Below are positions 1 through 60,012 of a stretch of DNA of 60,012 nucleotides, one piece after another. The DNA lies in the NCBI GenBank assembly GCA_029261395.1, contig JAJDBJ010000039.1:1-60012 (forward strand), in the 5' to 3' direction. Each line of letters opens with the position of its first letter. Position 1 is the first letter of the stretch. The notes beneath the pieces are model-generated. The model worked only from the letters and a program-made list of their open reading frames with translations. It did not search any database and was not told the origin of the DNA. This DNA is from Nitrospinaceae bacterium (GTDB lineage: Bacteria; Nitrospinota; Nitrospinia; Nitrospinales; Nitrospinaceae). The position numbers were made by a program, and so were the translations under genes.

Positions 1-86
1 GGGTGTTTGTCGTGGGCTTGGCAAGAAGTATTCCTCAAAAAAGAAGATTTCCTGATTTTTGAAAGCTTTCAGCTCGTGAAGTAAAT

Positions 87-611
87 ATGTTACTACCGGA
101 AATACCGGATAATGAAGATAAGCGTTTGGCCTTCTTGCAAAGCCTCAATATCTTATATTCACCTATTGAAGAACGTTTCGAACGCATTACCCGGCTTCTT
201 TGCCGGATTTTAGATGTTCCTATTGCGGGGATTTCTATCGTGGGCAAAGACCGTCAGTGGTTCAAATCCGTACAAGGCACAGATATTATCGAAGTCCCAA
301 GGAACGAATCTTTCTGTGCCCACACTATATTACAAACAGACACACTGGTGGTGCCGGATGCTTTTGCTGACAAAAGATTCGAGGGCAGTTCTCTCGTGCA
401 AAACGATCCTTGCATTCGCTTTTATGCGGGTGCTTCGTTGACCCTGGCGAAAGGCATCCGAATTGGTGCTGTGTGCATCTATGATACCAAGCCCAGACAA
501 CTCACAGGCACAGATAGACAGATTCTGGAAGATTTCGCACAAACAGCGTCAAGTGAAATAAAGGCGAGTTTTGTAAAAAGCATTTATCAAGATTCCACGG
601 ATATACCATAG
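87..611 (+). CDS. GAF-domain protein without output domain
   Basis: A 174-residue protein that is essentially one GAF sensory domain (about residues 25-160), cytoplasmic, with no signal peptide or membrane segment. It is clearly paralogous to the N-terminal half of the next gene: both share a PIEERFxRITR segment, RQWFKSVQG, an FCAH motif and an IRFYAG segment. Unlike its neighbour it stops right after the GAF fold and has no GGDEF, EAL or kinase domain. It lies 11 bp upstream of the diguanylate cyclase gene and is probably co-transcribed. The ligand is unknown. It could modulate the neighbour by GAF-GAF pairing or be a decaying duplicate. The start lacks a strong ribosome-binding site. Confidence 0.82.
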   Translation: MLLPEIPDNEDKRLAFLQSLNILYSPIEERFERITRLLCRILDVPIAGISIVGKDRQWFKSVQGTDIIEVPRNESFCAHTILQTDTLVVPDAFADKRFEGSSLVQNDPCIRFYAGASLTLAKGIRIGAVCIYDTKPRQLTGTDRQILEDFAQTASSEIKASFVKSIYQDSTDIP

Positions 612-622
612 AAAGGGTTTGA

Positions 623-1657
623 ATGATAAGTCCTGAGGATGAAAAAGAACGTTTGAGACTCCTTAAGAAACTGAGGATTCTAGACACTCCTATTGAGGAG
701 CGTTTTGATCGCATAACGCGCATCGTGTGCCGTTCTCTCGATGTACCGATTTCCGCTATTTCTCTCATCGATGAAAAACGCCAGTGGTTTAAGTCCGTAC
801 AAGGCCTTGATGTTTGTGAAACACCGAGAGATATCGCCTTTTGTGCCCATGCCATATTAGAAGGGGAGCCTTTCATAATCCCTGATGCACAAAAAGACCC
901 ACGGTTTGTAGACAATCCTCTCGTTACAGGTGACCCTCATATTCGTTTTTATGCAGGCTTCCCACTGAAGCTTGGGGAAAATCTTTATATCGGCACGTTA
1001 TGCGCGATTGACAGAAAACCCAGAGAGATTACTGAAGATCATATTGCAGTCCTTAAAGATCTGTCCCTAATGGTTCAATCGGAGCTGGAAGCGGTGGCTC
1101 TTTCTGAGGCGCATCAGGGCCTGCTCGCGGAGCTTAAGGAAGTCGAACGTGCGGCTCTGATTGATCCACTCAGCAGGCTATGGAATAGAGGCGGTGGAGA
1201 AAAGCTATTGGATCGCGAATTGGGGGGCATGAAACGTAAGAATACTCCCATCTCAATGGCCATACTGGACATCGACAATTTCAAAAAAATCAATGATGAA
1301 AACGGTCAAGATATAGGAGACCAGGTCATAAAGCACGTGGTCCGTTTGGTTCTCTCAGTTCTTCGACCCTATGATGTTGTCAGCCGGTGGGGAGGGGATG
1401 AGTTTCTCATCATTCTGCCTGGATGTGAAAAACAGGATCTTTCTGATACGCTGGAAAGATTATTTAAAGTGATTCGTATGAACCCTGCGAACACTTCAAA
1501 TGACCTGATTCCAGTGACAGTCAGCGTGGGGGCTTGTGTCGCTTTTCCGGGGTCAGATAACACGACTGTACTCCTGAAACTGGCAGATAAAGCTTTGTAT
1601 GAAGCCAAAGAAAAGGGCCGTGATCGGTACGTCATAACCCAGGCCAACAAGGGATAA
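623..1657 (+). CDS. GAF-GGDEF diguanylate cyclase
   Basis: Makes cyclic di-GMP from two GTP. An N-terminal GAF domain (about residues 20-150) is joined by a short helix to a GGDEF domain (about 170-340). The active-site loop reads GGDEF intact, and the allosteric inhibitory I-site is present as RPYD, exactly five residues before GGDEF, so product feedback inhibition is expected. There is no membrane segment, so it senses in the cytoplasm. An AAGGG-type ribosome-binding site lies before ATG 623. The preceding gene is a GAF-only paralogue. Catalytic activity is inferred from the motifs; the GAF ligand cannot be read from the sequence. Confidence 0.93.
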   Translation: MISPEDEKERLRLLKKLRILDTPIEERFDRITRIVCRSLDVPISAISLIDEKRQWFKSVQGLDVCETPRDIAFCAHAILEGEPFIIPDAQKDPRFVDNPLVTGDPHIRFYAGFPLKLGENLYIGTLCAIDRKPREITEDHIAVLKDLSLMVQSELEAVALSEAHQGLLAELKEVERAALIDPLSRLWNRGGGEKLLDRELGGMKRKNTPISMAILDIDNFKKINDENGQDIGDQVIKHVVRLVLSVLRPYDVVSRWGGDEFLIILPGCEKQDLSDTLERLFKVIRMNPANTSNDLIPVTVSVGACVAFPGSDNTTVLLKLADKALYEAKEKGRDRYVITQANKG

Positions 1658-1718
1658 AAGGTCTTTGCTGTATAAATATCTGAGTATTATTGATTACGCT
1701 TCCTGCACGTCCTCCTCT

Positions 1719-1793
1719 ATCCTCCACGAGATAATCCTCAATCCCCAGCACCGCTCCGCTCAATACCCGCGCAACCATGGCTTCTCCGTAAAA
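1719..1793 (-). pseudogene. Relic of comM (yifB) start region, copy 1
   Basis: Read on the minus strand from ATG 1778, the frame gives MVARVLSGAVLGIEDYLVE, which I recognise as the N-terminus of the Mg-chelatase-like ATPase ComM/YifB, and then loses similarity. An ACGGAGA-type ribosome-binding site precedes the ATG. Only about 20 codons survive of a protein normally near 500 residues. A second copy of the same start lies at 2632-2676 in the same orientation. Recognition is from memory of the family consensus. Confidence 0.55.
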
Positions 1794-1853
1794 GTTTTAG
1801 GTGCGGCAAATTTATTTAGAAATCCAAATGTTATATACCAATTGACTCATGGC

Positions 1854-2000
1854 TTAGGGCAGCGCCCTGGTAGAGTTATGTGTTTTGATTGGATGTACTG
1901 TCAGTGACAACACTAAGACAATCATATGCATAATTGCCAAGGATAAACTACACCAGTCTATTTTGGACTGAGGAGCTTCTGTATTATTTTTTACCTTCAT
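1854..2000 (-). CDS. Small single-span membrane peptide (48 aa)
   Basis: A 48-residue open frame starting at ATG 2000, which is preceded by a near-perfect ribosome-binding site (AAAGGAGGTAAGCTT then ATG). A polar N-terminus is followed by one hydrophobic stretch of about 20 residues (around residues 18-35) and a short polar tail, suggesting a small inner-membrane peptide. A longer in-frame start at 2075 exists but the ribosome-binding site argues for 2000. I do not recognise the family. It lies between the two comM relics, beside a HEPN-like gene on the same strand. The strong translation signal is the main reason to call it. Confidence 0.45.
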   Translation of the reverse strand: MKVKNNTEAPQSKIDWCSLSLAIMHMIVLVLSLTVHPIKTHNSTRALP

Positions 2001-2123
2001 AAGCTTACCTCCTTTCTCCATTTTGCTCGGAGTTTGTTGGTTTGCTGCCGAAGGACGCTGCACCAGAGTTTGCACTCCCCTAAGCCGTCAATCTTTGTGT
2101 TTTCTAAAGTATCACGCTCATGA

Positions 2124-2588
2124 TTAAGAAAGGGCTTCTTTCAAAAATCCTTCTAACCGTGCGTTATTGAGATCCGTTGTAATTGTATAAATCTCTTCAG
2201 CTAATTCATTTAACCGGGTTAAATTTGGGATGGGTTGAAATGAATGATCACGGTTGCGAATAACTGGTGTGCCATCCAGTTCAAATGCCCACAAACTGTG
2301 TAGAATTTGATTTCTATCTTCTGTTGCTCTCTTGGCTCTGGTTAGAAGGGCATCTAGTTTTACGAGTATTTCGCCTTCCTTAAACTTTTGCTTGGCGAGT
2401 TTTCTGATTCTTTTTCGAAGTTCAAAGGAACCTTGATTGTCGGTCGCATCTATTGCTTCAGTAATTGCAAGACCCAAAATACTTTTAATAACCATCTTTA
2501 GACAATAATCAAGTTGGCCGTGCCGAATGGATATTTTTCCAACAGTAGCCAATACTTGTTCGTCATTAGGTAATTGCAGAGTAATCAT
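2124..2588 (-). CDS. Hypothetical helical protein with HEPN-like RxxxxH motif
   Basis: A 154-residue, predicted all-helical, soluble protein. The stretch DRNQILHSLW (around residues 92-101) carries Arg-x4-His, the spacing of the catalytic motif of HEPN ribonucleases found in toxin and abortive-infection systems. The rest is charged amphipathic helix without other recognisable motif. It sits between the comM relics and next to a NUC-family endonuclease on the same strand, so the surroundings look accessory. The HEPN assignment rests only on this motif and the helical character; a catalytically inert structural homologue is equally possible. Confidence 0.6.
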   Translation of the reverse strand: MITLQLPNDEQVLATVGKISIRHGQLDYCLKMVIKSILGLAITEAIDATDNQGSFELRKRIRKLAKQKFKEGEILVKLDALLTRAKRATEDRNQILHSLWAFELDGTPVIRNRDHSFQPIPNLTRLNELAEEIYTITTDLNNARLEGFLKEALS

Positions 2589-2631
2589 TGTTAAGGCATC
2601 TCCATTTAATTATTATTCAGAATCGACTGAT

Positions 2632-2681
2632 AGCTCCACTCAATACCCGTGCGACCATGATGTCTCCGCAAGTTGTTTCAG
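2632..2681 (-). pseudogene. Relic of comM (yifB) start region, copy 2
   Basis: From ATG 2658 on the minus strand the frame reads MVARVLSGA, identical in protein to copy 1 at 1719-1793, then diverges at once. All four base differences across these nine codons are synonymous third positions. Upstream bases up to about 2681 also resemble copy 1, including the GCGGAGA ribosome-binding site, and abut the 3' end of the nuclease gene. This is a fragment with no coding capacity of its own. Confidence 0.5.
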
Positions 2682-2682
2682 T

Positions 2683-3399
2683 TCACCACATTTTTCGGAT
2701 TTTATTTTTTTCCTTCTCAATTTTTGACCCCACCAGACGTTCCCATAACAACAGTCCTGAATAGCGTTCTATCTGGGTGGTGGGGACTCGGAAATCCATT
2801 AAGGGCTTGTTTGAAGCCTTATTGGGGATGAGAAAGGACCACATGTGCAGGGCGCCTCTATCATTTTCGGTAAGTATGGATTTGAAATAAGCGTGAGGGA
2901 CGGGGAGGGTGACGCCGTTGCTGTCCTCCGACCCGATTGTCACAACAATTTTGTTGAAATCGAATACCGGCCCGCAGAGTACATAGGTTTCATAGATATT
3001 CTTTTTGGCGTTGAGCTCTCTTACGGCCTCCTCTAAATTTTTCCATATCCTGCGGTTCAGGTCGGGGTGTTGCGGCGACATATTGGACAGCAGGAAAGTC
3101 TCGCTGTTTTGGATTTCCACTTCTCTTTGATTGGCGCTGGCGACCAGGTGACCCCGGTCGTAACCCGAGTTTTGGTAATCGGCCAGATCGGCCCGAAACA
3201 TCTGCGGAACGCGGTAATCCGAACGGAAATTGTCCGCTCGCTCCACGTCGGTCTTATCCGGGTCCACGATTTCCAAAGCCCACTTAGCCTGCCGGAAGTA
3301 GTAGGAATAACCGACGGAATAGTGCCGGTTGAAAAGGATTTGGTCGGCGGCTGGCATGCCGTATCTCGTTTCGGGTTTATCGCTCAGCAATTCCAGCAT
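2683..3399 (-). CDS. DNA/RNA non-specific endonuclease (NUC family)
   Basis: A 238-residue beta-beta-alpha-metal nuclease that should cleave DNA and RNA without sequence preference. The signature DRGH places the general base at His84; the metal-binding Asn115 (in PDLNRR) and Glu123 keep the eight-residue spacing known from NucA-type enzymes. ATG 3399 was chosen because AAAAAGGAGGAAGTC precedes it and because the longer frame (to 3516) would translate a dispersed intergenic repeat at 3425-3448. No signal peptide is visible from this start, unusual for a family whose members are mostly exported, so the protein is either cytoplasmic or secreted by a non-Sec route. Its 3' end abuts a comM relic. 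Confidence 0.88.
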   Translation of the reverse strand: MLELLSDKPETRYGMPAADQILFNRHYSVGYSYYFRQAKWALEIVDPDKTDVERADNFRSDYRVPQMFRADLADYQNSGYDRGHLVASANQREVEIQNSETFLLSNMSPQHPDLNRRIWKNLEEAVRELNAKKNIYETYVLCGPVFDFNKIVVTIGSEDSNGVTLPVPHAYFKSILTENDRGALHMWSFLIPNKASNKPLMDFRVPTTQIERYSGLLLWERLVGSKIEKEKNKIRKMW

Positions 3400-3424
3400 G
3401 ACTTCCTCCTTTTTAACGCGGTTT

Positions 3425-3448
3425 CCCTTCGACAAGCTCAGGGTGACA
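3425..3448. repeat. Dispersed repeat family A, single arm
   Basis: A 24-bp copy of CCCTTCGACAAGCTCAGGGTGACA, just upstream of the nuclease ribosome-binding site. Related copies lie at 4549-4572, 22374-22395 and 22411-22434; the last two form an inverted pair. Confidence 0.8.
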
Positions 3449-3493
3449 CTGGCGAGCCGACGGAGGTAATTTGAAAAATTCTGCTGGCAAAAA

Positions 3494-3650
3494 TTACTTT
3501 GCAGTAGCATCTTCATGAATTGACAAAATCAGCTCCAGGCCTTGCTTGGTCAGCGTCACGCTGGGATTATATTCGGAAAACCAATTAATTGCAAAATCTG
3601 GCGGGAGGTCAGTAAATACTGATCTTTCGTGAGATAAAGGAGGGGGTGAG
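3494..3650 (-). pseudogene. Orphan C-terminal coding remnant
   Basis: On the minus strand an open frame of about 50 codons, with no Met start, ends at TAA 3496-3494 and contains a protein-like segment (DFAINWFSEYNPSVTLTKQG). Codon use looks coding, but it begins directly after a stop and is too short for a gene. It probably is the tail of a truncated gene upstream of the nuclease. The family is not recognised. Confidence 0.25.
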
Positions 3651-3740
3651 ATTCAGGCTATCGCTGATACCTTGGTTCTTCCGGTTTCAATACAATCGAA
3701 CGTGTTGAAGAGGAATGTATTAATTTTATGAGAGATTTGA

Positions 3741-4226
3741 ATGTCGCATCAGCATGGCCTGGGAGAAAAAGAACTTCTGCCGCCCATTCCACAATTTTTC
3801 CACGACCCCAGCTTTGTCGCTTTCCGGAGTTGGACGACCATCCTCTCTCTGGAAAAGATCCTGCCTGATGAGAATCCCGCCGATGCGTACGTTCTGTTTC
3901 TGGGCGAGAAAGCCGATGCGCGCGAACCTGAAAGGATATCGGTCAGGGGACCGGTGTGTCTTAGAAACCCCACCCGGTTTGCTCATTTGAATGTCACGAT
4001 TGTTTGCGCGCGGAGCGGCCGGAAAGTGTTCTTTGTGCCGGAACTGCCCACCGGGAGATTCCTGCATCTGGAGTTTTTGCAGGAGGGTTCGTATCATCTT
4101 CACTACGCTCCCGCTTTCAGTCAGACGACCCTGCACCGGAGCCTCCAGGTCGTTGCCCGGACAGCGCCCAGCTCTCCAATCGCTCCGAATTTCAGCCCTT
4201 GCCTCAAGCCCACCTGGCGTTGTTGA
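3741..4226 (+). CDS. Hypothetical protein (161 aa)
   Basis: An unrecognised soluble protein. The first 130 residues have a regular alternation of beta-strand-like and polar segments and read as a real protein, while the last 25 residues are Pro/Ser/Thr-rich and may be disordered. A weak GAGAG ribosome-binding site lies before ATG 3741. No motif, signal peptide or membrane helix is visible. A 136-residue open frame on the opposite strand (3726-4136) competes for the same DNA; I prefer this strand because its amino-acid pattern is more protein-like and the opposite frame is rich in Arg, Gln and Pro. It stands alone between the nuclease and a DUF2892 gene. Confidence 0.5.
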   Translation: MSHQHGLGEKELLPPIPQFFHDPSFVAFRSWTTILSLEKILPDENPADAYVLFLGEKADAREPERISVRGPVCLRNPTRFAHLNVTIVCARSGRKVFFVPELPTGRFLHLEFLQEGSYHLHYAPAFSQTTLHRSLQVVARTAPSSPIAPNFSPCLKPTWRC

Positions 4227-4249
4227 TCTTTCCTGCTTTTCTTTTGGAG

Positions 4250-4255
4250 TATAAT
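4250..4255 (+). promoter_or_regulatory. Possible -10 box upstream of the DUF2892 gene
   Basis: A perfect TATAAT 64 bp before ATG 4319. The best -35 match (TTGATC at 4223-4228) is 21 bp away, longer than optimal, so the promoter call is tentative. Confidence 0.3.
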
Positions 4256-4318
4256 GACAGGATGGGTTGCTGAAACCCTACGCTATTCTTTCCAACCTTG
4301 AATGAGGAGGAAACTGTC

Positions 4319-4510
4319 ATGAATACCAAAAGAAAACTCCACGATGGCATCGTCGGGGCCGTTCTGACGGCGGGGTCGGCGCTGGCCTACTATGTTGATC
4401 CGTTATGGATACTCGTACCGGGCGTGCTGGGCGTCGTTCTTCTGCAAAGCGGATTGACGGGGTTCTGCCCACTCTATTTCATTCTGGATAAAACCTGCAA
4501 GAGCGCATGA
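4319..4510 (+). CDS. DUF2892 family small membrane protein
   Basis: A 63-residue inner-membrane protein with two hydrophobic helices (about residues 9-27 and 30-50) separated by a short turn containing DPLW, and the GLTGFCPLY segment with a conserved cysteine typical of DUF2892 (the C-terminal membrane part of YgaP). Here it stands alone without the rhodanese domain found in YgaP. ATG 4319 is chosen over the earlier in-frame start at 4298 because GAGGAGG lies at 4304-4310, about eight bases before it. Role unknown; family members are often near sulfur or redox genes, and an msrAB gene follows on the other strand. Confidence 0.85.
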   Translation: MNTKRKLHDGIVGAVLTAGSALAYYVDPLWILVPGVLGVVLLQSGLTGFCPLYFILDKTCKSA

Positions 4511-4548
4511 CGCGCTATTCTCCCAAGCGGTGGGGAAGAGTGGAGTTG

Positions 4549-4603
4549 TGTCACCCTGAGCCTGTCGAAGGGGGCACGGTGCCATGCTTCGACAAGCGCA
4601 GGA
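4549..4603. repeat. Dispersed repeat family A, partly decayed inverted pair
   Basis: A good copy of TGTCACCCTGAGCCTGTCGAAGGG (4549-4572) is followed after a GGCACGGTGCC palindrome by a degenerate reverse copy (CTTCGACAAGCGCAGG). It lies in the convergent gap between the DUF2892 gene and msrAB and could fold into a hairpin. Confidence 0.7.
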
Positions 4604-4667
4604 TAAGTTTTACAAGGAAAAAGAGTTCGCCTCGTCCACAATCGGACCTCGCGGAGCTGTGCGCCGA

Positions 4668-5807
4668 TTAAAACCCGTCGAGGAACTCGCCGTAGCCTTC
4701 GGCTTTCATCTTTTCCACTGGCACAAACCTTAAAGACGCAGAGTTGATGCAATAGCGCAGTCCCGTCGGTGCCGGGCCGTCCTCGAAGACATGACCGAGA
4801 TGCGACTCTCCTTGCTTTGATCGGGCTTCGACACGGGTCATGAAAAAGGATTTGTCGGTTTTGGAATAGACGTTCTCTTCGACTAAAGGCCGGGTGAACG
4901 ACGGCCATCCGGTTTTCGAATCGAACTTGTCCTTAGAGCTGAATAACGGCTCACCCGAAACGATGTCGACATAAATGCCGTCCTGATGATTATCCCAGTG
5001 CTCATTCTTGAAGGGCGGCTCCGTGCCTTCCTCCTGGGTGACCTTGTACTGGAGCGGGGTCAGCTTTTTTTTCAGCTCAGTCGTGTCGGGTTTGGTGAAC
5101 GTTCCACTCCCCTGACCCATACCTGCAGGAGAGTAGTCTTTATCCGGGCCCCAGGTGTTGTCGATGTACATATCCCGGCCGGAACCCCGGCGGTATCCCT
5201 TGTAGTGCGAGGTGCTCTTCTTGTAAAAATCCTGATGATACTCCTCGGCGGGATAAAACGCGCTGAACGGGGTGATCTCGGTGACGATGGCCCGGTCGAA
5301 CCGTTTACTCGCTTCCAGTTTCTTTTTGGAATCGAGAGCCTGCTGTTTCTGCTCGTCGCTATGATAAAAAATTCCCGAGCGGTATTGGCTTCCCCGATCG
5401 ACAAACTGTCCGCCGCCATCGGTCGGGTCGATGTTCCGCCACAATACTTCCAGAATGTCCGGGTAGGAAATCTGCGCCGGATCGTAATGCACCTGAACAG
5501 CCTCGGTGTGTCCGGTCATGCCATGCGCCACCTGCTCGTAGGTGGGATCTTTTTCAGGGCCGCCGGTATATCCGGAAATGACTTTGTAAACTCCCGGCAA
5601 TTGTTCAAAGGGGGGTTCCATACACCAGAAACAACCCCCGGCTAATGTTGCGATCTCTAAATGTTCCGGCATGGGTTTGGCTACCTTTTGTGTAAGATTT
5701 TTCTGTTTGTCAGAAGAACTGAAACCGTTTGCAGACATCATCACCGCAAACACAATCAGGCCGAACAGAATTATATAATAAGGGGTGTCGCTTTTCTTGA
5801 ATTTCAT
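4668..5807 (-). CDS. msrAB: Bifunctional methionine sulfoxide reductase MsrA-MsrB
   Basis: Reduces both the S and R epimers of methionine sulfoxide, repairing oxidised proteins. An N-terminal hydrophobic segment (about residues 9-25) anchors or exports it, so it probably works outside the cytoplasm. The MsrA domain (about 50-205) has the catalytic GGCFWC motif, Cys59. The MsrB domain (about 245-375) has GWPSF and the catalytic Cys353 in RYCINS. The CxxC zinc pairs of many MsrB proteins are absent. The thioredoxin-like domain of Neisseria PilB is also missing, so an external reductant is needed. ATG 5807 is chosen because GGAGGT lies just before it. A sigma factor and NrsF-like anti-sigma lie upstream on the same strand, suggesting membership of an oxidative-stress regulon. 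Confidence 0.95.
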
Positions 5808-5909
5808 GAAGTACCTCCACATATTGCAATGGTGCGGGAAATCCCCCGGCTCATATTTTAGTTGCCGATAAAGTCGCCGTGAAGGAAAACTCCTTACACC
5901 AGAGTCATT

Positions 5910-6581
5910 TCAATTTGTCCTTACGTTTGATTTTCTTACCATAAACAATTTGATCCGGTCACTGAGTAACCATCCCAAAGCACCCAGAAGTAGTGCTGGA
6001 ATAAAATGAAACAGGAGTCCGTGCAATGGATCGTACATGCAGGCCAATTGCATGATGAGCGCAGAAATCAAACCCGCTGAAAATCCCAACAACAGGTTCT
6101 TCGAAGAATAGGAAACGATGATCCCGTTGCGGATCAAGTAAAACAGTCCGGCCATGGACAGGCCGCCATAAATCAAAACTTCGAGTTCGCAAAAGGGGCG
6201 GGCTCCCAGCATGGACGCCTCGGGCGACGCTGTTCCAAATCCAATGCCGAGCGATCCGGCGAAAACAAAAAATGATGCCAGGCAGGTTAACTGTACCCCG
6301 CGATTCACCGTCTCTCCCGGAATGCTGGAGGCGAAAACGATATAAAAGGTGGAAAGGGTCAACACGATTCCCGAAACGATTTCCACTTGGAGTCGCCAAT
6401 GCTCGTTCAATTGAGTCCAGAAGCCGGGCCGGTATTCATGAACCCACAATATCGTCAGAGCGGTAACCACGGCCAAAAATGAAAAGAATATGGCCGCTCT
6501 GAATTCGGGTGAACGCAACGGCGGCGTCGGTTTCAGGTCCGCTACCAGGTGATCGATAAATTTGTTGGGATCAATCGCCAA
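5910..6581 (-). CDS. NrsF-like (DUF1109) membrane anti-sigma factor
   Basis: A 223-residue integral membrane protein with a short cytoplasmic N-terminus and about six hydrophobic helices. It overlaps the end of the ECF sigma gene by 11 bp, the usual arrangement of sigma factor and cognate anti-sigma. It fits the DUF1109/NrsF family, which holds a SigF-type ECF factor at the membrane until stress. Cys131 and Cys181 (the latter in CMYDPLHG) correspond to the cysteine pair I recall as conserved in Caulobacter NrsF and important for sensing. Which stress it senses is inference; the adjacent msrAB points to oxidants or metals. Confidence 0.82.
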   Translation of the reverse strand: MAIDPNKFIDHLVADLKPTPPLRSPEFRAAIFFSFLAVVTALTILWVHEYRPGFWTQLNEHWRLQVEIVSGIVLTLSTFYIVFASSIPGETVNRGVQLTCLASFFVFAGSLGIGFGTASPEASMLGARPFCELEVLIYGGLSMAGLFYLIRNGIIVSYSSKNLLLGFSAGLISALIMQLACMYDPLHGLLFHFIPALLLGALGWLLSDRIKLFMVRKSNVRTN

Positions 6582-7158
6582 AATCGTTCTCCAGTTCTTT
6601 GCTCAATACGTCGCGCAATTGTTTGTAGGCACGCGAGACTCTTTTGCGGAACGCGGCTTCGCTGACGCCTTCCTCAAGCGACGCCTCCCGGGTGGATAAA
6701 CCCGAGACCAGCGTCAGGGTCAGCGCCCTCTGCTGAGGCTCCGGCAATTGGTGGATCAAAGACCACACCTTATCCGTTCCCTCTTGTTTAGTATTCGTCG
6801 CGTGATCGGGTTTTGTGACCGGTAAATCCCTTTTTTCGAGATCGACCTCATTGCGCCTGCCCCAGTGCCGGAAAAAATCCGCCAGTTTATGTTTGATGAC
6901 GCCCAGGACCCACGGTTTCAGGTCTTTATCAGGATCATAGGTTTCGATGGAACGGTGGATGCCGATCAGGCACTCCTGCGTGATGTCGTCGCAGTCGACC
7001 AGGTCACCCAGTTTCTGCTGAACTTTATGCTTCACAAACGGATACAACTCTTTCAGGAACCGAGCGTAAGCCTCCTTGTCGCCGCGTTGAGCTTTGCGAA
7101 ACAGGTCTTCCAGTTTTTCAAATGATACATCCTGCGAGCGGCTCATAGTGACTCTCAT
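6571..7158 (-). CDS. ECF-type RNA polymerase sigma factor
   Basis: A 195-residue group IV sigma-70 factor. Region 2 spans about residues 20-105 (QKLGDLVDCDDITQECLIG and a DPDKDLKPWVLGV stretch). Region 4 lies at about 125-185, with the helix-turn-helix around LSTREASLEEGVSEAAFRKR. It is translationally linked to the NrsF-like membrane protein through an 11-bp overlap, which classes it as SigF-like. Two in-frame starts, ATG 7158 and ATG 7146, are both possible; neither has a strong ribosome-binding site. The likely targets are the neighbouring msrAB and itself, but no promoter motif could be verified by eye. Confidence 0.9.
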   Translation of the reverse strand: MRVTMSRSQDVSFEKLEDLFRKAQRGDKEAYARFLKELYPFVKHKVQQKLGDLVDCDDITQECLIGIHRSIETYDPDKDLKPWVLGVIKHKLADFFRHWGRRNEVDLEKRDLPVTKPDHATNTKQEGTDKVWSLIHQLPEPQQRALTLTLVSGLSTREASLEEGVSEAAFRKRVSRAYKQLRDVLSKELENDFGD

Positions 7159-7294
7159 TATGCCATATATTGCTGAAAGGAAGGATTGACCGCCTCTCCC
7201 GATAGAAGACCGCTCTATATCCTCCCGCCCAAACCGCCATCCGAAGAGGGGCAGGGGGCTTCTTCCTTATTTTAAGCCGGTGTATAATGATGGG

Positions 7295-7447
7295 ATGAAC
7301 TCGCGGAAGAAGAGCAAGAGAAAATCCCGATCCAAAACCCGCAAGGCGGAATCGGGCGCCAAAGAAAAACCGAAGCCTGTAACTCAATCCACCGCCAAGG
7401 ATAAGGAAGAACTGATTCGCATCTGGGACGAGGACCTTTGTGAATAA
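7295..7447 (+). CDS. Small basic protein (50 aa), possibly leaderless
   Basis: A 50-codon frame from ATG 7295 to TAA 7447. The first half is almost entirely Lys/Arg/Ser (a nucleic-acid-binding-like tail) and the second half is charged, ending EELIRIWDEDLCE. A perfect TATAAT lies at 7283-7288, so transcription would begin at or near the ATG, giving a leaderless message; no convincing -35 or ribosome-binding site is present. Family not recognised. The regular lysine-rich composition could be a real small protein or chance. Confidence 0.35.
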   Translation: MNSRKKSKRKSRSKTRKAESGAKEKPKPVTQSTAKDKEELIRIWDEDLCE

Positions 7448-7557
7448 CCAGCGTAACGCTGGACCTAACTGGGTGTGACGCCCATAGGAAATTTAATACT
7501 CCTCCCCTTACGAAGGGGAGGATACAGGTGGGGTTGGTTTTGACTGGATCACTGGAT
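7448..7557. repeat. Composite intergenic repeat, copy 1
   Basis: Begins with the palindrome CCAGCGTAACGCTGG (7448-7462), then CTCCCCTTACGAAGGGGAG, GATACAGGTGG and TTTTGACTGGATCACTGG. The same order of blocks recurs at 20500-20583. A related palindrome, CCCCTCCTTGGTAAGGAGGGG, follows at 7603-7623. Confidence 0.75.
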
Positions 7558-7626
7558 AGAACCAAAAATCACGGTAGAGGTTTTCATAACCTCCCCTGTA
7601 TCCCCTCCTTGGTAAGGAGGGGACCG

Positions 7627-8184
7627 GTGAATCGCCGGTGGCAATTCTTCCTTATATGGGCAGTGGTGATACTTTGCGCGTCTCCCGTATCAGCGGCTGA
7701 AGATGCCATGCCCAAAACGTTTAAGGGGAGCGATCCCAAAGGCTGGCACCAGTTTCAGTGGCGGATGACCAAGACGCAGGCGTTGCAAAAGGGCGCGGAA
7801 CCGTTCGTCGACTCAGCGGGAGACAAACGCTTCGGCCTGCCTTCGGTGGAACTGTTACCGGGCAAAACCTTTCAGGTGCGTCTGGAGTTTTTTTCGTCTA
7901 TGGGACTGCACTCGGTTCGGGTGACCCTCACTCCGCAGGCAGAGTGCGCGACCGATGTTTACGATACTTTATTAAAGGATTTCCGGGAGACGCACGGCAA
8001 AGAGATGGAAACTCGGGATCTCACCTATCCCAACGCGTATTATAAAAGCCACGACTGGATTGTGGGCTCCACCAAAATCGTCCTGCATCACGGCTGTCCC
8101 AAGCCCGGCAAAGCCACAGCCACACAACCCACCACCCACATCTGGTACGAAAAACGCATGGAATTCGAACCGTGGAACAGGTAA
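7627..8184 (+). CDS. Exported hypothetical protein (185 aa)
   Basis: From GTG 7627 the protein opens with an NRR n-region, a hydrophobic core (about residues 6-18) and a cleavage site near SPVSAAEDA, i.e. a Sec signal peptide. The mature part (about 160 residues) mixes beta strands and has a cysteine in QAECATDVYD and another in HHGCPKPG. GTG 7627 is preferred to the earlier ATG 7528 because it opens the signal peptide and because TAAGGAGG lies 6 bases before it; that ribosome-binding site is part of a repeat palindrome. The frame upstream would translate repeat DNA. No family recognised. Confidence 0.7.
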   Translation: MNRRWQFFLIWAVVILCASPVSAAEDAMPKTFKGSDPKGWHQFQWRMTKTQALQKGAEPFVDSAGDKRFGLPSVELLPGKTFQVRLEFFSSMGLHSVRVTLTPQAECATDVYDTLLKDFRETHGKEMETRDLTYPNAYYKSHDWIVGSTKIVLHHGCPKPGKATATQPTTHIWYEKRMEFEPWNR

Positions 8185-8202
8185 GAAGGCCTACTGTGTA
8201 GA

Positions 8203-8724
8203 TTAAAAGCTTACTCCTTTTGACCCATCATGAATTACAATGAGCTCACTATTAATTCTATTTTGGTATTCTTCGTTATTTTGTACTTCAGTTTTTGCCC
8301 ACTCCTCTACTGAATTTGCCATGTCTAGGCAAAATATATCAACTTGTAACTGCAAAGCATTATTAAACTGATTGAGATGCATCAGGCCACCTGATTTAGG
8401 AGGATCTATAAAAAGAAAATCGCTTAGTGCTTGTCTAGCTCTTTGGTTTTCTATGTTTGAGCCTCCTTGATGTAAATAAGAACAACGTAACGCGTAACAG
8501 TCTTCCCCGCGTAAAAATATATGTTCCTCCCTATCGGGCCCTAAGTAAGATGTATATTTTTTTAGCATGTATCTATTGTACCAGTTCACGTATCTAGGTT
8601 TTGAGTCTTGCTCTGGCGATTCAATGCTACCGCATATATCTGGTAATGTTAGTGCCACAGGCAATGCTCCATACCAGTTTTTATTTTCTACTGCTATCTT
8701 TATAGCATTAGTAAATCTTTCCAT
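8203..8724 (-). CDS. Hypothetical protein with HEPN-like motif (173 aa)
   Basis: A helical soluble protein of a widespread uncharacterised type: an N-terminal AIKIAVENKNWYGALPVAL segment, LPDICG, then DCYALRCSYLHQGG. The latter contains Arg-x4-His, the spacing of HEPN ribonuclease active sites. ATG 8724 follows AAGGAA; longer in-frame extensions to 9054 run antisense-like through the upstream ynfA-type gene and are rejected. It lies 50 bp downstream of the YnfA-family gene on the same strand. Base composition is AT-richer than neighbours, suggesting horizontal origin. A role in defence or stress is only a guess from the motif. Confidence 0.68.
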   Translation of the reverse strand: MERFTNAIKIAVENKNWYGALPVALTLPDICGSIESPEQDSKPRYVNWYNRYMLKKYTSYLGPDREEHIFLRGEDCYALRCSYLHQGGSNIENQRARQALSDFLFIDPPKSGGLMHLNQFNNALQLQVDIFCLDMANSVEEWAKTEVQNNEEYQNRINSELIVIHDGSKGVSF

Positions 8725-8774
8725 AAATATTCCTTCATTATCTATACAGCGTTCGAAATTTGAATGTCGTTGCT

Positions 8775-9104
8775 TTAAATCTGTGTCCGGGGTCCGAATA
8801 AGATGATTGCCGCGCCGAGGAGGCAAATGACCGATCCCGCCACATCCCATCGGTCCGGGCGCTGGCCTTCGACCGCCCACAACCACAGCACCGAGGACGC
8901 AATATAGACGCCGCCATAAGCGGCAAACGTTCGGCCCGCAAAAACGGAGTCGATCCGGGTAAGCAACAGCGCAAACACTGTCAAAGAGATCACACCGGGA
9001 AGCACCCAGTAAACGCTTCGGCCCAATCGCAACCAGGCCCAGAAGGCGAAGCACCCGCCAATTTCGGCAAGCGCCGCGGCACTATATAGAATAAACGAAG
9101 GCAT
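8775..9104 (-). CDS. YnfA family (UPF0060) membrane protein
   Basis: A 109-residue inner-membrane protein with four hydrophobic helices. It begins with a membrane segment containing [16 protein letters not shown], the hallmark of UPF0060/YnfA, and contains the family's [16 protein letters not shown] segment. YnfA proteins resemble small multidrug resistance transporters in size and topology, but their substrate is uncertain. Length and N-terminus match the family, supporting ATG 9104. It may be co-transcribed with the HEPN-like gene downstream. Confidence 0.93.
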
Positions 9105-9232
9105 GATTTGAGAAGAGTTGGATTATTATTAAAGTGTCGTTCCTGAGGAAAGATTATAGACGGGTTCGGGGCGCTTTGCCACTGCGCCGGGAGGGTTTGA
9201 CATCCCGTGAGCCGTTGCATACAGTGGGTCAT

Positions 9233-9694
9233 ATGATATATATCTATCTTAAGTGGGTGCATATTCTGAGTGCGATGCTATTGCTGGGCACGGGGTTGGG
9301 GAGTGCGTTTTATGCGGCGCGTGCGAACCGTACGGGCAATCTCGCTGTGATGCGCTTCGTGATGCGCAACGTGATTCTTGCCGACTGGTTGTTCACCGTG
9401 CCGCCGCTTGTGCTTCTTCCGGTGACCGGTGTGTGGCTGATGCGCATCAATGGCTACCCATTTTCTACCTTGTGGCTCTGGCTGTCGCTGGTGTTGTTCG
9501 GGATCGCCGGGTTGTGCTGGCTTCCGGCGGCGATTCTGCAATATAAAATGAAAGCGCTGGCTGAGCAGGCCCCTGATAAAGAGCGCCTGCCTGCGATCTA
9601 CTGGAAATACGAACGCATCTGGTCGTTACTCGGCGTGGCTGCCTTCCCGGCGGTGGTCGCCATTTTCACTCTCATGATATTCAAACCGGGATAA
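9233..9694 (+). CDS. DUF2269 family integral membrane protein
   Basis: A 153-residue protein with four membrane helices; the first helix begins MIYIYLKWVHILSAM and carries the WxHILSA histidine segment characteristic of DUF2269 (and reminiscent of copper/haem membrane proteins). ATG 9233 begins exactly at the first helix; the longer in-frame start at 9134 would add a basic 33-residue leader without family support. It ends 5 bp before the pentapeptide-repeat gene, so the two are probably one transcript. Function unknown. Confidence 0.8.
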   Translation: MIYIYLKWVHILSAMLLLGTGLGSAFYAARANRTGNLAVMRFVMRNVILADWLFTVPPLVLLPVTGVWLMRINGYPFSTLWLWLSLVLFGIAGLCWLPAAILQYKMKALAEQAPDKERLPAIYWKYERIWSLLGVAAFPAVVAIFTLMIFKPG

Positions 9695-9699
9695 ATACT

Positions 9700-10185
9700 A
9701 TGGATCGCGAGCAGGCCGAGTCGTCGAAGTACGATTTGCAGAAGGCCAACCTGATGGGCAAGCATCTGGAGGGGGCGGACCTCTCCGGTGGTGACCTTTC
9801 GGGGGCTAATATGAGAAAAGCCAAACTGGCGGGCGCGAATTTGAGAGGAGCGAAACTCCATAAGACGCCGCTCAGCACGGCGGATTTATCGGGCGCTGAT
9901 TTGTCCGATGCCGACCTCTCCGGCGCGGAATGTATTGCCACTAATTTCACGGGTGCCAACTTGTCCGGGGCACAATTTGATCGCGCCTCGGTGAGCAAGG
10001 CCACTATGACTGACGCCAACCTGAAGGGCGCCGATATGAGTTACGTGATCAACCTCACCTGCCAGCAGTTGCAGTCGGCGCACATTGACCGGACTACCCG
10101 CCTGCCGGATTACATCACCCTGAAATGGCGCTCCGACACCGAGTACGACTGCGGCGATCGCGTCCAGCGCATCGGCGAAGCGTAA
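9700..10185 (+). CDS. Pentapeptide-repeat protein
   Basis: A 161-residue protein with about 18 tandem A(D/N)LxG-type pentapeptides (about residues 20-120), which fold as a right-handed quadrilateral beta-helix. A C-terminal segment (LTCQQLQSAHIDRTTRLPD) recurs in the pentapeptide protein at 11625 (LTAEQLKEIYSDENTQLPP), so the two are paralogues. There is no signal peptide. Biochemical roles in this fold range from DNA mimicry to scaffolding; nothing here decides. Located 5 bp after the DUF2269 gene. Confidence 0.92.
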   Translation: MDREQAESSKYDLQKANLMGKHLEGADLSGGDLSGANMRKAKLAGANLRGAKLHKTPLSTADLSGADLSDADLSGAECIATNFTGANLSGAQFDRASVSKATMTDANLKGADMSYVINLTCQQLQSAHIDRTTRLPDYITLKWRSDTEYDCGDRVQRIGEA

Positions 10186-10447
10186 GCGCCCGAGTCCCAT
10201 CCAGAATCCGACCTATCTCTATGAAAAATAAGGAATAAATATTTTGAGGAAGGCCTTGCTTTTGGGTGCAGGCATCTTATATTTGTATCAGATGAAATCG
10301 ATGTCTGGGGATAGGTCAAGAGACTAAGCCATACCCCGGTTCAGTCTGGAGAATCCTTGGAAAAATGTTTGGGGTATCCAACAACCGACATCAGTCGTTC
10401 ATTTTTATGGGGCATCAAAAAAATTCTTTTTTTAGGAGTCCTGTTCA
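10186..10447. other. Gap with one possible 27-codon frame
   Basis: 262 bp without a clear gene. TTG 10244 opens a 27-codon frame (to TAA 10327) starting MRKALLLGAGILYLY, preceded by AAGGAAT at eight bases; it may be a hydrophobic micro-protein or chance. The rest presumably contains the promoter of the exported protein at 10448, but no convincing -35/-10 pair was found. Confidence 0.25.
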
Positions 10448-10759
10448 ATGAAAAAATTAATGAGTGTTGTCAGTATCTTTGTATTGAGTTTATTTATGGG
10501 TTCCGCTTATGCCGCTGAACCTCCAATGGAGGAACCTACTTTGAATCCATCACAAGTTTTGGAGCCAATGGAAGCAACTGAGGAAAGTGGTTCCGCGCTC
10601 GATAGGTTTGCGGTATGGCCGTTCGAATCCATTGAGAAGAAATCCCAGGAAGAAACAGCCGGGGCCATTGACAATGTAAAAATGGACCAGTCTGTGGATG
10701 ATGATGGGAAGACTCACGACGTGATTGGGATTGATGATCCGAGTGTTGAGTCGGACTGA
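10448..10759 (+). CDS. Small exported acidic protein, DRxAVW family, member 1
   Basis: A 103-residue protein with a clear Sec signal peptide (MKK start, hydrophobic core to about residue 21, cleavage near AYAAEPP). The mature part is acidic and probably disordered, with no cysteine. It shares two motifs with the next gene: DRFAVW here versus DRHAVW there, and DNVKM here versus DHVKM there. An AGGAG ribosome-binding site sits ten bases before ATG 10448 and a strong terminator follows at 10846, so it is a monocistronic, probably well-expressed message. Family not recognised; a periplasmic role is inferred from the signal peptide only. Confidence 0.78.
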   Translation: MKKLMSVVSIFVLSLFMGSAYAAEPPMEEPTLNPSQVLEPMEATEESGSALDRFAVWPFESIEKKSQEETAGAIDNVKMDQSVDDDGKTHDVIGIDDPSVESD

Positions 10760-10845
10760 CCGGGCAAGCTATCATTGTCTAAAGAGCTGATAGCATGAAC
10801 TTGCGGAAAAGTTGTGACCGCATTTTCTGATTAACCATTAACTGG

Positions 10846-10879
10846 GACCGGGACGCTCATGCGTCCCGGTCTTTTTTTT
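10846..10879 (+). terminator. Rho-independent terminator
   Basis: Perfect 11-bp stem (GACCGGGACGC / GCGTCCCGGTC), 4-base loop TCAT, followed by eight T. It terminates the small exported protein gene upstream. Confidence 0.93.
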
Positions 10880-11176
10880 GGATGGAGTGGAAAAAACCGA
10901 CTGGACGATTTTCATTTTCAATTTGCATCCCGCCCGTTGGAATTAATTAAAGAAAATTAATTTCCCCAGACCTTGCCTCCCCGTTTTTAAGGTTTTATTT
11001 TTTATGCGAGAAGGTATGAAAATCTGTTGGGGGTCGGCACGTACTGCGGCTTGAAGTTGGGCCAGGGTTTTTCACTTTTATGGTTATTTTCTTTTAAAAC
11101 CGTTTGCCCCAAAACACATCATCGGGCTGTTTACCGTGTCGGCAAATTAGTCACCCGTTTTATAAGGAGAAACGCC

Positions 11177-11449
11177 ATGAAAAAACTAATCGCTTTATTT
11201 GCCGCTGTATTTTTTGTTTTCGCACTGACTGGAGTCAACGCCTGGGCGGCTGACCCGGAACCGGAAAACCCGCCTATCGACCGGCACGCGGTTTGGACCA
11301 AGATTATTGACGATAACAGGAAGATAATCGAGAGCCATAAAAATGGAGGCAGTGAGTCCTCGGATAACCAGAGCGCTCAGGCTTCCAGCGAAGACCATGT
11401 GAAAATGGAAGTCAGGATAAAAGATCTTCCCTGGCAGAGAGTCGGCTAA
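11177..11449 (+). CDS. Small exported protein, DRxAVW family, member 2
   Basis: A 90-residue protein with a Sec signal peptide (MKKLIALFAAVFFVFAL, cleavage near AWAADPE). The mature part is about 65 residues, polar and low-complexity (Ser/Asn/Glu-rich), with the motifs DRHAVW and DHVKM seen in the preceding gene and no cysteine. TAAGGAGA precedes ATG 11177; an earlier in-frame start at 11027 has no such support. A terminator follows at 11475. The roughly 300 bp between the first terminator and this gene has no other clear feature. Function unknown. Confidence 0.78.
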   Translation: MKKLIALFAAVFFVFALTGVNAWAADPEPENPPIDRHAVWTKIIDDNRKIIESHKNGGSESSDNQSAQASSEDHVKMEVRIKDLPWQRVG

Positions 11450-11474
11450 TCATTGACGTACATTCAAAAACAGG

Positions 11475-11503
11475 CGGCCCCGGAACATCTGGGGCCGTTT
11501 TTT
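11475..11503 (+). terminator. Rho-independent terminator
   Basis: Seven-base-pair GC stem (CGGCCCC / GGGGCCG), nine-base loop and six T, 25 bp after the second small exported protein gene. Confidence 0.85.
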
Positions 11504-11624
11504 ACGCTTTCATTTTTTATTTCAAATCCTCATTTGAATCGGCTCCCCTCTACGAGTACTATGTCTCCAGGGTTTCCCAGATTCCGAAAAAGCCCGGAGC
11601 GATTTCCTGCCGTGGGAGAAACTG

Positions 11625-12035
11625 ATGCTCGAAAAAATTCTGGAAGATCACGCTTTATGGTTTCGCACCAAAGGCCGGGAAGGCGACCGCGCTATTCTGA
11701 ATGGCGTGGATCTGAGCCTGGCGGTGCTGAAAGACGCTTGTCTGGTGGAGGCGGAACTGATGGGCGCGCGCCTCAACGATGCCGACCTGCGCGGGGCCGA
11801 TTTCCGGGGCGCCAATTTGCAGGATTCAAATCTTGCCGGGGCGCAACTCCAGAATGCCAACTTTGAAGAGGCGGACCTCATGATGGCCGATTTCAAAGGC
11901 GCTCAATTGAAAGGAACGCGGCTCGCGGGTGCTTATCTGCACGGTGCCGATTTGAGTGAAGCGCACGGCCTGACCGCTGAGCAATTGAAAGAAATTTACT
12001 CCGACGAAAACACGCAACTCCCGCCCGGCCTATAG
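11625..12035 (+). CDS. Pentapeptide-repeat protein
   Basis: A 136-residue protein with about 15 pentapeptides of the A(D/N)LxG type (about residues 24-112), a short polar N-terminal cap (MLEKILEDHALWFRTKG) and a C-terminal LTAEQLKEIY-x6-LPP segment shared with the pentapeptide protein at 9700. No signal peptide. The two pentapeptide genes bracket the two small exported genes, all on the plus strand. Base composition is GC-rich like the first. Function unknown. Confidence 0.9.
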   Translation: MLEKILEDHALWFRTKGREGDRAILNGVDLSLAVLKDACLVEAELMGARLNDADLRGADFRGANLQDSNLAGAQLQNANFEEADLMMADFKGAQLKGTRLAGAYLHGADLSEAHGLTAEQLKEIYSDENTQLPPGL

Positions 12036-12438
12036 CCCACCTGTGGTATGCCGTGATGACCTGTGTATTGGTCATATTCTCCCCCGCCGGGGCCTCATCC
12101 GTTCCCGAAATCGAATCATCCAGGCAGGGTTTTCATTCCATATAAGCGAATCCTCAGTTCAGAGTAAATGAAGTCTTATCGTTCAGACTTCTTGGCCAGC
12201 AAGAATCCTTGAAAAGCCCATATTTGAAGTTTTTTGAGAAGGGATTGACAAAACCGTCAATTTTCATAGAATGGTGCGTTCCAATCTGGAGTTCCCACTC
12301 TTGAGCCGAAAAATCAATGAGGCGTAAGAGGATGTCACTTCCTCTGGTCCTTGTTGTGTACGAATAGTCATCCAGTACGATCATGTATTCATTAATATAA
12401 TTATTATTTTAAAGAATTTTTAAGGCAGGAGAACTGAA
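12036..12438. other. Gap upstream of aclBA with signal-peptide-like remnant
   Basis: About 400 bp. A 29-codon plus-strand frame (ATG 12056 to TAA 12145) begins MTCVLVIFSPAGASS, which looks like a signal peptide without a mature protein. A 76-codon minus-strand frame (12154-12384) lacks a ribosome-binding site and is not called. The last 50 bp are very AT-rich with a TATAAT at 12396-12401 and probably contain the acl promoter, but no good -35 was seen. Confidence 0.3.
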
Positions 12439-13707
12439 ATGCAGATTACCGGTATGTTATGGGGACGTAAGCTGTTGGACCTGGTGGAGTTCCCTCGGTC
12501 TGAAGTACGTGGACCCGAAGCCAGCGTCGAAGAAATCAAGGCAATGATCAAGAAACACAAGCAACTATTCATCAAACCGTTTTTCAAGGGAGGCGTCGGG
12601 AAGAAAGGCAAGTCCGGTTTGATCGGGCGGGTCGACAATCTCCAGGACGCACTCAAAGAAAAAGAGCGGTTGTATTTCGCAACCCATCAGGACGGTAACC
12701 GCATCACCAAATCCAACGGCGTCACCTTTGAAGGCGGCGTGCCTGCGGATCACGAAATCTATTTTTCGATTACGGACAGCACCGTGTACCGCACACCCTG
12801 CATGACCATCACCCATCACGGCGGAGTGGATATTGAAGAACTGCCGCCGGAAAAGCTGGCAGTGGTACCGTTTGATCCGTTGACCGGCCTGAAATCATTT
12901 CATGTCTCCAACGCTTTGGACAGTCTCGGAGCGCCGAAAGAAATTATCAGTCCGCTGGTGCAGAATCTGCCTAAGTTGTGGGACTTGTACAACAACTACG
13001 GAATGTTGATGCTGGAGCTCAATCCCATTCGCATGTTCAACAACGGTGGCCGTCTCACTCCGGTGGCGTGCGATTTTAAATGTGCGTTCGATCAAGACGA
13101 TCCGGCGTGGAAACGCCTGCATCTGCCGGACGATTTGTTCGCTTCCGACGATTCGGAATTCGAACAGGAGATCAACCAACTCCGTACCTACCAGGGGCAG
13201 AGCGACGTGTTCGTCATCAACGATGAGGGGACGATTACCGCGCCGACCTTCGGCGGTGGCGCCAATGCCATGGTGACCGAATTGCTGGGTGAGGACGCAA
13301 CCATATCTTCCGATTTCGGCGGCAACCCTCCGTATGTCAAGATGAACGACATCTCCAAGATTACCTTCAAATACTGGCTACCGCAGTCGAACGTACTGTT
13401 CATCATCGGTGGTAAAGCGAATAATACGGATATTTTCGAAACCTTTCGCGCCATGGCCGATGGTATCAAATGGTATTTTCAGCAACACGGTCCACAGCCT
13501 CTGTTTGTAGTGGTGGGACGTGGCGGACCCAACCTGATCCGGGGTATGGCGTACTTGCGCGACACGCTCGATTCGCTGGGAATACCGTACCGCTTCTTCG
13601 GTCACGACAGCGCCATGTCGGAAGTGATCAATTATGCGCGAGCAGTCAATCGCTGGATGAAGAACGGCGGCAAGGAAGAAATCAAGAAATCTTTGAATAT
13701 CAAATAA
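12439..13707 (+). CDS. aclB: ATP-citrate lyase, small (ATP-grasp) subunit
   Basis: With the next gene it cleaves citrate to acetyl-CoA and oxaloacetate using ATP and CoA, the key step of the reverse TCA cycle. This 422-residue subunit is the succinyl-CoA-synthetase-beta-like half: an ATP-grasp fold (FIKPFFKGGVGKKGKSGL near residue 40; MLELNPIRM near residue 190) and a C-terminal CoA-ligase-type flavodoxin-like domain (FGGGANAMVTELLGEDA to the end). Length is close to the first 425 residues of animal ACLY. GGAG lies shortly before ATG 12439, and it is 42 bp from the large-subunit gene. Cytoplasmic. The subunit letter follows bacterial two-gene usage. Confidence 0.93.
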   Translation: MQITGMLWGRKLLDLVEFPRSEVRGPEASVEEIKAMIKKHKQLFIKPFFKGGVGKKGKSGLIGRVDNLQDALKEKERLYFATHQDGNRITKSNGVTFEGGVPADHEIYFSITDSTVYRTPCMTITHHGGVDIEELPPEKLAVVPFDPLTGLKSFHVSNALDSLGAPKEIISPLVQNLPKLWDLYNNYGMLMLELNPIRMFNNGGRLTPVACDFKCAFDQDDPAWKRLHLPDDLFASDDSEFEQEINQLRTYQGQSDVFVINDEGTITAPTFGGGANAMVTELLGEDATISSDFGGNPPYVKMNDISKITFKYWLPQSNVLFIIGGKANNTDIFETFRAMADGIKWYFQQHGPQPLFVVVGRGGPNLIRGMAYLRDTLDSLGIPYRFFGHDSAMSEVINYARAVNRWMKNGGKEEIKKSLNIK

Positions 13708-13749
13708 ACTTACTCGAATCGCAAAGCACCATTCTGGAGGATCAGGCAC

Positions 13750-16461
13750 ATGCATAAAGAAGGAGTCGCAGGTTTCCCTTATTACTTAGGGGTTAATTCA
13801 TTGTCCGAGTTGGCGACCAAGGATGACAAAGTCGTTGTTTTTAATATATTGGGAAAAGAGAGTTCCGGCGTCACTCCGGTCAGTCATGAGTATTCCGGTG
13901 GGAATATTGTGTTCGGAACCGGACCCGGTAAATCAGGAAAATCCCTGTCGACCAAAGCCGGGAAAATCCCTGTATACAATTCTATTCAGGAAGGCATGGC
14001 CGCCGGGCATGAGTTCAATACCGCAGTCGTGTATCTGCCGCCATCCGGAGTAAAAGATGGTGTTGCGGAAGCGGTACGCTGTAACCCGAAACTGAAGAAG
14101 GTCATTGTCCTCACGGAAAAAGTATCGGTCAAGGATTCACGCGTCATGCGCGCCATCTGTCAGACCAATGGCGTCGATCTGTTCGGCGGTAACTGTCTGG
14201 GCGTGGCCGATTCCTGGAACCATGTCCGTCTCGGCGGAGCATTGGGAGGCAACCACCCGGAAGAATCTTTGATCAAGGGTTCAGTGGCGCTGTTCTCCAA
14301 CTCCGGAAACTTTACGACCACCATTGCCGTGTACCTGTCGACGGCGGGTTGGGGCACCACCACCTCCATTTCCAGCGGCAAGGATGTTTACATTCACTAC
14401 GGTCCCCAGGAATTTATTCACGCGTTCAATAACGATGATCGCTCCCAGGCTTCTATCGTGTACTGCGAGCCCGGCGGATATTACGAACACGGCCTCAAAT
14501 CCGACAAGCCAATCATTGCCTGCGTGGTAGGACGCTGGAAAGCCAAACTGACCAAGTCTTGCGGACATGCCGGCTCGTTGTCCGGTTCCGGCGACGATGC
14601 GGAGGCGAAGGAAAAATGGTTCATGGACTATTTTGGAGTGAAGGATATTTATACGCCTGAAAATCCGGTGTTCTCCAAGAAAGGCGCGCTGGTCACCAAC
14701 ATTGCGCACATTCCGGAAGCGTTGACCGCAGTGATGAAGTTGAACGGTAAGAAACCGGACTTCGAACCGAGAGGCAACTTGTCCCTGAAATGCTGGTTTG
14801 GCAATAACAACGGGGCTGTCCTTCCCAAAGAGTTGGATGTTCAGCAGGTGGAGGCCATCGATCCCTACAACGGGCAGATCGATGCGCTTAAACAACAGGT
14901 CGGTGCGCAGGTCAGTCGTGAAACTTTGAAAGACGCCAGTGGTGCCTCCAAGATGGACCCGAAGACTCAGGTTTCTCAGATTCACAATGTTTCCATTCTG
15001 GACGCGTCCAATAAAACGTTTGAGGACAACCTGGTGTTCGCGCTGACTCACAGTTACCCCAGCGCTTCAGGAACGTCGATGGCGAATGCCGTGCTCAACG
15101 CCTATGTCAATCTCCACGGTCAACCGGCATTGGCGGCGGCGACGGCTTCTCGCGAGGCGGGCAACTCTCCCAACACCGTACAGGCAGGGGCAGTGTCCAT
15201 TATTGGTAAAAAGAAAGCGCAAAAGGCGATGGATGCCGCAGAAGCTCTGCTCGATATTTTTAAGTTGACCGACTTGAACGATCCTGAAGGCACGTTCGAT
15301 TACAAGTCTCTAGTCAAAGGTGCTTCGGGTCACAAAGACGCTCTTCTGGGTGTGGCGGCAGATCCCAAAGCGGCGAAAGTTCTGGATGTTTGTAAATCCA
15401 AGAGTAAATCGGTCTTCATCGATTTTCTGGTGGATTTTGCCAAGGAACAGAAGGGCCACGTTTCCATGGACTCCATTGTGGCGGCAGTATGGGCCACGTT
15501 GGCCTGGCCGAGTCTGCGGTCTAAAAAGATTTCCAAGACTACGCTGGTGCGTCTTCCCTGGTACAGCCTGATCTACAGCACCATGGTGGGTGTGGCGGCT
15601 CCGGAAGGCAAACATGGCGCCGACAGCTTTTGCGGAGTCAAAAACGACGATCTGCTCACCAACAGCTTCACCCGCACTGCATTTCTTTCCCTGATGGGAC
15701 GGGATGCTTCGGAAGGGGAGTTATTTGAGTTCCAGGTACTGCTGGGTCTGATTATCACCAACGGTCCCGGTACCATTTCGGCTCAGGGTTCCAAGGGTGC
15801 GGTCAGTGCTGACGGTCCGGAACAGCCGGACCGGGTTCAGGTCAACAAAGGTTTTATCGGTTTTCTGACCCATACCGGATTCGCCCACGGCGGGAACGGA
15901 TACGAAGCGGCGGCGTTTCTGATCGACCAGTTCAAGGACACCGCACTGAAAGATCCGGCCGATGCCAAACATGGCGTCGATCTGGAAAAGCTGGCGGTGG
16001 ATTACGCCAAGTGGTACGGCGCTTATAAACAGGAGCAGAAAGGTCTTGGCCACCTGGAATATGCCAAGATTCCCTGCGTCAACCATCCAGTGTTCAAGGG
16101 CAAAGACGTCAACGTCGATCCGCGTGAAGAGTATGTCAGCAAACTGTTCAAGGACAAGGGGCTGTACAACGTGTTCCTCGATTTCTACCATCACCTGGTG
16201 GAAGGGCTGTTCAAGGCCAAGGTGACGAAGAACGTGTACTGCGTCAATGTCGATGCCGTCATCGCGGTGATCCTGCTCAAGATGCTGTGGTCGGATTACA
16301 AGAAGGGGTCGATTAAAGAGGAAGATATTGAATGGGCCAGCTTTATGGCGTTCCTGTTCGGCCGGATGATCGGTTGTGCGGCGGAAATCGACGACCACAC
16401 CAACCGGGGCAAGAACATGGATACGCGTACCCCGGCGAGCAAGGTGACATACGTCGGATAG
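13750..16461 (+). CDS. aclA: ATP-citrate lyase, large subunit, enlarged form
   Basis: A 903-residue subunit. Residues 1-340 are succinyl-CoA-synthetase-alpha-like, with the phosphorylated His273 in SCGHAGSLSGSG. The C-terminal 340 residues are citrate-synthase-like: GPGTISAQGSKGAV, FAHGGNGYEAAA, a catalytic-type His779 in CVNHPVF, and VYCVNVDAVIAVILLKML. Usual two-gene AclA proteins are about 610 residues, so about 290 extra residues lie mostly between the two halves (about 390-620). This matches what I recall as the second ACL type of some reverse-TCA bacteria. GGAGG precedes ATG 13750 and a strong terminator closes the operon. Confidence 0.93.
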   Translation: MHKEGVAGFPYYLGVNSLSELATKDDKVVVFNILGKESSGVTPVSHEYSGGNIVFGTGPGKSGKSLSTKAGKIPVYNSIQEGMAAGHEFNTAVVYLPPSGVKDGVAEAVRCNPKLKKVIVLTEKVSVKDSRVMRAICQTNGVDLFGGNCLGVADSWNHVRLGGALGGNHPEESLIKGSVALFSNSGNFTTTIAVYLSTAGWGTTTSISSGKDVYIHYGPQEFIHAFNNDDRSQASIVYCEPGGYYEHGLKSDKPIIACVVGRWKAKLTKSCGHAGSLSGSGDDAEAKEKWFMDYFGVKDIYTPENPVFSKKGALVTNIAHIPEALTAVMKLNGKKPDFEPRGNLSLKCWFGNNNGAVLPKELDVQQVEAIDPYNGQIDALKQQVGAQVSRETLKDASGASKMDPKTQVSQIHNVSILDASNKTFEDNLVFALTHSYPSASGTSMANAVLNAYVNLHGQPALAAATASREAGNSPNTVQAGAVSIIGKKKAQKAMDAAEALLDIFKLTDLNDPEGTFDYKSLVKGASGHKDALLGVAADPKAAKVLDVCKSKSKSVFIDFLVDFAKEQKGHVSMDSIVAAVWATLAWPSLRSKKISKTTLVRLPWYSLIYSTMVGVAAPEGKHGADSFCGVKNDDLLTNSFTRTAFLSLMGRDASEGELFEFQVLLGLIITNGPGTISAQGSKGAVSADGPEQPDRVQVNKGFIGFLTHTGFAHGGNGYEAAAFLIDQFKDTALKDPADAKHGVDLEKLAVDYAKWYGAYKQEQKGLGHLEYAKIPCVNHPVFKGKDVNVDPREEYVSKLFKDKGLYNVFLDFYHHLVEGLFKAKVTKNVYCVNVDAVIAVILLKMLWSDYKKGSIKEEDIEWASFMAFLFGRMIGCAAEIDDHTNRGKNMDTRTPASKVTYVG

Positions 16462-16488
16462 TTTCTTTTTGATTTGAGGTTCAATGAA

Positions 16489-16520
16489 GCAGGTCGGTAC
16501 TTTACCGGCCTGCTTTTTTT
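16489..16520 (+). terminator. Rho-independent terminator of aclBA
   Basis: Eleven-base-pair stem (GCAGGTCGGTA / TACCGGCCTGC, one G-U pair), three-base loop and seven T, 27 bp after aclA. Confidence 0.92.
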
Positions 16521-16530
16521 GTGCGGAATG

Positions 16531-17049
16531 TCAGCGGAACCGGTCGACCTTGAACCGGTATATTTCTATGGGCTCGTCATCGGGAATTTTTCCCTTGGCC
16601 CGACATATTTGGATTTGTTCTTCGATTGAGTCCACCCCTTCCAGATCGGGCAGTAACACCCCCTGTTTGCCATTGCTTCGCACCACCAGACCGTAAATTT
16701 TGGGGTCCAGTGCAGACGCATCGGGAACCTTCTCCAGAGGTCGCACCACGTCGATGGAGTACGTCAGGTCCTGTAGCTCTTCCGGAGTAATGGGGGAGAA
16801 CCTGGGGTCGTGCAGAGCCGCCTTGAGAGCGTTTTCGATGATCTCCATTGCCAGGTTGGGTTCGCACGGTTCCAATGTGCCGATACACCCGCGCAGTTGC
16901 CTCAGTTTCTTGATCGAAACAAAAGCACCGGAGCGCGAATTCAGGTCGGTTGAAAGGGGGCTGGGGCAGGATAATTTTTTACTGAAGTTCAGGTAATGAT
17001 GAATCGATTCCTGCGCCAATGATACATAAGGATGTTGAAAGGTTCCCAT
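16531..17049 (-). CDS. AMMECR1 domain protein
   Basis: A 172-residue AMMECR1 protein carrying the invariant LRGCIGTLEP motif (around residue 48) and the typical FSVH-like 'DVVRPLEKVPD' segment that follows. ATG 17049 is chosen because GGAGGT lies directly before it; upstream in-frame extension to 17334 would overlap the prenyl-synthase gene antiframe. In many prokaryotes AMMECR1 occurs with MEMO1 and a radical SAM gene; neither is adjacent here, though a radical SAM protein exists at 38453. Enzymatic activity is unknown. It lies about 100 bp downstream of the polyprenyl synthase gene on the same strand. Confidence 0.88.
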   Translation of the reverse strand: MGTFQHPYVSLAQESIHHYLNFSKKLSCPSPLSTDLNSRSGAFVSIKKLRQLRGCIGTLEPCEPNLAMEIIENALKAALHDPRFSPITPEELQDLTYSIDVVRPLEKVPDASALDPKIYGLVVRSNGKQGVLLPDLEGVDSIEEQIQICRAKGKIPDDEPIEIYRFKVDRFR

Positions 17050-17146
17050 ACCGACCTCCATGCAGAGGATCTCTATATCCTTAAGGTAGGCCCAAGACAC
17101 GGAATCCGCAACCGCTAAATTCCGATATGGGATATAAATCAGATAT

Positions 17147-18166
17147 TTAGAGCTGGGTGCTGTTTGCCAGCGTGGCTTTGGAGAGGGTGTGGCGGCTGAC
17201 GATGTAATCGGCGACGGCGAGTAGTGCGGCTTTGTATTCCGGTTTGGGGAATGTCGTGGTTTGGATGGCTTCTTTCGCGCGGTCCATATGTTTGTGGGCT
17301 TGATCCAGAGTGTACTCCAGAGCCTTGCCCCCACGCATGCGGTCCAGAATATAATCCAATTCCTTGCGCGTCAGTTTGTCGTTCTGGATAAACTCCTCGA
17401 TTTCCTGCTTCAGCCCGTTTTTGGAATGATGGTATAGGTGATGGAGCGGCAAGGTGACATGTCCCTCCTGAAAATCATTGCCCACAGGTTTTCCCAGCTT
17501 TTCCGGTGTGCTGTCATAATCCATGAGGTCGTCCATCAGTTGGAACGCCATGCCGAAATGTTCCCCGAAAGCCAGCAGAGCTTCTTCCTGTTCTTGATCC
17601 GCCTCAGCGATCAAGCCACCCAGTTGGCAACTCAATGACAGGATGGATGCGGTCTTTCGGTAAATCACATCCATACAGTGTTTTTCGGTGACATGGATGT
17701 CCCGCGCGTTGGAAAACTCCAGCAAGCCGCCCTCTACCAGAAGCTTGGCCGCCTTGGAGAAGGCTTTGAAAATTGCGGGGTTGACATCATCGGAGAGCAG
17801 GGTCAGCGATTGGGCGATCAGGTAATCCCCGACCAAAATGCTGGCATCGTTGCCCCATTTGGAATTGACGGTTTGGCGACCGCGACGGACAGTGGTTTCG
17901 TCCACCACATCGTCGTGCAGGAGAGTCGCGGCGTGGACATTTTCGATCACGCAACAGTGTTTGATGAGCGCATCGTTCAATTCCAGGCCGCACAGGCGCG
18001 CGCCAATGAGCATGAGCAGGGGCCGGATTCGCTTGCCGCCTGAACTCATGATGTATTCCCCGATTCCGGGAACAATAGGGATATCGGAAAGGAAGTTGTC
18101 TTTCAGCGCCCGATCGACTTTTTCGAGGTCGGGTCGGAAGAGCTGGGTGACTTCTTTATAATTCAT
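17147..18166 (-). CDS. Long-chain polyprenyl diphosphate synthase
   Basis: Condenses isopentenyl diphosphate units onto an allylic primer to build the side chain of a quinone. Both aspartate-rich motifs are intact: DDVVD (in LLHDDVVDE) and DDLMD (in QLMDDLMDY). The 339-residue length matches IspB/HepS-type synthases. The product length cannot be read by eye, although small residues before the first DDxxD suggest a long chain. ATG 18166 has GGAGAG seven bases upstream; two earlier in-frame ATGs lack this. A menaquinone or ubiquinone precursor is the expected product. Confidence 0.92.
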   Translation of the reverse strand: MNYKEVTQLFRPDLEKVDRALKDNFLSDIPIVPGIGEYIMSSGGKRIRPLLMLIGARLCGLELNDALIKHCCVIENVHAATLLHDDVVDETTVRRGRQTVNSKWGNDASILVGDYLIAQSLTLLSDDVNPAIFKAFSKAAKLLVEGGLLEFSNARDIHVTEKHCMDVIYRKTASILSLSCQLGGLIAEADQEQEEALLAFGEHFGMAFQLMDDLMDYDSTPEKLGKPVGNDFQEGHVTLPLHHLYHHSKNGLKQEIEEFIQNDKLTRKELDYILDRMRGGKALEYTLDQAHKHMDRAKEAIQTTTFPKPEYKAALLAVADYIVSRHTLSKATLANSTQL

Positions 18167-18310
18167 AGTGTGACTCTCCATGGGTGCCCCCTTTGTGAAA
18201 CTTTTAATCATGGGCTCCACAGGCGACCGGGACCAAGGTCGCGACTACCTCTAATTCAACCACATTTTGTTCGCAAAGGTGTTACTAATATGGGAAAATC
18301 GCTACTTTGT

Positions 18311-18351
18311 CAAGGGTTTTATAACCGGTAACGACTAGCGGAAAACCCTTG
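18311..18351. repeat. Perfect 10-bp inverted repeat in divergent gap
   Basis: CAAGGGTTTT (18311-18320) and AAAACCCTTG (18342-18351) flank a 21-base spacer, between the divergent polyprenyl synthase and glycosyltransferase genes. It could be a regulator-binding site or hairpin; there is no T-run to make it a clear terminator. Confidence 0.5.
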
Positions 18352-18431
18352 TAAAACCAACTGATTATACACTATTTCGAAGCTTCCGACACCCCTCGGA
18401 TGCCGCCGAAACCTTTGAATTTTATAACCCA

Positions 18432-19358
18432 ATGGAAATCTCCCGAAAATCTGAAAATCCGGCAGTTTCTGTCATTATTCCGGCATTCAACCGGGCCTGG
18501 TGCCTGGAAGCAACCCTGCAGTCGGTTCTGGATCAAACGTTCAAAAATTTCGAGGTGATCGTGGTAGATGATGGCTCGACCGATGGCACGCCTGATCTCT
18601 TACGGCAATTCCCGCAGGTCCGGTTCCATCGTTGGGAAGATAACCGGGGTGTTTCCGCCGCCCGGAACCTGGGCATCGAAATGGCCCGGGGGGAGTGGAT
18701 TTGCTTTCTGGATTCGGACGACCGGTGGGCCGAAAACAAACTGCAGGTGCAAGTGAACTGGATGCAGACTCACCCCGAATGCCGGGCCTGTTATACGGAT
18801 GAGATCTGGATTCGCAACGGCGTCCGGGTGAACCCGAAAAACAAGCATCGCAAATATTCGGGGGATATTTTTCAGCAATGTCTGCCCTTGTGTATCATCA
18901 GCCCATCGTCCATCATGATGCGTGCCTCGGTTCTGGAAACGATTGGTGGATTCGATGCGGAGTTGGCCGCCTGTGAGGATTACGATCTCTGGTTACGGCT
19001 GGCATCGCGTTACCCGGTGGATTTCATTCCTGAAAAGCTCATCATCAAAACCGGCGGTCATGCCGACCAGTTGTCGCAAAAATTTCGGGGCATGGACCGG
19101 TTCCGTGTTTACGCCTTGGAAAAAATTCTGAAAGTGGACACCCTCAGTCCACAGCAACGCGCCTGGGTGCTGGAGGCTCTTATCGAAAACTGCTCGATTC
19201 TGAATATCGGTTACAACAACCGCGGCAAACATGAAGAGGCCCGACTTTATGAGCAGGCGGCGGAACACTACCGCCGGGTACTGGACCAGAAAGAAATCGA
19301 AGCGAACGCGACTCAACCTTTTAAGAAAGAGATGTTACTGCATGCGTTGGAAGATTAA
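18432..19358 (+). CDS. Family 2 glycosyltransferase
   Basis: A 308-residue GT-A fold enzyme. SVIIPAFNRAWCLEATL starts the nucleotide-sugar-binding domain, EVIVVDDGSTDGT follows, and the metal-binding acidic motif is FLDSDDRW. LAACEDYDLWLRLA supplies the ED motif used as catalytic base in many GT2 enzymes. No membrane helix, so it transfers a sugar on the cytoplasmic side, to lipid-linked or polysaccharide acceptors. The sugar is unknown. Its end overlaps the start of the HEAT-repeat gene by 17 bp. ManC nearby (20686) could supply GDP-mannose, but that link is inference. Confidence 0.92.
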   Translation: MEISRKSENPAVSVIIPAFNRAWCLEATLQSVLDQTFKNFEVIVVDDGSTDGTPDLLRQFPQVRFHRWEDNRGVSAARNLGIEMARGEWICFLDSDDRWAENKLQVQVNWMQTHPECRACYTDEIWIRNGVRVNPKNKHRKYSGDIFQQCLPLCIISPSSIMMRASVLETIGGFDAELAACEDYDLWLRLASRYPVDFIPEKLIIKTGGHADQLSQKFRGMDRFRVYALEKILKVDTLSPQQRAWVLEALIENCSILNIGYNNRGKHEEARLYEQAAEHYRRVLDQKEIEANATQPFKKEMLLHALED

Positions 19359-20481
19359 TCACACATTAGCATGGGTTTTTGTTTTTGGGTTGGCGTGTGG
19401 AGTCGCCGTTGCTGAAAACCCGGTGAACACCGGGGAAGTCGTTACCAAAATCCGGAAGCAGTGTTACGCCATTCTTCAGCAGGCTTTAAAAAGTGAGGAA
19501 GCGTTTGTTCGCAGTGGTGCCGCGCGGGCAGTCGGGGAGTCGGAAGATGCTGCGCTCATCCCGCTCCTCGAAAAAGGCGCGAAGGACTTTTATCCCACCA
19601 CCCGCCAGTTTGCCTTGCAGGGCATTTCCAGTCTCTCAAAGAAAAAAGCCAGAACGCTGGGGCGCGAACGGTTGGAGGATTCCAATGTCTGGGTCACAAG
19701 CACTGCGCTCGACCTTCTGGCGGATTTGAACGATACGGAATCGATTGACACCATTAAGCTTTTGCTCAAGGCACCGGACCGCATGGTGCGTCTTGCCGCG
19801 GCGTATGCTCTGGTGCGGTTGGGGGAGGACGAATATTTTATCGAACTGACCCGCGCCGTCAAAAGCGGAGACATCGTACACCGTTTTCAGGCCATCACTT
19901 ACCTCGGCAAGATTGGCGATGAAGCCTCTCTACGCCAATTGAAAGATTTGCTGGAATCCGATGAGGAACAAGTGTTGTCCGCCAGCTTGAAGTCTCTCGG
20001 CTCCCGGGCGGATATGGAACTGTTCCGGCCGCTGGTGAAGCTGAGCCTTCACGAGAGTCCCACGGTGCGGCGTAACGCCGTGCTGGCGCTGGGTTATCTG
20101 CCGCCCAGGGCTGTGACCAAGCAGGTGAAACTGATCTGCACCGACCCCGACCCGCTGGTGCAACTCTCCGCCGCGCTGGCCATGCACCGGTTGCAGTCCG
20201 CCGAATGCAATCACGTTTTCACGGAGTTGATGGATCATAAGGATTTCGCCGTACGCGCTTCCACTGCGCGCGTGCTCGGTAAGGTGGATATCCCCGACCG
20301 TACGCGCCTGCTGGCGAAAGCCCTGGGAGACTCCAAGGTCCGCGTGCGCACCGCCGCGGTCCGCGCCGCCGGTCAGATGGGCGGACCCGAAGCGTTTCAA
20401 CTGCTCATCCAGATGCTCGACGACCCGCAGGAAGTCATCCGCGCCTACACCGCCGGTAATCTTTTGAAATTGATGAAATGA
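19342..20481 (+). CDS. Exported HEAT-repeat protein
   Basis: A 379-residue protein with a signal peptide (TLAWVFVFGLACGVAVAENP, cleavage near residue 24) followed by roughly ten HEAT/PBS-lyase-like helical repeats (about 45-375), recognisable as AA-VRxxAxxALGxxG patterns such as VRRNAVLALGYL and VRVRTAAVRAAGQM. It is a protein-protein scaffold in the periplasm or on the outer surface. ATG 19342 is inside the glycosyltransferase gene and opens the signal peptide; an earlier in-frame ATG at 19231 would read through the glycosyltransferase. No enzymatic motif. Confidence 0.85.
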   Translation: MRWKINHTLAWVFVFGLACGVAVAENPVNTGEVVTKIRKQCYAILQQALKSEEAFVRSGAARAVGESEDAALIPLLEKGAKDFYPTTRQFALQGISSLSKKKARTLGRERLEDSNVWVTSTALDLLADLNDTESIDTIKLLLKAPDRMVRLAAAYALVRLGEDEYFIELTRAVKSGDIVHRFQAITYLGKIGDEASLRQLKDLLESDEEQVLSASLKSLGSRADMELFRPLVKLSLHESPTVRRNAVLALGYLPPRAVTKQVKLICTDPDPLVQLSAALAMHRLQSAECNHVFTELMDHKDFAVRASTARVLGKVDIPDRTRLLAKALGDSKVRVRTAAVRAAGQMGGPEAFQLLIQMLDDPQEVIRAYTAGNLLKLMK

Positions 20482-20499
20482 CCGGACCACGCCCGGAGG

Positions 20500-20583
20500 C
20501 CAGCGTTACGCTGGCCCTAAAATACTCCTCCCCTTACTAAGGGGAGGATACAGGTGGATTTATTTTGACAGGACTACAGGATT
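20500..20583. repeat. Composite intergenic repeat, copy 2
   Basis: Same block order as 7448-7557: CCAGCGTTACGCTGG, CTCCCCTTACTAAGGGGAG, GATACAGGTGG, then TTTTGACAGGACTACAGGAT. Intervening bases are shorter than in copy 1. Confidence 0.75.
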
Positions 20584-20587
20584 GAAA

Positions 20588-20676
20588 CACAGATTCTTCG
20601 TCGCTTTCAGCTCCTCAGAATGACAGAGAGATATTCATCTTGTCATTCTGAAAGAAGTGAAGAATCTATGTTTTGA
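20588..20676. repeat. Dispersed repeat family B, inverted pair
   Basis: ACACAGATTCTTCG ... CTCAGAATGACA and its reverse TGTCATTCTGA ... GAAGAATCTATGT form a long imperfect palindrome between the HEAT-repeat gene and manC (convergent). Related elements are at 33467-33556 and 38383-38411. Confidence 0.75.
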
Positions 20677-20685
20677 AATATTTTC

Positions 20686-22113
20686 TTACGCCCGTCCGTA
20701 GAGATCGGTATAACGCTTGATGTCGTTTTCGTCGAGGATGTCGCCGAGCTGGGTTTCGATGAGGATCAGTAACTTTTTGCCGGGATTGGCCAGGCGGTGC
20801 TTCGCGCCTTTGGGGATGACGGTGCTCTCGCGTGCCTTCAGGATCATCTTTTTGTCGTCGCACTCGACTTCACCTTTGCCGGAAACAACCAGCCAGTGTT
20901 CGGCGCGGTGTTTGTGCGATTGCAGGCTCAGGCTCTCGCCGGGCAGAACCTCGATGCGCTTCAGCAGGTACCCTTCGCGTTCGTCGAGCGTGGTGTAACT
21001 GCCCCACGGTTTCTGGACAGTCGCGTGGAGTTTTGTTTCCGGACGTTGTTTCTCTTTCAACTGCGTCACCAACAGTTTGACGTCCTGCGCCCGGTCCTTC
21101 GGGCAGATCAACAATGCGTCCGGCGTATCCACCACGATCATATCCTTGAGTCCCACCGCGCCGATCAGGCGTCCGTCCGATTTAACGAGAGTGCCGGTGC
21201 AGTCGACCTGATACACGTCTTTCGATAGCACGTTGCCGTCGCTGTCGGACTTGGAAATGTCATCCAAGGCATTCCACGCGCCGACGTCGTTCCACGGCAT
21301 GAAAGTCGGCACCACCGCCGCATTTTTCGAGGGCTCCATGACGGCGTAGTCGATGGAGATGGACGGCAATGACTCGAAAGCTTTCTTGCCCTTGTTGTCG
21401 AATACACGGTACGGGAACTTGCCTTTGGCGTTTTGCAGATGTTTCTCGATGCCGGCCAGCGGTTTGATGACCTCCGGCGCATGCTGTTGCAATTCTTTAT
21501 GGATGGCTGAAACTTTCCACGCGAAGATACCGCAGTTCCAATAATATTTTTTCTGTTTAAGAAAATGCTCCGCTGTTTCGCGGTCGGGTTTTTCCGTGAA
21601 CTGTCCGACCTTGAAGGCGTTGTCCAGGTTTTCCAGATCGCCGCCTTTCAGGATATAGCCGTAACCCGTCTCCGGGCGCGTCGGTTTGATGCCGAGCGTG
21701 ACGAGATGGTTTTGCTCCGCCGCCGCTTCGGCTTGGCGCAGGGTATCGAGGAAGGCGGCGGGGTCGCTCACCACGTGATCGGCGGGGAACACTGCCATGA
21801 TTTCGTCGGGTTGATCCTTAAACAATTCCGCCGCCAGGGCAACCGCCGGTGCGGTGTTGCGTCCAACGGGTTCGGCTATGAGATGATCGGGTGCAAACCC
21901 GTAGATCGACAGTTGACTGAGGGTTTGAAACGCGTGTTGCTCGTTGGTGATGATGTAGATGTGGTCGATCGGTGTCAGCGGTAGCAGGCGCTCCACCGTC
22001 TGCTGGATGAGGCTGTGATCGCCTGCGATATTCAGGAGTTGTTTGGGGTGGCTTTCGCGGCTGAGCGGCCAGAACCGCTCGCCACTGCCTCCGGCTAGAA
22101 TGACACTGATCAT
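20686..22113 (-). CDS. manC: Mannose-1-phosphate guanylyltransferase / mannose-6-phosphate isomerase
   Basis: Makes GDP-mannose from mannose-1-phosphate and GTP; many homologues also isomerise mannose-6-phosphate. The 475-residue protein starts with the pyrophosphorylase signature GGSGERFWPLSRESHPKQLL. It has FTEKPD for the sugar-phosphate site and ends in a cupin isomerase domain (about 350-470) with VQKPWGSY, a metal-binding HKHRAEHW segment and GKGEVECDDK. Length is standard for the bifunctional ManC/CpsB type. The product would feed capsule, exopolysaccharide or O-antigen synthesis. ATG 22113 lacks a strong ribosome-binding site. Confidence 0.94.
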   Translation of the reverse strand: MISVILAGGSGERFWPLSRESHPKQLLNIAGDHSLIQQTVERLLPLTPIDHIYIITNEQHAFQTLSQLSIYGFAPDHLIAEPVGRNTAPAVALAAELFKDQPDEIMAVFPADHVVSDPAAFLDTLRQAEAAAEQNHLVTLGIKPTRPETGYGYILKGGDLENLDNAFKVGQFTEKPDRETAEHFLKQKKYYWNCGIFAWKVSAIHKELQQHAPEVIKPLAGIEKHLQNAKGKFPYRVFDNKGKKAFESLPSISIDYAVMEPSKNAAVVPTFMPWNDVGAWNALDDISKSDSDGNVLSKDVYQVDCTGTLVKSDGRLIGAVGLKDMIVVDTPDALLICPKDRAQDVKLLVTQLKEKQRPETKLHATVQKPWGSYTTLDEREGYLLKRIEVLPGESLSLQSHKHRAEHWLVVSGKGEVECDDKKMILKARESTVIPKGAKHRLANPGKKLLILIETQLGDILDENDIKRYTDLYGRA

Positions 22114-22498
22114 GGAATAGGGAACGCTTGAGGTTGTCGGATGATTCCGGATTTTCCGAAATAATTGCTTCTTAAAAGGGTAACAGCTTTTTCAGAAATG
22201 TGAAGGAGAACAGTTACGACTAAAGGGCTTAGAGATATTGAAATGTTGAAATAATTCATATTTTGGGCGGATACTTGGAAACCAAATGACCCGGAAACCA
22301 TCTCAATAGGCAATAATAAATAATTCAATCGGTGGACTAAAATAAGCTATACTGGCTCACTTTTGCCTGTCTGTGTCACCCTGAGCCTGTCAAAGTATGG
22401 TGCCGTGTCGCCCTTCGACAGGCTCAGGGTGACATGGCTAAACAATAGTCTCATTTTGAAGAAGGGGAGGGGCTATCTTCCTCCGGTATTGAAGGTCT
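22114..22498. other. Divergent gap between manC and the ZIP gene
   Basis: 385 bp. The first 200 bp are AT-rich with no supported gene; a 72-codon minus-strand frame here is judged accidental. The second half carries an inverted pair of repeat family A. Promoters for both flanking genes must lie here, but none is clear. Confidence 0.4.
22374..22434. repeat. Dispersed repeat family A, inverted pair
   Basis: TGTCACCCTGAGCCTGTCAAAG (22374-22395) and its reverse complement form CCCTTCGACAGGCTCAGGGTGACA (22411-22434) around a GGTGCCG-containing loop; would fold into a hairpin of about 20 bp. Confidence 0.82.
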
Positions 22499-23227
22499 AT
22501 GGATAACCAGGTCGTCTATTTATTTCTAATTTTTATTTTCGTCATCACTATGGCGGGGGGATGGATTCCCACCCTGAAGCCGTGGTCGCAGAAAACCTTC
22601 CGCATGCTGATCAGTTTTTGTGCGGGGATTCTGCTGGGGGCGGTGTTCTTCCACATGGTGCCGGAAATTTCCCCCATCCTCGGCCGAAAAATGGGCTTCC
22701 CGATTATGCTCGGGTTTCTGGGTATCTATGTGATGGAAAAATTCATCATGGTGCATCCTTGTGAAGAAGGGGCGTGCGATTACCACAAAATCGGCGTCGC
22801 CGCGTATGTCGGTATCGGGTTCCACAGCATTCTCGATGGCGTGGCGATCGGCGCGGGCAATATGTTGAACATCAGCATGGTGATTCTGCTGGCGGTGACG
22901 ATTCACAAATTTCCGGCGGCACTGGCGCTCAGCAGTATTCTGGTGAAGGGCGGTGAGTATTCCCGGAAGAAAATTCTGACTTCCATGTTTATCTTCGCAC
23001 TGGCGACTCCCATCGGCGCATTGGTTTCCATGAATGTAATGAATGGACTCGATAATACCGACATCATTGGATTCGCGCTGGGGATTTCTGCGGGAACGTT
23101 CCTCTATATATCCATCGGCGATCTGTTGCCCACGGTTCACGAGGAAGACGATAATAAAAACCTGAACCTGGTGCTTCTGTTTGTCGGGATACTGGTAATG
23201 TTTCTCTCCACGGCATTGGAAGGCTGA
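22499..23227 (+). CDS. ZIP family metal transporter
   Basis: A 242-residue inner-membrane protein with eight hydrophobic segments that should import divalent metal such as zinc. The first helices contain a FFHMVPEI histidine motif. A cytoplasmic loop, HPCEEGACDYHK, is rich in potential metal ligands. Helix IV reads GFHSILDGVAIGAG and helix V VTIHKFPAALALSSIL, matching the HxxxDG and HExPxx metal-site motifs (with Lys instead of Glu in HKFP). The start has GAAGG just before ATG 22499. Substrate specificity is not determined; the HKxP variant is common in bacterial ZIP proteins. Confidence 0.9.
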   Translation: MDNQVVYLFLIFIFVITMAGGWIPTLKPWSQKTFRMLISFCAGILLGAVFFHMVPEISPILGRKMGFPIMLGFLGIYVMEKFIMVHPCEEGACDYHKIGVAAYVGIGFHSILDGVAIGAGNMLNISMVILLAVTIHKFPAALALSSILVKGGEYSRKKILTSMFIFALATPIGALVSMNVMNGLDNTDIIGFALGISAGTFLYISIGDLLPTVHEEDDNKNLNLVLLFVGILVMFLSTALEG

Positions 23228-23290
23228 TATCAGGGGATATTGGAAGAAGTATTTTAGGCCCAGTGCTACGCTGACCTGTACAATAGAGCC

Positions 23291-25075
23291 ATGAAACGCA
23301 TTAAAGCTTTTATTCCCTACCTGTGGGCCTATCGATGGGAAATGTCGATAGGGATCATCGCTCTTCTGGCAACCGACCTCATCGGCCTGGCCATTCCCTG
23401 GATTCTTAAAAACTTCATCGATCTTCTGCCGCACAAGCCATCTGGTTCGGAATTGGCCTGGTATGCCGGTCTGTTGTTCCTGGCGGCGGTCGGGCAGGGC
23501 GTGTCCCGCTTCGGGTGGAGGAAATACCTGTTCGGCCCGTCCCGAAAAGTCGAAGTCGATATTCTCAACAAACTGTTCCTGCACCTGCAATCCCTCGATA
23601 AAACATTTTATCAGAATCAAAAAGTGGGCGACCTGATGTCGCGCGCCACCAACGACCTGCGCGCGGTGAAGGATTTCCTCGGTCTGGGCCTGCTGGTGGT
23701 CCTCGATGCGGTGGTCGTGATCATCGCCGCCATTGCATTGATGATCACTATCAATCCGCGCCTCACGATGTACGCCTTACTGCCGCTCCCATTGCTTTCA
23801 ATCCTATTCTTCGGATTCATCAAAACCATCGGCATCCGGCACACGGCCATTCAGGAAAACCTTGCCAGGATCACCTCCATGGTCCAGGAAAATCTGGCGG
23901 GGATTCGTGTTCTTCACGCTTTTGTTCAGGAAGAACACGAGATGAAACGGTTCGATGATTTGAATCGACAACACATTGCCAAAAACATGGGGCTGGCGAA
24001 ACTGTTCGGTATGTTTACGCCTTCCCTGATGATGACTATCGGTATTGCGGCGTTGATCACCTTATGGGTTGGCGGCAAGGAAGTGATTGCCCATCAGACG
24101 GCGATTCAATCGGGAGAGGTGGTGGAAAATGTTTTCTCCCTCGGTTCCTTTGTCGCCTTCAATGGATACCTGTTGATGTTGTCGTGGCCGATGATGGCTA
24201 TCGGTTACGTCATCAACCTGACGCAGAAGGGTCTCGCCGCCATGGATCGTATTCAGGAGATTTTCGATTCCCGATCATCTCTATTAACGGAGGTTTCGCC
24301 TGCATATACGGAACTCATTGAGGGGGAAATCGAGTTTAAAGATCTAACCTTCAGTTATCCCGGCAAGGCCGTTCCCGTGCTGAAACACATCAATTTGAAA
24401 ATCGAAGCGGGAAGTACGGTGGCATTGATTGGAATGATTGGTTCCGGGAAAAGCTCGCTGGCGCAATTGATTCCCAGAGTGTTTAACGCGGAGGGCGCCT
24501 CGATTTTTATTGATGGCCTACCGATCAACGAAATACCGCTGGACCGATTGCGCCGTCACATCGCTTTTGTGGATCAGGAACCATTTTTATTTTCGACCAG
24601 TATTCGCAACAACATTGCTGTGGGGCGGAGCGATGCCACAGTTGAAGAAATCAATGCGATCGTGCGCTGTGTTCATCTGACGCCGGATTTGGAGCGGTGG
24701 CCGCAGGGATTGGAAACGGTGGTCGGCGAACGCGGCGTTTCGCTTTCCGGCGGGCAGAAGCAAAGGATTGCCTTGGCGCGTGCGCTGATCCGAAACCCCA
24801 AAATCCTGATTCTGGACGACGCCTTTTCCAGTCTCGATATTGAGACCGAAGCGATTATCTTGAGTAACATTCAGCAGATCACCCACTCGCTCACCACGAT
24901 ACTGATCACGCACCGTTTAACGATCACCCGACAGGTCGATCAGGTTCTGGTGATGGAGCGCGGTCAGATTGTAGAGCGTGGCAATCACGAAACGCTGATC
25001 AATAATGAAGGCCTGTACCAGCGGATGTACACCAATCAGGCCTTGGCGAGGGAAATGGAGATTCTGTTGCAATGA
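23291..25075 (+). CDS. ABC exporter half-transporter (degenerate-site partner 1)
   Basis: Residues 1-320 form a six-helix type I exporter membrane domain; the ATPase domain follows. Walker A is GMIGSGKSS (from residue 381), the signature is LSGGQKQR and Walker B is ILILDDAFSSLD, where Asp510 replaces the usual catalytic Glu. Its stop codon overlaps the start of the next ABC gene (ATGA), so the two form a heterodimer. In such pairs (LmrCD, BmrCD, TM287/288) one composite ATP site is degenerate. The substrate could be a drug, lipid or peptide; nothing nearby decides. Confidence 0.92.
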   Translation: MKRIKAFIPYLWAYRWEMSIGIIALLATDLIGLAIPWILKNFIDLLPHKPSGSELAWYAGLLFLAAVGQGVSRFGWRKYLFGPSRKVEVDILNKLFLHLQSLDKTFYQNQKVGDLMSRATNDLRAVKDFLGLGLLVVLDAVVVIIAAIALMITINPRLTMYALLPLPLLSILFFGFIKTIGIRHTAIQENLARITSMVQENLAGIRVLHAFVQEEHEMKRFDDLNRQHIAKNMGLAKLFGMFTPSLMMTIGIAALITLWVGGKEVIAHQTAIQSGEVVENVFSLGSFVAFNGYLLMLSWPMMAIGYVINLTQKGLAAMDRIQEIFDSRSSLLTEVSPAYTELIEGEIEFKDLTFSYPGKAVPVLKHINLKIEAGSTVALIGMIGSGKSSLAQLIPRVFNAEGASIFIDGLPINEIPLDRLRRHIAFVDQEPFLFSTSIRNNIAVGRSDATVEEINAIVRCVHLTPDLERWPQGLETVVGERGVSLSGGQKQRIALARALIRNPKILILDDAFSSLDIETEAIILSNIQQITHSLTTILITHRLTITRQVDQVLVMERGQIVERGNHETLINNEGLYQRMYTNQALAREMEILLQ

Positions 25076-26865
25076 CGGGCGGGACGAAAGAAAACCTGGA
25101 GAACAAATACTACGATTGGCCTTTGTTTAAACGTATTCTAGGATATCTGCGTCCGTATCGTTTCCGGGTAGCCGTTTCTTTGTTGTTGTTGCTGGCGGTT
25201 TCGATGTTGGCACTGGCCGGTCCCTACCTCACTAAAGTGGCGATTGACGATTACATCCGTGTCGGACACTACGAGGGATTGGATCAAATTGCCCTCATAT
25301 ACATTGCGGTGCTGGCTATATCGTTTGTCTTTCAGTTTCTGCAATACACGACCATGCAGTATATCGGCCAGAGGGTGATGTTCGATCTGCGAACCCAAGT
25401 GTTTGCACACCTGCACAAGATGTCCTTTCAATTCTTTGACCGAAACCCTATCGGTAAAATGATGACCCGCACGGTCAACGATGTCGAAGTGTTGAATGAA
25501 ATGCTGACCTCAGGGCTCATCCTGGTGTTCAGCGACCTCTTCACGCTGGTGGGAATATTTTTGATGCTGGCCTGGCTGGACTGGAGATTGATGCTCATGG
25601 TGTGCGCGATATTTCCATTTCTATATCTGGCGACGCAGGCCTATCGGGTGCGGGCACGGGATGCTCTTCGCAAAAACCGCGCGCATATCACCACCCTCAA
25701 TTCCACGTTGGAAGAAAACCTCTCCGGAATGACCACGGTCCAGTTGTTCAATCAGGAAAATGCGCAATACCAAAAGTTCGCGGAAACTAACCGGGATAAA
25801 CTCAAGGAAGACTTGAGGTCCCTGCATTACAATTCGATTTATCTGCCTTCGATTGATGTCTTCAGCGCCATCGGGATAGGTTTGGTGATCTGGTACGGTG
25901 GCGGCCGGTTGGTTCAGGGGGAAGTGTTGCTGGGCGTCCTGGTGGCGTTCCTCATGTATCTCCAAAAGTTTTTTGAACCGATACGCGATATGGCGGAAAA
26001 ATTCAATATTATTCAAACGGCGATGGCGTCCTCCGAACGGATATTCGAATTACTGGACACACCGGAAGAGTTGCCCAACCCGGAACGTCCGCAAGCTGTG
26101 TCCCGGATTGCAGGTAATATCGAATTTGAAAATGTCTGGTTTGCCTACAATAAGGACGACTATGTTTTGAAGGATGTGAGCTTCTCGTTAAAAGAAGGCG
26201 AAAGCCTGGCCATCGTCGGTGCGACAGGGTCGGGCAAGTCGACCATCATCAATACCCTGCTTCGATTTTATGATATTCAAAAGGGACGAATCAGCATCGA
26301 CGGTGTCTCTCTGAAAGAGATGAACAAACAGGATGTGCGTCGTCATATGGCCTTGGTTCAGCAGGATGTTTTTTTGTTTTCGCGCAATATCATCGACAAC
26401 ATCCGACTCGGCAACACGTCGTTGGGACTGGAGGAAGTGGAATCCGTCGCACAGTCGGTGCACTCGCATCACTTCATCAACAATCTTCCGTTCAAGTATG
26501 AGCAGGAATTGATCGAGCGCGGGAGCAGTTTATCCATGGGGCAGAGGCAATTGCTTTCGTTCGCGCGGGCGCTTGCGTTTGATCCGAGGATTCTTATTCT
26601 CGACGAAGCGACCTCCAACGTCGACACTGAAACGGAGCGGCAGATCCAGACCGCCATTCAGGAACTGATGAAAGGGCGGACTTCGATTGTCATCGCGCAC
26701 CGTTTATCCACTTTAAAAACCGTGGACAAGGTGCTGGTGTTGAAACAGGGTAAGGTTCAGGAGTTTGGCACCCGAAAAGAACTTCTTCGAAACAAGGGGA
26801 TTTATTACGATCTGCTCAAACTTCAGATGGAACTTTCCGAACGGAATCCCAGTCCCCGCCCATAA
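25072..26865 (+). CDS. ABC exporter half-transporter (partner 2)
   Basis: A 597-residue fusion of a six-helix membrane domain and an ATPase domain. Walker A is GATGSGKST, Walker B is ILILDEATSNVD with the catalytic Glu512, and the H-loop is IAHRLST. The signature motif reads LSMGQ (residues 487-491) rather than LSGGQ. Paired with the Asp510 Walker B of partner 1, this deviant signature makes one composite site degenerate while the other stays canonical, as in heterodimeric exporters. Start overlaps partner 1 by four bases. Substrate unknown; an RlpA-like lipoprotein gene follows. Confidence 0.92.
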   Translation: MTGGTKENLENKYYDWPLFKRILGYLRPYRFRVAVSLLLLLAVSMLALAGPYLTKVAIDDYIRVGHYEGLDQIALIYIAVLAISFVFQFLQYTTMQYIGQRVMFDLRTQVFAHLHKMSFQFFDRNPIGKMMTRTVNDVEVLNEMLTSGLILVFSDLFTLVGIFLMLAWLDWRLMLMVCAIFPFLYLATQAYRVRARDALRKNRAHITTLNSTLEENLSGMTTVQLFNQENAQYQKFAETNRDKLKEDLRSLHYNSIYLPSIDVFSAIGIGLVIWYGGGRLVQGEVLLGVLVAFLMYLQKFFEPIRDMAEKFNIIQTAMASSERIFELLDTPEELPNPERPQAVSRIAGNIEFENVWFAYNKDDYVLKDVSFSLKEGESLAIVGATGSGKSTIINTLLRFYDIQKGRISIDGVSLKEMNKQDVRRHMALVQQDVFLFSRNIIDNIRLGNTSLGLEEVESVAQSVHSHHFINNLPFKYEQELIERGSSLSMGQRQLLSFARALAFDPRILILDEATSNVDTETERQIQTAIQELMKGRTSIVIAHRLSTLKTVDKVLVLKQGKVQEFGTRKELLRNKGIYYDLLKLQMELSERNPSPRP

Positions 26866-26943
26866 TAAAACCTGCCGAAAAGTTGCATCTAGGTGAATAT
26901 TGATCTATATTTTTCAATAAGTTATAGTTTTATAGGGTATGCC

Positions 26944-27618
26944 ATGCAAAAATGGATTCGTTACCAGATGTGCCTTTTTATGATCCCGTTTTCCCTGTCG
27001 GGGTGTGTCGTGATCGAGGGAACCTACGATGTGGTGAGTGGAACCGTTAAGGGGATTTATTACGTGACCACTGGAACGGTCGAAGCCGTGTACCATGTCG
27101 GCAAGTTTACTTTTAATGTTGTGAAGGCGCCCGTCGAATGGGCGTTGATGAACGATGACATTGAGACCATCGACGGACTACCAGTGAAAGAAGCCATCCG
27201 GCAGGGTCGTGTCAAAAATTCTCCCTATCGTGTCAAAGGTAAAATGTATTACCCCATGACCGTCGCCAGCGCCCAAGGGTATAAGGAAACCGGCGTGGCT
27301 TCCTGGTATGGTGACGAGACGCTTAACCAGAAAGATGGTCACATGACCGCAAACGGGGAAGCATTCAATCCCAACGCATTATCGGCGGCGCACAAGCATC
27401 TGCCTTTACCCACCAACGTGAAAGTCACCAACCTGCAAAACGGACGTTCAGTGATCGTGCGGGTGAACGATCGCGGTCCCTTTCCCAGCGACCACAATGC
27501 CACTTCCGGCCGGCGCATTATCGATCTCAGCTACGCCGCCGCCAAACAACTCGGCTTCCATGCCCAAGGCACCACGCGTGTGCGAGTGGAGACTATCCAA
27601 CTCGAAGAAGAGGTTTGA
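26944..27618 (+). CDS. RlpA-like DPBB lipoprotein
   Basis: A 224-residue lipoprotein. The signal ends in the lipobox LSGC, with Cys21 acylated, and a linker of about 90 residues follows. The C-terminal double-psi beta-barrel (about 125-220) begins GVASWYGDE and includes MTANGEAFNPNALSAAHKHL and VRVNDRGPF, the hallmarks of RlpA septal-ring lytic transglycosylases; the Asp of NDRGPF is the catalytic-type acid. No SPOR domain follows, unlike E. coli RlpA. ATG 26944 is preferred to an upstream GTG start because it opens the lipoprotein signal. It should act on denuded peptidoglycan strands in the periplasm. Confidence 0.88.
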   Translation: MQKWIRYQMCLFMIPFSLSGCVVIEGTYDVVSGTVKGIYYVTTGTVEAVYHVGKFTFNVVKAPVEWALMNDDIETIDGLPVKEAIRQGRVKNSPYRVKGKMYYPMTVASAQGYKETGVASWYGDETLNQKDGHMTANGEAFNPNALSAAHKHLPLPTNVKVTNLQNGRSVIVRVNDRGPFPSDHNATSGRRIIDLSYAAAKQLGFHAQGTTRVRVETIQLEEEV

Positions 27619-27682
27619 GCTTCCGGCGGATTTCACTTTTTCTTGAACGGGATGACTATGAGTTCTTCCCGATTGCACCCTC

Positions 27683-28267
27683 TTAGATTAATTTTTGCAC
27701 TCTAGCTTTTAAGGCAGGCAAGATATCTTTCTCAAACCAGGCATTGTCCCGAAGCCATCTATTATTGCGTGGGCTGGGGTGTGGAAGCGGCAATAACCCC
27801 TTCTTCCAGTATTCCTTCCAGAATTTTACTGTTTCGGTTAAATTCTTTTTTCGAGAAGTTCCCAGATGATATTTCTGGCTATATTGCCCAACCAGTAAAG
27901 TAAGTTCGATTTTTGGAAGGTTTGAAAGAAGCTGTTCACGCCAGGCCTCAGCGCATTCGGGGCGGGGGGGCAGGTCTCCCGACGTGCCAGTGCCCGGATA
28001 GCAAAACCCCCTGGGCACAAGGGCGATCTTTGAACCGTCATAGAATATGTTTTTATCAATCCCCATCCAATCCCGCAGTCGATCCCCACTGGCATCATTA
28101 AACGGAATTCCCGTCTCGTGTACTTTGCGTCCGGGAGCTTGACCTGCAATCAGGATTGTCGCTTGAGAATCAGCCTGAAGGACAGGTCTCGGACCTAAAG
28201 GAAGATGGTCTTCGCATAATCGACACTCATTGATTTTCTTCAAAAGAGATTTCAGATTTTGGGCCAT
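27683..28267 (-). CDS. Uracil-DNA glycosylase superfamily protein
   Basis: A 194-residue member of the UDG fold (PF03167-like). The first motif region reads ILIAGQAPGRKVHETGIPF with DRLRDWMG after it, and the second motif is LPLPHPSPRNNRW, the His-Pro-Ser loop that contacts DNA. An N-terminal CRLCEDHLPL stretch has two cysteines. The pattern resembles the UDG-like proteins without proven glycosylase activity rather than classical Ung, so the substrate base is uncertain. ATG 28267 is chosen; the longer frame would run antisense to the ferredoxin gene's leader. Last gene of the cysK-led minus-strand run. Confidence 0.82.
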   Translation of the reverse strand: MAQNLKSLLKKINECRLCEDHLPLGPRPVLQADSQATILIAGQAPGRKVHETGIPFNDASGDRLRDWMGIDKNIFYDGSKIALVPRGFCYPGTGTSGDLPPRPECAEAWREQLLSNLPKIELTLLVGQYSQKYHLGTSRKKNLTETVKFWKEYWKKGLLPLPHPSPRNNRWLRDNAWFEKDILPALKARVQKLI

Positions 28268-28308
28268 AAGAATGTATTGAACCGGTTCCCTTGCCACCGT
28301 GGGATGGC

Positions 28309-28632
28309 TTATTTTTTCTTGAATGGGATGACCAGGCGTTCGACGATGCGGTCGTTTTGGATGTGCTCGGTGAGGATCGATTCCATGTCGTCTTTGGTTT
28401 TGGGTGCATACCAGATGTCGTCGGGGTAGACGACCAGGGTCGGTCCCTGCGCGCAGGCGTCGAGGCATCCCGCCTTGTTGATGCGTACTTTACCTTTCAG
28501 GCCGCAGTCGTGGACGCGTTTTTTAAGATAGTCCAGAAGTTCGGGTGAACCGCGTGAGGCACAGCATCCGCGTGGATCGTCTTCTTTGCGTTGGTTGTTG
28601 CAGATGAAGATATGTTTCTGAAAGCGGCCCAT
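28309..28632 (-). CDS. Thioredoxin-like [2Fe-2S] ferredoxin
   Basis: A 107-residue protein with the thioredoxin-like ferredoxin fold. It begins with KHIFICNNQR, contains the GCCASRGS cysteine pair and the second cluster pair in AGCLDACAQGP, and ends near the family's usual length. The four cluster cysteines are expected to be Cys11, one of the GCC pair, and the two of CLDAC. It is cytoplasmic and carries one electron. It lies 30 bp downstream of the second cysteine synthase homologue and may supply electrons to sulfur metabolism, but the redox partner is not in view. Confidence 0.9.
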   Translation of the reverse strand: MGRFQKHIFICNNQRKEDDPRGCCASRGSPELLDYLKKRVHDCGLKGKVRINKAGCLDACAQGPTLVVYPDDIWYAPKTKDDMESILTEHIQNDRIVERLVIPFKKK

Positions 28633-28662
28633 GAAAACCTTATCGTGAAAAAATGCGGAGAA

Positions 28663-29661
28663 TCAGTTGTCCGCCTTTGGCAGGGCGGTTGGGGATTGGG
28701 ACTCGTAGAATTCCTTGAACTTGTTGAAGTTGATGTAGGTGGTGTCGCAACTGTCGGGGAAGATGGTGACGACGACGCCTTTATCAATCTTTCCTGCCAA
28801 CTCCATGGCGGCGATCACGGCGGCGGCAGAGGAATGACCGACAAGAATGCCTTCTTCTTTTTCCAGAGTTTCGAGCATGTCGTAAGCATCTTCAGTGGCC
28901 ACACTGATTTTTCCGTCCAGAATTGATTCGTCGTAGATACCGGGGACGATGGACGAAGCCATGTGCTTGAGGCCTTCCAGGCCGTGTAGTTCTTCCGCCG
29001 GTTCAACCGCATAGCATTGGATTTTGGGATTGAGTTCGCGGAATTTCCGGGTATTGCCCATGATGGTGCCGCCGGTACCGATACCTGCGCAGAAATGGGT
29101 GATCTCGCCATCCGTCTGTTTCCAGATTTCCTCGGCGGTGTGCAGATAATGAGCGCGCCAGTTGGAATCGTTGTTGTACTGGTCCGGCATGAAATACTTG
29201 TCCGGATCCTTATCATAAATTTCCTTCGCTAGAATGATCGCGCCGTCGGAACCCTCAAACGGACTGGAAGTGACGATCTCCGCGCCGTAAAAATCCGCCA
29301 TCACGCCTTTGCGCTCTTTGATGACGTTGGCGGGCATGACCAGCTTGACTTGATAGCCTTTGATTTTTCCAATCAGGGCGTAGGCAATGCCGGTATTGCC
29401 GGAGGTGGAATCGAGGATGATCTTGTCTTTGGTGAGTTTGCCGGAAGCTTCGCCGTCTTCGATCATCTGCAGGGCAGGGCGGGATTTGACAGACCCGCCT
29501 GCATTGCGCCATTCGGCTTTGGCGTAAATCTCAACGTTGGGGTAACGCTTACTGATGTTCTCAAGATGGATCAATGGGGTATTGCCGATTTTTTTCAAAA
29601 TCGACTGATCCACAATCACCGGGCAAGCCGGCGCGAGATTGTTTTGATTGATGTGACCCAT
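28663..29661 (-). CDS. Cysteine synthase family PLP enzyme (second copy)
   Basis: A 332-residue fold-type II PLP enzyme of the cysteine synthase / cystathionine beta-synthase family. The PLP lysine lies in GGSVKSR, the phosphate loop is STSGNTGIA and the glycine loop is GIGTGGTIMG. It differs from the canonical CysK at 32110 by an N-terminal extension, GSVKSR instead of GSVKDR, and an altered active-site region. Placement downstream of the sulfur-carrier and E1-like genes recalls mycobacterial CysM, which takes sulfur from a carrier-protein thiocarboxylate. That function is inferred from context, not from a diagnostic residue. Confidence 0.88.
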   Translation of the reverse strand: MGHINQNNLAPACPVIVDQSILKKIGNTPLIHLENISKRYPNVEIYAKAEWRNAGGSVKSRPALQMIEDGEASGKLTKDKIILDSTSGNTGIAYALIGKIKGYQVKLVMPANVIKERKGVMADFYGAEIVTSSPFEGSDGAIILAKEIYDKDPDKYFMPDQYNNDSNWRAHYLHTAEEIWKQTDGEITHFCAGIGTGGTIMGNTRKFRELNPKIQCYAVEPAEELHGLEGLKHMASSIVPGIYDESILDGKISVATEDAYDMLETLEKEEGILVGHSSAAAVIAAMELAGKIDKGVVVTIFPDSCDTTYINFNKFKEFYESQSPTALPKADN

Positions 29662-29752
29662 ATCAGCTTAAGACATCTCCCTGTAGTGCCAAAACACGTT
29701 TAAGGGATTCGCCATTGGTCTTATAGTTATAAACGAATGTGAAAACGGTTAA

Positions 29753-30556
29753 TCAAGCCGTTCCGCAAAATTCTTCGTAATCGATCAACTCTTTAATGGT
29801 CGGGTTGTCTCCGCAGACCGGACAGTTGACGTCCCGCTTGAGTTTCAGTTTCCGAAATTCTGTGTTCAGCGCATCGTAGATGAGCAATTTGCCTGATAAC
29901 GATTCGCCGATGCCCAGTACCAGTTTCAATGTTTCCACGGCTTGAATGTTGCCGATGATTCCAGCTAACACGCCGAGCACTCCGCCTTCCTGACAATTCG
30001 GGACCAATCCCGGTGGCGGGGGTTCCGGGTACAAACAGCGGTAACACGGGCCGTTCTTAGGATGAAAGACCGTGGCCTGTCCTTCGAACCGGAAGATACT
30101 GCCGTGAATATTGATCTTGTTCATCAACACGCAGGCGTCATTGATCAGGAACCGGGTCGCAAAATTGTCCGAGCCGTCTACGATGTAGTCGTAGCCTTCG
30201 AACAATTCCTTGATATTCTGTGAACTGATCCGTTCGTTATAAGTGGTGACATTGACGTCCGGGTTCAGCGCGGCGATGGTTTTCTTGGCTGATTCGGTTT
30301 TCAGCATACCAATCCGCTCGGTGGAGTGGATGATCTGCCTCTGCAGGTTGCTGAGGTCAACCGTATCGAAATCCACAATGCCGAGATGGCCGATTCCGGC
30401 GGCGGCGAGATAATACGCCGCAGGCGAACCCAGGCCGCCCGCACCGATCATCAAAACGCGCGCATCCAGCATTTTGCGTTGGCCCACCCCGCCCACTTCC
30501 GGCAGGATGATGTGGCGGCTGTAGCGTTCGATCTGCTCGTCGGTAAAATCGGTCAT
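29753..30556 (-). CDS. E1-like adenylyltransferase (MoeB/ThiF/HesA family)
   Basis: A 267-residue enzyme that adenylates the C-terminal carboxylate of a ubiquitin-like sulfur carrier. It has the ATP-binding GAGGLGSPAAYYL loop, the Rossmann D of VDFDTVDLSNLQRQ, two zinc CxxC pairs (CYRCLYPEPPPPG and CPVCGDNP) and a C-terminal EEFCG cysteine. No rhodanese domain follows, so sulfur must come from elsewhere. Its ATG directly follows the stop of the MoaD/ThiS-like gene, consistent with a cognate pair. Preceding cysK and thrC and following cysM-like gene suggest a carrier-dependent cysteine (or homocysteine) route rather than molybdopterin synthesis. Confidence 0.92.
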   Translation of the reverse strand: MTDFTDEQIERYSRHIILPEVGGVGQRKMLDARVLMIGAGGLGSPAAYYLAAAGIGHLGIVDFDTVDLSNLQRQIIHSTERIGMLKTESAKKTIAALNPDVNVTTYNERISSQNIKELFEGYDYIVDGSDNFATRFLINDACVLMNKINIHGSIFRFEGQATVFHPKNGPCYRCLYPEPPPPGLVPNCQEGGVLGVLAGIIGNIQAVETLKLVLGIGESLSGKLLIYDALNTEFRKLKLKRDVNCPVCGDNPTIKELIDYEEFCGTA

Positions 30557-30838
30557 TTAACGGGCTCCACCTGCAATGGCAGGGATGATGGAAATTTCGT
30601 CGCCATCCTTGATCTGGGTTTTTTCACCTTCCAGAAACCGGATGTCTTCTTCATTGAGATAGATGTTGATGAACCGTCTGGGGGCTCCATTTTCTTCGCA
30701 GATGCGTTCCTTGATCCCCGCGAACTGGCTTTCCAGATTGTTCAATATATCGGCAATCGTTTCGCCTTCTGCCGAAATCTCCGCCTGATTGTTGGTCAGT
30801 TTCATCAGAGGCGTGGGGATTCTCACTTTGACTGGCAT
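30557..30838 (-). CDS. MoaD/ThiS-like sulfur carrier with Gly-Gly-Ala-Arg end
   Basis: A 93-residue ubiquitin-fold carrier protein. The beta-grasp signature is visible (AEGETIADILNNLESQF, then RRFINIYLNEEDIRFLEGEKTQIKDGDEISIIPAIAGG). Active carriers end in Gly-Gly, which is thiocarboxylated. Here the chain continues with Ala-Arg after the diglycine, so two residues must be removed first, as in carriers processed by JAMM proteases (QbsE, Wolinella HcyS). No such protease is seen in the window. The next gene is its E1-like activator. It most resembles CysO-type carriers; molybdopterin or thiamine use is less likely given the neighbours. Confidence 0.88.
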   Translation of the reverse strand: MPVKVRIPTPLMKLTNNQAEISAEGETIADILNNLESQFAGIKERICEENGAPRRFINIYLNEEDIRFLEGEKTQIKDGDEISIIPAIAGGAR

Positions 30839-30851
30839 GTTGCTTTCTCCT

Positions 30852-32090
30852 TTAAACCGTTAAACTGTTGGCAAATTCATCTTCAAAACTTTGTATGTTG
30901 CAATCAATGACCGCCGGTGGAGCGAACTGACCCGTCAACGCTTCTTGCGTTTTAAGCCCGTTGCCGGTGATGCAGATGACGGTCGTTTCGTCCGGCTTGA
31001 TGCGGCCCTGCTTGATCAATTTCTGTGTGACGCCCACGGTCACGCCGCCTGCCGTTTCCGTGAAAATGCCCTCGGTTTCCGCCAGTAGCTTCATGGACTC
31101 CACGACTTCTTCGTCGGATATATCCTCGCCCCAGCCGCCGCTTTCTTTGGCGGTCTTGACGCCGTAATAGCCGTCCGCCGGGTTGCCGATGGCGATGGAC
31201 TTGGCGATGGTATTCGGTTTCACCGGTATAATCGTGTCCGTACCGTTTTTGATTGCCGTGGTCACCGGCGCACATCCCGTAGCCTGCGCCGCAAATACTT
31301 TGGTGTTCACTTTGCCGATCAATCCCAACATTTCAAACTCATGGAAGGCTTTGTAGATTTTGGTGATGAGCGAACTACCCGCCACCGGAACCACCACGTT
31401 GTCCGGAGTTTTCCATCCCAACTGCTCGGCAATTTCGTAGCCGTAGGATTTCGAACCGTCCCCATAGTAAGGGCGGATGTTGATGTTGACGAAAGCCCAA
31501 TCATGGTTGGCGCCGATCTCACTGCACAGGCGGTTGACGTCGTCGTAACTGCCGTGTACGGCAATCAACTGTGAACCGTAAATCTGCGTGCCGAGAATCT
31601 TGCCGGCTTCCAGCCCGTCGGGAATAATGATACAGCTTTTGAGTCCCGCTTCCGCCGCGTGTGCGGCCACCGAGTTGGCCAGGTTACCGGTAGAGGCGCA
31701 AGACACGGTATCGAAACCGAATTCGATCGCCTTGGAAACGGCGACTGCAACGACCCGGTCCTTGAACGAAAAGGTCGGATGATTGACGGAATCGTTTTTG
31801 ATGTACAGGTTTTTCAGACCCAGCGCCTTGCCCAGGTTCTTGGCACGCACCAGCGGGGTGAATCCGGTATGAAGGCCGACTTTGGGTGCCTCGTCGATCG
31901 GCATGAATTCTTTATAGCGCCACATGGAAGGCGGACCGTCCTGAATACTTTTCCGGGTGACCACTTTGCCGATAGCGGTGTAATCGTAATTCACCTCCAA
32001 TGGTCCGAAGCAGAATTCACATACGTGGATCGGTAGTTTTTCGTAATCTTTTCCGCACTCTTTACAACGTAAGCCTTTTACAAATCCCAT
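30852..32090 (-). CDS. thrC: Threonine synthase
   Basis: Converts O-phosphohomoserine to threonine. The 412-residue PLP enzyme begins with a zinc-ribbon-like pair (CKECGKDY and CEFCFGP), a feature of the archaeal/cyanobacterial-type ThrC. The PLP lysine is in FSFKDRVV, and the phosphate-binding loop is CASTGNLANS. ATG 32090 is preferred to the longer start at 32213 because the zinc motif begins just after it and because the longer frame would overlap cysK; AGGGAAG lies upstream. It sits 19 bp after cysK and 13 bp before the sulfur carrier. In mycobacterial-type clusters threonine/cysteine genes neighbour cysO, so co-regulation is plausible. Confidence 0.93.
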   Translation of the reverse strand: MGFVKGLRCKECGKDYEKLPIHVCEFCFGPLEVNYDYTAIGKVVTRKSIQDGPPSMWRYKEFMPIDEAPKVGLHTGFTPLVRAKNLGKALGLKNLYIKNDSVNHPTFSFKDRVVAVAVSKAIEFGFDTVSCASTGNLANSVAAHAAEAGLKSCIIIPDGLEAGKILGTQIYGSQLIAVHGSYDDVNRLCSEIGANHDWAFVNINIRPYYGDGSKSYGYEIAEQLGWKTPDNVVVPVAGSSLITKIYKAFHEFEMLGLIGKVNTKVFAAQATGCAPVTTAIKNGTDTIIPVKPNTIAKSIAIGNPADGYYGVKTAKESGGWGEDISDEEVVESMKLLAETEGIFTETAGGVTVGVTQKLIKQGRIKPDETTVICITGNGLKTQEALTGQFAPPAVIDCNIQSFEDEFANSLTV

Positions 32091-32109
32091 AACTTCCCTG
32101 TGGTGAAAA

Positions 32110-33045
32110 TTAAAAATATTGATGAAAACTGAAATACCGTTCTCCGGTATCCGGCAGAACAACAACCACGTTTTTTCCCGGTCCCAGGTCCTGCGCGGCC
32201 TGATGGGCGGCACACACGGCCGCGCCGGAGGAGATGCCCACCAGTAGGCCTTCTTCCTTGGCCAACCGCTGGGAGTATTGAAACGCGTCTTCGTCGGAAA
32301 CAGGACGGATTTCGTTGACGATCGCCATGTTGAGTACCTTCGGCTGAAATCCTGCGCCGATGCCCTGTATTTTATGCGGTCCGGGTGCCATCCCCGAAAG
32401 TACCGCCGAGGTCGCCGGCTCCACGCCGATGATTTTAGTGTGACCGAAATATTCTTTTAAAACTTCGCCGGTGCCGGTGATCGTGCCGCCTGTGCCGATA
32501 CCCGCGACGAATGCGTCGACCGTATCACCCTCCATCGCCGAGATGATCTCCGGTCCTGTGGTCTGACGATGGACTTCCGGATTGGCCGGATTGTTGAACT
32601 GTTGTGGCATGTAGTAATCCGGATTGGCCGCGACCAATTCCTCCGCCCGTTCAATGGTGCCCTGCATGCCGAACTCGGCACGGCTGAGCTCGACTATGGC
32701 GCCGTAACTTTCCAGTAGGACACGACGCTCCATGCTCATGTTCTCGGACATCACCAGGATGACTTTGTATCCTTTGTACGCACCCACCAGGGCGAGACCG
32801 ATTCCGGTGTTGCCGCTGGTCGGCTCGATAATGGTCGCGCCGGGTTTGAGCAAGCCCTTGCTTTCGGCATCCTCGATCATCGCCAACGCAATGCGATCCT
32901 TGACACTGCCGCCGGGATTGGTCGACTCCAACTTGGCGTAAATATTTGCGCCGTTGGAAGGGATCACACGGTTCAGCTTGACCAGCGGGGTGCCGCCGAT
33001 GAGCTCCAGACTGCTTTCTGATTTTAACCTCAATTTTTCCAGCAT
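32110..33045 (-). CDS. cysK: Cysteine synthase A (O-acetylserine sulfhydrylase)
   Basis: A 311-residue canonical CysK using sulfide and O-acetylserine. All family motifs are intact: GGTPLVKLNRV at the start, the PLP lysine in GGSVKDRIA, the substrate loop EPTSGNTGIGLA, the glycine loop GTGGTITG and the C-terminal GISSGAAV. First gene of a seven-gene minus-strand run (cysK, thrC, carrier, E1, cysM-like, ferredoxin, UDG). The preceding 600 bp contain only repeats, so the promoter is probably just above 33045. The presence of both CysK and a carrier-linked homologue suggests two routes for sulfur into cysteine. Confidence 0.95.
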   Translation of the reverse strand: MLEKLRLKSESSLELIGGTPLVKLNRVIPSNGANIYAKLESTNPGGSVKDRIALAMIEDAESKGLLKPGATIIEPTSGNTGIGLALVGAYKGYKVILVMSENMSMERRVLLESYGAIVELSRAEFGMQGTIERAEELVAANPDYYMPQQFNNPANPEVHRQTTGPEIISAMEGDTVDAFVAGIGTGGTITGTGEVLKEYFGHTKIIGVEPATSAVLSGMAPGPHKIQGIGAGFQPKVLNMAIVNEIRPVSDEDAFQYSQRLAKEEGLLVGISSGAAVCAAHQAAQDLGPGKNVVVVLPDTGERYFSFHQYF

Positions 33046-33311
33046 AAATCGGCTGAAACACCTAGAAAATGAACGATTTAAAGATAATCCAAGAATTATA
33101 CGGAAACCCGGTGCGAAGTCAACAAATCAACCTCTCCAACCCCCGGATTTCCAGCATTTCGGGACTGCCAAGCGTCAATTATATCACGCCTGCATAACCT
33201 CACAAGAGCCTTAAACTCCTTAATTCTAAAAAAGTTAGCGGAGCCAGAGTGAGGCTGGACCCAATTTGGCTGGAGTGTTGATGCGCTATCAATGAGTGCT
33301 TTCGCCAGCCG

Positions 33312-33384
33312 AGGCTTTAAAGTTACCTATGGCGGTTCGCCACCCAGCGTGACGCCGCTCCGCGCGGGGCGAACTTTAAAACCT
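33312..33384. repeat. Inverted repeat around AACTTTAAA
   Basis: AGGCTTTAAAGTT (33312-33324) and AACTTTAAAACCT (33372-33384) are complementary at 12 of 13 positions with a 47-base GC-rich interior containing its own GGTTCGCC / GGCGAAC pairing. Probably a mobile intergenic repeat. Confidence 0.5.
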
Positions 33385-33466
33385 TTGCATTAGTCTTTCC
33401 CCTCCTTTTCAAGGAGATCTTTGCATAACTCGAAGGGCCCCGGTTGACTTTCTGCTTTAGAGCATT

Positions 33467-33556
33467 AAAACCCAGATTCTTCGTCCCTTCGGTCCTCAGA
33501 ATGACAGCAATATCCAATTTGTCATCCTGAGCGCCAGCGAAGGATCTGGGTTTTCC
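33467..33556. repeat. Dispersed repeat family B, inverted pair
   Basis: AAAACCCAGATTCTTCG ... TCAGAATGACA and TGTCATCCTGA ... CGAAGGATCTGGGTTTT: a long near-palindrome related to 20588-20676. Confidence 0.78.
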
Positions 33557-33669
33557 TGATAACCGTACTTACGCAAAGGTCTCCTTTTCAAGGAGGGGGG
33601 CTGGGGGGATTCCTCCTTCTGTTTATGATATGCTTGGCTTTTCCACAAACTGAGATGGGAGTTGGGATT

Positions 33670-34029
33670 ATGAGTCAGGGGCTGTTGATCGAAATCAAGA
33701 GGCATCTTCCACTGCGGGCCTACGGTAACGGGCCGGTGGTCGAGATGATGCGCGAGTTGGGCCTGCACGCCAACAAGAAGACCCAACTCACCGTTTCCGA
33801 CGTGTTCCGAGACAGCGAATCGGGTGAACTGGTCTGCCAGGTAAAGGCAGAGGGCGCCGACAGCTTCAGCGCCGCGCTCACCAACCTCAAGCTCGACATC
33901 ACCCACCCCCTCTTTCGCAAAGTGAAAAACTACCGCGACGAAGTGGCCAACACCCTGGCCCAGCCGGAGGACGCCCCCAACGTCAACTCCTCCACCTTTC
34001 GTATGGGCAGTCTCTACGGAAAAAAGTAA
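33670..34029 (+). CDS. Hypothetical protein ending TFRMGSLYGKK
   Basis: A 119-residue soluble protein of mixed alpha/beta pattern, unrecognised. A segment ELGLHANKKTQLTVSDVFRD and a hydrophobic-poor remainder give no motif. ATG 33670 is preceded by GGGAG; an upstream in-frame ATG at 33625 lacks this. Its last twelve codons recur, with five silent changes, at 34969-35004 beyond the toxin-antitoxin genes, so the region after its stop was probably acquired. Homologues of this protein appear to be conserved enough that the tail is under selection, but I cannot name the family. Confidence 0.68.
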   Translation: MSQGLLIEIKRHLPLRAYGNGPVVEMMRELGLHANKKTQLTVSDVFRDSESGELVCQVKAEGADSFSAALTNLKLDITHPLFRKVKNYRDEVANTLAQPEDAPNVNSSTFRMGSLYGKK

Positions 34030-34063
34030 GAGCAAGACTGATTCTTTGAGGTTAAAACCCTTT

Positions 34064-34333
34064 ATGACTACTCGAAGCTATTTATTTATTGCCTTACGGA
34101 TAAGTGTGTTTGTAGCTTCTTTTGTTATGTTTTGGGCTTTTAACCCAATGATTATAACGGTAGTAGCTTGGGATTTACCTACTATTATTTTGATTGGAGA
34201 ACTGGAGCTCATTTCCATTTTTCTTATGCTTTGGGCTGGTAACCCTAAGCGTTTGGCCTGGATGTTAAAGGGAGTGGCAGCTCTATTTATTCTATTTTCA
34301 GTTTCTGAAATATATTTTTTGTTATTTTGGTGA
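34064..34333 (+). CDS. Small three-helix membrane protein (89 aa)
   Basis: From ATG 34064 the frame encodes an 89-residue protein with three hydrophobic helices (about residues 6-25, 32-55 and 65-88) and few charged residues. It is clearly AT-richer than its neighbours. A TTG at 34046 gives a longer version; GAGG lies closer to the longer-range position, so the start is uncertain. It lies inside the segment between the two copies of the neighbouring gene's 3' end, consistent with foreign origin. Family not recognised. Confidence 0.5.
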   Translation: MTTRSYLFIALRISVFVASFVMFWAFNPMIITVVAWDLPTIILIGELELISIFLMLWAGNPKRLAWMLKGVAALFILFSVSEIYFLLFW

Positions 34334-34358
34334 GTTTAATATTGGCAGGGAAAGTAGG

Positions 34359-34399
34359 TTGCAAGCCACCATTTACCAATATATAATAAATATTGGTAA
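34359..34399 (+). promoter_or_regulatory. parDE promoter with overlapping operator palindrome
   Basis: TTGCAA (34359-34364), a 17-bp spacer and TATAAT (34382-34387) form a near-consensus sigma-70 promoter. A perfect 10-bp inverted repeat, TTACCAATAT (34373-34382) and ATATTGGTAA (34390-34399), brackets the -10 box, so a repressor bound here would block RNA polymerase. ParD-type antitoxins (ribbon-helix-helix) bind such palindromes, making autoregulation of the downstream module likely. Confidence 0.8.
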
Positions 34400-34425
34400 T
34401 CAGTCATTTCTCGAAAGGTGTCTTT

Positions 34426-34680
34426 ATGGCAAAAAATACCAGTATAGCCTTAGGTGAACATTTTAACGTGTTCGTGAGTCAGCAGTTGAAGGAAGGCCGT
34501 TACGGTTCTGTCAGTGAAGTGGTCCGGGCAGGACTCCGCATGCTGGAAGAACACGAAGCCCGGGTCGAAGCCCTGCGCTCGGCCTTGATCGAAGGCGAAC
34601 AGAGTGGTCCTGCCAAAAGTTTTGATGCAAAAAAACTCCTGACCTCCGTGAAGAAAAAGAGAAAGCATGCCCAGGGTTGA
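34426..34680 (+). CDS. ParD-like antitoxin
   Basis: An 84-residue antitoxin. The N-terminal ribbon-helix-helix DNA-binding domain (MAKNTSIALGEHFNVF, then EGRYGSVSEVVRAGLRMLEE) is typical of ParD, and the C-terminal basic/acidic tail (about 45-84) should wrap the toxin. A GAAAGGTG ribosome-binding site precedes ATG 34426. It overlaps the toxin gene by 14 bp, and a promoter with an operator palindrome lies upstream. It should neutralise the ParE-like toxin and repress the operon. Confidence 0.9.
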   Translation: MAKNTSIALGEHFNVFVSQQLKEGRYGSVSEVVRAGLRMLEEHEARVEALRSALIEGEQSGPAKSFDAKKLLTSVKKKRKHAQG

Positions 34681-34957
34681 CCTTCGCCCGAAGGCCCTGC
34701 AGGATTTAGAAACGATCTGGAATTACACCCTCGACACTTGGAGCGAAGAACAAGCCGACTCATATATTCTGGACCTGAACAGCGGATTCGAAAGTCTGGC
34801 GATTCATCCAGAGAAGGGGCGGGCGTGTGACGACATCCGCGAAGGCTACCGGAAATATGACATCGGAAAGCACATCGTGTTTTACCGGCCCACCTTGAAG
34901 GGCATCGAGATTGTCCGCATCCTCCACCAACGCATGGACCCCGACCGGCATTTATAA
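34667..34957 (+). CDS. ParE-like toxin
   Basis: A 96-residue RelE/ParE-superfamily toxin. The fold is recognisable from LRPKALQDLETIWNYTLDTW, then GFESLAIHPEKGRACDDIREGYRKYDIGKHIVFYRP and the C-terminal IEIVRILHQRMDPDRHL. ParE proteins block DNA gyrase; RelE relatives cleave mRNA. The WNYT-x-DTW and RILHQRMD patterns favour ParE. Its start lies within the antitoxin gene. The stop is 11 bp before a relic of the upstream gene's 3' end, which marks the boundary of the acquired segment. Confidence 0.92.
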   Translation: MPRVDLRPKALQDLETIWNYTLDTWSEEQADSYILDLNSGFESLAIHPEKGRACDDIREGYRKYDIGKHIVFYRPTLKGIEIVRILHQRMDPDRHL

Positions 34958-34968
34958 GGTCCGACCCC

Positions 34969-35004
34969 ACCTTCCGCATGGGCAGTCTCTACGGCAAGAA
35001 ATAA
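34969..35004 (+). pseudogene. Relic of the 3' end of the gene at 33670-34029
   Basis: Twelve codons reading TFRMGSLYGKK and a stop, identical in protein to 33994-34029. All five base differences (of 36) are silent third positions, so the two copies evolved as coding DNA before truncation. It lies just beyond the toxin gene. Confidence 0.75.
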
Positions 35005-35165
35005 AACCACTCCCATGCCATTGATTTAAAGTCACTTGTATTTAACCCGCCCAAAAGAGCCAGCAATCAGCTTTACATGTGCTGTAATCCTGTTATATCT
35101 ATAGCTATACCAAACTAGCAATATTGACTTTTTATATTCCGAATCAACACGATAAGAGGTGACGT

Positions 35166-36470
35166 ATGCGCAATTTTAATCCGCTTTATTATACCGGTCT
35201 CATTGTGTTTGCTGTTTCGACGGCGGGGTGCGATATCGGCGTCGCGGTGTTAGAAGCCGCTGTCAGCGCACTCCAGAAGGAAGAGGCAGAGGTAGCGGAA
35301 ACCGACCTGGCCTATCATCAAAGACGGATGCAAGAGGCGGATGGTCCCGGTTGGACGGACCTGCACCGCGCCGCCGCCACGGGTGATGTGGCCGCAGTCC
35401 AGAAATTAATTGATCAGGGCGCACCGGTGGATGCGAGAGAGCAAAAGGGAGGTACTCCTCTTTATGAAGCCGCACGCCGAGGAAAGTTGGAAGTGATGAA
35501 ACTGCTTTTGAAAAACGGTGCGAAAGCAGATGATGCCGGGCAGATGAATAAGTGTACGCCTTTATGCGTGGCCGCGGAATACAAACAGGCGGAGGCAGTA
35601 CGTTTGCTTTTAAAAAACGGCGCGGATGCGAATCATCGAAGTGTTATGGGTAATACTCCGCTTCATCAGGCGGCGATGCAGGACTGGCACGGGGACAGCG
35701 AGATCGTTCAAATCCTGATTGAAGAGGGGAAATCAAACATAAGTCTTCTTAGCAACAGCGGCTGCTATCCGCTGTACTGTGCTGTTAAGAACGGCCATAC
35801 CTCGGCAGCGCTGTACCTCCTGTCCAAGGGCGCGGATGCTAATTTTGAGCATAAGGGAGGAACCCAAACCCTCTTTGTCGCGATTTCCAACCAGAATATA
35901 GAGATTGTCAAAGCGTTGTTGGAAAAGGGAGCGAAACCCAATGTGACTCATAAAAATTCCAGTACTCCCTTGATGGAAGCGGTGCAAACACAGAATATGG
36001 AAATCACGAAGGTACTGCTGGAACACGGAGGTGATCCCAATTTTAAAATTGAGGACCACAGGACTTCCCTGATGCAGGCCGTGGTAGATCATAATAACGA
36101 GATTGTTCGCCTGCTTCTAAAGCATAAAGCCGATCCAAATGCATCGCCGGAAAATCTTGATACAGCCCTTGGCTATGCCCTCATCGCTCATAAGGACGAG
36201 GAGCTCGTTCGGATGCTCCTTAAAGCTGGAGCGGATCCCAATAGAGCCGCTAGTCCAGAGAAACTTCCTCTTGGTATTGCCATCAAGCTAGAGAAAGTGG
36301 AAGTTGTGCGAATGCTTTTGGATCATGGGGCCGATCCCATGCTTAAGATTCGTGACCATGCGATTCAGGATTACGCCATCTATCAGGGCAATCAGGAAAT
36401 TATTGATCTGATCACCCAAGCGCGACTGAAACGCATCAAAGAACGGCGGAACAATAAAAAGGCGGCGTGA
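35166..36470 (+). CDS. Ankyrin-repeat lipoprotein
   Basis: A 434-residue protein anchored in a membrane by Cys22 of the lipobox STAGC after a short hydrophobic signal. The mature part contains about eleven ankyrin repeats (about 62-425), seen as recurring TPLHxAAxxG...VxxLLxxGAxxN units such as TPLYEAARRGKLEVMKLLLK. It ends in a basic tail (KRIKERRNNKKAA). Ankyrin repeats bind other proteins; the partner is unknown. It is followed by a CPBP membrane protease and TerB-like gene on the same strand with spacings of 61 and 10 bp, suggesting a loose cluster. Confidence 0.9.
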   Translation: MRNFNPLYYTGLIVFAVSTAGCDIGVAVLEAAVSALQKEEAEVAETDLAYHQRRMQEADGPGWTDLHRAAATGDVAAVQKLIDQGAPVDAREQKGGTPLYEAARRGKLEVMKLLLKNGAKADDAGQMNKCTPLCVAAEYKQAEAVRLLLKNGADANHRSVMGNTPLHQAAMQDWHGDSEIVQILIEEGKSNISLLSNSGCYPLYCAVKNGHTSAALYLLSKGADANFEHKGGTQTLFVAISNQNIEIVKALLEKGAKPNVTHKNSSTPLMEAVQTQNMEITKVLLEHGGDPNFKIEDHRTSLMQAVVDHNNEIVRLLLKHKADPNASPENLDTALGYALIAHKDEELVRMLLKAGADPNRAASPEKLPLGIAIKLEKVEVVRMLLDHGADPMLKIRDHAIQDYAIYQGNQEIIDLITQARLKRIKERRNNKKAA

Positions 36471-36531
36471 TCTTGCAATCCGCGTTTCCCGGTGAAGCAA
36501 CGCCGGCTTAAAACTTAAAAGGAATATCCCA

Positions 36532-37311
36532 TTGAATCAGTTCATGACAGCACCCATCGAAGATGAGCCCACCGTGGAGCCGCCACCGGTAGCAACACGC
36601 TGGGGATTCTGGGCGACACTCGCGTTCAGTGTGGTGATTGTAGTGATCTATGCGGGTGCGCAGGGCTTTGCGATCGGGCTGATAGTAGGCATTCAAACCG
36701 GAGTTGGCTCGGAGATCAATCAAGAGGAATTGGTCGAGTCGGTTGTCAGTAATGGATTTTACCTTTCAGTGGGAGTGATTGTATCGGCTTGGATAGGTTC
36801 GTTGGTCATCGCCGCCTTTGTTTTGCTTCGCAAGGGGATTTCACTGAAAGAGTATCTCGCGATAAAAAAAATGCCATTCAAGATTTATGCGATCTGGTCA
36901 GTCTTCGTTTTGATTTATTTATTCGCTTGGCAGGGGGTGAGCCTGGTGTGGGAGCCGCCGGATACCGACTGGATGGCGAAAGCTTACCAAACGGCAGAAT
37001 ACCTGCCGTTGTTCTGGATCGCTTTGGTGATCGCCGCCCCGTTGGCTGAAGAATTATTTTTTCGCGGATTTTTGTTTGAAGGATTGCGCGATTCATGGAT
37101 GGGGTCCACGGGTGCGGTGCTGGTGACGTCCATCGCATGGGCCGCCATTCATATGCAGTACGAAATGTTTCAAATGGTAATAATCGGAACGTTGGGTATC
37201 TTGCTGGGCATCGCTAAAGTCAAAACACGGTCTCTGTATATACCGATAGCAATGCACTCTTTTAATAATTTGATAGCCACAGTGGCGACTTCACTCTCTT
37301 TGGATATCTAA
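36532..37311 (+). CDS. CPBP family intramembrane metalloprotease
   Basis: A 259-residue inner-membrane protein with about seven helices. The CPBP/Abi motifs are intact: EELFFRG (EExxxR), WAAIHMQ as motif 2 with a histidine, and HSFNN near the C-terminus as motif 3. These residues bind zinc and catalyse cleavage of prenylated or other membrane substrates in relatives such as Rce1. A TTG start at 36532 is used because AAAAGGA lies eight bases before it; ATG 36544 is the alternative. The N-terminus is acidic and proline-rich. Substrate unknown. Confidence 0.88.
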   Translation: MNQFMTAPIEDEPTVEPPPVATRWGFWATLAFSVVIVVIYAGAQGFAIGLIVGIQTGVGSEINQEELVESVVSNGFYLSVGVIVSAWIGSLVIAAFVLLRKGISLKEYLAIKKMPFKIYAIWSVFVLIYLFAWQGVSLVWEPPDTDWMAKAYQTAEYLPLFWIALVIAAPLAEELFFRGFLFEGLRDSWMGSTGAVLVTSIAWAAIHMQYEMFQMVIIGTLGILLGIAKVKTRSLYIPIAMHSFNNLIATVATSLSLDI

Positions 37312-37321
37312 GGAATTAACG

Positions 37322-37855
37322 ATGCATATTATTTTAGGAATTCTCGGTTCGGTCATCACCCTTTTGATTCTGGTGAGCCGGTTATCGGATGCCGGTCTGG
37401 ATATCAGGAAGTTGAATCCGTTCGCCTGGAGCCGCCGCAGGAAATGGCAGAAGAAGTATTACGCCGACCCCGCCTTCTCCCTCGACCGCCCGATGGAGGC
37501 CGTGGCGGGACTCCTGTACGTGATGGCCAAATGCTCAGGCGAGATCACCCGCGAGCAGAAGGAATGTATCCTCAACCTGTTCCAAATCGAATTCCATCTC
37601 GATGAAGACAAAGCCCGCGAGCTGTTATCCTCCTCCAGTTTCCTGTTGAAGGACGAAGATACAATCATCGAGAATCTGAAAGATTTTTTGAAACCCAGTC
37701 TCGAAAAATTCGATCACGAGAAAAAAGCCTCCACCCTCGTCATGCTCGATAAGGTCGCCGACTGCGAAGGCACCCGCACCGCCAAGCAGGAAGAATTTAT
37801 GAGCCAAGTGAGCCCCTTCTTCCAGGAAACCAGCATGCCAGAGAGACAGTGGTGA
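37322..37855 (+). CDS. TerB-like tellurite-resistance-domain protein
   Basis: A 177-residue protein with one N-terminal membrane helix (about residues 3-18), a basic linker and a helical TerB-type domain (about 58-170): AVAGLLYVMAKCSGEITREQ, then LFQIEFHLDEDKARELL and a final VSPFFQ. TerB domains bind metal ions and occur in stress and phage-inhibition loci. It lies 10 bp after the CPBP protease gene and may be co-expressed. The link to tellurite is only the family name; no other ter genes are present. Confidence 0.72.
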   Translation: MHIILGILGSVITLLILVSRLSDAGLDIRKLNPFAWSRRRKWQKKYYADPAFSLDRPMEAVAGLLYVMAKCSGEITREQKECILNLFQIEFHLDEDKARELLSSSSFLLKDEDTIIENLKDFLKPSLEKFDHEKKASTLVMLDKVADCEGTRTAKQEEFMSQVSPFFQETSMPERQW

Positions 37856-37921
37856 GGCAATTTATGTAAACTTTGCGCGATGAATGACCTTTGAATAATT
37901 GTAAGGAATGAGGAGAAGGCG

Positions 37922-38305
37922 ATGATGCGAACATTGATGATTCTGGTGATGGTTTTTTGGAGTGGTTCTGCGTTGGGTGCCGAGCCGGGTGCTTTCACGG
38001 GGTTTTGGAAGTCCCAGTGCAAGGATGCGTTCGGACTTCAAATCAAGCCGTTCGGAGAAGTGGGAAAATACTCGGTGTCCTTTTGCGGTCCGGGGGGATG
38101 CTTCGAGCCGGGCACTTACAGGCCACTGACAACGATTGAGAATGACTCAGAATACGAAGTGATCAGCCGCGATCATATCAAGGTGGTGGGCCGGGGTGGC
38201 AGTCGAACCGATTATTATAAATGCAGTAAGGACACAGATCCGACTTTAAGATACAAAACGCCTTCCCGTAAACCAAAAGAAAACTATCCCGGCCGAAAAA
38301 CTTAA
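37922..38305 (+). CDS. Small exported cysteine-containing protein
   Basis: A 127-residue protein with a Sec signal peptide (MILVMVFWSGSALG, cleavage near residue 20 before AEPGAF). The mature part opens FTGFWKSQCKDAFGLQIKPFG and has four cysteines (SQCKD, FCGPGGCF and YKCSK) that could form two disulfides, then a basic tail. The pattern recalls small exported lipocalin- or beta-sheet-like proteins, but I do not recognise the family. AGGAGAAGGCG precedes ATG 37922. It ends just before a repeat-containing gap. Confidence 0.75.
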   Translation: MMRTLMILVMVFWSGSALGAEPGAFTGFWKSQCKDAFGLQIKPFGEVGKYSVSFCGPGGCFEPGTYRPLTTIENDSEYEVISRDHIKVVGRGGSRTDYYKCSKDTDPTLRYKTPSRKPKENYPGRKT

Positions 38306-38382
38306 TTGGACGGCAGGGTTTTATCCCCCCCCCTTTTTTTTTGGAGAAGGGGAAGGCGGAGTATCCCGCAGGCAACTTAAAC

Positions 38383-38411
38383 ACCGATTCTTCACTTCGC
38401 TCAGAATGACA
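38383..38411. repeat. Dispersed repeat family B, single arm
   Basis: ACCGATTCTTCACTTCGCTCAGAATGACA-type half element between the exported protein gene and the radical SAM gene; related to 20588-20676 and 33467-33556. Confidence 0.7.
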
Positions 38412-38452
38412 ATGCTTTCGGTTTTACCGATTTGGGTCCAGCGGCCCGCTGG

Positions 38453-39802
38453 TTACGCGTCCAGTTTTTCTGAGTTGATGAATTTTTTGAGGAAGGGGAA
38501 CATGGCACCGCGTTTGGTGATCATTTCCTCGCGGGATTTCTGCACGACTTGTTCGTCGATGAGGGCGACGCCGCGTTCGGTGGCGAATTTCTCGATGCCC
38601 TGCACCACCATGCCGCGTGCGAATGAGGGGATGCGGTCCAGCCGCGATTTTGCTTCGTCGGTCCATTTCTGACGGTATTCTACTTCTAATCCTAAAGTAT
38701 CTTCGACTTTGAGTTCGATGGCTTTGCCGCCGTGCTTGCCGGGTTCGTAATCGCACGAGTTGTCTTCGGCCATATAGTTGCCAGTGTCGGCGAAGGCGCG
38801 TGCCCTGCATCCGGAACACATCGCGGAGAACTCGCAGGCTCCGCATTTGCCTTCGAGCTGTTTGCGGTCACGCAGTTTTACCATCAGCGGCGCGGTTTCC
38901 CACAGGTTCTTGAAGGTGTCGGTTTTGAGATTGCCCACCGACTCTTCGATGAACGGGCAGGGGGTGAGGTTGCCTTCCGGACTGATACGCGAATAATGCG
39001 TTCCCGCCGGACAGCCGCCGGAGTAGGTGCGCTGGTAAACGGATTCGGGATCGTTCTCGTACACCACGCGTTTGTACTGCGGGGCGCACTTGGAATTGAT
39101 CATCAGCTTGCCCTTGTACTTCATCTGCTGATCGTACAGAATTTTCAGCGCTTCTTCGTAGGCTTCGTTGGAGATGTCGGTATTGCCCTGGCCGCGTCCG
39201 GTACACACCAGGAAGTACAGGTTGAACGCCACCGCGCCGATTTTTTCGGCGAAGGCGATCACGTCGGGAATTTCTTTATAGTTCATTTCGGATACTGACA
39301 TCTGGATGAGGAAATCGACACCCACCTCGTTGAGGATGTCGAACGCATCCATCGACTTCTGCCAGGCTTGGTCGGCGCCACGAAACTTGTCGTGCTTTTC
39401 GGCCATCATCGAGTCGATGCTGATGCCGACGCCGTGGGCTCCCGCTTCTTTAATTTTCTTCGCGTTCTCGCGGTTGATCATGGTGCCGTTGGTGCCGAGC
39501 ACGACCATAAACTTGCGTTCGGAGGCGTATTTGATGATTTCGTAGATATCAGGACGCAAAAGTGGTTCGCCGCCGGTCAGGATCAAAAACGCGTTGGGAT
39601 TGACCTCGGCGATCTGGTCGATGACGTTGAAGCATTCCTGGGTATTGAGTTCGTCGGTGCGGAAGCCGCCGCGGAAGTCGGCGTCCAGGTAACAATGGTC
39701 GCAGTTCAGGTTGCATCGCTTGGTGAGGTTCCACGAAATGGAGTAGGCGCGGAACGGGTTTTTCTGATCGGTTGGCGGCGCTTCGGTTGCTGTCGGTTCC
39801 AT
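38453..39802 (-). CDS. Radical SAM/SPASM protein with C-terminal PCP_red domain
   Basis: A 449-residue radical SAM enzyme. The [4Fe-4S] cluster that cleaves SAM is held by CNLNCDHC (near residue 33). TGGEPLLRPD follows, and a SPASM-type C-terminal cluster region contains CGACEFSAMCSGCRA and further cysteines. The last 70 residues (WTDEAKSRLDRIPSFARGM onward) match the PCP_red domain known from protochlorophyllide reductase subunits. Related proteins take part in haem d1/alternative-haem side-chain chemistry or peptide modification. The real substrate is not shown. The divergent neighbour is a cytochrome c lipoprotein, which supports a haem-related role. Confidence 0.88.
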   Translation of the reverse strand: MEPTATEAPPTDQKNPFRAYSISWNLTKRCNLNCDHCYLDADFRGGFRTDELNTQECFNVIDQIAEVNPNAFLILTGGEPLLRPDIYEIIKYASERKFMVVLGTNGTMINRENAKKIKEAGAHGVGISIDSMMAEKHDKFRGADQAWQKSMDAFDILNEVGVDFLIQMSVSEMNYKEIPDVIAFAEKIGAVAFNLYFLVCTGRGQGNTDISNEAYEEALKILYDQQMKYKGKLMINSKCAPQYKRVVYENDPESVYQRTYSGGCPAGTHYSRISPEGNLTPCPFIEESVGNLKTDTFKNLWETAPLMVKLRDRKQLEGKCGACEFSAMCSGCRARAFADTGNYMAEDNSCDYEPGKHGGKAIELKVEDTLGLEVEYRQKWTDEAKSRLDRIPSFARGMVVQGIEKFATERGVALIDEQVVQKSREEMITKRGAMFPFLKKFINSEKLDA

Positions 39803-39888
39803 GATATATTGCCCTGAATGCGGGCGAAATCCTTATCTTATAATCGGTTCGCGTTAATAGACTCAGAATCTTATCATATTTTTGAAGG

Positions 39889-40707
39889 GTGGAAGTGGAT
39901 TTGACCAATTTGATCCGAAAAAAATTGAGCCTTTTCATCCTGTTGATTTCCATGGTGTTAGGGCAGGGGTGCTCCCACGGTAGCGGGGACGATTCGTATC
40001 TGGCCGACTTTCCCTTTTCAGGCGAGGGCCGGGTGCATCCGCAAGTCCTGGGGCATCTGCGCTCGGAGTGGATTCCCAGCGCCTATTTTGATCGGGGCAT
40101 GCACACCGAGGGATCGCAATTCCGCGCGGTGGCGCTGACAGAACTGGTGCAGAGATTCCATCCCGAGGAGCGCTGGGATGCGGTGCTTCTCAATTGCCAT
40201 GACGACTACCAAGGCATTATTTCCATCGATGACATTTTAAAGTACGATCTTCGGATGGCGCTGGAAATGAAACTGGCGTCAAACGTGCAACGACCGGATT
40301 GGCTGAATCCGATGGTGGTGATCGTCCCCGACTCCAAAGAAGCGGCCCCGCAGGAGCGGTTCATGACGGCGAATATCCAGGAACTGCGGTTCGTGCGGTT
40401 GTCGGAGTATTATGCACCGTTGGACACGGTGGCTTTGGAATCGATGCACGCGCACCGGGGCGGGCAGGCCTTCAAGAACAACTGCCTGTTCTGCCATTCG
40501 CTGAAGGGCGTTGGCGGTAACAAGGGGGTCGATTTGCTGAAAACCTATGATTTCGCCAAAGGGGCGGACGGCCCCAAATTCAAAAAAGATTTCGCCGCGT
40601 TTCACCACAAGGGCAACGCAGACAAGCAGGATATGGAGCAGTTTGTAGACACAGACACCCTGCGTAGGATCGTTGTGTTTCTTCGGGATGTGCAGGGGGC
40701 TTCATAA
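39889..40707 (+). CDS. Cytochrome c lipoprotein
   Basis: A 272-residue exported protein with a hydrophobic signal and a lipobox LGQGC, so it is probably anchored to a membrane on the periplasmic side. A single haem c site, CLFCH (Cys199, Cys202, His203), lies in the C-terminal third. A distal Met ligand is not obvious in the remaining sequence. The first 180 residues (GEGRVHPQ, then a beta-rich domain with DDILKYDLRMALEM) have no recognised domain. The start is one of GTG 39889, GTG 39895 or TTG 39901. Divergent from the radical SAM gene. Role: electron carrier or haem-binding sensor. Confidence 0.82.
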   Translation: MEVDLTNLIRKKLSLFILLISMVLGQGCSHGSGDDSYLADFPFSGEGRVHPQVLGHLRSEWIPSAYFDRGMHTEGSQFRAVALTELVQRFHPEERWDAVLLNCHDDYQGIISIDDILKYDLRMALEMKLASNVQRPDWLNPMVVIVPDSKEAAPQERFMTANIQELRFVRLSEYYAPLDTVALESMHAHRGGQAFKNNCLFCHSLKGVGGNKGVDLLKTYDFAKGADGPKFKKDFAAFHHKGNADKQDMEQFVDTDTLRRIVVFLRDVQGAS

Positions 40708-40813
40708 ACCATCTCAGACCATAAGGCCAAGATCTCTCGGCGTTGGTTGAGTTTGAAGGAGAACACAGTTAATCTGGTGAAGAGGAAACCACCCACTGAA
40801 GAGGCTTGTCTCT

Positions 40814-42253
40814 TTGTTAATTGAAAAAATTGAAAGTGCCGGTTCACTTGATCGGGCGGACACACTAAGATTCCGAAACTATCTTTGGATCCTCCTTGGT
40901 GTCGTATTGGTCTCTCATCTGTTGATTTGGGGAATCATCAGGGATAACGCGGGAGTATTCATAGAGAAAGACAGTCCTTCTTATCTTGCTCCTGCCGACG
41001 CGCTGTTTCAAGAGGGCCGTTTCAATACAGAACCTGAGAGCAACATCCCCGAAACCTTACGCACGCCTGGCTATCCGGCGTGGCTGGCTGGGGTCTATCT
41101 TTTGTTCGGGAAAAGTATCGATGCCTTGATTTTTTCCCAGACCGCTCTTTTTTTGGGAACTTTGGTCCTGCTTTATTTTTTAGCGGAAAATATGTTTGGT
41201 TGCCGAGCCGCCTTCCTGGCCGTTGTTTTTTTAGCGCTTGATCCTTCCAGTCTTTCTTACACCTTCAAAATCCTGACGGAAACTCTGGCAACCTTTCTCG
41301 CCTTGGGTCTGGCCTATGCCATCTTTAAATTTTTTGAAACATCGAGGTGGAACGTTTTTGGTTTCATTGCGGGATTAATTTTGGCCCTGGCTACTCTGGT
41401 ACGGCCTACTTTTTATTACTTTCTTCCGGTTCTGCTGATTATTATTATGGTGTTCCTGGTACGTGAGAAAGTTGAAAGAAATAAAATCGTAGCCGCGTTA
41501 TTGATGATCGCGCTTCCTATGGTTCTTTTAGTCGGAGGGTGGCAATGGCGCAATTTGGAAAAGGCGGGTGTATTTCAAATTACCACAATCCGGGGCTGGG
41601 TATTGTACTTGGGAAAAGGCTCTCAGGTGTACGAGGACTTGCATAAGGTCGGCTGGTTGGAAGCGGAAGCCGCACTTCAACAAAAGCTGATCCAAAAATA
41701 TCCCGAGTGGCCTTCTTTGTCCTGGAGGCAAAGGGATGCGATTTATACCGCCGAAGGTAAAAAAATAATATTCGAGCATCCCTGGCTTTCAATCAAAGGC
41801 CAAATCCGACATATGGGTTACTTTTTCTTTGCGCCGGGGACGACATCTTCCTTTTTTCGAATGTTCGAGCCTGAATTCGAAATTGAAAACTTTAAATGGT
41901 TTGATAAATGGAGCTACTTTCGGGATTTGCTGACGGATCATCCTGTATTTTTGTTGGCATTGATATTTGGAGCGGGGTATCTCCTTAGCATCTATACTCT
42001 GCTTATGGCCTGGATCGTTTCCTCTTGGCGGAACCGGGAGCTGTTGTTCTGGAAGGGAACCCACATTACATTCTTTTTGCTGGTTTTGTATATCGCGACT
42101 CTCAGTTCCATGGGTTCTGGGATCGATCGATATCGGGTAGTTGTGATGCCTCTACTGTGTCTCTATGCAGGTGCGGGAAGCTCAGCATTTTTTAATGGTT
42201 TAAGGATGTTATGGTTGCGAAGAAAGACTCTGAACAATCTCCCCGAATCCTGA
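40814..42253 (+). CDS. GT39-like membrane glycosyltransferase
   Basis: A 479-residue polytopic inner-membrane protein with about ten helices. The loop after the first helix contains DSPSYLAPADAL and ETLRTPGYPAWLAGVYL, the pattern of ArnT/PMT-type lipid-linked sugar transferases, in which the acidic residue is catalytic. A TTG start at 40814 is supported by GAAGAGG ten bases upstream; no ATG fits better. Substrate and acceptor unknown. The following genes are unrelated, so it may act alone on the outer face of the membrane. Confidence 0.78.
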   Translation: MLIEKIESAGSLDRADTLRFRNYLWILLGVVLVSHLLIWGIIRDNAGVFIEKDSPSYLAPADALFQEGRFNTEPESNIPETLRTPGYPAWLAGVYLLFGKSIDALIFSQTALFLGTLVLLYFLAENMFGCRAAFLAVVFLALDPSSLSYTFKILTETLATFLALGLAYAIFKFFETSRWNVFGFIAGLILALATLVRPTFYYFLPVLLIIIMVFLVREKVERNKIVAALLMIALPMVLLVGGWQWRNLEKAGVFQITTIRGWVLYLGKGSQVYEDLHKVGWLEAEAALQQKLIQKYPEWPSLSWRQRDAIYTAEGKKIIFEHPWLSIKGQIRHMGYFFFAPGTTSSFFRMFEPEFEIENFKWFDKWSYFRDLLTDHPVFLLALIFGAGYLLSIYTLLMAWIVSSWRNRELLFWKGTHITFFLLVLYIATLSSMGSGIDRYRVVVMPLLCLYAGAGSSAFFNGLRMLWLRRKTLNNLPES

Positions 42254-42385
42254 TGATTTCTTCATTCAGATGCAGGCTGGGCCCCTTGTGATTTAGTGGG
42301 TAGTATAATAGAATGGCGATATCCGGGATGGACCGGAAGCATTTGTTATTGAATTTTACCCATGACCTCCTAAAGAAGCCATAAT

Positions 42386-42778
42386 ATGATCGTCCCTTAT
42401 ATTCTTTTATTTGTTACCACCGCAGTAGAAATCTTCTCTTTGACCTGGCTGGGCACGCAGATCAGCGTTCTCAACACCGTTTCGCTGACCATGTTCACAC
42501 TCCTGCTGGGTGTGATCAACGGTCGCAGTTATGGCGAGGAGTGGTACGAAAAAATGCAGTGGCATTTGAAGTCGGGGACCCTGCCAAGCGATGACGTGGT
42601 CAACGGCGTCGTCATGAGCGTGGGCAGTAAACTGCTTTTGATGCCGGGACTGGTGACCGATGTTCTGGGCTTTTTGATCATACTTCCCCAAACGCGGTTC
42701 ATCGCCAAAGGTATTGCGTTGGGTTTATTCAAAAAGAAAATGAGCCGCCAGGAACAATGGTTTTTCTTCCCGAATTAA
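42386..42778 (+). CDS. fxsA: FxsA family membrane protein
   Basis: A 130-residue inner-membrane protein with three to four helices and the FxsA hallmark LLLMPGLVTDVLGFLIILPQTR near residue 85-105, which corresponds to PGFITDxxGxLLLxPPxR. E. coli FxsA counters F-plasmid-dependent phage T7 exclusion when overproduced; its general function is unknown. A plausible TATAAT lies at 42304-42309. The gene stands 42 bp before a methyltransferase gene. Confidence 0.85.
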   Translation: MIVPYILLFVTTAVEIFSLTWLGTQISVLNTVSLTMFTLLLGVINGRSYGEEWYEKMQWHLKSGTLPSDDVVNGVVMSVGSKLLLMPGLVTDVLGFLIILPQTRFIAKGIALGLFKKKMSRQEQWFFFPN

Positions 42779-42819
42779 GGCCAGCCTCGCGAACTCCAGG
42801 CTAAGGAGTTTGATCCACC

Positions 42820-43533
42820 ATGATTTTCCCTGTCCCGCCACGCAATCTGCGACCCGAACTGCTCGATTTGGACGAGGCTCCCTTCGAGGAAGTCAAAGAC
42901 AGCCTGCAGGATGTTCAACGGGTCAACCGCTACCTGAGCGGATACCGGGTCCTGTTGCACTACATCGGACAGTTCTTCGATCGACACACGTCCTCACAGC
43001 CCATTCATATTTTAGATGCCGCCACCGGCTCTGCCGATCAACCGATGGAAGTGGTGCGTTACGCCCGTCGACGGGGAATCCCGATACAGGTGACGGCCAT
43101 CGACATCAACCGCAAGATGATCCGCTTTGCGCAGGAGGAGGCTCGGGAGTTCCCGGAAATCCGTTTCGTGCAATGCGATGTGTTGAACATGCCGTTCAGT
43201 GAGAACAGTTTTGATGTGGTGATCAATTCGCTGGCCCTGCATCATTTTTCAGAAGAGCACGCAGTGGCCATGCTGAAAAGTTTTTCCCGATTGGCGAGGC
43301 GGGGGGTGATCGTCAACGATCTGCATCGGAGTCGGGTGGCCTATGTTTCGATTTATATTTTGACGCGGTTGTTGACGCAGAATCGACTGACCCGCTACGA
43401 CGCGCCGGTTTCGGTGATGAATGCCTTCACGCCGGAGGAGATGCGAGCCATGGCACAAACAGCGGGCTGGCAGAAGTTTGAAGTGAATCGCCACTTTCCC
43501 TATCGGATCGCATTGGTTGAGAACAAGGCGTGA
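42820..43533 (+). CDS. SAM-dependent class I methyltransferase
   Basis: A 237-residue class I methyltransferase. Motif I reads ILDAATGSADQP, motif II is TAIDINRKMIRFA, and the later NSLALHHF and RRGVIVNDLHR segments match ubiquinone/menaquinone-type enzymes (UbiE/COQ5-like). The start is ATG 42820. It lies 7 bp before a geranylgeranyl-reductase-like flavoprotein. In many bacteria this pair accompanies a type III polyketide synthase and makes phenolic lipids; no such synthase is in view, so the substrate is open. Confidence 0.88.
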   Translation: MIFPVPPRNLRPELLDLDEAPFEEVKDSLQDVQRVNRYLSGYRVLLHYIGQFFDRHTSSQPIHILDAATGSADQPMEVVRYARRRGIPIQVTAIDINRKMIRFAQEEAREFPEIRFVQCDVLNMPFSENSFDVVINSLALHHFSEEHAVAMLKSFSRLARRGVIVNDLHRSRVAYVSIYILTRLLTQNRLTRYDAPVSVMNAFTPEEMRAMAQTAGWQKFEVNRHFPYRIALVENKA

Positions 43534-43540
43534 GTGAATT

Positions 43541-44809
43541 ATGAATCCATACGACATCATTGTTATAGGAGCGGGACCGGCAGGCTGTGCCAGCGCCTTG
43601 TTCCTGCATCAAAAAGGACTGCGCGTGCTGGTGCTGGACCGGGCTGTGTTTCCACGCGACAAGGTGTGCGGTGAGTTCATCAGCCCCGCCGCCGATGATA
43701 TTCTGGAAGAACTCGGCGTTCTGGAGGCCATTCAGCAATCCAACCCGATGCGTTTGCAGGGCGTGGCTGTTTCTTCTTACGGCAAACCGGAATTGTGCAT
43801 CGATTATCCACCGTGCCCCGGACGGGTAAAGCCGATGACCAGCCTGTCGCTTCCCCGATATCAGTTGGACCACCTACTGGTGCAGAAAGTGATGGGGCAG
43901 GGCATTGAGGTTCGGGAACAGCACGCGGTTGACGACTTTCTATTTGATGAAGACCGGGTTGTCGGAGTTAAAGGGCGGGACGAAACCAGCCGCCCGTTTC
44001 AATGCTCGGCATCTGTCGTGGTGGATGCCAGCGGGCGCAACGGATTGTCCCTGCGCCGGTTGGGACTTGTCAAGCCGCACAACGGGCCGGGTAAAGTTGC
44101 CCTGGCCGCGCATTGGGAAAACGTTCAGTTCCCACATGACTACTGCTATATGCATATCAGTGCGCCCGGTTACACGGGCATGGCGCCGGTGGGAAACGAT
44201 TCTGTCAACGTGGTGCTGGTGGTGGAGGACCGGCATGTCAAAGGACAGGAGTTGGATACGTTCTATCAAACGGTGGTGCTGGGCAATGAGCGGCGTCGAT
44301 CTCTGCTGGCGGGAGCCCGATTGAAGGAGCAGGTGCGGTCGGTGGGATCGCTGGCTTACGATGTGCGTCCCGTTCCATGCGGCGGTTTGGTCCTCGCCGG
44401 GGATACCACGGGATTCATTGATCCGTTTACAGGTGAGGGGATTTATCTTTCTTTAAGGAGCGCGCAGTTGGTGGTGGGTGTGATTCAAAAAGCATTTGCG
44501 GCGGCGGATTTTTCAAGGGAGTTTCTGGCGGAGTACGATCGGCAGAGACAGGCGGAGTTCCGCAAGAAATTCATCCTCAGCCGGGTATTGCAGAAATTCA
44601 TTTATCGACGTCGATGGTGTGACGGCGTGGTGGCATTGCTTCGGAGGAATCCTCAAATGGCACAAACACTGGTGGGCGTTATCGGCGATTACTTTCCCGC
44701 AGATCGCGTGGTGTCCGGGGCGTTTCTTTTAGAGGGGCTTCGAGGTGCAATTTTTCCCAAACCAGAGGCCGCGCCACATTCAGTGAGCGCGACCGGTCTG
44801 GGGAAATAG
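43541..44809 (+). CDS. Geranylgeranyl-reductase-like FAD oxidoreductase
   Basis: A 422-residue flavoprotein. IIVIGAGPAGCASALFL forms the FAD-binding Rossmann fold, FPRDKVCGEFISPAA is the geranylgeranyl-reductase-family motif, and GLVLAGDTTGFIDPFTGEGI binds the FAD ribityl and pyrophosphate. The N-terminal motif set is complete, so it should be active. It probably reduces a prenyl double bond or hydroxylates an aromatic polyketide or quinone-like substrate. Coupled to the upstream methyltransferase with a 7-bp gap. Confidence 0.92.
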   Translation: MNPYDIIVIGAGPAGCASALFLHQKGLRVLVLDRAVFPRDKVCGEFISPAADDILEELGVLEAIQQSNPMRLQGVAVSSYGKPELCIDYPPCPGRVKPMTSLSLPRYQLDHLLVQKVMGQGIEVREQHAVDDFLFDEDRVVGVKGRDETSRPFQCSASVVVDASGRNGLSLRRLGLVKPHNGPGKVALAAHWENVQFPHDYCYMHISAPGYTGMAPVGNDSVNVVLVVEDRHVKGQELDTFYQTVVLGNERRRSLLAGARLKEQVRSVGSLAYDVRPVPCGGLVLAGDTTGFIDPFTGEGIYLSLRSAQLVVGVIQKAFAAADFSREFLAEYDRQRQAEFRKKFILSRVLQKFIYRRRWCDGVVALLRRNPQMAQTLVGVIGDYFPADRVVSGAFLLEGLRGAIFPKPEAAPHSVSATGLGK

Positions 44810-44845
44810 GAATCCGAATAGGAATTTCCGGGGTGAAGAACCGTT

Positions 44846-45073
44846 TTAATTTGGGCTGGCCTCATACTGTTCGATGATTTTAATCATGCGGTCCTTACCT
44901 TTCAGCTTTTGTTTTTGTACAGCCTTCTTTTCCATTTCCTGTTCGGCAGACAGAAAACTCATTTTGTTTAATTTTTCCACCCGGTGTTTCAACTCCAGGT
45001 GTTCCTTGTAGAGTTTTTTAAACTCGTCATTTTCGCCTTGGACTTTTTCCAGTAGCGTTGGATCAATATCCAT
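44846..45073 (-). CDS. DUF465 (YdcH-like) protein
   Basis: A 75-residue protein made of two helices in a coiled-coil-like hairpin, with the family signature EHLELKHRVEKLNKMSFLSAEQEMEKKAVQKQKLKGKDRM. AAAGGAGAT precedes ATG 45073. It lies 22 bp after tsaB on the same strand. Function unknown; the fold often interacts with other small proteins. Confidence 0.9.
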   Translation of the reverse strand: MDIDPTLLEKVQGENDEFKKLYKEHLELKHRVEKLNKMSFLSAEQEMEKKAVQKQKLKGKDRMIKIIEQYEASPN

Positions 45074-45095
45074 AGTGTGATCTCCTTTCGGCTGA

Positions 45096-45779
45096 TTATC
45101 TTCCCAAGCTCAATTCGGCTTCGGATTTTCGTATGTAATTAATTCTTAGTTGGTTCAAATCAGAATTATTTTGATGGTCAAATTGCCGCGAAGCCAGCAG
45201 GGCTGTGCCTGCGGCGGTGGAAAACCGGGGCAGAGTACCGGGTTCCACAAAGCGAGCGCCGAGGGACTCTTTAAAAACTTCACGGTATCGTTCCACACCA
45301 TTACCGATAAATAGTGTGGGGACTTCGATTTTTTCGCACAACGATTCTGGTGAAAGCGCGCTTTCTTTGAGAAGTGGATGCAGGTCGTCTTTTTGAGATT
45401 CAAAAACCGCCGCGTACACTTCGCTTTTGCGGGCATCCAGTACCGTGCAGATGGGATGCCTGGGGGAATCCAGTGTGCAGGCCATCGCCTCCAACGAATT
45501 GATCCCTACGAAAGGCCTTTCCGTGGCCAGGACGAATCCCTTGATCAGGCTGACGCCTATTCTTAGCCCGGTGAAAGAGCCTGGACCGATAGTCACCGCA
45601 AACCCATCGACATCATCCAGACGAGACTTTCCCTCCTTCAGGACCTGGTCCACCATCTGCAAGAGGTATTTGGAATAGGAAGGGCGTGGATCGGCGATTC
45701 GTTCCGCAACGATCGTATCGTTGTTCAGGAGTGCAACACTGCAACCCGGAGTGGATGAGTCAATTCCCAAAACTCTCAT
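45096..45779 (-). CDS. tsaB: tRNA t6A biosynthesis protein TsaB
   Basis: A 227-residue ASKHA-fold protein that partners TsaD and TsaE in adding threonylcarbamoyl to A37 of tRNAs that read ANN codons. It starts RVLGIDSSTPGCSVALL and has GPGSFTGLRIGVSLIKGF, the nearly invariant TsaB signature. Length is standard. TsaB itself is not catalytic. Followed by a DUF465 gene, 22 bp downstream. Confidence 0.93.
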   Translation of the reverse strand: MRVLGIDSSTPGCSVALLNNDTIVAERIADPRPSYSKYLLQMVDQVLKEGKSRLDDVDGFAVTIGPGSFTGLRIGVSLIKGFVLATERPFVGINSLEAMACTLDSPRHPICTVLDARKSEVYAAVFESQKDDLHPLLKESALSPESLCEKIEVPTLFIGNGVERYREVFKESLGARFVEPGTLPRFSTAAGTALLASRQFDHQNNSDLNQLRINYIRKSEAELSLGR

Positions 45780-46084
45780 CGTTCCCCTGTCTGTTTCGTT
45801 GATATGCTGATAAAGTTTTGATCAGAAGCGTGTAGCCATAAGCCTCTTTTATTCAACTTATTTCATTACTGCTAAAAAGTCAATCTTGAACCCGGATCAT
45901 TTTTTCAGGAAAGATCAATGCTCAAAAACTATCCCGATAAAGTTTTAATTGTCGCGGGGTTATGTGAAGAAGACTGAGCTCAGGGGAGCCGGGTTTTTTG
46001 AAGGAGAAGGGTTGCCGGGTGAGCCTTGTCCTTTCATCCGTGACAGTTTGCTTGGTATTTATTGATTTTATTGAACTTATTTGC

Positions 46085-46113
46085 TTGACAAAAAAAGGCT
46101 TTCGATTTACTTT
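46085..46113 (+). promoter_or_regulatory. Putative sigma-70 promoter for the gene at 46231
   Basis: A perfect TTGACA -35 (46085-46090) is followed after 17 bp by TACTTT (46108-46113), a weak -10. The 450-bp region upstream of the small gene (45780-46230) contains no other gene; a 73-codon minus-strand frame is judged accidental. Confidence 0.4.
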
Positions 46114-46230
46114 TACTTGGCATGCAATGTAAATTAGTTGCAAGATATTGTTTTTGAAACGATTAAAATATGAAACTCTCAGCCCGTTTCATCCTATTAA
46201 AATACCCTATTAACTGGATGGAGGACTCTT

Positions 46231-46443
46231 ATGTTCTATGAAGTCAAGGTTCTGGATCAACAAGGTAAAGTGAAGAAAGTGATATCTTCCCGGCGGTTGA
46301 GCAACAAGTACTGGAAGCGGAACAATGAAGGCAAGGAATTCACCGGAAGCATGGGAATGGAAGATGGCGAATTCGATGAGTCCGGTTGGAATACTCCGGG
46401 GGTTTCCAAAAGCAGTCAGGTTAAAGTTGACGAATCGGCTTAA
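46231..46443 (+). CDS. Small hypothetical protein (70 aa)
   Basis: A 70-residue highly charged soluble protein beginning MFYEVKVLDQQGKVKK, with a beta-strand-like start and a Gly/Ser/Glu-rich disordered tail. GGAGG lies at the right distance from ATG 46231, and a TTGACA promoter lies upstream, so expression is likely. No family recognised, no cysteines, no signal peptide. It is monocistronic before rnd. Confidence 0.68.
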   Translation: MFYEVKVLDQQGKVKKVISSRRLSNKYWKRNNEGKEFTGSMGMEDGEFDESGWNTPGVSKSSQVKVDESA

Positions 46444-46602
46444 CCTTCCTCCTCGCCTCACTTTTCGATAGAACGATAGTATTCCTGCCTTTATAATTAA
46501 AAATCAACTTGTATTAATCTGAAACAACCTTCAGAATCGTTCTTAACTTGAACTGCCAGGTACAAGGACCTGGCTTGAACCTTAATTCCTGCCTCAATTC
46601 CT

Positions 46603-47793
46603 ATGTATGTAACCACAGATGAGGATCTTCCTGAGCTGATCCAAAAACTGGAAAACTGTGAAGTTTTAGCTGTGGACACCGAATTTGTCCGTGAAAAAAC
46701 CTATTTTCACCGATTGGGACTCATCCAGATCGGCGGCGACGGCGTCTACGGAGCGGTCGACCCCATTTCCGTAAAAGATCTCGGGCCTCTGCTGGAGCTC
46801 TTGAAACGACGGGATATAATCAAGGTGTTTCATGCCGGCAAGCAGGACTTGGAAATCCTGTTCCGTTTGACTGGCGAGGTGGTCCAGCCGATGTTCGATA
46901 CCCAAGTGGCCGCGTCCATGGTTGGGTGGGGGGCGCAGATCTCTTTTGCGAAAATTGTGAAAAAGGTCACCGGCAAAACAATTAATAAATCCGAGACCTA
47001 TACCGACTGGTGTCGGCGGCCTTTGAGACAAAGCCAGATTGATTATGCGATTGATGATGTCCGGTATCTGATTCCGGTCTACCATAAGCTGGTGAAGCAA
47101 CTCGACAAGCTCAAGCGCACAGAATGGGTAGAAGATGAGCATAAGGAATTGGTCAACCCTTCCCACTTCGAGTTGCCGGATCCACGCAAGGTATATATGA
47201 AAGTCAAAAACTTTCGTACGCTCAAGCCCAAGAATCTGGCGGTGTTGAGGGAAGTGGCGGCGTGGCGGGAAGAGCAGGCCATGCAACGGAACTGTCTGGC
47301 CAAGTCCATCATCCGTGATGAACCTCTGCTGGAAATCGCGCGGAACCTTCCTCAATCGCGTAAAGAAATAGCGGATATCCGCGGGGTCAACTCCCGGGAA
47401 ATCAGTTCCAACGGTGATGAGCTGGTCGATCTCATCAAAAAAGGGATGAGTATTTCCGAGGGACTGTATCCCGCAGTTCCCGAATCTTCTCACTACTCTA
47501 CGGGTCGTGGTGTGGAAGAGCTTCTTTCCGCGTTCGTTCAAATTCGTTCTGAAGTCTTAAAGATAGAGCCGCACATGCTGGCGGATCGGAAAATGATCCA
47601 CAGCTTTGTCGAGGTCCATGAAAAACAAGAAGACCTCGAGCAACACCCTCTGTTTCACGGCTGGCGCAAAGAGCTGATTGGAAGCGACCTGCATCTTCTT
47701 CTGGAAGGGGAGCGGGGGTTGTACATCAACCGCGACGGCAAAGTGGGTTTGACCCATTCCCCATCCAATAACAAACCTACGAAAGAATCCTGA
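46603..47793 (+). CDS. rnd: Ribonuclease D
   Basis: A 396-residue 3'-5' exoribonuclease that trims tRNA and other small RNAs. The DEDDy exonuclease motifs are visible: DTEFVRE (ExoI, Asp and Glu), AGKQDLEIL (ExoII, Asp) and YAIDDVRYL (ExoIII, with the Tyr and Asp). An HRDC-type domain follows (about 210-290), and the C-terminal 110 residues may hold the second HRDC-like region. No ribosome-binding site precedes ATG 46603, but the family N-terminus fits this start. Confidence 0.93.
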   Translation: MYVTTDEDLPELIQKLENCEVLAVDTEFVREKTYFHRLGLIQIGGDGVYGAVDPISVKDLGPLLELLKRRDIIKVFHAGKQDLEILFRLTGEVVQPMFDTQVAASMVGWGAQISFAKIVKKVTGKTINKSETYTDWCRRPLRQSQIDYAIDDVRYLIPVYHKLVKQLDKLKRTEWVEDEHKELVNPSHFELPDPRKVYMKVKNFRTLKPKNLAVLREVAAWREEQAMQRNCLAKSIIRDEPLLEIARNLPQSRKEIADIRGVNSREISSNGDELVDLIKKGMSISEGLYPAVPESSHYSTGRGVEELLSAFVQIRSEVLKIEPHMLADRKMIHSFVEVHEKQEDLEQHPLFHGWRKELIGSDLHLLLEGERGLYINRDGKVGLTHSPSNNKPTKES

Positions 47794-47811
47794 GCCGTTC
47801 CGGCTTTTACC

Positions 47812-48453
47812 TCACAGGGTTTTCACCCATTGTTGAAATTCAGGCGTTTGGCGAAGGTTCGCCAGATCGGGATCGGTCTGCGCATCGTTGGGGTTTTGAT
47901 ATCCCAGGCGGATCGATTGTTGAAGTGCTTCGAGGCTGGCCGTTTCCTGATGGGTCAGGGAATAATAACAAGCGAGGTTGTAATAGAGGTGCGGGTTTTT
48001 GGGAGCCTGGGTCTTTAATGTATCGAGCGTTTTTTTGGCCTCTTCATACTGTTGCCCTTTCAAATAGGCGTTGCTCATATTGATATAGACTTCATGGAGA
48101 GCGGGGTCGTGGTGCAGGGCCATGTCATAATTCCGCACTGCTTCTTTCCAATCCCCCTTGTTTAAAAATTTGTTTCCCTCGTTATAGTGAAATTTGGCCA
48201 TCCGGTGTTCCCTCACCGGGTCAACCGGGATGGCTCCGGGATCGGGTGCCTGGCTGAAGGCTTCATCCAGAGTTTTGGGCGATTCCGAAGAGGCATTGGG
48301 GTCATGCGAATGACCGTGATTGTGTGAAGCCTCAGAGTCGTGATCCGCTGATTCAAGGGGAGGGCGGTACTGATCGCCGACCACAGTCAGCACCAGCAAT
48401 AAAACCGAGAACACGAGGAAGTAAGGTTTCCATGATTCGGAGACACGTTTCAT
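47812..48453 (-). CDS. Membrane-anchored TPR protein with His-rich linker
   Basis: A 213-residue protein with one N-terminal helix (about residues 11-26) and a His-rich acidic linker (HDSEASHNHGHSHD, near 40-55) that could bind metal. About three TPR repeats follow (about 85-200), e.g. AKFHYNEGNKFLNKGDWKEA and HEVYINMSNAYLKGQQYEEA. It probably faces the periplasm. ATG 48453 starts the family-like N-terminus; a longer in-frame start at 48489 has less support. Convergent with rnd. Partner unknown. Confidence 0.8.
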   Translation of the reverse strand: MKRVSESWKPYFLVFSVLLLVLTVVGDQYRPPLESADHDSEASHNHGHSHDPNASSESPKTLDEAFSQAPDPGAIPVDPVREHRMAKFHYNEGNKFLNKGDWKEAVRNYDMALHHDPALHEVYINMSNAYLKGQQYEEAKKTLDTLKTQAPKNPHLYYNLACYYSLTHQETASLEALQQSIRLGYQNPNDAQTDPDLANLRQTPEFQQWVKTL

Positions 48454-48662
48454 GCCCCTAGCATACTTGATTTGATGGAATAATTGCACCTTTCCCGTTC
48501 TTTATAATTCCGCAACGAGTTGAAAAACAGTCCTAACCGACACTTCCTTCAGAGGTGCCTCATATCGCTTTGGATTTGGAGGGGAATTGGTTTACAATCG
48601 ACTCAATGAAAGCCGGTTCTCGCCGGTTTGACCTTCAAAAATTTCCTTCCCCAGAGAGCCGC

Positions 48663-50504
48663 ATGAGTATCCAGATTCTTTCAGATGACCTCGCCAACCA
48701 GATTGCCGCCGGAGAAGTGGTCGAGAGGCCCGCTTCGATCGTCAAGGAAGTGGTGGAAAACTCCATCGACGCTGGTGCGACCCGCATCAGCATCGAAATT
48801 GAAGAGGCGGGGAAAAAATCCATTCGCGTGTCCGATAACGGATCGGGAATGGAGCCGGAAGATGCCCGTCTGGCTTTTCAACGGCATGCCACCAGTAAAA
48901 TTCAGAGTGCGAGTGACCTGGAATGTATCCAGTCATTGGGGTTCCGGGGCGAGGCGCTTCCCAGCATTGCCTCCATCTCCCGTGTGCGTATGGCTACGGG
49001 TACGGGAAAAGGCCGCAACGGAACCGAGATCTCAATCGAGGGGGGTGGCGCTTTCCAGGTGAAGGAAATTGCGTTTTCCCAAGGGACGACGATCGAGGTC
49101 AATCAGATTTTTTACAACACTCCCGCACGTCAGAAATTTTTAAAAAGAGACGGTACCGAGGCGTCGCACATTACCCAGGTGGTGCAACAGCAGGCCCTGG
49201 CGCATCCGGAAATTCAGTTCAGCCTGCACCACAATGGCCGCCAGCTGTTGGCGACACTGCCGACCGATCAGGCACTGTACCGGATTGCGGAGTTATTTGG
49301 CGCGGAGTTGTCAAAGGAGTTGATTCGGGTGGAGAGTGATGATGGCACTTACCGCATCGAAGGGTTCATTTCCAGTCCCGTGTATACCCGGTCCAATCGC
49401 AATACACAGTATTGTTATATCAATTCGCGTTTCGTTCGTGACAGGGTTCTGCTGTCAGCGACGCAACAGGGATACAGTCATCTGCTACCGAGAGGTCAGC
49501 ATCCGGTTCTGTTTTTGTTCATGACGATGGACCCCGGTCTGTTGGATGTCAACGTTCATCCCGCAAAGGCGGAAGTCCGATTTGCATTTCAGCAGGACGT
49601 GTACCGGTTTGTCAGCCACGCGGTCCAGGATGCTCTGCAACAAAATAAAAAATCTTTCACGGTAGAGGGAGATGATTCGGCATCCGGGCAGGGCCGAGAC
49701 CTGAGGCCCTCTTTGGATGTGCCCGGATACCAGCCGGTATCGGTGCCTTCCAGTGGTTTGGTTCAGGGACTCTCCCAGACGGAACCTGGGAAAGGGGATT
49801 GGAGCCGGGGGCTGGAGGCGCTGTACAGTCCTGCGCCCTCAATGGATCGGGGGAGAGGTGTTGAGACGGACTCCCGGCAGATCGAATTCTTCGGACAAAA
49901 GCCCAAACCGGTTTCGGATATGGTGTTTTCCGAATTCCAACCGGTGGGACAGTTGAACAACTCATTCATATTGATGCAGGGCCCAAAAGGCGTTTTGGTG
50001 GTGGACCAGCATGTTGCCCACGAGCGAGTATTATACGAGCGGTTCCGGGAAGCGGCGGACAACAAAAAAATAGAAGTTCAGGATTTGCTGTTTCCTCTGA
50101 CGATTGAATTTTCCCCGGCGGAGGCTCAGGCGTTGTCGGAGCATTTGGAATCACTCCGGGAACTGGGGATGCATTTGGAACCGTTTGGTAAAGATGGGTT
50201 CCTGCTTCGTTCGGTGCCAGCGATTTTGAAGAATCAAGATCAGGAAAGTATTGTCAGAGAAGTGGCGGGGCGGTTGATCCGGGAGGAGAAAGACCACACG
50301 CTCCAAAATAAAATGGAAGATATTATGATTATGATGTCCTGCCGAAACGCCATCAAGGTGAATCACCCTATGGAACTGGACCAGATTCGCAAACTGATGT
50401 ACGATTTAGAGAACACCCAAATGCCTTATACCTGCCCTCACGGCCGACCCATTGCCCTACTGTTTGAAATGAACGATATCCTCAGAAAATTCCAGAGAAT
50501 TTAA
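48663..50504 (+). CDS. mutL: DNA mismatch repair protein MutL
   Basis: A 613-residue MutL. The N-terminal GHKL ATPase has IAAGEVVERPASIVKEVVENSIDAGA and DNGSGM and GFRGEAL. The C-terminal domain has the metal-dependent endonuclease motif as DQHVAHERVLYE (usually DQHA..E....E), SCRNAIKVN and CPHGRP. This is a strand-nicking MutL like those of organisms without MutH. The first start (48555) would add an unconserved leader, so ATG 48663 is used, matching the family N-terminus. The substitution of Ala by Val in DQHA is unusual but probably tolerated. Confidence 0.96.
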   Translation: MSIQILSDDLANQIAAGEVVERPASIVKEVVENSIDAGATRISIEIEEAGKKSIRVSDNGSGMEPEDARLAFQRHATSKIQSASDLECIQSLGFRGEALPSIASISRVRMATGTGKGRNGTEISIEGGGAFQVKEIAFSQGTTIEVNQIFYNTPARQKFLKRDGTEASHITQVVQQQALAHPEIQFSLHHNGRQLLATLPTDQALYRIAELFGAELSKELIRVESDDGTYRIEGFISSPVYTRSNRNTQYCYINSRFVRDRVLLSATQQGYSHLLPRGQHPVLFLFMTMDPGLLDVNVHPAKAEVRFAFQQDVYRFVSHAVQDALQQNKKSFTVEGDDSASGQGRDLRPSLDVPGYQPVSVPSSGLVQGLSQTEPGKGDWSRGLEALYSPAPSMDRGRGVETDSRQIEFFGQKPKPVSDMVFSEFQPVGQLNNSFILMQGPKGVLVVDQHVAHERVLYERFREAADNKKIEVQDLLFPLTIEFSPAEAQALSEHLESLRELGMHLEPFGKDGFLLRSVPAILKNQDQESIVREVAGRLIREEKDHTLQNKMEDIMIMMSCRNAIKVNHPMELDQIRKLMYDLENTQMPYTCPHGRPIALLFEMNDILRKFQRI

Positions 50505-50558
50505 GGAACGAAGGACGCGGTTTCCAAAAGCATTCACCCGGTGACGCGGGAACGGGCT

Positions 50559-51116
50559 TCAGCCTTTGAGCGTGATTTTTTTGATGGTCTTGGCCATTTT
50601 CTTCAGTTTGCTGGTATTTCGGCTCTTTTCGACTTTTCTGGAAACCTTTTTCTTTTCTGTTGCCTTGGATACCCGGCCTTTATTTTTCTTCAAGGACCAT
50701 TCCATATCCAGTAGACACTTATCCTGGGTTTTCGGGTTCATTTTCCGGAAATGATTCAGTAACTTTTTTTCATCCTGATTCACGGCCACATAGTAATCCC
50801 CGCGAACACCCCTGAAAACCAGACGGCCTTCCTTGAGCGAACCGCCGATGGCGTCTATCTGATTGAGTTTCCCTGCAGGTGGGTCCACATCGGGCATTTC
50901 GAGATCAGAAGGTTCCAGCTTGGTGGTCAGCAGGCGGTCCAGTGAAATACTACCCAGGCGGGCAAACTTAACCAGAACGGCTACCGGGGCATCACGTTCG
51001 CCTGCTTCGTAGCGGACATATGTCCGAAATCCAATATCAAGGACCTTGGCGATAGCCATTTGGGTACAGCTCAGGCCCTTACGAATGGTTTTCATGTTTT
51101 CAGATAACGTTGTCAT
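50559..51116 (-). CDS. XRE-family helix-turn-helix protein with basic tail
   Basis: A 185-residue DNA-binding protein. The N-terminal Cro/C1-type HTH (about residues 1-60) reads MKTIRKGLSCTQMAIAKVLDIGFRTYVRYEAGERDAP, a middle region of about 80 residues is unknown, and the last 45 residues are strongly basic (KKKVSRKVEKSRNTSKLKKM), a nucleic-acid-binding tail. Possibly a regulator of its own or a nearby gene, or a chromosome-associated protein. It lies convergent to mutL. Confidence 0.8.
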   Translation of the reverse strand: MTTLSENMKTIRKGLSCTQMAIAKVLDIGFRTYVRYEAGERDAPVAVLVKFARLGSISLDRLLTTKLEPSDLEMPDVDPPAGKLNQIDAIGGSLKEGRLVFRGVRGDYYVAVNQDEKKLLNHFRKMNPKTQDKCLLDMEWSLKKNKGRVSKATEKKKVSRKVEKSRNTSKLKKMAKTIKKITLKG

Positions 51117-51180
51117 ATTCTATTTCGCTTTCCCTTCCCAGATTACAAATAGCCCAAAATTATATTACACCCACCCATCA

Positions 51181-51223
51181 AAAAAAAATAAAAACGTTCT
51201 TTCTCCCTCAATAAGAACGTTTT
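51181..51223 (-). terminator. Rho-independent terminator (minus strand)
   Basis: Perfect 11-bp stem AAAACGTTCTT (51191-51201) / AAGAACGTTTT (51213-51223) with an 11-base loop. On the minus strand it is followed by TTTTTATTTTTTTTT. It would end transcription of the panC-panD-TPR run, just before the XRE gene. The stem is AT-rich, so an operator is an alternative. Confidence 0.6.
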
Positions 51224-51350
51224 ATAAAAATAAAATCAACCCAAAAAGGGTATTTTTTGAAAGTAATGATTTCATCGACTCACTAAATGACGCGAACTAA
51301 AAGGGAGTTTCTGCGGGATTATTGGATTGAGGATATATGGAATAAACGGA

Positions 51351-52115
51351 TCAGGCCAACTCGATACCATTCTTTCTCAAATACTTGTAGGCTTCTTCGA
51401 TCCAGTGTCTTTCCTTTTCCAGCTTGTACTCTGGAAGATCCTTGGAAGATCCAATAATACTTTTCATGCAATCGATAGCTTCCTTTTTCTGGCCCTTTTT
51501 ATCCAAAAGACGGGCGTAGTGGTAATACGCTTTGAAAAAGTGAAATGAGTTGATAACCGCCTCGTAAGCTTCCAAAGCCTTGTCTTCCTGTCCGGACAGC
51601 CGGTAACATTCGGCCAACCCGAAAATAGCATTGCCATAATCGTATTTTTTGTCGATTTTGACGAGTTCTTCAAGAATCTTGGCGGCTTCAGCGGGTTGAC
51701 CCATGCCGTGCAGGGATTTGGCCAGACCGTAGCGAGCCTCGGTCAGTTCGGGATCCTTTTTAACGGCATTTTCAAACTGAGTAACCGCAGCTTCATATTT
51801 TTTCTGCTCCAGATAGATTTGTCCCAGTTTTTCGTAGTGGTAAGCCTTGTGAAATTTGGAGATCAACTCTTTGAGTTGCAGGGTTTCTTCAGTTTCGATT
51901 TCGCGCGCCGGACCGGAGCTGAACATCTGGATGGGTTTTAAAGTGGGTCCAGAGCCACTGGGGGTTCGATTTTTCACCGCAAAAAAATAGGCAAAAGGCC
52001 CAACCGGAATCAGTACCAGAATGATGATGACCCAGATAAAATGTTCTTTCCGATTGATACAGTCCATGCACATCCACAATACGAATGCGGTATAGGCTAG
52101 CCAGAAAATATCCAT
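51351..52115 (-). CDS. Membrane-anchored TPR protein coupled to panD
   Basis: A 254-residue protein. The N-terminus (FWLAYTAFVLWMCMDCINRK, then WVIIILVLIPVGPFAYFFAVK) forms two helices of the phospholipase-D-nuclease N-terminal (PLDc_N) type. A TPR array (about 95-240) follows with units such as YHYEKLGQIYLEQKKYEAAV and FGLAECYRLSGQEDKALEAY. Its ATG overlaps the panD stop by one base (TAATG), so translation is coupled to pantothenate genes. A role in that pathway is not obvious. Confidence 0.82.
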   Translation of the reverse strand: MDIFWLAYTAFVLWMCMDCINRKEHFIWVIIILVLIPVGPFAYFFAVKNRTPSGSGPTLKPIQMFSSGPAREIETEETLQLKELISKFHKAYHYEKLGQIYLEQKKYEAAVTQFENAVKKDPELTEARYGLAKSLHGMGQPAEAAKILEELVKIDKKYDYGNAIFGLAECYRLSGQEDKALEAYEAVINSFHFFKAYYHYARLLDKKGQKKEAIDCMKSIIGSSKDLPEYKLEKERHWIEEAYKYLRKNGIELA

Positions 52116-52507
52116 TATGACAATGCTTGTGATGAGGTGAAAGCCAAAGCTCCCTGCCGCTCGACGACTTTGTTGCTTTCGTCCAGCAGGAGTACTCGTG
52201 GCTGATAATTTTCAGTTGTTTCTAGGTTCATCATACCATAAGCCGCAATGATGATGCGGTCATTTCTCTCCACCTTACGGGCGGCGGCTCCGTTGACGGA
52301 GATGATCCCGCTCCCGCGTTTTCCGGGTATAACATAGGTAATCAACCGATTCCCGTTATTGATGTCGTAAATATGCACCTGCTCGTAAGACGAAATCCCG
52401 ACCTCATCCATCAGGTCTTCATCAATGGCGATACTGCCTTCATATTCGATATCCCGGTCCGTTACCGTAGCCCGGTGCAGTTTGGATGTCAGCATGATTT
52501 TTTGCAT
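52115..52507 (-). CDS. panD: Aspartate 1-decarboxylase
   Basis: A 130-residue pyruvoyl enzyme making beta-alanine from aspartate, for pantothenate. The self-cleavage site Gly24-Ser25 is in EYEGSIAID, which generates the pyruvoyl group. KLHRATVT precedes it, and GKRGSGIISVNGAAA is the conserved C-terminal subunit core. Its ATG overlaps the panC stop by one base, and it overlaps the downstream TPR gene, making a translationally coupled set. No maturation factor panZ is visible. Cytoplasmic homotetramer. Confidence 0.97.
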   Translation of the reverse strand: MQKIMLTSKLHRATVTDRDIEYEGSIAIDEDLMDEVGISSYEQVHIYDINNGNRLITYVIPGKRGSGIISVNGAAARKVERNDRIIIAAYGMMNLETTENYQPRVLLLDESNKVVERQGALAFTSSQALS

Positions 52508-53355
52508 CAGATTCTCTCGATTAAACAGTTGTCAATGAGTCGGGCTTTCCCGACGTGAACGGCCAGGGCTATCATTGCTTTCCCCTGAATTTCTTCCAGT
52601 TCTTCAAATTGTTGTGGGTCACACACTGAAATGTAATCCACTTGAGCCTGCCCTTCGCGTTCGATGATGTTTCGCATTCGGGAGCGAAGGGTGGCGACAG
52701 AAGATTCCCCTTGTGCGACCAGTTGTTGCGCCTGCCGTAAAGCCTCGTGAAGCGATTGTGCGGTTTTGCGCTCGGCCTTTCCCAGGTATTGATTGCGCGA
52801 GCTCATGGCCAACCCGTCGGGTTCACGAATGATCGGCAGGCCCACAATTGCAACATCGAGATTGAGGTCGCCCACCATTTTTCGGATCACTTCCAATTGT
52901 TGGCGGTCCTTCTCGCCGAAAAATGCCGAATGAGGCTGGACAATATTGAACAGTTTCAACACAATGGTGGTCACCCCGCGAAAGAGTTCCCGTCGGCTTT
53001 TGCCGCACAGTTTATCGGTGATCTCCTCGACATGGACATACGTCTGGAATCCTTCCGGGTACATATCCTCTCCGGTGGGAAGGAACAGGGCGTCTACGCC
53101 CAACCGCTCCAACTCGTGCCGGTCGGCCTCCAGATCGCGCGGGTAGGTATCCAGATCTTCGTTGGAACCGAACTGTGTAGGATTGACAAAGATGCTGACG
53201 ACAGTGCGATCACAAACACTCATGGACTTGCGCGCCAGACTCAAATGCCCCGCGTGCAGATATCCCATGGTAGGCACCAGCCCGAGGGTTTGCCCGTCTT
53301 TTTGCACCTTGCGCGACCAGGCTTTCATTGCATCCAGAGTTTTCAGAACTTCCAT
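52507..53355 (-). CDS. panC: Pantothenate synthetase
   Basis: A 282-residue enzyme that joins pantoate and beta-alanine using ATP. The adenylate-forming HIGH-like motif is VPTMGYLHAGHLSLA; later KDRQQLEVIRKM (KxxQ-type) and the SSRNQYLGKAER C-terminal motif complete the active site. ATG 53355 is chosen because GAGGAAGAG lies before it; an in-frame start 21 bp earlier is less likely. It lies 22 bp after panB and overlaps panD by one base. Confidence 0.97.
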   Translation of the reverse strand: MEVLKTLDAMKAWSRKVQKDGQTLGLVPTMGYLHAGHLSLARKSMSVCDRTVVSIFVNPTQFGSNEDLDTYPRDLEADRHELERLGVDALFLPTGEDMYPEGFQTYVHVEEITDKLCGKSRRELFRGVTTIVLKLFNIVQPHSAFFGEKDRQQLEVIRKMVGDLNLDVAIVGLPIIREPDGLAMSSRNQYLGKAERKTAQSLHEALRQAQQLVAQGESSVATLRSRMRNIIEREGQAQVDYISVCDPQQFEELEEIQGKAMIALAVHVGKARLIDNCLIERI

Positions 53356-53377
53356 ACACTCTTCCTCACACAACAAA

Positions 53378-54226
53378 TTATCGGGAGTTGTTGCCGATGC
53401 TCCGCAGTTTTTCTTTTTTCAGATGATACGAGTGCGCTTCATCCGGAAACGCGCCGGAGCGAACCTCATCCGTGTAGTTTTGTACCGCAGACCGGATCGC
53501 CTCTCCCACTTCGCTGTATTTTTTGACAAACTTGGGAGCAAAATCGAGGTTCATCCCCAACATGTCCTGAGTGACCAGAATCTGCCCGTCGCACTGGGAC
53601 CCGGCGCCAATGCCGATGGTCGGAATTTCCAGCTCGTCGGTGATTTCCGCCGCCAGCTCCATCGGCATGCCTTCCAGCACCAGCGCAAAGATCCCGGCTT
53701 TTTGTAAATCCAGGGCGTCCTTTTTGATTTGCCGGGCATCGAGATAATTTTTGCCCTGCACCCGGTATCCGCCGAATTGATGTACCGATTGGGGTGTCAG
53801 CCCAACGTGCCCCATGACGGAAATACCGGCCTGCACCACGGCATGAACCTTGTCGAGTATGCGGGACCCGCCTTCCATCTTCACCGCTTCGGCGCCGCCT
53901 TCCTGAATGAACCGGCCGGCGTTTTGGATCGTGTCCGCCTCGGACACGTGGTAGGACATGAACGGCATGTCTCCCACCAGAAGTGCCGACTGCACCCCGC
54001 GCCGAACGCCACGGGTATGGAACATCATTTCGTCCATGGTCACCGGCAGGGTGTTTTCATATCCCATCGCAACCATGCCCGCCGAATCGCCCACCAGAAT
54101 GACGTCAATGCCGGATTCATCCAACAGACGGGCAAACGTGTAGTCGTAAGCGGTCAGTGCAGAAATTTTTCGTTGGCTTTTTTTCCATTCCATCAATTGC
54201 GGAACGGTGACTCGTTTTCGGTCCAT
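53378..54226 (-). CDS. panB: 3-methyl-2-oxobutanoate hydroxymethyltransferase
   Basis: A 282-residue enzyme that makes ketopantoate from alpha-ketoisovalerate and methylenetetrahydrofolate, first step of pantothenate synthesis. LTAYDYTFARLLDESGIDVILVGDSAG starts the TIM barrel, with the metal ligands of GDSAG and of GDMPF. Glu and Lys of VKMEGG and HVGLTPQ are also conserved. ATG 54226 is selected by GCGAGG; the longer frame to 54358 would read through a terminator. First gene of the panB-panC-panD-TPR run. Confidence 0.97.
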   Translation of the reverse strand: MDRKRVTVPQLMEWKKSQRKISALTAYDYTFARLLDESGIDVILVGDSAGMVAMGYENTLPVTMDEMMFHTRGVRRGVQSALLVGDMPFMSYHVSEADTIQNAGRFIQEGGAEAVKMEGGSRILDKVHAVVQAGISVMGHVGLTPQSVHQFGGYRVQGKNYLDARQIKKDALDLQKAGIFALVLEGMPMELAAEITDELEIPTIGIGAGSQCDGQILVTQDMLGMNLDFAPKFVKKYSEVGEAIRSAVQNYTDEVRSGAFPDEAHSYHLKKEKLRSIGNNSR

Positions 54227-54303
54227 TGCGCGACCTCGCAAAAAGGCTTGGAGGTTGGCCGTAAAAAATGGCCGTGCCGGACAAGGGTAGGGTGATCTGA
54301 AAA

Positions 54304-54336
54304 CTAAAAAGCCCGCCGGTTGAGATGCCGGTGGGC
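54304..54336 (-). terminator. Rho-independent terminator of the deoxynucleoside kinase gene
   Basis: On the minus strand, GCCCACCGG / CCGGCGGGC (one mismatch) with a seven-base loop is followed by TTTTTAGTTTT. It lies between the kinase gene (upstream) and panB, so panB must have its own promoter between about 54300 and 54226. Confidence 0.75.
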
Positions 54337-54453
54337 ACGGAGGTCGGTCATAAGACAAATCAGGTGAAAGCGCTCAAAGGATTGGAAGCCTGTATACGGT
54401 CTTCCTTCCGAACTCCCCCCAAACTCGCACTATGCAACTCCGTCCCGGTCTTG

Positions 54454-55092
54454 TCAGGATCCAAGCGGATTGTAATATTCTCGACCTATTCTATGATTAT
54501 TGATCTTGTTAATCAACTCTTTGAAGTTATATTTTTCACCCGCCAGGTCGATTTCGTTGGTATTGATAACCAGCAGGGGGGTTTCGGAGTAATAAAAGAA
54601 GAAGTTGTTGAAGGCGCGGTTGACGTCTTCCAGATACTGATACTCCATATTCTGCTCGAACCGCCGACCCCGTTTTTCCACTCGGCCATGCAGAACAGGG
54701 GTCTCAGCCTGCAGGAATATCACCAAATCGGGCTTGGGGATCTTGATTTTAATGAGGTTGAACAGTTGTTCGTAGAGGTGCAGTTCGTGGCCTTCCAGGT
54801 TCAGTCCCGCAAAAATCCGGTCACGATGGAACAGGTAGTCGGAGATCACCACACTGCTGAATAAATCCCGCTGGGCGAGATCCAGATACTGGTTGTACCG
54901 GTTCAGTAAAAAAAAAACCTGGGTCTGGAAGGCGTAGGTGGACCGGTCCTCGTAAAATTTGTCCATGAACGGGTTGTCCTCGTCCACTTCGAGGACCAGA
55001 CGGGCATCGTACTGCTTGGCCAGCTGGTGAGCCAGAGTGGTTTTTCCGGCTCCGATGGACCCTTCAATGGCGATGAATCTCGGTTCGTGCAT
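54454..55092 (-). CDS. Deoxynucleoside kinase
   Basis: A 212-residue P-loop kinase of the deoxyadenosine/deoxyguanosine kinase family, for nucleoside salvage. Walker A is EGSIGAGKTTLA, the DRS-like motif is YEDRSTYAFQTQ, and the later lid is EKRGRRFEQ, near the C-terminus. Specificity (dA, dG, dC) cannot be told by eye. Kinase genes of this type are frequently next to pan or folK genes. It lies upstream of a terminator and the panB operon on the same strand. Confidence 0.9.
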   Translation of the reverse strand: MHEPRFIAIEGSIGAGKTTLAHQLAKQYDARLVLEVDEDNPFMDKFYEDRSTYAFQTQVFFLLNRYNQYLDLAQRDLFSSVVISDYLFHRDRIFAGLNLEGHELHLYEQLFNLIKIKIPKPDLVIFLQAETPVLHGRVEKRGRRFEQNMEYQYLEDVNRAFNNFFFYYSETPLLVINTNEIDLAGEKYNFKELINKINNHRIGREYYNPLGS

Positions 55093-55168
55093 GGGTGCGT
55101 TTCAAGTGAGTTAATGAGTCCGGATACCCATTTCAGGGCATCCGTGGGTTTGCCTTACGCTGAGGGCT

Positions 55169-55522
55169 TCAATTGCTGAGAAGTTCTTTGATGGTCATTT
55201 TCAGTTCTCGGAGGTCCGCCGATTTGACCACATAAGCCTCCGAGGCCCAGAGTTGAAACTCCTGTTTGTACACGCCATAAGCCGAACACAAAATCACCGG
55301 AATATCTTTTCGTTTTCCCTTGAGTTCTTTCAGGAAATCAAAGCCACTCATACCCGGCAGTTTGACATCCAGGGTAATCAAATCCGGCGGGTCTTCTTCT
55401 ACTATCTTGAGAGCCTCCTCTGCATTTTCGGCCAGAGAAACTTCGTAACCGGCATCCCGCAACTCCTCCTGGTACAACAGGCGGATATTATCTTCGTCAT
55501 CCACAACCAAAATTTTCTTCAA
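55169..55522 (-). CDS. Single-domain response regulator
   Basis: A 117-residue CheY-like receiver. The acidic pocket is Asp8/Asp9, the phosphorylation site is Asp52 (LITLDVKLPGMSG), Ser80 sits in the switch position and Lys100 completes the active site. No output domain follows, so it works by protein-protein contact or as a phosphorelay intermediate. No histidine kinase is adjacent. It follows glgA at a 225-bp gap and precedes the deoxynucleoside kinase. Confidence 0.92.
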   Translation of the reverse strand: MKKILVVDDEDNIRLLYQEELRDAGYEVSLAENAEEALKIVEEDPPDLITLDVKLPGMSGFDFLKELKGKRKDIPVILCSAYGVYKQEFQLWASEAYVVKSADLRELKMTIKELLSN

Positions 55523-55747
55523 AACGGCCTCCTATTCATGGGCAGGCAATACCCGGCCGCCGGTGCCTACATTAAAACCTCAATGGCCGAAAGTAACTTT
55601 ACCCTCTCGCCATTACGCTACAGTCTATTGGCCCTGTCCATAATCGGACCTCGCCGAGCAACGGAGAACCCCTCGTTTTTATTATAATCAGGGAGGTTTT
55701 GCAACGGTAAATACCGGTCCTGTCCAAGTTCTGAAACAGCAGGGGTA

Positions 55748-57208
55748 TTATTTTTTAAGGGCTCGGCGGTAGAGAAGAGCATATTGCTTTGCGGCCTTTT
55801 CCCAGCTGAAATCCTGCTTCATCCCGTTCAACATCAGGTTTCGCCAGACTTTTTTCTTGGAATACAAGGCCAACGCTTTTTGAAGTAGAGGGAACCATTT
55901 GTGCTCCTCTTTAGGTTTGAACAGGAAACCGGTGCCCTGGTTTTTCCCGGATTGAAAGCCTTTGATCGTATCCGCCAGTCCGCCGACCCGGCGCACCACC
56001 GGCACGGTCCCGTAGCGGAGGGCATACATCTGGGTCAGCCCGCAGGGCTCGTACAGCGAGGGCATTAACAGCAAATCGCTTCCGGCGATGATTCGATGCG
56101 CCAGTTTTTCATCGAAGCCCTGTATGAAACGGAACCGCTCCGGATAGTTTTGGTTCTGCTCATTAAAAAATGTTTCGTAAGGGTCATCTCCCGCACCGAG
56201 GATCACCAGGGCCGCATCTTGTCTCATGAGATCCGTGAACCTCTGGATGATCAGGTCGATTCCCTTCTGCGACGAGAGGCGGGTCACCATGCAGATCAGA
56301 GGTGTTTGATCCGGTAGTTTGAGGGACAATTTCCGCGCCAGATTCTTTCGGCACTCCAGCTTTCCATTGAGTGATTTGGGACCATAGCGGGTTTTAATGT
56401 GGACATCTATTTGCGGATCCCATTCCCCATAGTCGGCTCCATTTAAAATGCCGGAGAGCTTGCTCTGGTGATGCCGCAAAATACCGTCCATCCCAAACCC
56501 GTTCTCAGGTGTCAGGATTTCTTTACTGTAGGTTTTGCTGACGGTCACCAGTCGGTCTGCGTAAACCAATCCCGCTTTCATGAAACTGAAATGACCGTAA
56601 AACTCGACGCCCTCCATTGAGAACACTTTCCTGGGCAGATGGGCTACAGGTAAATACCGTTTTTTAAAATTGCCCTGGTAGCCCAGATTATGAATGGAAA
56701 ACACCGAGCGGGTATTTTCAAAAAACGGATCGTTCGCAAAGGTGGTTTTCAGGTAACAGGGAATCAGGCCGGTTTGCCAGTCGTTGCAATGAATAATGTC
56801 CGGTTGGAAGTCGAGCGCTTTGCATGCTTCCAGTACCGCGCGAGCGAAGAATATATAACGCTCCGCATTGTCGGGGAATTCTCCGTCGGCATCCCCGTAA
56901 AATTCCTTCCGATCATAATATTCGTTTCGACCGACAAAGTAGATGGGCACCGTACGATTCAGCCGGCCTTCATGCAGTTTTCCGGATTTAACTTTCGTCC
57001 CGACGGGTACGGCGACCGTCAGTCCCATCGGTTTGACGGAACGTTTGGATTGCCCGATCGAACGGTATTTGGGGATGATCACCCGGACATCGTGTCCCTG
57101 TTGTTTCAGGGCAAGAGGCAGGGCACTCGACACGTCTCCCAGACCGCCGGTTTTGGCGAACGGGTGCGCTTCTGGAGAAGCAAACAGTATGTTCAAAGGA
57201 CGGGCCAT
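55748..57208 (-). CDS. glgA: Glycogen synthase
   Basis: A 486-residue GT5 enzyme that extends alpha-1,4-glucan from ADP- or UDP-glucose. FAKTGGLGDVSSALP is the KTGGL motif near residue 18, and the C-terminal half has GSDLLLMPSLYEPCGLTQMYALRYGTVPVVRRVGG, which holds the catalytic Glu and nucleotide-sugar contacts. Length is normal for bacterial GlgA. No glgB, glgC or glgP neighbours. Shows that the organism stores glycogen. ATG 57208 lacks a strong ribosome-binding site. Confidence 0.95.
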   Translation of the reverse strand: MARPLNILFASPEAHPFAKTGGLGDVSSALPLALKQQGHDVRVIIPKYRSIGQSKRSVKPMGLTVAVPVGTKVKSGKLHEGRLNRTVPIYFVGRNEYYDRKEFYGDADGEFPDNAERYIFFARAVLEACKALDFQPDIIHCNDWQTGLIPCYLKTTFANDPFFENTRSVFSIHNLGYQGNFKKRYLPVAHLPRKVFSMEGVEFYGHFSFMKAGLVYADRLVTVSKTYSKEILTPENGFGMDGILRHHQSKLSGILNGADYGEWDPQIDVHIKTRYGPKSLNGKLECRKNLARKLSLKLPDQTPLICMVTRLSSQKGIDLIIQRFTDLMRQDAALVILGAGDDPYETFFNEQNQNYPERFRFIQGFDEKLAHRIIAGSDLLLMPSLYEPCGLTQMYALRYGTVPVVRRVGGLADTIKGFQSGKNQGTGFLFKPKEEHKWFPLLQKALALYSKKKVWRNLMLNGMKQDFSWEKAAKQYALLYRRALKK

Positions 57209-57370
57209 TTCAGGGCTGGGGCGAAACGGAGAACTTCATTTCGGGGCCGTTTCGTACGATAAGAGTTTGAGGTGCAAACAGGTTCATTCCAGACTGCGAA
57301 TATTAAGGAATGACCGCCCAAATGTCAATTTAAGGAGTATTTAATCCGGACGGACATTTACTAAAAACCG

Positions 57371-57399
57371 TTGATCCGGGCAGGCTCGGAATCTATAAT
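57371..57399 (+). promoter_or_regulatory. Putative sigma-70 promoter of coaBC
   Basis: TTGATC (57371-57376), a 17-bp spacer and TATAAT (57394-57399), about 48 bp before ATG 57447. Divergent glgA starts at 57208, leaving 240 bp of shared intergenic DNA. Confidence 0.6.
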
Positions 57400-57446
57400 C
57401 AAATGTACGATCTAAAATATCAGGTTTCTGAAGAGGTTTTTGCAAA

Positions 57447-58658
57447 ATGATTCGTCCGTTGACAGGGAAAAAAGTTGTGCTCGGGGTATCCGGCGGCATC
57501 GCGGCTTACAAGGCGGTGGAGCTTTCACGGCTTCTGGTGAAAGAGGGCGCTGAGGTGTACGTGGTGATGACGGAGAACGCCAAGCAGTTTGTCACTCCGC
57601 TCACCTTTGAAGCGTTGTCGGGTCATCCGGTCTACCACGAAATATTCGGGAGCCAGTCTTCCGCCTCGATGGAGCATATCCGTGCGGCGGAGAATGCCGA
57701 TCTGATGATCGTCGCACCTGCAACCGCCAACTCGATAGGAAAAATGGCGCACGGTCTGGCAGACGACCCGTTGTCGACCTTGTTCTCGGCGTTTGCCGGT
57801 CCTGTTCTAGTTGCCCCGGCGATGAACGACAAGATGTGGGACAATCCCGCCGTCCAGGAAAATATTCGCACTCTCAAGAAGCGCGGGGTTGGAATTGTCG
57901 ATCCGGAAGCGGGCGAATTGGCTTGCGGTACGGTGGGGCTGGGCCGACTTGCGGAACCGGAGCGTTTGCTGGAAGCGGTTCGCAAATGTTTGCTCCGCCA
58001 AAGCGACCTTGCGGGTCTGCGTGTTTTAGTGACCGCCGGGCCGACCCGTGAGCCGCTTGATCCGGTGCGTTTCATCACCAACCGGTCCTCGGGGAAAATG
58101 GGATACGCTATCGCCCGTCAGGCACGGAGCCGGGGTGCGGAGGTGACGCTGATCAGCGGTCCGACTCATCTGGAGCCGCCTTTTGGAGTGAGTCTGTTGA
58201 ATTGCCAGCGGACCGGGGAAATGTCTCAACTGGTTCTCGATCATCTGCCGCAGTGCGACGTGTTGATTATGACGGCCGCTGTGGGTGATTTCGCGCCGGA
58301 GTCTGTCCAAAAGGAGAAAATCAAAAAGACTGGAGAGGAGCCTCTCGTCCTTAACCTCCAGCCGACGCAGGATATTTTAAAAGCTGTGGCCGAAAAGAAA
58401 TCCAATCAATTGATTGTCGGGTTTGCCGCAGAAAGCGCAAATCTTGTTCAGAGTGCCACCGAAAAACTGCAACGCAAACAGCTCGACCTGATCGTCGCCA
58501 ACGACATCAGCGCACCGGGGATCGGGTTTCAATCCGATAACAACCAGGTGATCCTCATCGACCGCCACGCCAAGGTCGAATCGCTACCGCTACTCACCAA
58601 GGTGGAAATCGCGGATATCCTCCTCGACCGTATCCACACGCAACTCAATACACGCTGA
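57447..58658 (+). CDS. coaBC: Phosphopantothenoylcysteine decarboxylase / phosphopantothenate-cysteine ligase
   Basis: A 403-residue fusion that converts phosphopantothenate to phosphopantetheine in CoA synthesis. The N-terminal CoaC flavoprotein (about 1-185) has LGVSGGIAAYKAVEL, the PAMNDKMW motif and the Cys loop in LACGTVGLGRL. The C-terminal CoaB ligase (about 190-400) begins VLVTAGPTREPLDPVRFITN and RSSGKMG. GAAGAGG and a promoter lie upstream. Together with panB, panC and panD it covers the early CoA pathway in this window. Confidence 0.97.
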   Translation: MIRPLTGKKVVLGVSGGIAAYKAVELSRLLVKEGAEVYVVMTENAKQFVTPLTFEALSGHPVYHEIFGSQSSASMEHIRAAENADLMIVAPATANSIGKMAHGLADDPLSTLFSAFAGPVLVAPAMNDKMWDNPAVQENIRTLKKRGVGIVDPEAGELACGTVGLGRLAEPERLLEAVRKCLLRQSDLAGLRVLVTAGPTREPLDPVRFITNRSSGKMGYAIARQARSRGAEVTLISGPTHLEPPFGVSLLNCQRTGEMSQLVLDHLPQCDVLIMTAAVGDFAPESVQKEKIKKTGEEPLVLNLQPTQDILKAVAEKKSNQLIVGFAAESANLVQSATEKLQRKQLDLIVANDISAPGIGFQSDNNQVILIDRHAKVESLPLLTKVEIADILLDRIHTQLNTR

Positions 58659-58672
58659 AATTTTTACGATAA

Positions 58673-59503
58673 TTATTTGGCCGGTGAGGGCACATCAGCC
58701 GCACACCGGAACCCGACCGTTTTGCTGCGGGCTTTCGGGACGGTGGCGTTGCGATAAGTCAGCCGGACATCCTCGGCGTTGTTCTGCCAATTACCGCCGC
58801 GAATGATTTTATAATGACCTTTTTCCGGTCCGGGTGGATTATCCTTGGGGGAAAATAGATAATACTCTGGAAAATGCCAGTCCTTAACCCACTCGGCAAC
58901 ATTGCCCGATAAATCGAAGACACCGTAATCGGATTTGCCTTCCGGATAGGAGCCTACCGGAGCAGTTTTGCCCGTCTGATTATTGAAATTGAGACGGGTT
59001 TTGTCGGGCGCTTCGTCTCCCCAGGGATACTTGACCGGACGTTGGCCGCGTGCGGATTTTTCCCACTCTGCTTCCGTCGGCAGACGTTTGTTTTTCCACC
59101 GGCAGAACGCGCGGGCTTCTTTCCAGGTGACGCCCACCACCGGTTGCCGGGGTTGATTGAAGCTGGGGTCCTCCCAGTAGCGGGGCAGTGTGGTGATGCG
59201 GGCAGTTTCGATATATGTTTTGTAATCCTCGTTGGTCACTTCGTAAAGGTCCATGTAATAGGCGTTGAGGATCACCTCGTGGGCGGGGTCTTCCGGTCCC
59301 AGCATATGCCGGTCCGCCTGGAAAATGGAAACCGGGTCCAGTTACCTCAATGATTTTCGGCTCCCCATTTCAAAGGCTCCCTGGGGAATAAGCGCCATTT
59401 CCGGAAAAGGGGAGGGGGACGCTGTTTCTTCAGGGGTACCCCAGGTGCTGCTGGTCAGGACAAGTGACAGGATTGCGGACAGGATGATAATTCTAAAAAC
59501 CAT
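58673..59503 (-). pseudogene. SUMF1/FGE-domain protein interrupted by one in-frame stop
   Basis: From ATG 59503 the frame gives an exported or lipoprotein-like start (MVFRIIILSAILSLVLTSS) and the first strand of the sulfatase-modifying-factor fold (MALIPQGAFEMGS). It then meets TAA at 59344-59342 (possibly CAA to TAA), and continues in the same frame with PAHEVILNAYYMDLYEVTN, WKEARAFCRWKNKRLPTEAEW and VRLTYRNATVP to the normal end with VGFRCA. Both FGE active-site cysteines are absent, so it was not a formylglycine-generating enzyme. The downstream part (58673-59305) could also be translated from an internal start. Confidence 0.75.
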
Positions 59504-59686
59504 AAGCTGTAATAGTAGGGTCTCCTTAACCTAAAGAGGTATCGGAGGGGTAAAAGATTTCAAGTGGATGTACGTTGACACCATAGGGTAATCATAATAG
59601 AATTTCAACAAACATCCTAATTAGTTTTGCAGTTCGCCTGTGGCCCGGTAATCACTTATCCGGCCAGGGTCGAGGGACGGTTCCCC

Positions 59687-60012
59687 ATGGATAAGCCAAA
59701 AAAAGAGCCCATTGCCTTACGCCACAAGCAGGACCACAAGCTGTGCCTGAACTGTGGATTCCCCAACCGGCCTTCCGACAAGCGTTGCATGTACTGCAAT
59801 GCCAGTATCGCGGAAGACAAGGGCCTGGTCGCCTGGCTGCGCCACACCTATTATGTATTGCGCTGGCGCTGGCAGCTCAAACAAAAACGGGAAAATGTCA
59901 GCCAGCCAGATCGGATGCCTTTTTTTAAAGCCATCGGTTATTTTCTTCTGGGTGCGGTTCTCAGTGGGGTGGGTCTATTATTGTTTACCGAAGCGGTCAG
60001 CAAAAATTCCTT
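59687..60012 (+). CDS. Zinc-ribbon membrane protein (runs off the window)
   Basis: An open frame from ATG 59687 to the window end, at least 108 residues. An N-terminal zinc ribbon has CLNCGFPNRPSDKRCMYC (two CxxC pairs, near residues 20-40). It is followed by an amphipathic basic region and one membrane helix (about 85-103, FFKAIGYFLLGAVLSGVGLLLF). The C-terminus lies beyond the window. No strong ribosome-binding site. Family not recognised, but the pattern of zinc ribbon plus helix is common in uncharacterised bacterial proteins. Confidence 0.7.
   Translation, partial: MDKPKKEPIALRHKQDHKLCLNCGFPNRPSDKRCMYCNASIAEDKGLVAWLRHTYYVLRWRWQLKQKRENVSQPDRMPFFKAIGYFLLGAVLSGVGLLLFTEAVSKNS

Follow-up and report, generated by a model that had tools for sequence, protein, structure and literature searches.

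ATP-citrate lyase (ACL) is the enzyme by which the reverse TCA cycle is typically recognised. In the type I enzymes, such as Chlorobium AclA (6hxj) and human ACLY, a succinyl/citryl-CoA-synthetase alpha-like (ASH) half with a phospho-histidine is followed directly by one citryl-CoA lyase/citrate-synthase-like (CSH) domain. For the human enzyme a homotetrameric CSH core has been argued, as has an allosteric function of the module through the binding of CoA or acetyl-CoA (PMC10115795). Citryl-CoA synthetase (CCS) and citryl-CoA lyase (CCL) are, by contrast, separate enzymes, and such a pair is attributed to Leptospirillum in PMC3578206, which refers to Hugler 2007 and Levican 2008 for it. A preliminary description of the locus presented here had named Leptospirillum among the relatives to be compared, which on this account was mistaken.

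The name 'type II ACL' is credited to Hugler and Sievert 2011 in the papers that cite that work (PMC3522073, PMC5459899, PMC6783814). Members of this class are found in the symbionts of Riftia, Tevnia and Lamellibrachia, in Magnetococcus (Mmc1_3638/3639) and in Thioflavicoccus mobilis, where they are encoded by two genes in the order aclB–aclA, and they are, like the enzyme described here, of low similarity to type I. In the tubeworm-symbiont and Thioflavicoccus clusters the aclAB genes are also accompanied by fumarate-reductase genes (PMC6315080). An ACL of very low similarity has been noted in Nitrospina gracilis (PMC3578206) and is probably of type II; the Nitrospinae are described as outnumbering all other known nitrite oxidisers in the oceans (PMC8026999). 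The enzyme class is therefore known already, and it is the duplication of the lyase domain that is apparently without earlier description, none having been found in the open-access literature, the type II papers included, although other literature could hold one.

The window, by which we mean the whole stretch of 60,012 nucleotides that was analysed, is contig 39 of a 2.9 Mb genome. It carries an aclA gene adjoined by a single aclB, and the aclA frame opens with an ATG at 13750 and closes with a stop at 16461 on the + strand, with no internal stops. The features of the pair are as follows.

12439 to 13707, + strand: aclB-like gene, 422 aa, ATP-grasp plus citrate-binding domain, directly upstream of aclA
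13750 to 16461, + strand: aclA, encoding the 903-aa large subunit of a type II ACL, in which two domains are lyase-like
13750 to 14658, + strand: residues 1–303, the ASH half (PDB 6hxq_A, 9e-28)
14566 to 14568, + strand: codon of the phospho-histidine His273
14659 to 14940, + strand: residues 304–397, linker, modelled with low confidence over most of about 339–395
14941 to 15600, + strand: residues 398–617, the insert or copy 1, a degenerate CSH domain (AF2, Foldseek, hhalign)
15160 to 15177, + strand: residues 471–476, GNSPNT, a motif kept in copy 1 and lost in copy 2
15601 to 16458, + strand: residues 618–903, copy 2, the lyase domain retaining the catalytic residues (NCBIfam citryl-CoA lyase 3.5e-10 at 638–903)
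15757 to 15789, + strand: residues 670–680, TNGPGTISAQG, with Asn671 at the position of type I His900
15886 to 15900, + strand: residues 713–717, HGGNG, with His713 at the position of the second citrate-synthase histidine, which is Phe in type I ACL
16084 to 16125, + strand: His779 (ACLY His975) to Arg792 (ACLY Arg986)
16252 to 16254, + strand: Asp835 (ACLY Asp1026)
16363 to 16428, + strand: Arg872 (ACLY Arg1065) to Arg893 (ACLY Arg1085), C-terminal tail, absent from copy 1

The preliminary description had presented this protein as an enlarged ACL large subunit of a second type, 903 residues long, and both the intact frame and the assignment to a two-gene type II enzyme stand. So do the two motifs that it had read, CGHAGS with His273, which corresponds to the phospho-histidine loop GHAG of type I ACL, and NHPVF with His779, neither histidine varying in any of the 45 relatives aligned. 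The extra length had been placed between the two halves at about residues 390–620, and this holds with the limits refined to 398–617. Compared with a type I AclA of 623 aa (L161), the protein has about 280 extra residues: the insert accounts for 220, the N-terminal half together with the linker for about 37, and loops of the lyase end for about 23; the idea that standard AclA might share the extra length falls away, as type I AclA is without the insert. Two parts of the description needed revision. The insert, which it had left unexplained, is by our comparisons a degenerate, duplicated citryl-CoA-lyase domain, and it is because of this duplication that AclA is so long. The remark that such enzymes belong to a few reverse-TCA bacteria proved too narrow, as 542 stretches match AclA in one genome scan and full-length relatives also occur in 'Deltaproteobacteria' MAGs and on rhizobial and Burkholderiaceae plasmids. 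Type I ACL and the window AclA share the order of ASH half and CSH domain and the equivalents of His975, Arg986, Asp1026, Arg1065 and Arg1085, but differ in that one CSH domain follows the ASH half in the former and two in tandem in the latter.

Predicted fold and profile comparison both show the insert to be a second CSH domain, in tandem with the C-terminal one. Structure prediction was run on the insert alone (398–620, with 45 natural sequences as the alignment), and AF2 returned a confident CSH-fold model with a pLDDT of 92.1 and a pTM of 0.87; in the model of full-length AclA the ASH half is weak, with a mean pLDDT of 72. A Foldseek search of the PDB with the insert model placed citryl-CoA lyase 6hxp first (E 1.2e-5), followed by ACL lyase modules (6nzy and 6qcl, TM 0.65–0.66), from Chlorobium as well as human ACL, and then by citrate synthases, all 50 listed matches having the citrate-synthase/CSH fold. 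In hhalign, copy 1 matched the single CSH domain of a group of 690-aa relatives with a score of 125 (Prob 99.1) and copy 2 with a score of 71 (Prob 96.6), the best score among 60 column-shuffled controls being 27; citryl-CoA lyase was matched at Prob 84, and the SCS half, at a score of 16, gave no match. BLAST of copy 1 alone against the single domain of the 690-aa relatives gave 6e-13. Profile matches among PDB sequences have citrate-synthase-like sequence begin at residue 617. A sub-profile comparison using close relatives alone, in which 412–597 resembles 628–858 (Prob 69), is suggestive, and the citryl-CoA lyase model touches copy 1 in the deeply diverged relative L124 (5e-5). Self-comparison of the insert revealed no internal repeat.

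The 690-aa AclA-like proteins (L122:2796-4868, L123:3057-5129 and L128), each beside an aclB, were found in genomes of the phylum to which L077 belongs (the 'Deltaproteobacteria' group). They resemble the window AclA in order, N-terminal half, linker and active-site signature, but have one CSH domain and are without the second copy; that single domain carries both the GNSPNT-type motif and HGGNG, which in AclA are split between the copies. These proteins are colinear with residues 17–617 and match again at 633–898, where the second alignment of the L122 CSH domain has 39% identity. A fused ACL of Planctomycetes, treated as an intermediate in PMC5459899, is possibly similar to this form. The 690-aa relatives look like candidates for the pre-duplication state, with an ancestral form and a secondary loss both fitting, and they offer candidate intermediates for evolutionary reconstruction.

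A maximum-likelihood tree built from CSH domains has copy 1 as one clade (100/98), copy 2 as another (100/99) and the single-domain proteins as a third. Together the three are separated from CCL and from type I ACL (100/99), a result that, with the adjacent aclB, agrees with the understanding of type II ACL as a two-subunit enzyme distinct from type I and from CCS/CCL. The split of L037 and L124 from the rest recurs in both copies, so the duplication took place once, before that split. When topologies were compared, branching of the single-domain proteins before and after the duplication fitted alike, and an origin of copy 1 from CCL (p 0.03) or from type I ACL (p 0.048) was weakly rejected, these p values needing caution because of the long branches in the tree. 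The original type II members were compared with the window AclA solely through the two peptides, VAKEEWF and NGFEAIA, into which the published type II primers translate; these read EAKEKWF (285–291) and NGYEAAA (716–722) in the window and IVKEEWF and NGFEAVQ in the relative L037, a good match for both as protein sequence; against the window DNA the forward primer has 6 mismatches and the reverse primer matches no better than shuffled primers.

Two readings would deny the insert this identity. That the enlarged AclA is an artefact of assembly or of gene fusion, the latter named as a possible objection in the preliminary description, has a negligible probability; no support for it was found, and it is refuted by equal AclA length in dozens of independent genomes. 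Genomes of the same genus have a full-length, open-frame AclA at 87–91% identity (the records at this level being mostly Nitrospinaceae, Nitrospina or Nitrospinota, and one Nitrospirota), full-length frames are also present in the single-contig genomes G008 and G017, and an AclA match occurs in 31 of the 31 genomes of the phylum that pass a filter of at least 90% completeness and at most 5% contamination; the 903-aa length is therefore real. An unrelated accessory domain, helical by chance, would accord with the lack of a Pfam family at 398–617 of the window protein, where Pfam and NCBIfam searches of the protein alone gave no clear family for 304–637, and with the failure of the insert profile to match a citrate synthase or lyase among PDB sequences. 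As the sequence profile alone matches no solved citrate synthase or lyase, copy 1 can be recognised only through its fold or through intermediates, but a CSH domain is the common result of the fold search, of the profile comparison with its shuffled controls, of the tree and of the single-domain intermediates, and these contradict an unrelated domain, which we regard as very improbable.

To compare the two CSH copies, the residues of both were mapped to human ACLY numbering and conservation was counted over 45 aligned relatives. Copy 2 carries the citrate-synthase His, His, Asp, Arg catalytic set (His713, His779, Asp835, Arg792 and Arg872), and these residues, together with Arg893, are invariant (45/45). 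A further citrate-synthase histidine is Asn671 in copy 2, again in 45/45. Relative to type I, copy 2 has Asn671 for His900, His713 for Phe935 and Pro780 for Arg976, and at the position of His713 citrate synthase and one CCL likewise have His. Type I ACL and the enlarged-AclA clade each lack one of the two histidines of citrate synthase, and not the same one: His900 is kept in type I, where the other is Phe935, and His713 in the enlarged-AclA clade, where the other is Asn671. For genome surveys, two CSH domains combined with Asn671/His713/Pro780 provide a signature by which the enlarged enzyme can be told from type I.

In copy 1 the GH loop (the His975 loop) is deleted, the C-terminal tail is gone, the HGG histidine is replaced by Lys489, which varies among relatives, the Arg1065 equivalent is Thr611 and the Arg986 equivalent is also lost. 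Residues S473, P474 and N475, which correspond to GNSPNT of the single-domain form, are retained in 45/45, and among plasmid-borne and the most deeply branching relatives the motif takes the form N-[SA]-P-N or CTPN; in the model they lie at a helix start beside the former active site; the N-[SAT]-P-N motif is gone from copy 2 even in the most distant members. Mean column conservation is 64% in copy 1 vs 79% in copy 2, 18/220 vs 91/286 positions are invariant, and dN/dS within the genus is 0.091 vs 0.054; copy 1 evolves faster than copy 2, yet it is clearly under purifying selection. As judged from its residues and its model, copy 1 is catalytically dead, with its fold and one motif retained.

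The partner subunit and the surroundings of the genes bear on the substrate. AclB matches the Pfam families ATP-grasp_2 (1e-15) and Citrate_bind (1e-14), and its closest solved structure is the citryl-CoA synthetase large subunit 6hxq_B (3.9e-29). Among solved structures, CCS and CCL come nearest to AclB and the ASH half and also, as far as fold is concerned, to the insert, but where those are separate enzymes the window AclA is fused and has its lyase domain doubled. The ANNT and RGGPN segments of AclB align with ANFT and RRGGPN of human ACLY, which we take to line the citrate site. AclB is the sole Citrate_bind gene in the window's genome, and one such gene each was found in 28 of 28 high-quality genomes of the window's order. 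As the genome also has one citrate synthase, and a separate citryl-CoA lyase was looked for in it and not found, aclBA is the only citrate-cleaving candidate found. A search of the same genome for 2-oxoacid:ferredoxin oxidoreductase families gave only below-cut-off matches at several loci, and such scattered matches say little.

Among the relatives, a four-gene cluster (L124:2611-9841) has the order aclB–aclA–frdA–frdB, the last two encoding the fumarate reductase flavoprotein and iron sulfur subunit, as expected for the reverse TCA cycle. Plasmid-borne AclA (L165–L169, at about 8001–10700; NZ_CP069358.1, NZ_AP023183.1, NZ_CP133152.1, NZ_CP071131.1 and NZ_AP023181.1) is full-length and 53–55% identical, and is carried by large plasmids in Microvirga, Sinorhizobium, Paraburkholderia and Caballeronia. 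Both CSH domains and their motifs are retained in all five of the five copies read, and the annotation, where there is any, is 'CoA-binding protein' only. In Microvirga the plasmid encodes a two-component system and a tripartite tricarboxylate transporter within a few genes of aclBA, a context that points to citrate as a possible substrate outside autotrophy too; the Sinorhizobium plasmid cluster has a PrpF-type isomerase gene and ring-cleavage-type dioxygenase genes instead.

We consider it likely that AclA is a type II ACL large subunit in which copy 2 is the lyase and copy 1 a non-catalytic tandem duplicate within the CSH core. By homology to citryl-CoA synthetase, AclB and residues 1–303 would use ATP, His273 and CoA to form citryl-CoA. 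Copy 2 (618–903) would then split citryl-CoA into acetyl-CoA and oxaloacetate, or would govern the split allosterically after the manner of human ACLY, and copy 1 would most likely serve as a non-catalytic structural or allosteric building block of the core. With two CSH units per chain, AclA2B2 could build the four-unit core for which type I uses four chains. Citrate cleavage by AclAB is what the homology predicts, but the chemistry is not simply transferable from human ACLY, because copy 2 is without the type I His900 and Arg976. A half-dead tandem lyase of this kind is a natural test in the debate on whether the ACL CSH module is catalytic or allosteric.

Other workings can be proposed for the same domains. 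Copy 1, its identity not being in dispute, could be a sensor CSH domain whose binding of CoA, acetyl-CoA or citrate serves to regulate the enzyme, in line with the allosteric argument for the human CSH module through CoA/acetyl-CoA (PMC10115795), with the invariant S-P-N motif beside the former active site and with the purifying selection on copy 1; as copy 1 has lost the Arg1065 and Arg986 equivalents and the His975 loop and has few invariant residues, we hold this role to be possible but somewhat improbable. The two copies of one chain might instead form an asymmetric pseudo-dimer of the citrate-synthase type, the dead copy supplying residues in trans to a single working site, and they do complement each other, in that the histidines and the tail are kept in copy 2 and the N-[SAT]-P-N segment that caps a helix in copy 1, but the proposal is a doubtful one. 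It is quite unlikely that the enzyme acts on some other tricarboxylate or hydroxy-acid, with Asn671, His713 and Pro780 reflecting that other substrate. Such a substrate would fit an active-site signature unlike that of type I ACL and partly unlike that of CCL, as well as the relatives on plasmids of heterotrophs, including the one beside the isomerase and dioxygenase genes; against it, AclB retains the citrate-site segments, the pair is the sole ACL-like one in every high-quality Nitrospinota genome checked, one relative lies in the aclBA–frdAB cluster and another beside the tricarboxylate transporter, and citrate cleavage was detected in Magnetococcus MC-1, whose sole gene pair of this sort is type II-like (PMC6783814).

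Other genes of the window include two for pentapeptide-repeat proteins close upstream of aclBA (9700–10185 and 11625–12035) and a methionine sulfoxide reductase A–B fusion (4668–5822, - strand). An AMMECR1-family ORF and a polyprenyl synthetase ORF (16531–17334 and 17147–18220, - strand) overlap by 188 bases, and the true start of the AMMECR1-family ORF is probably later.
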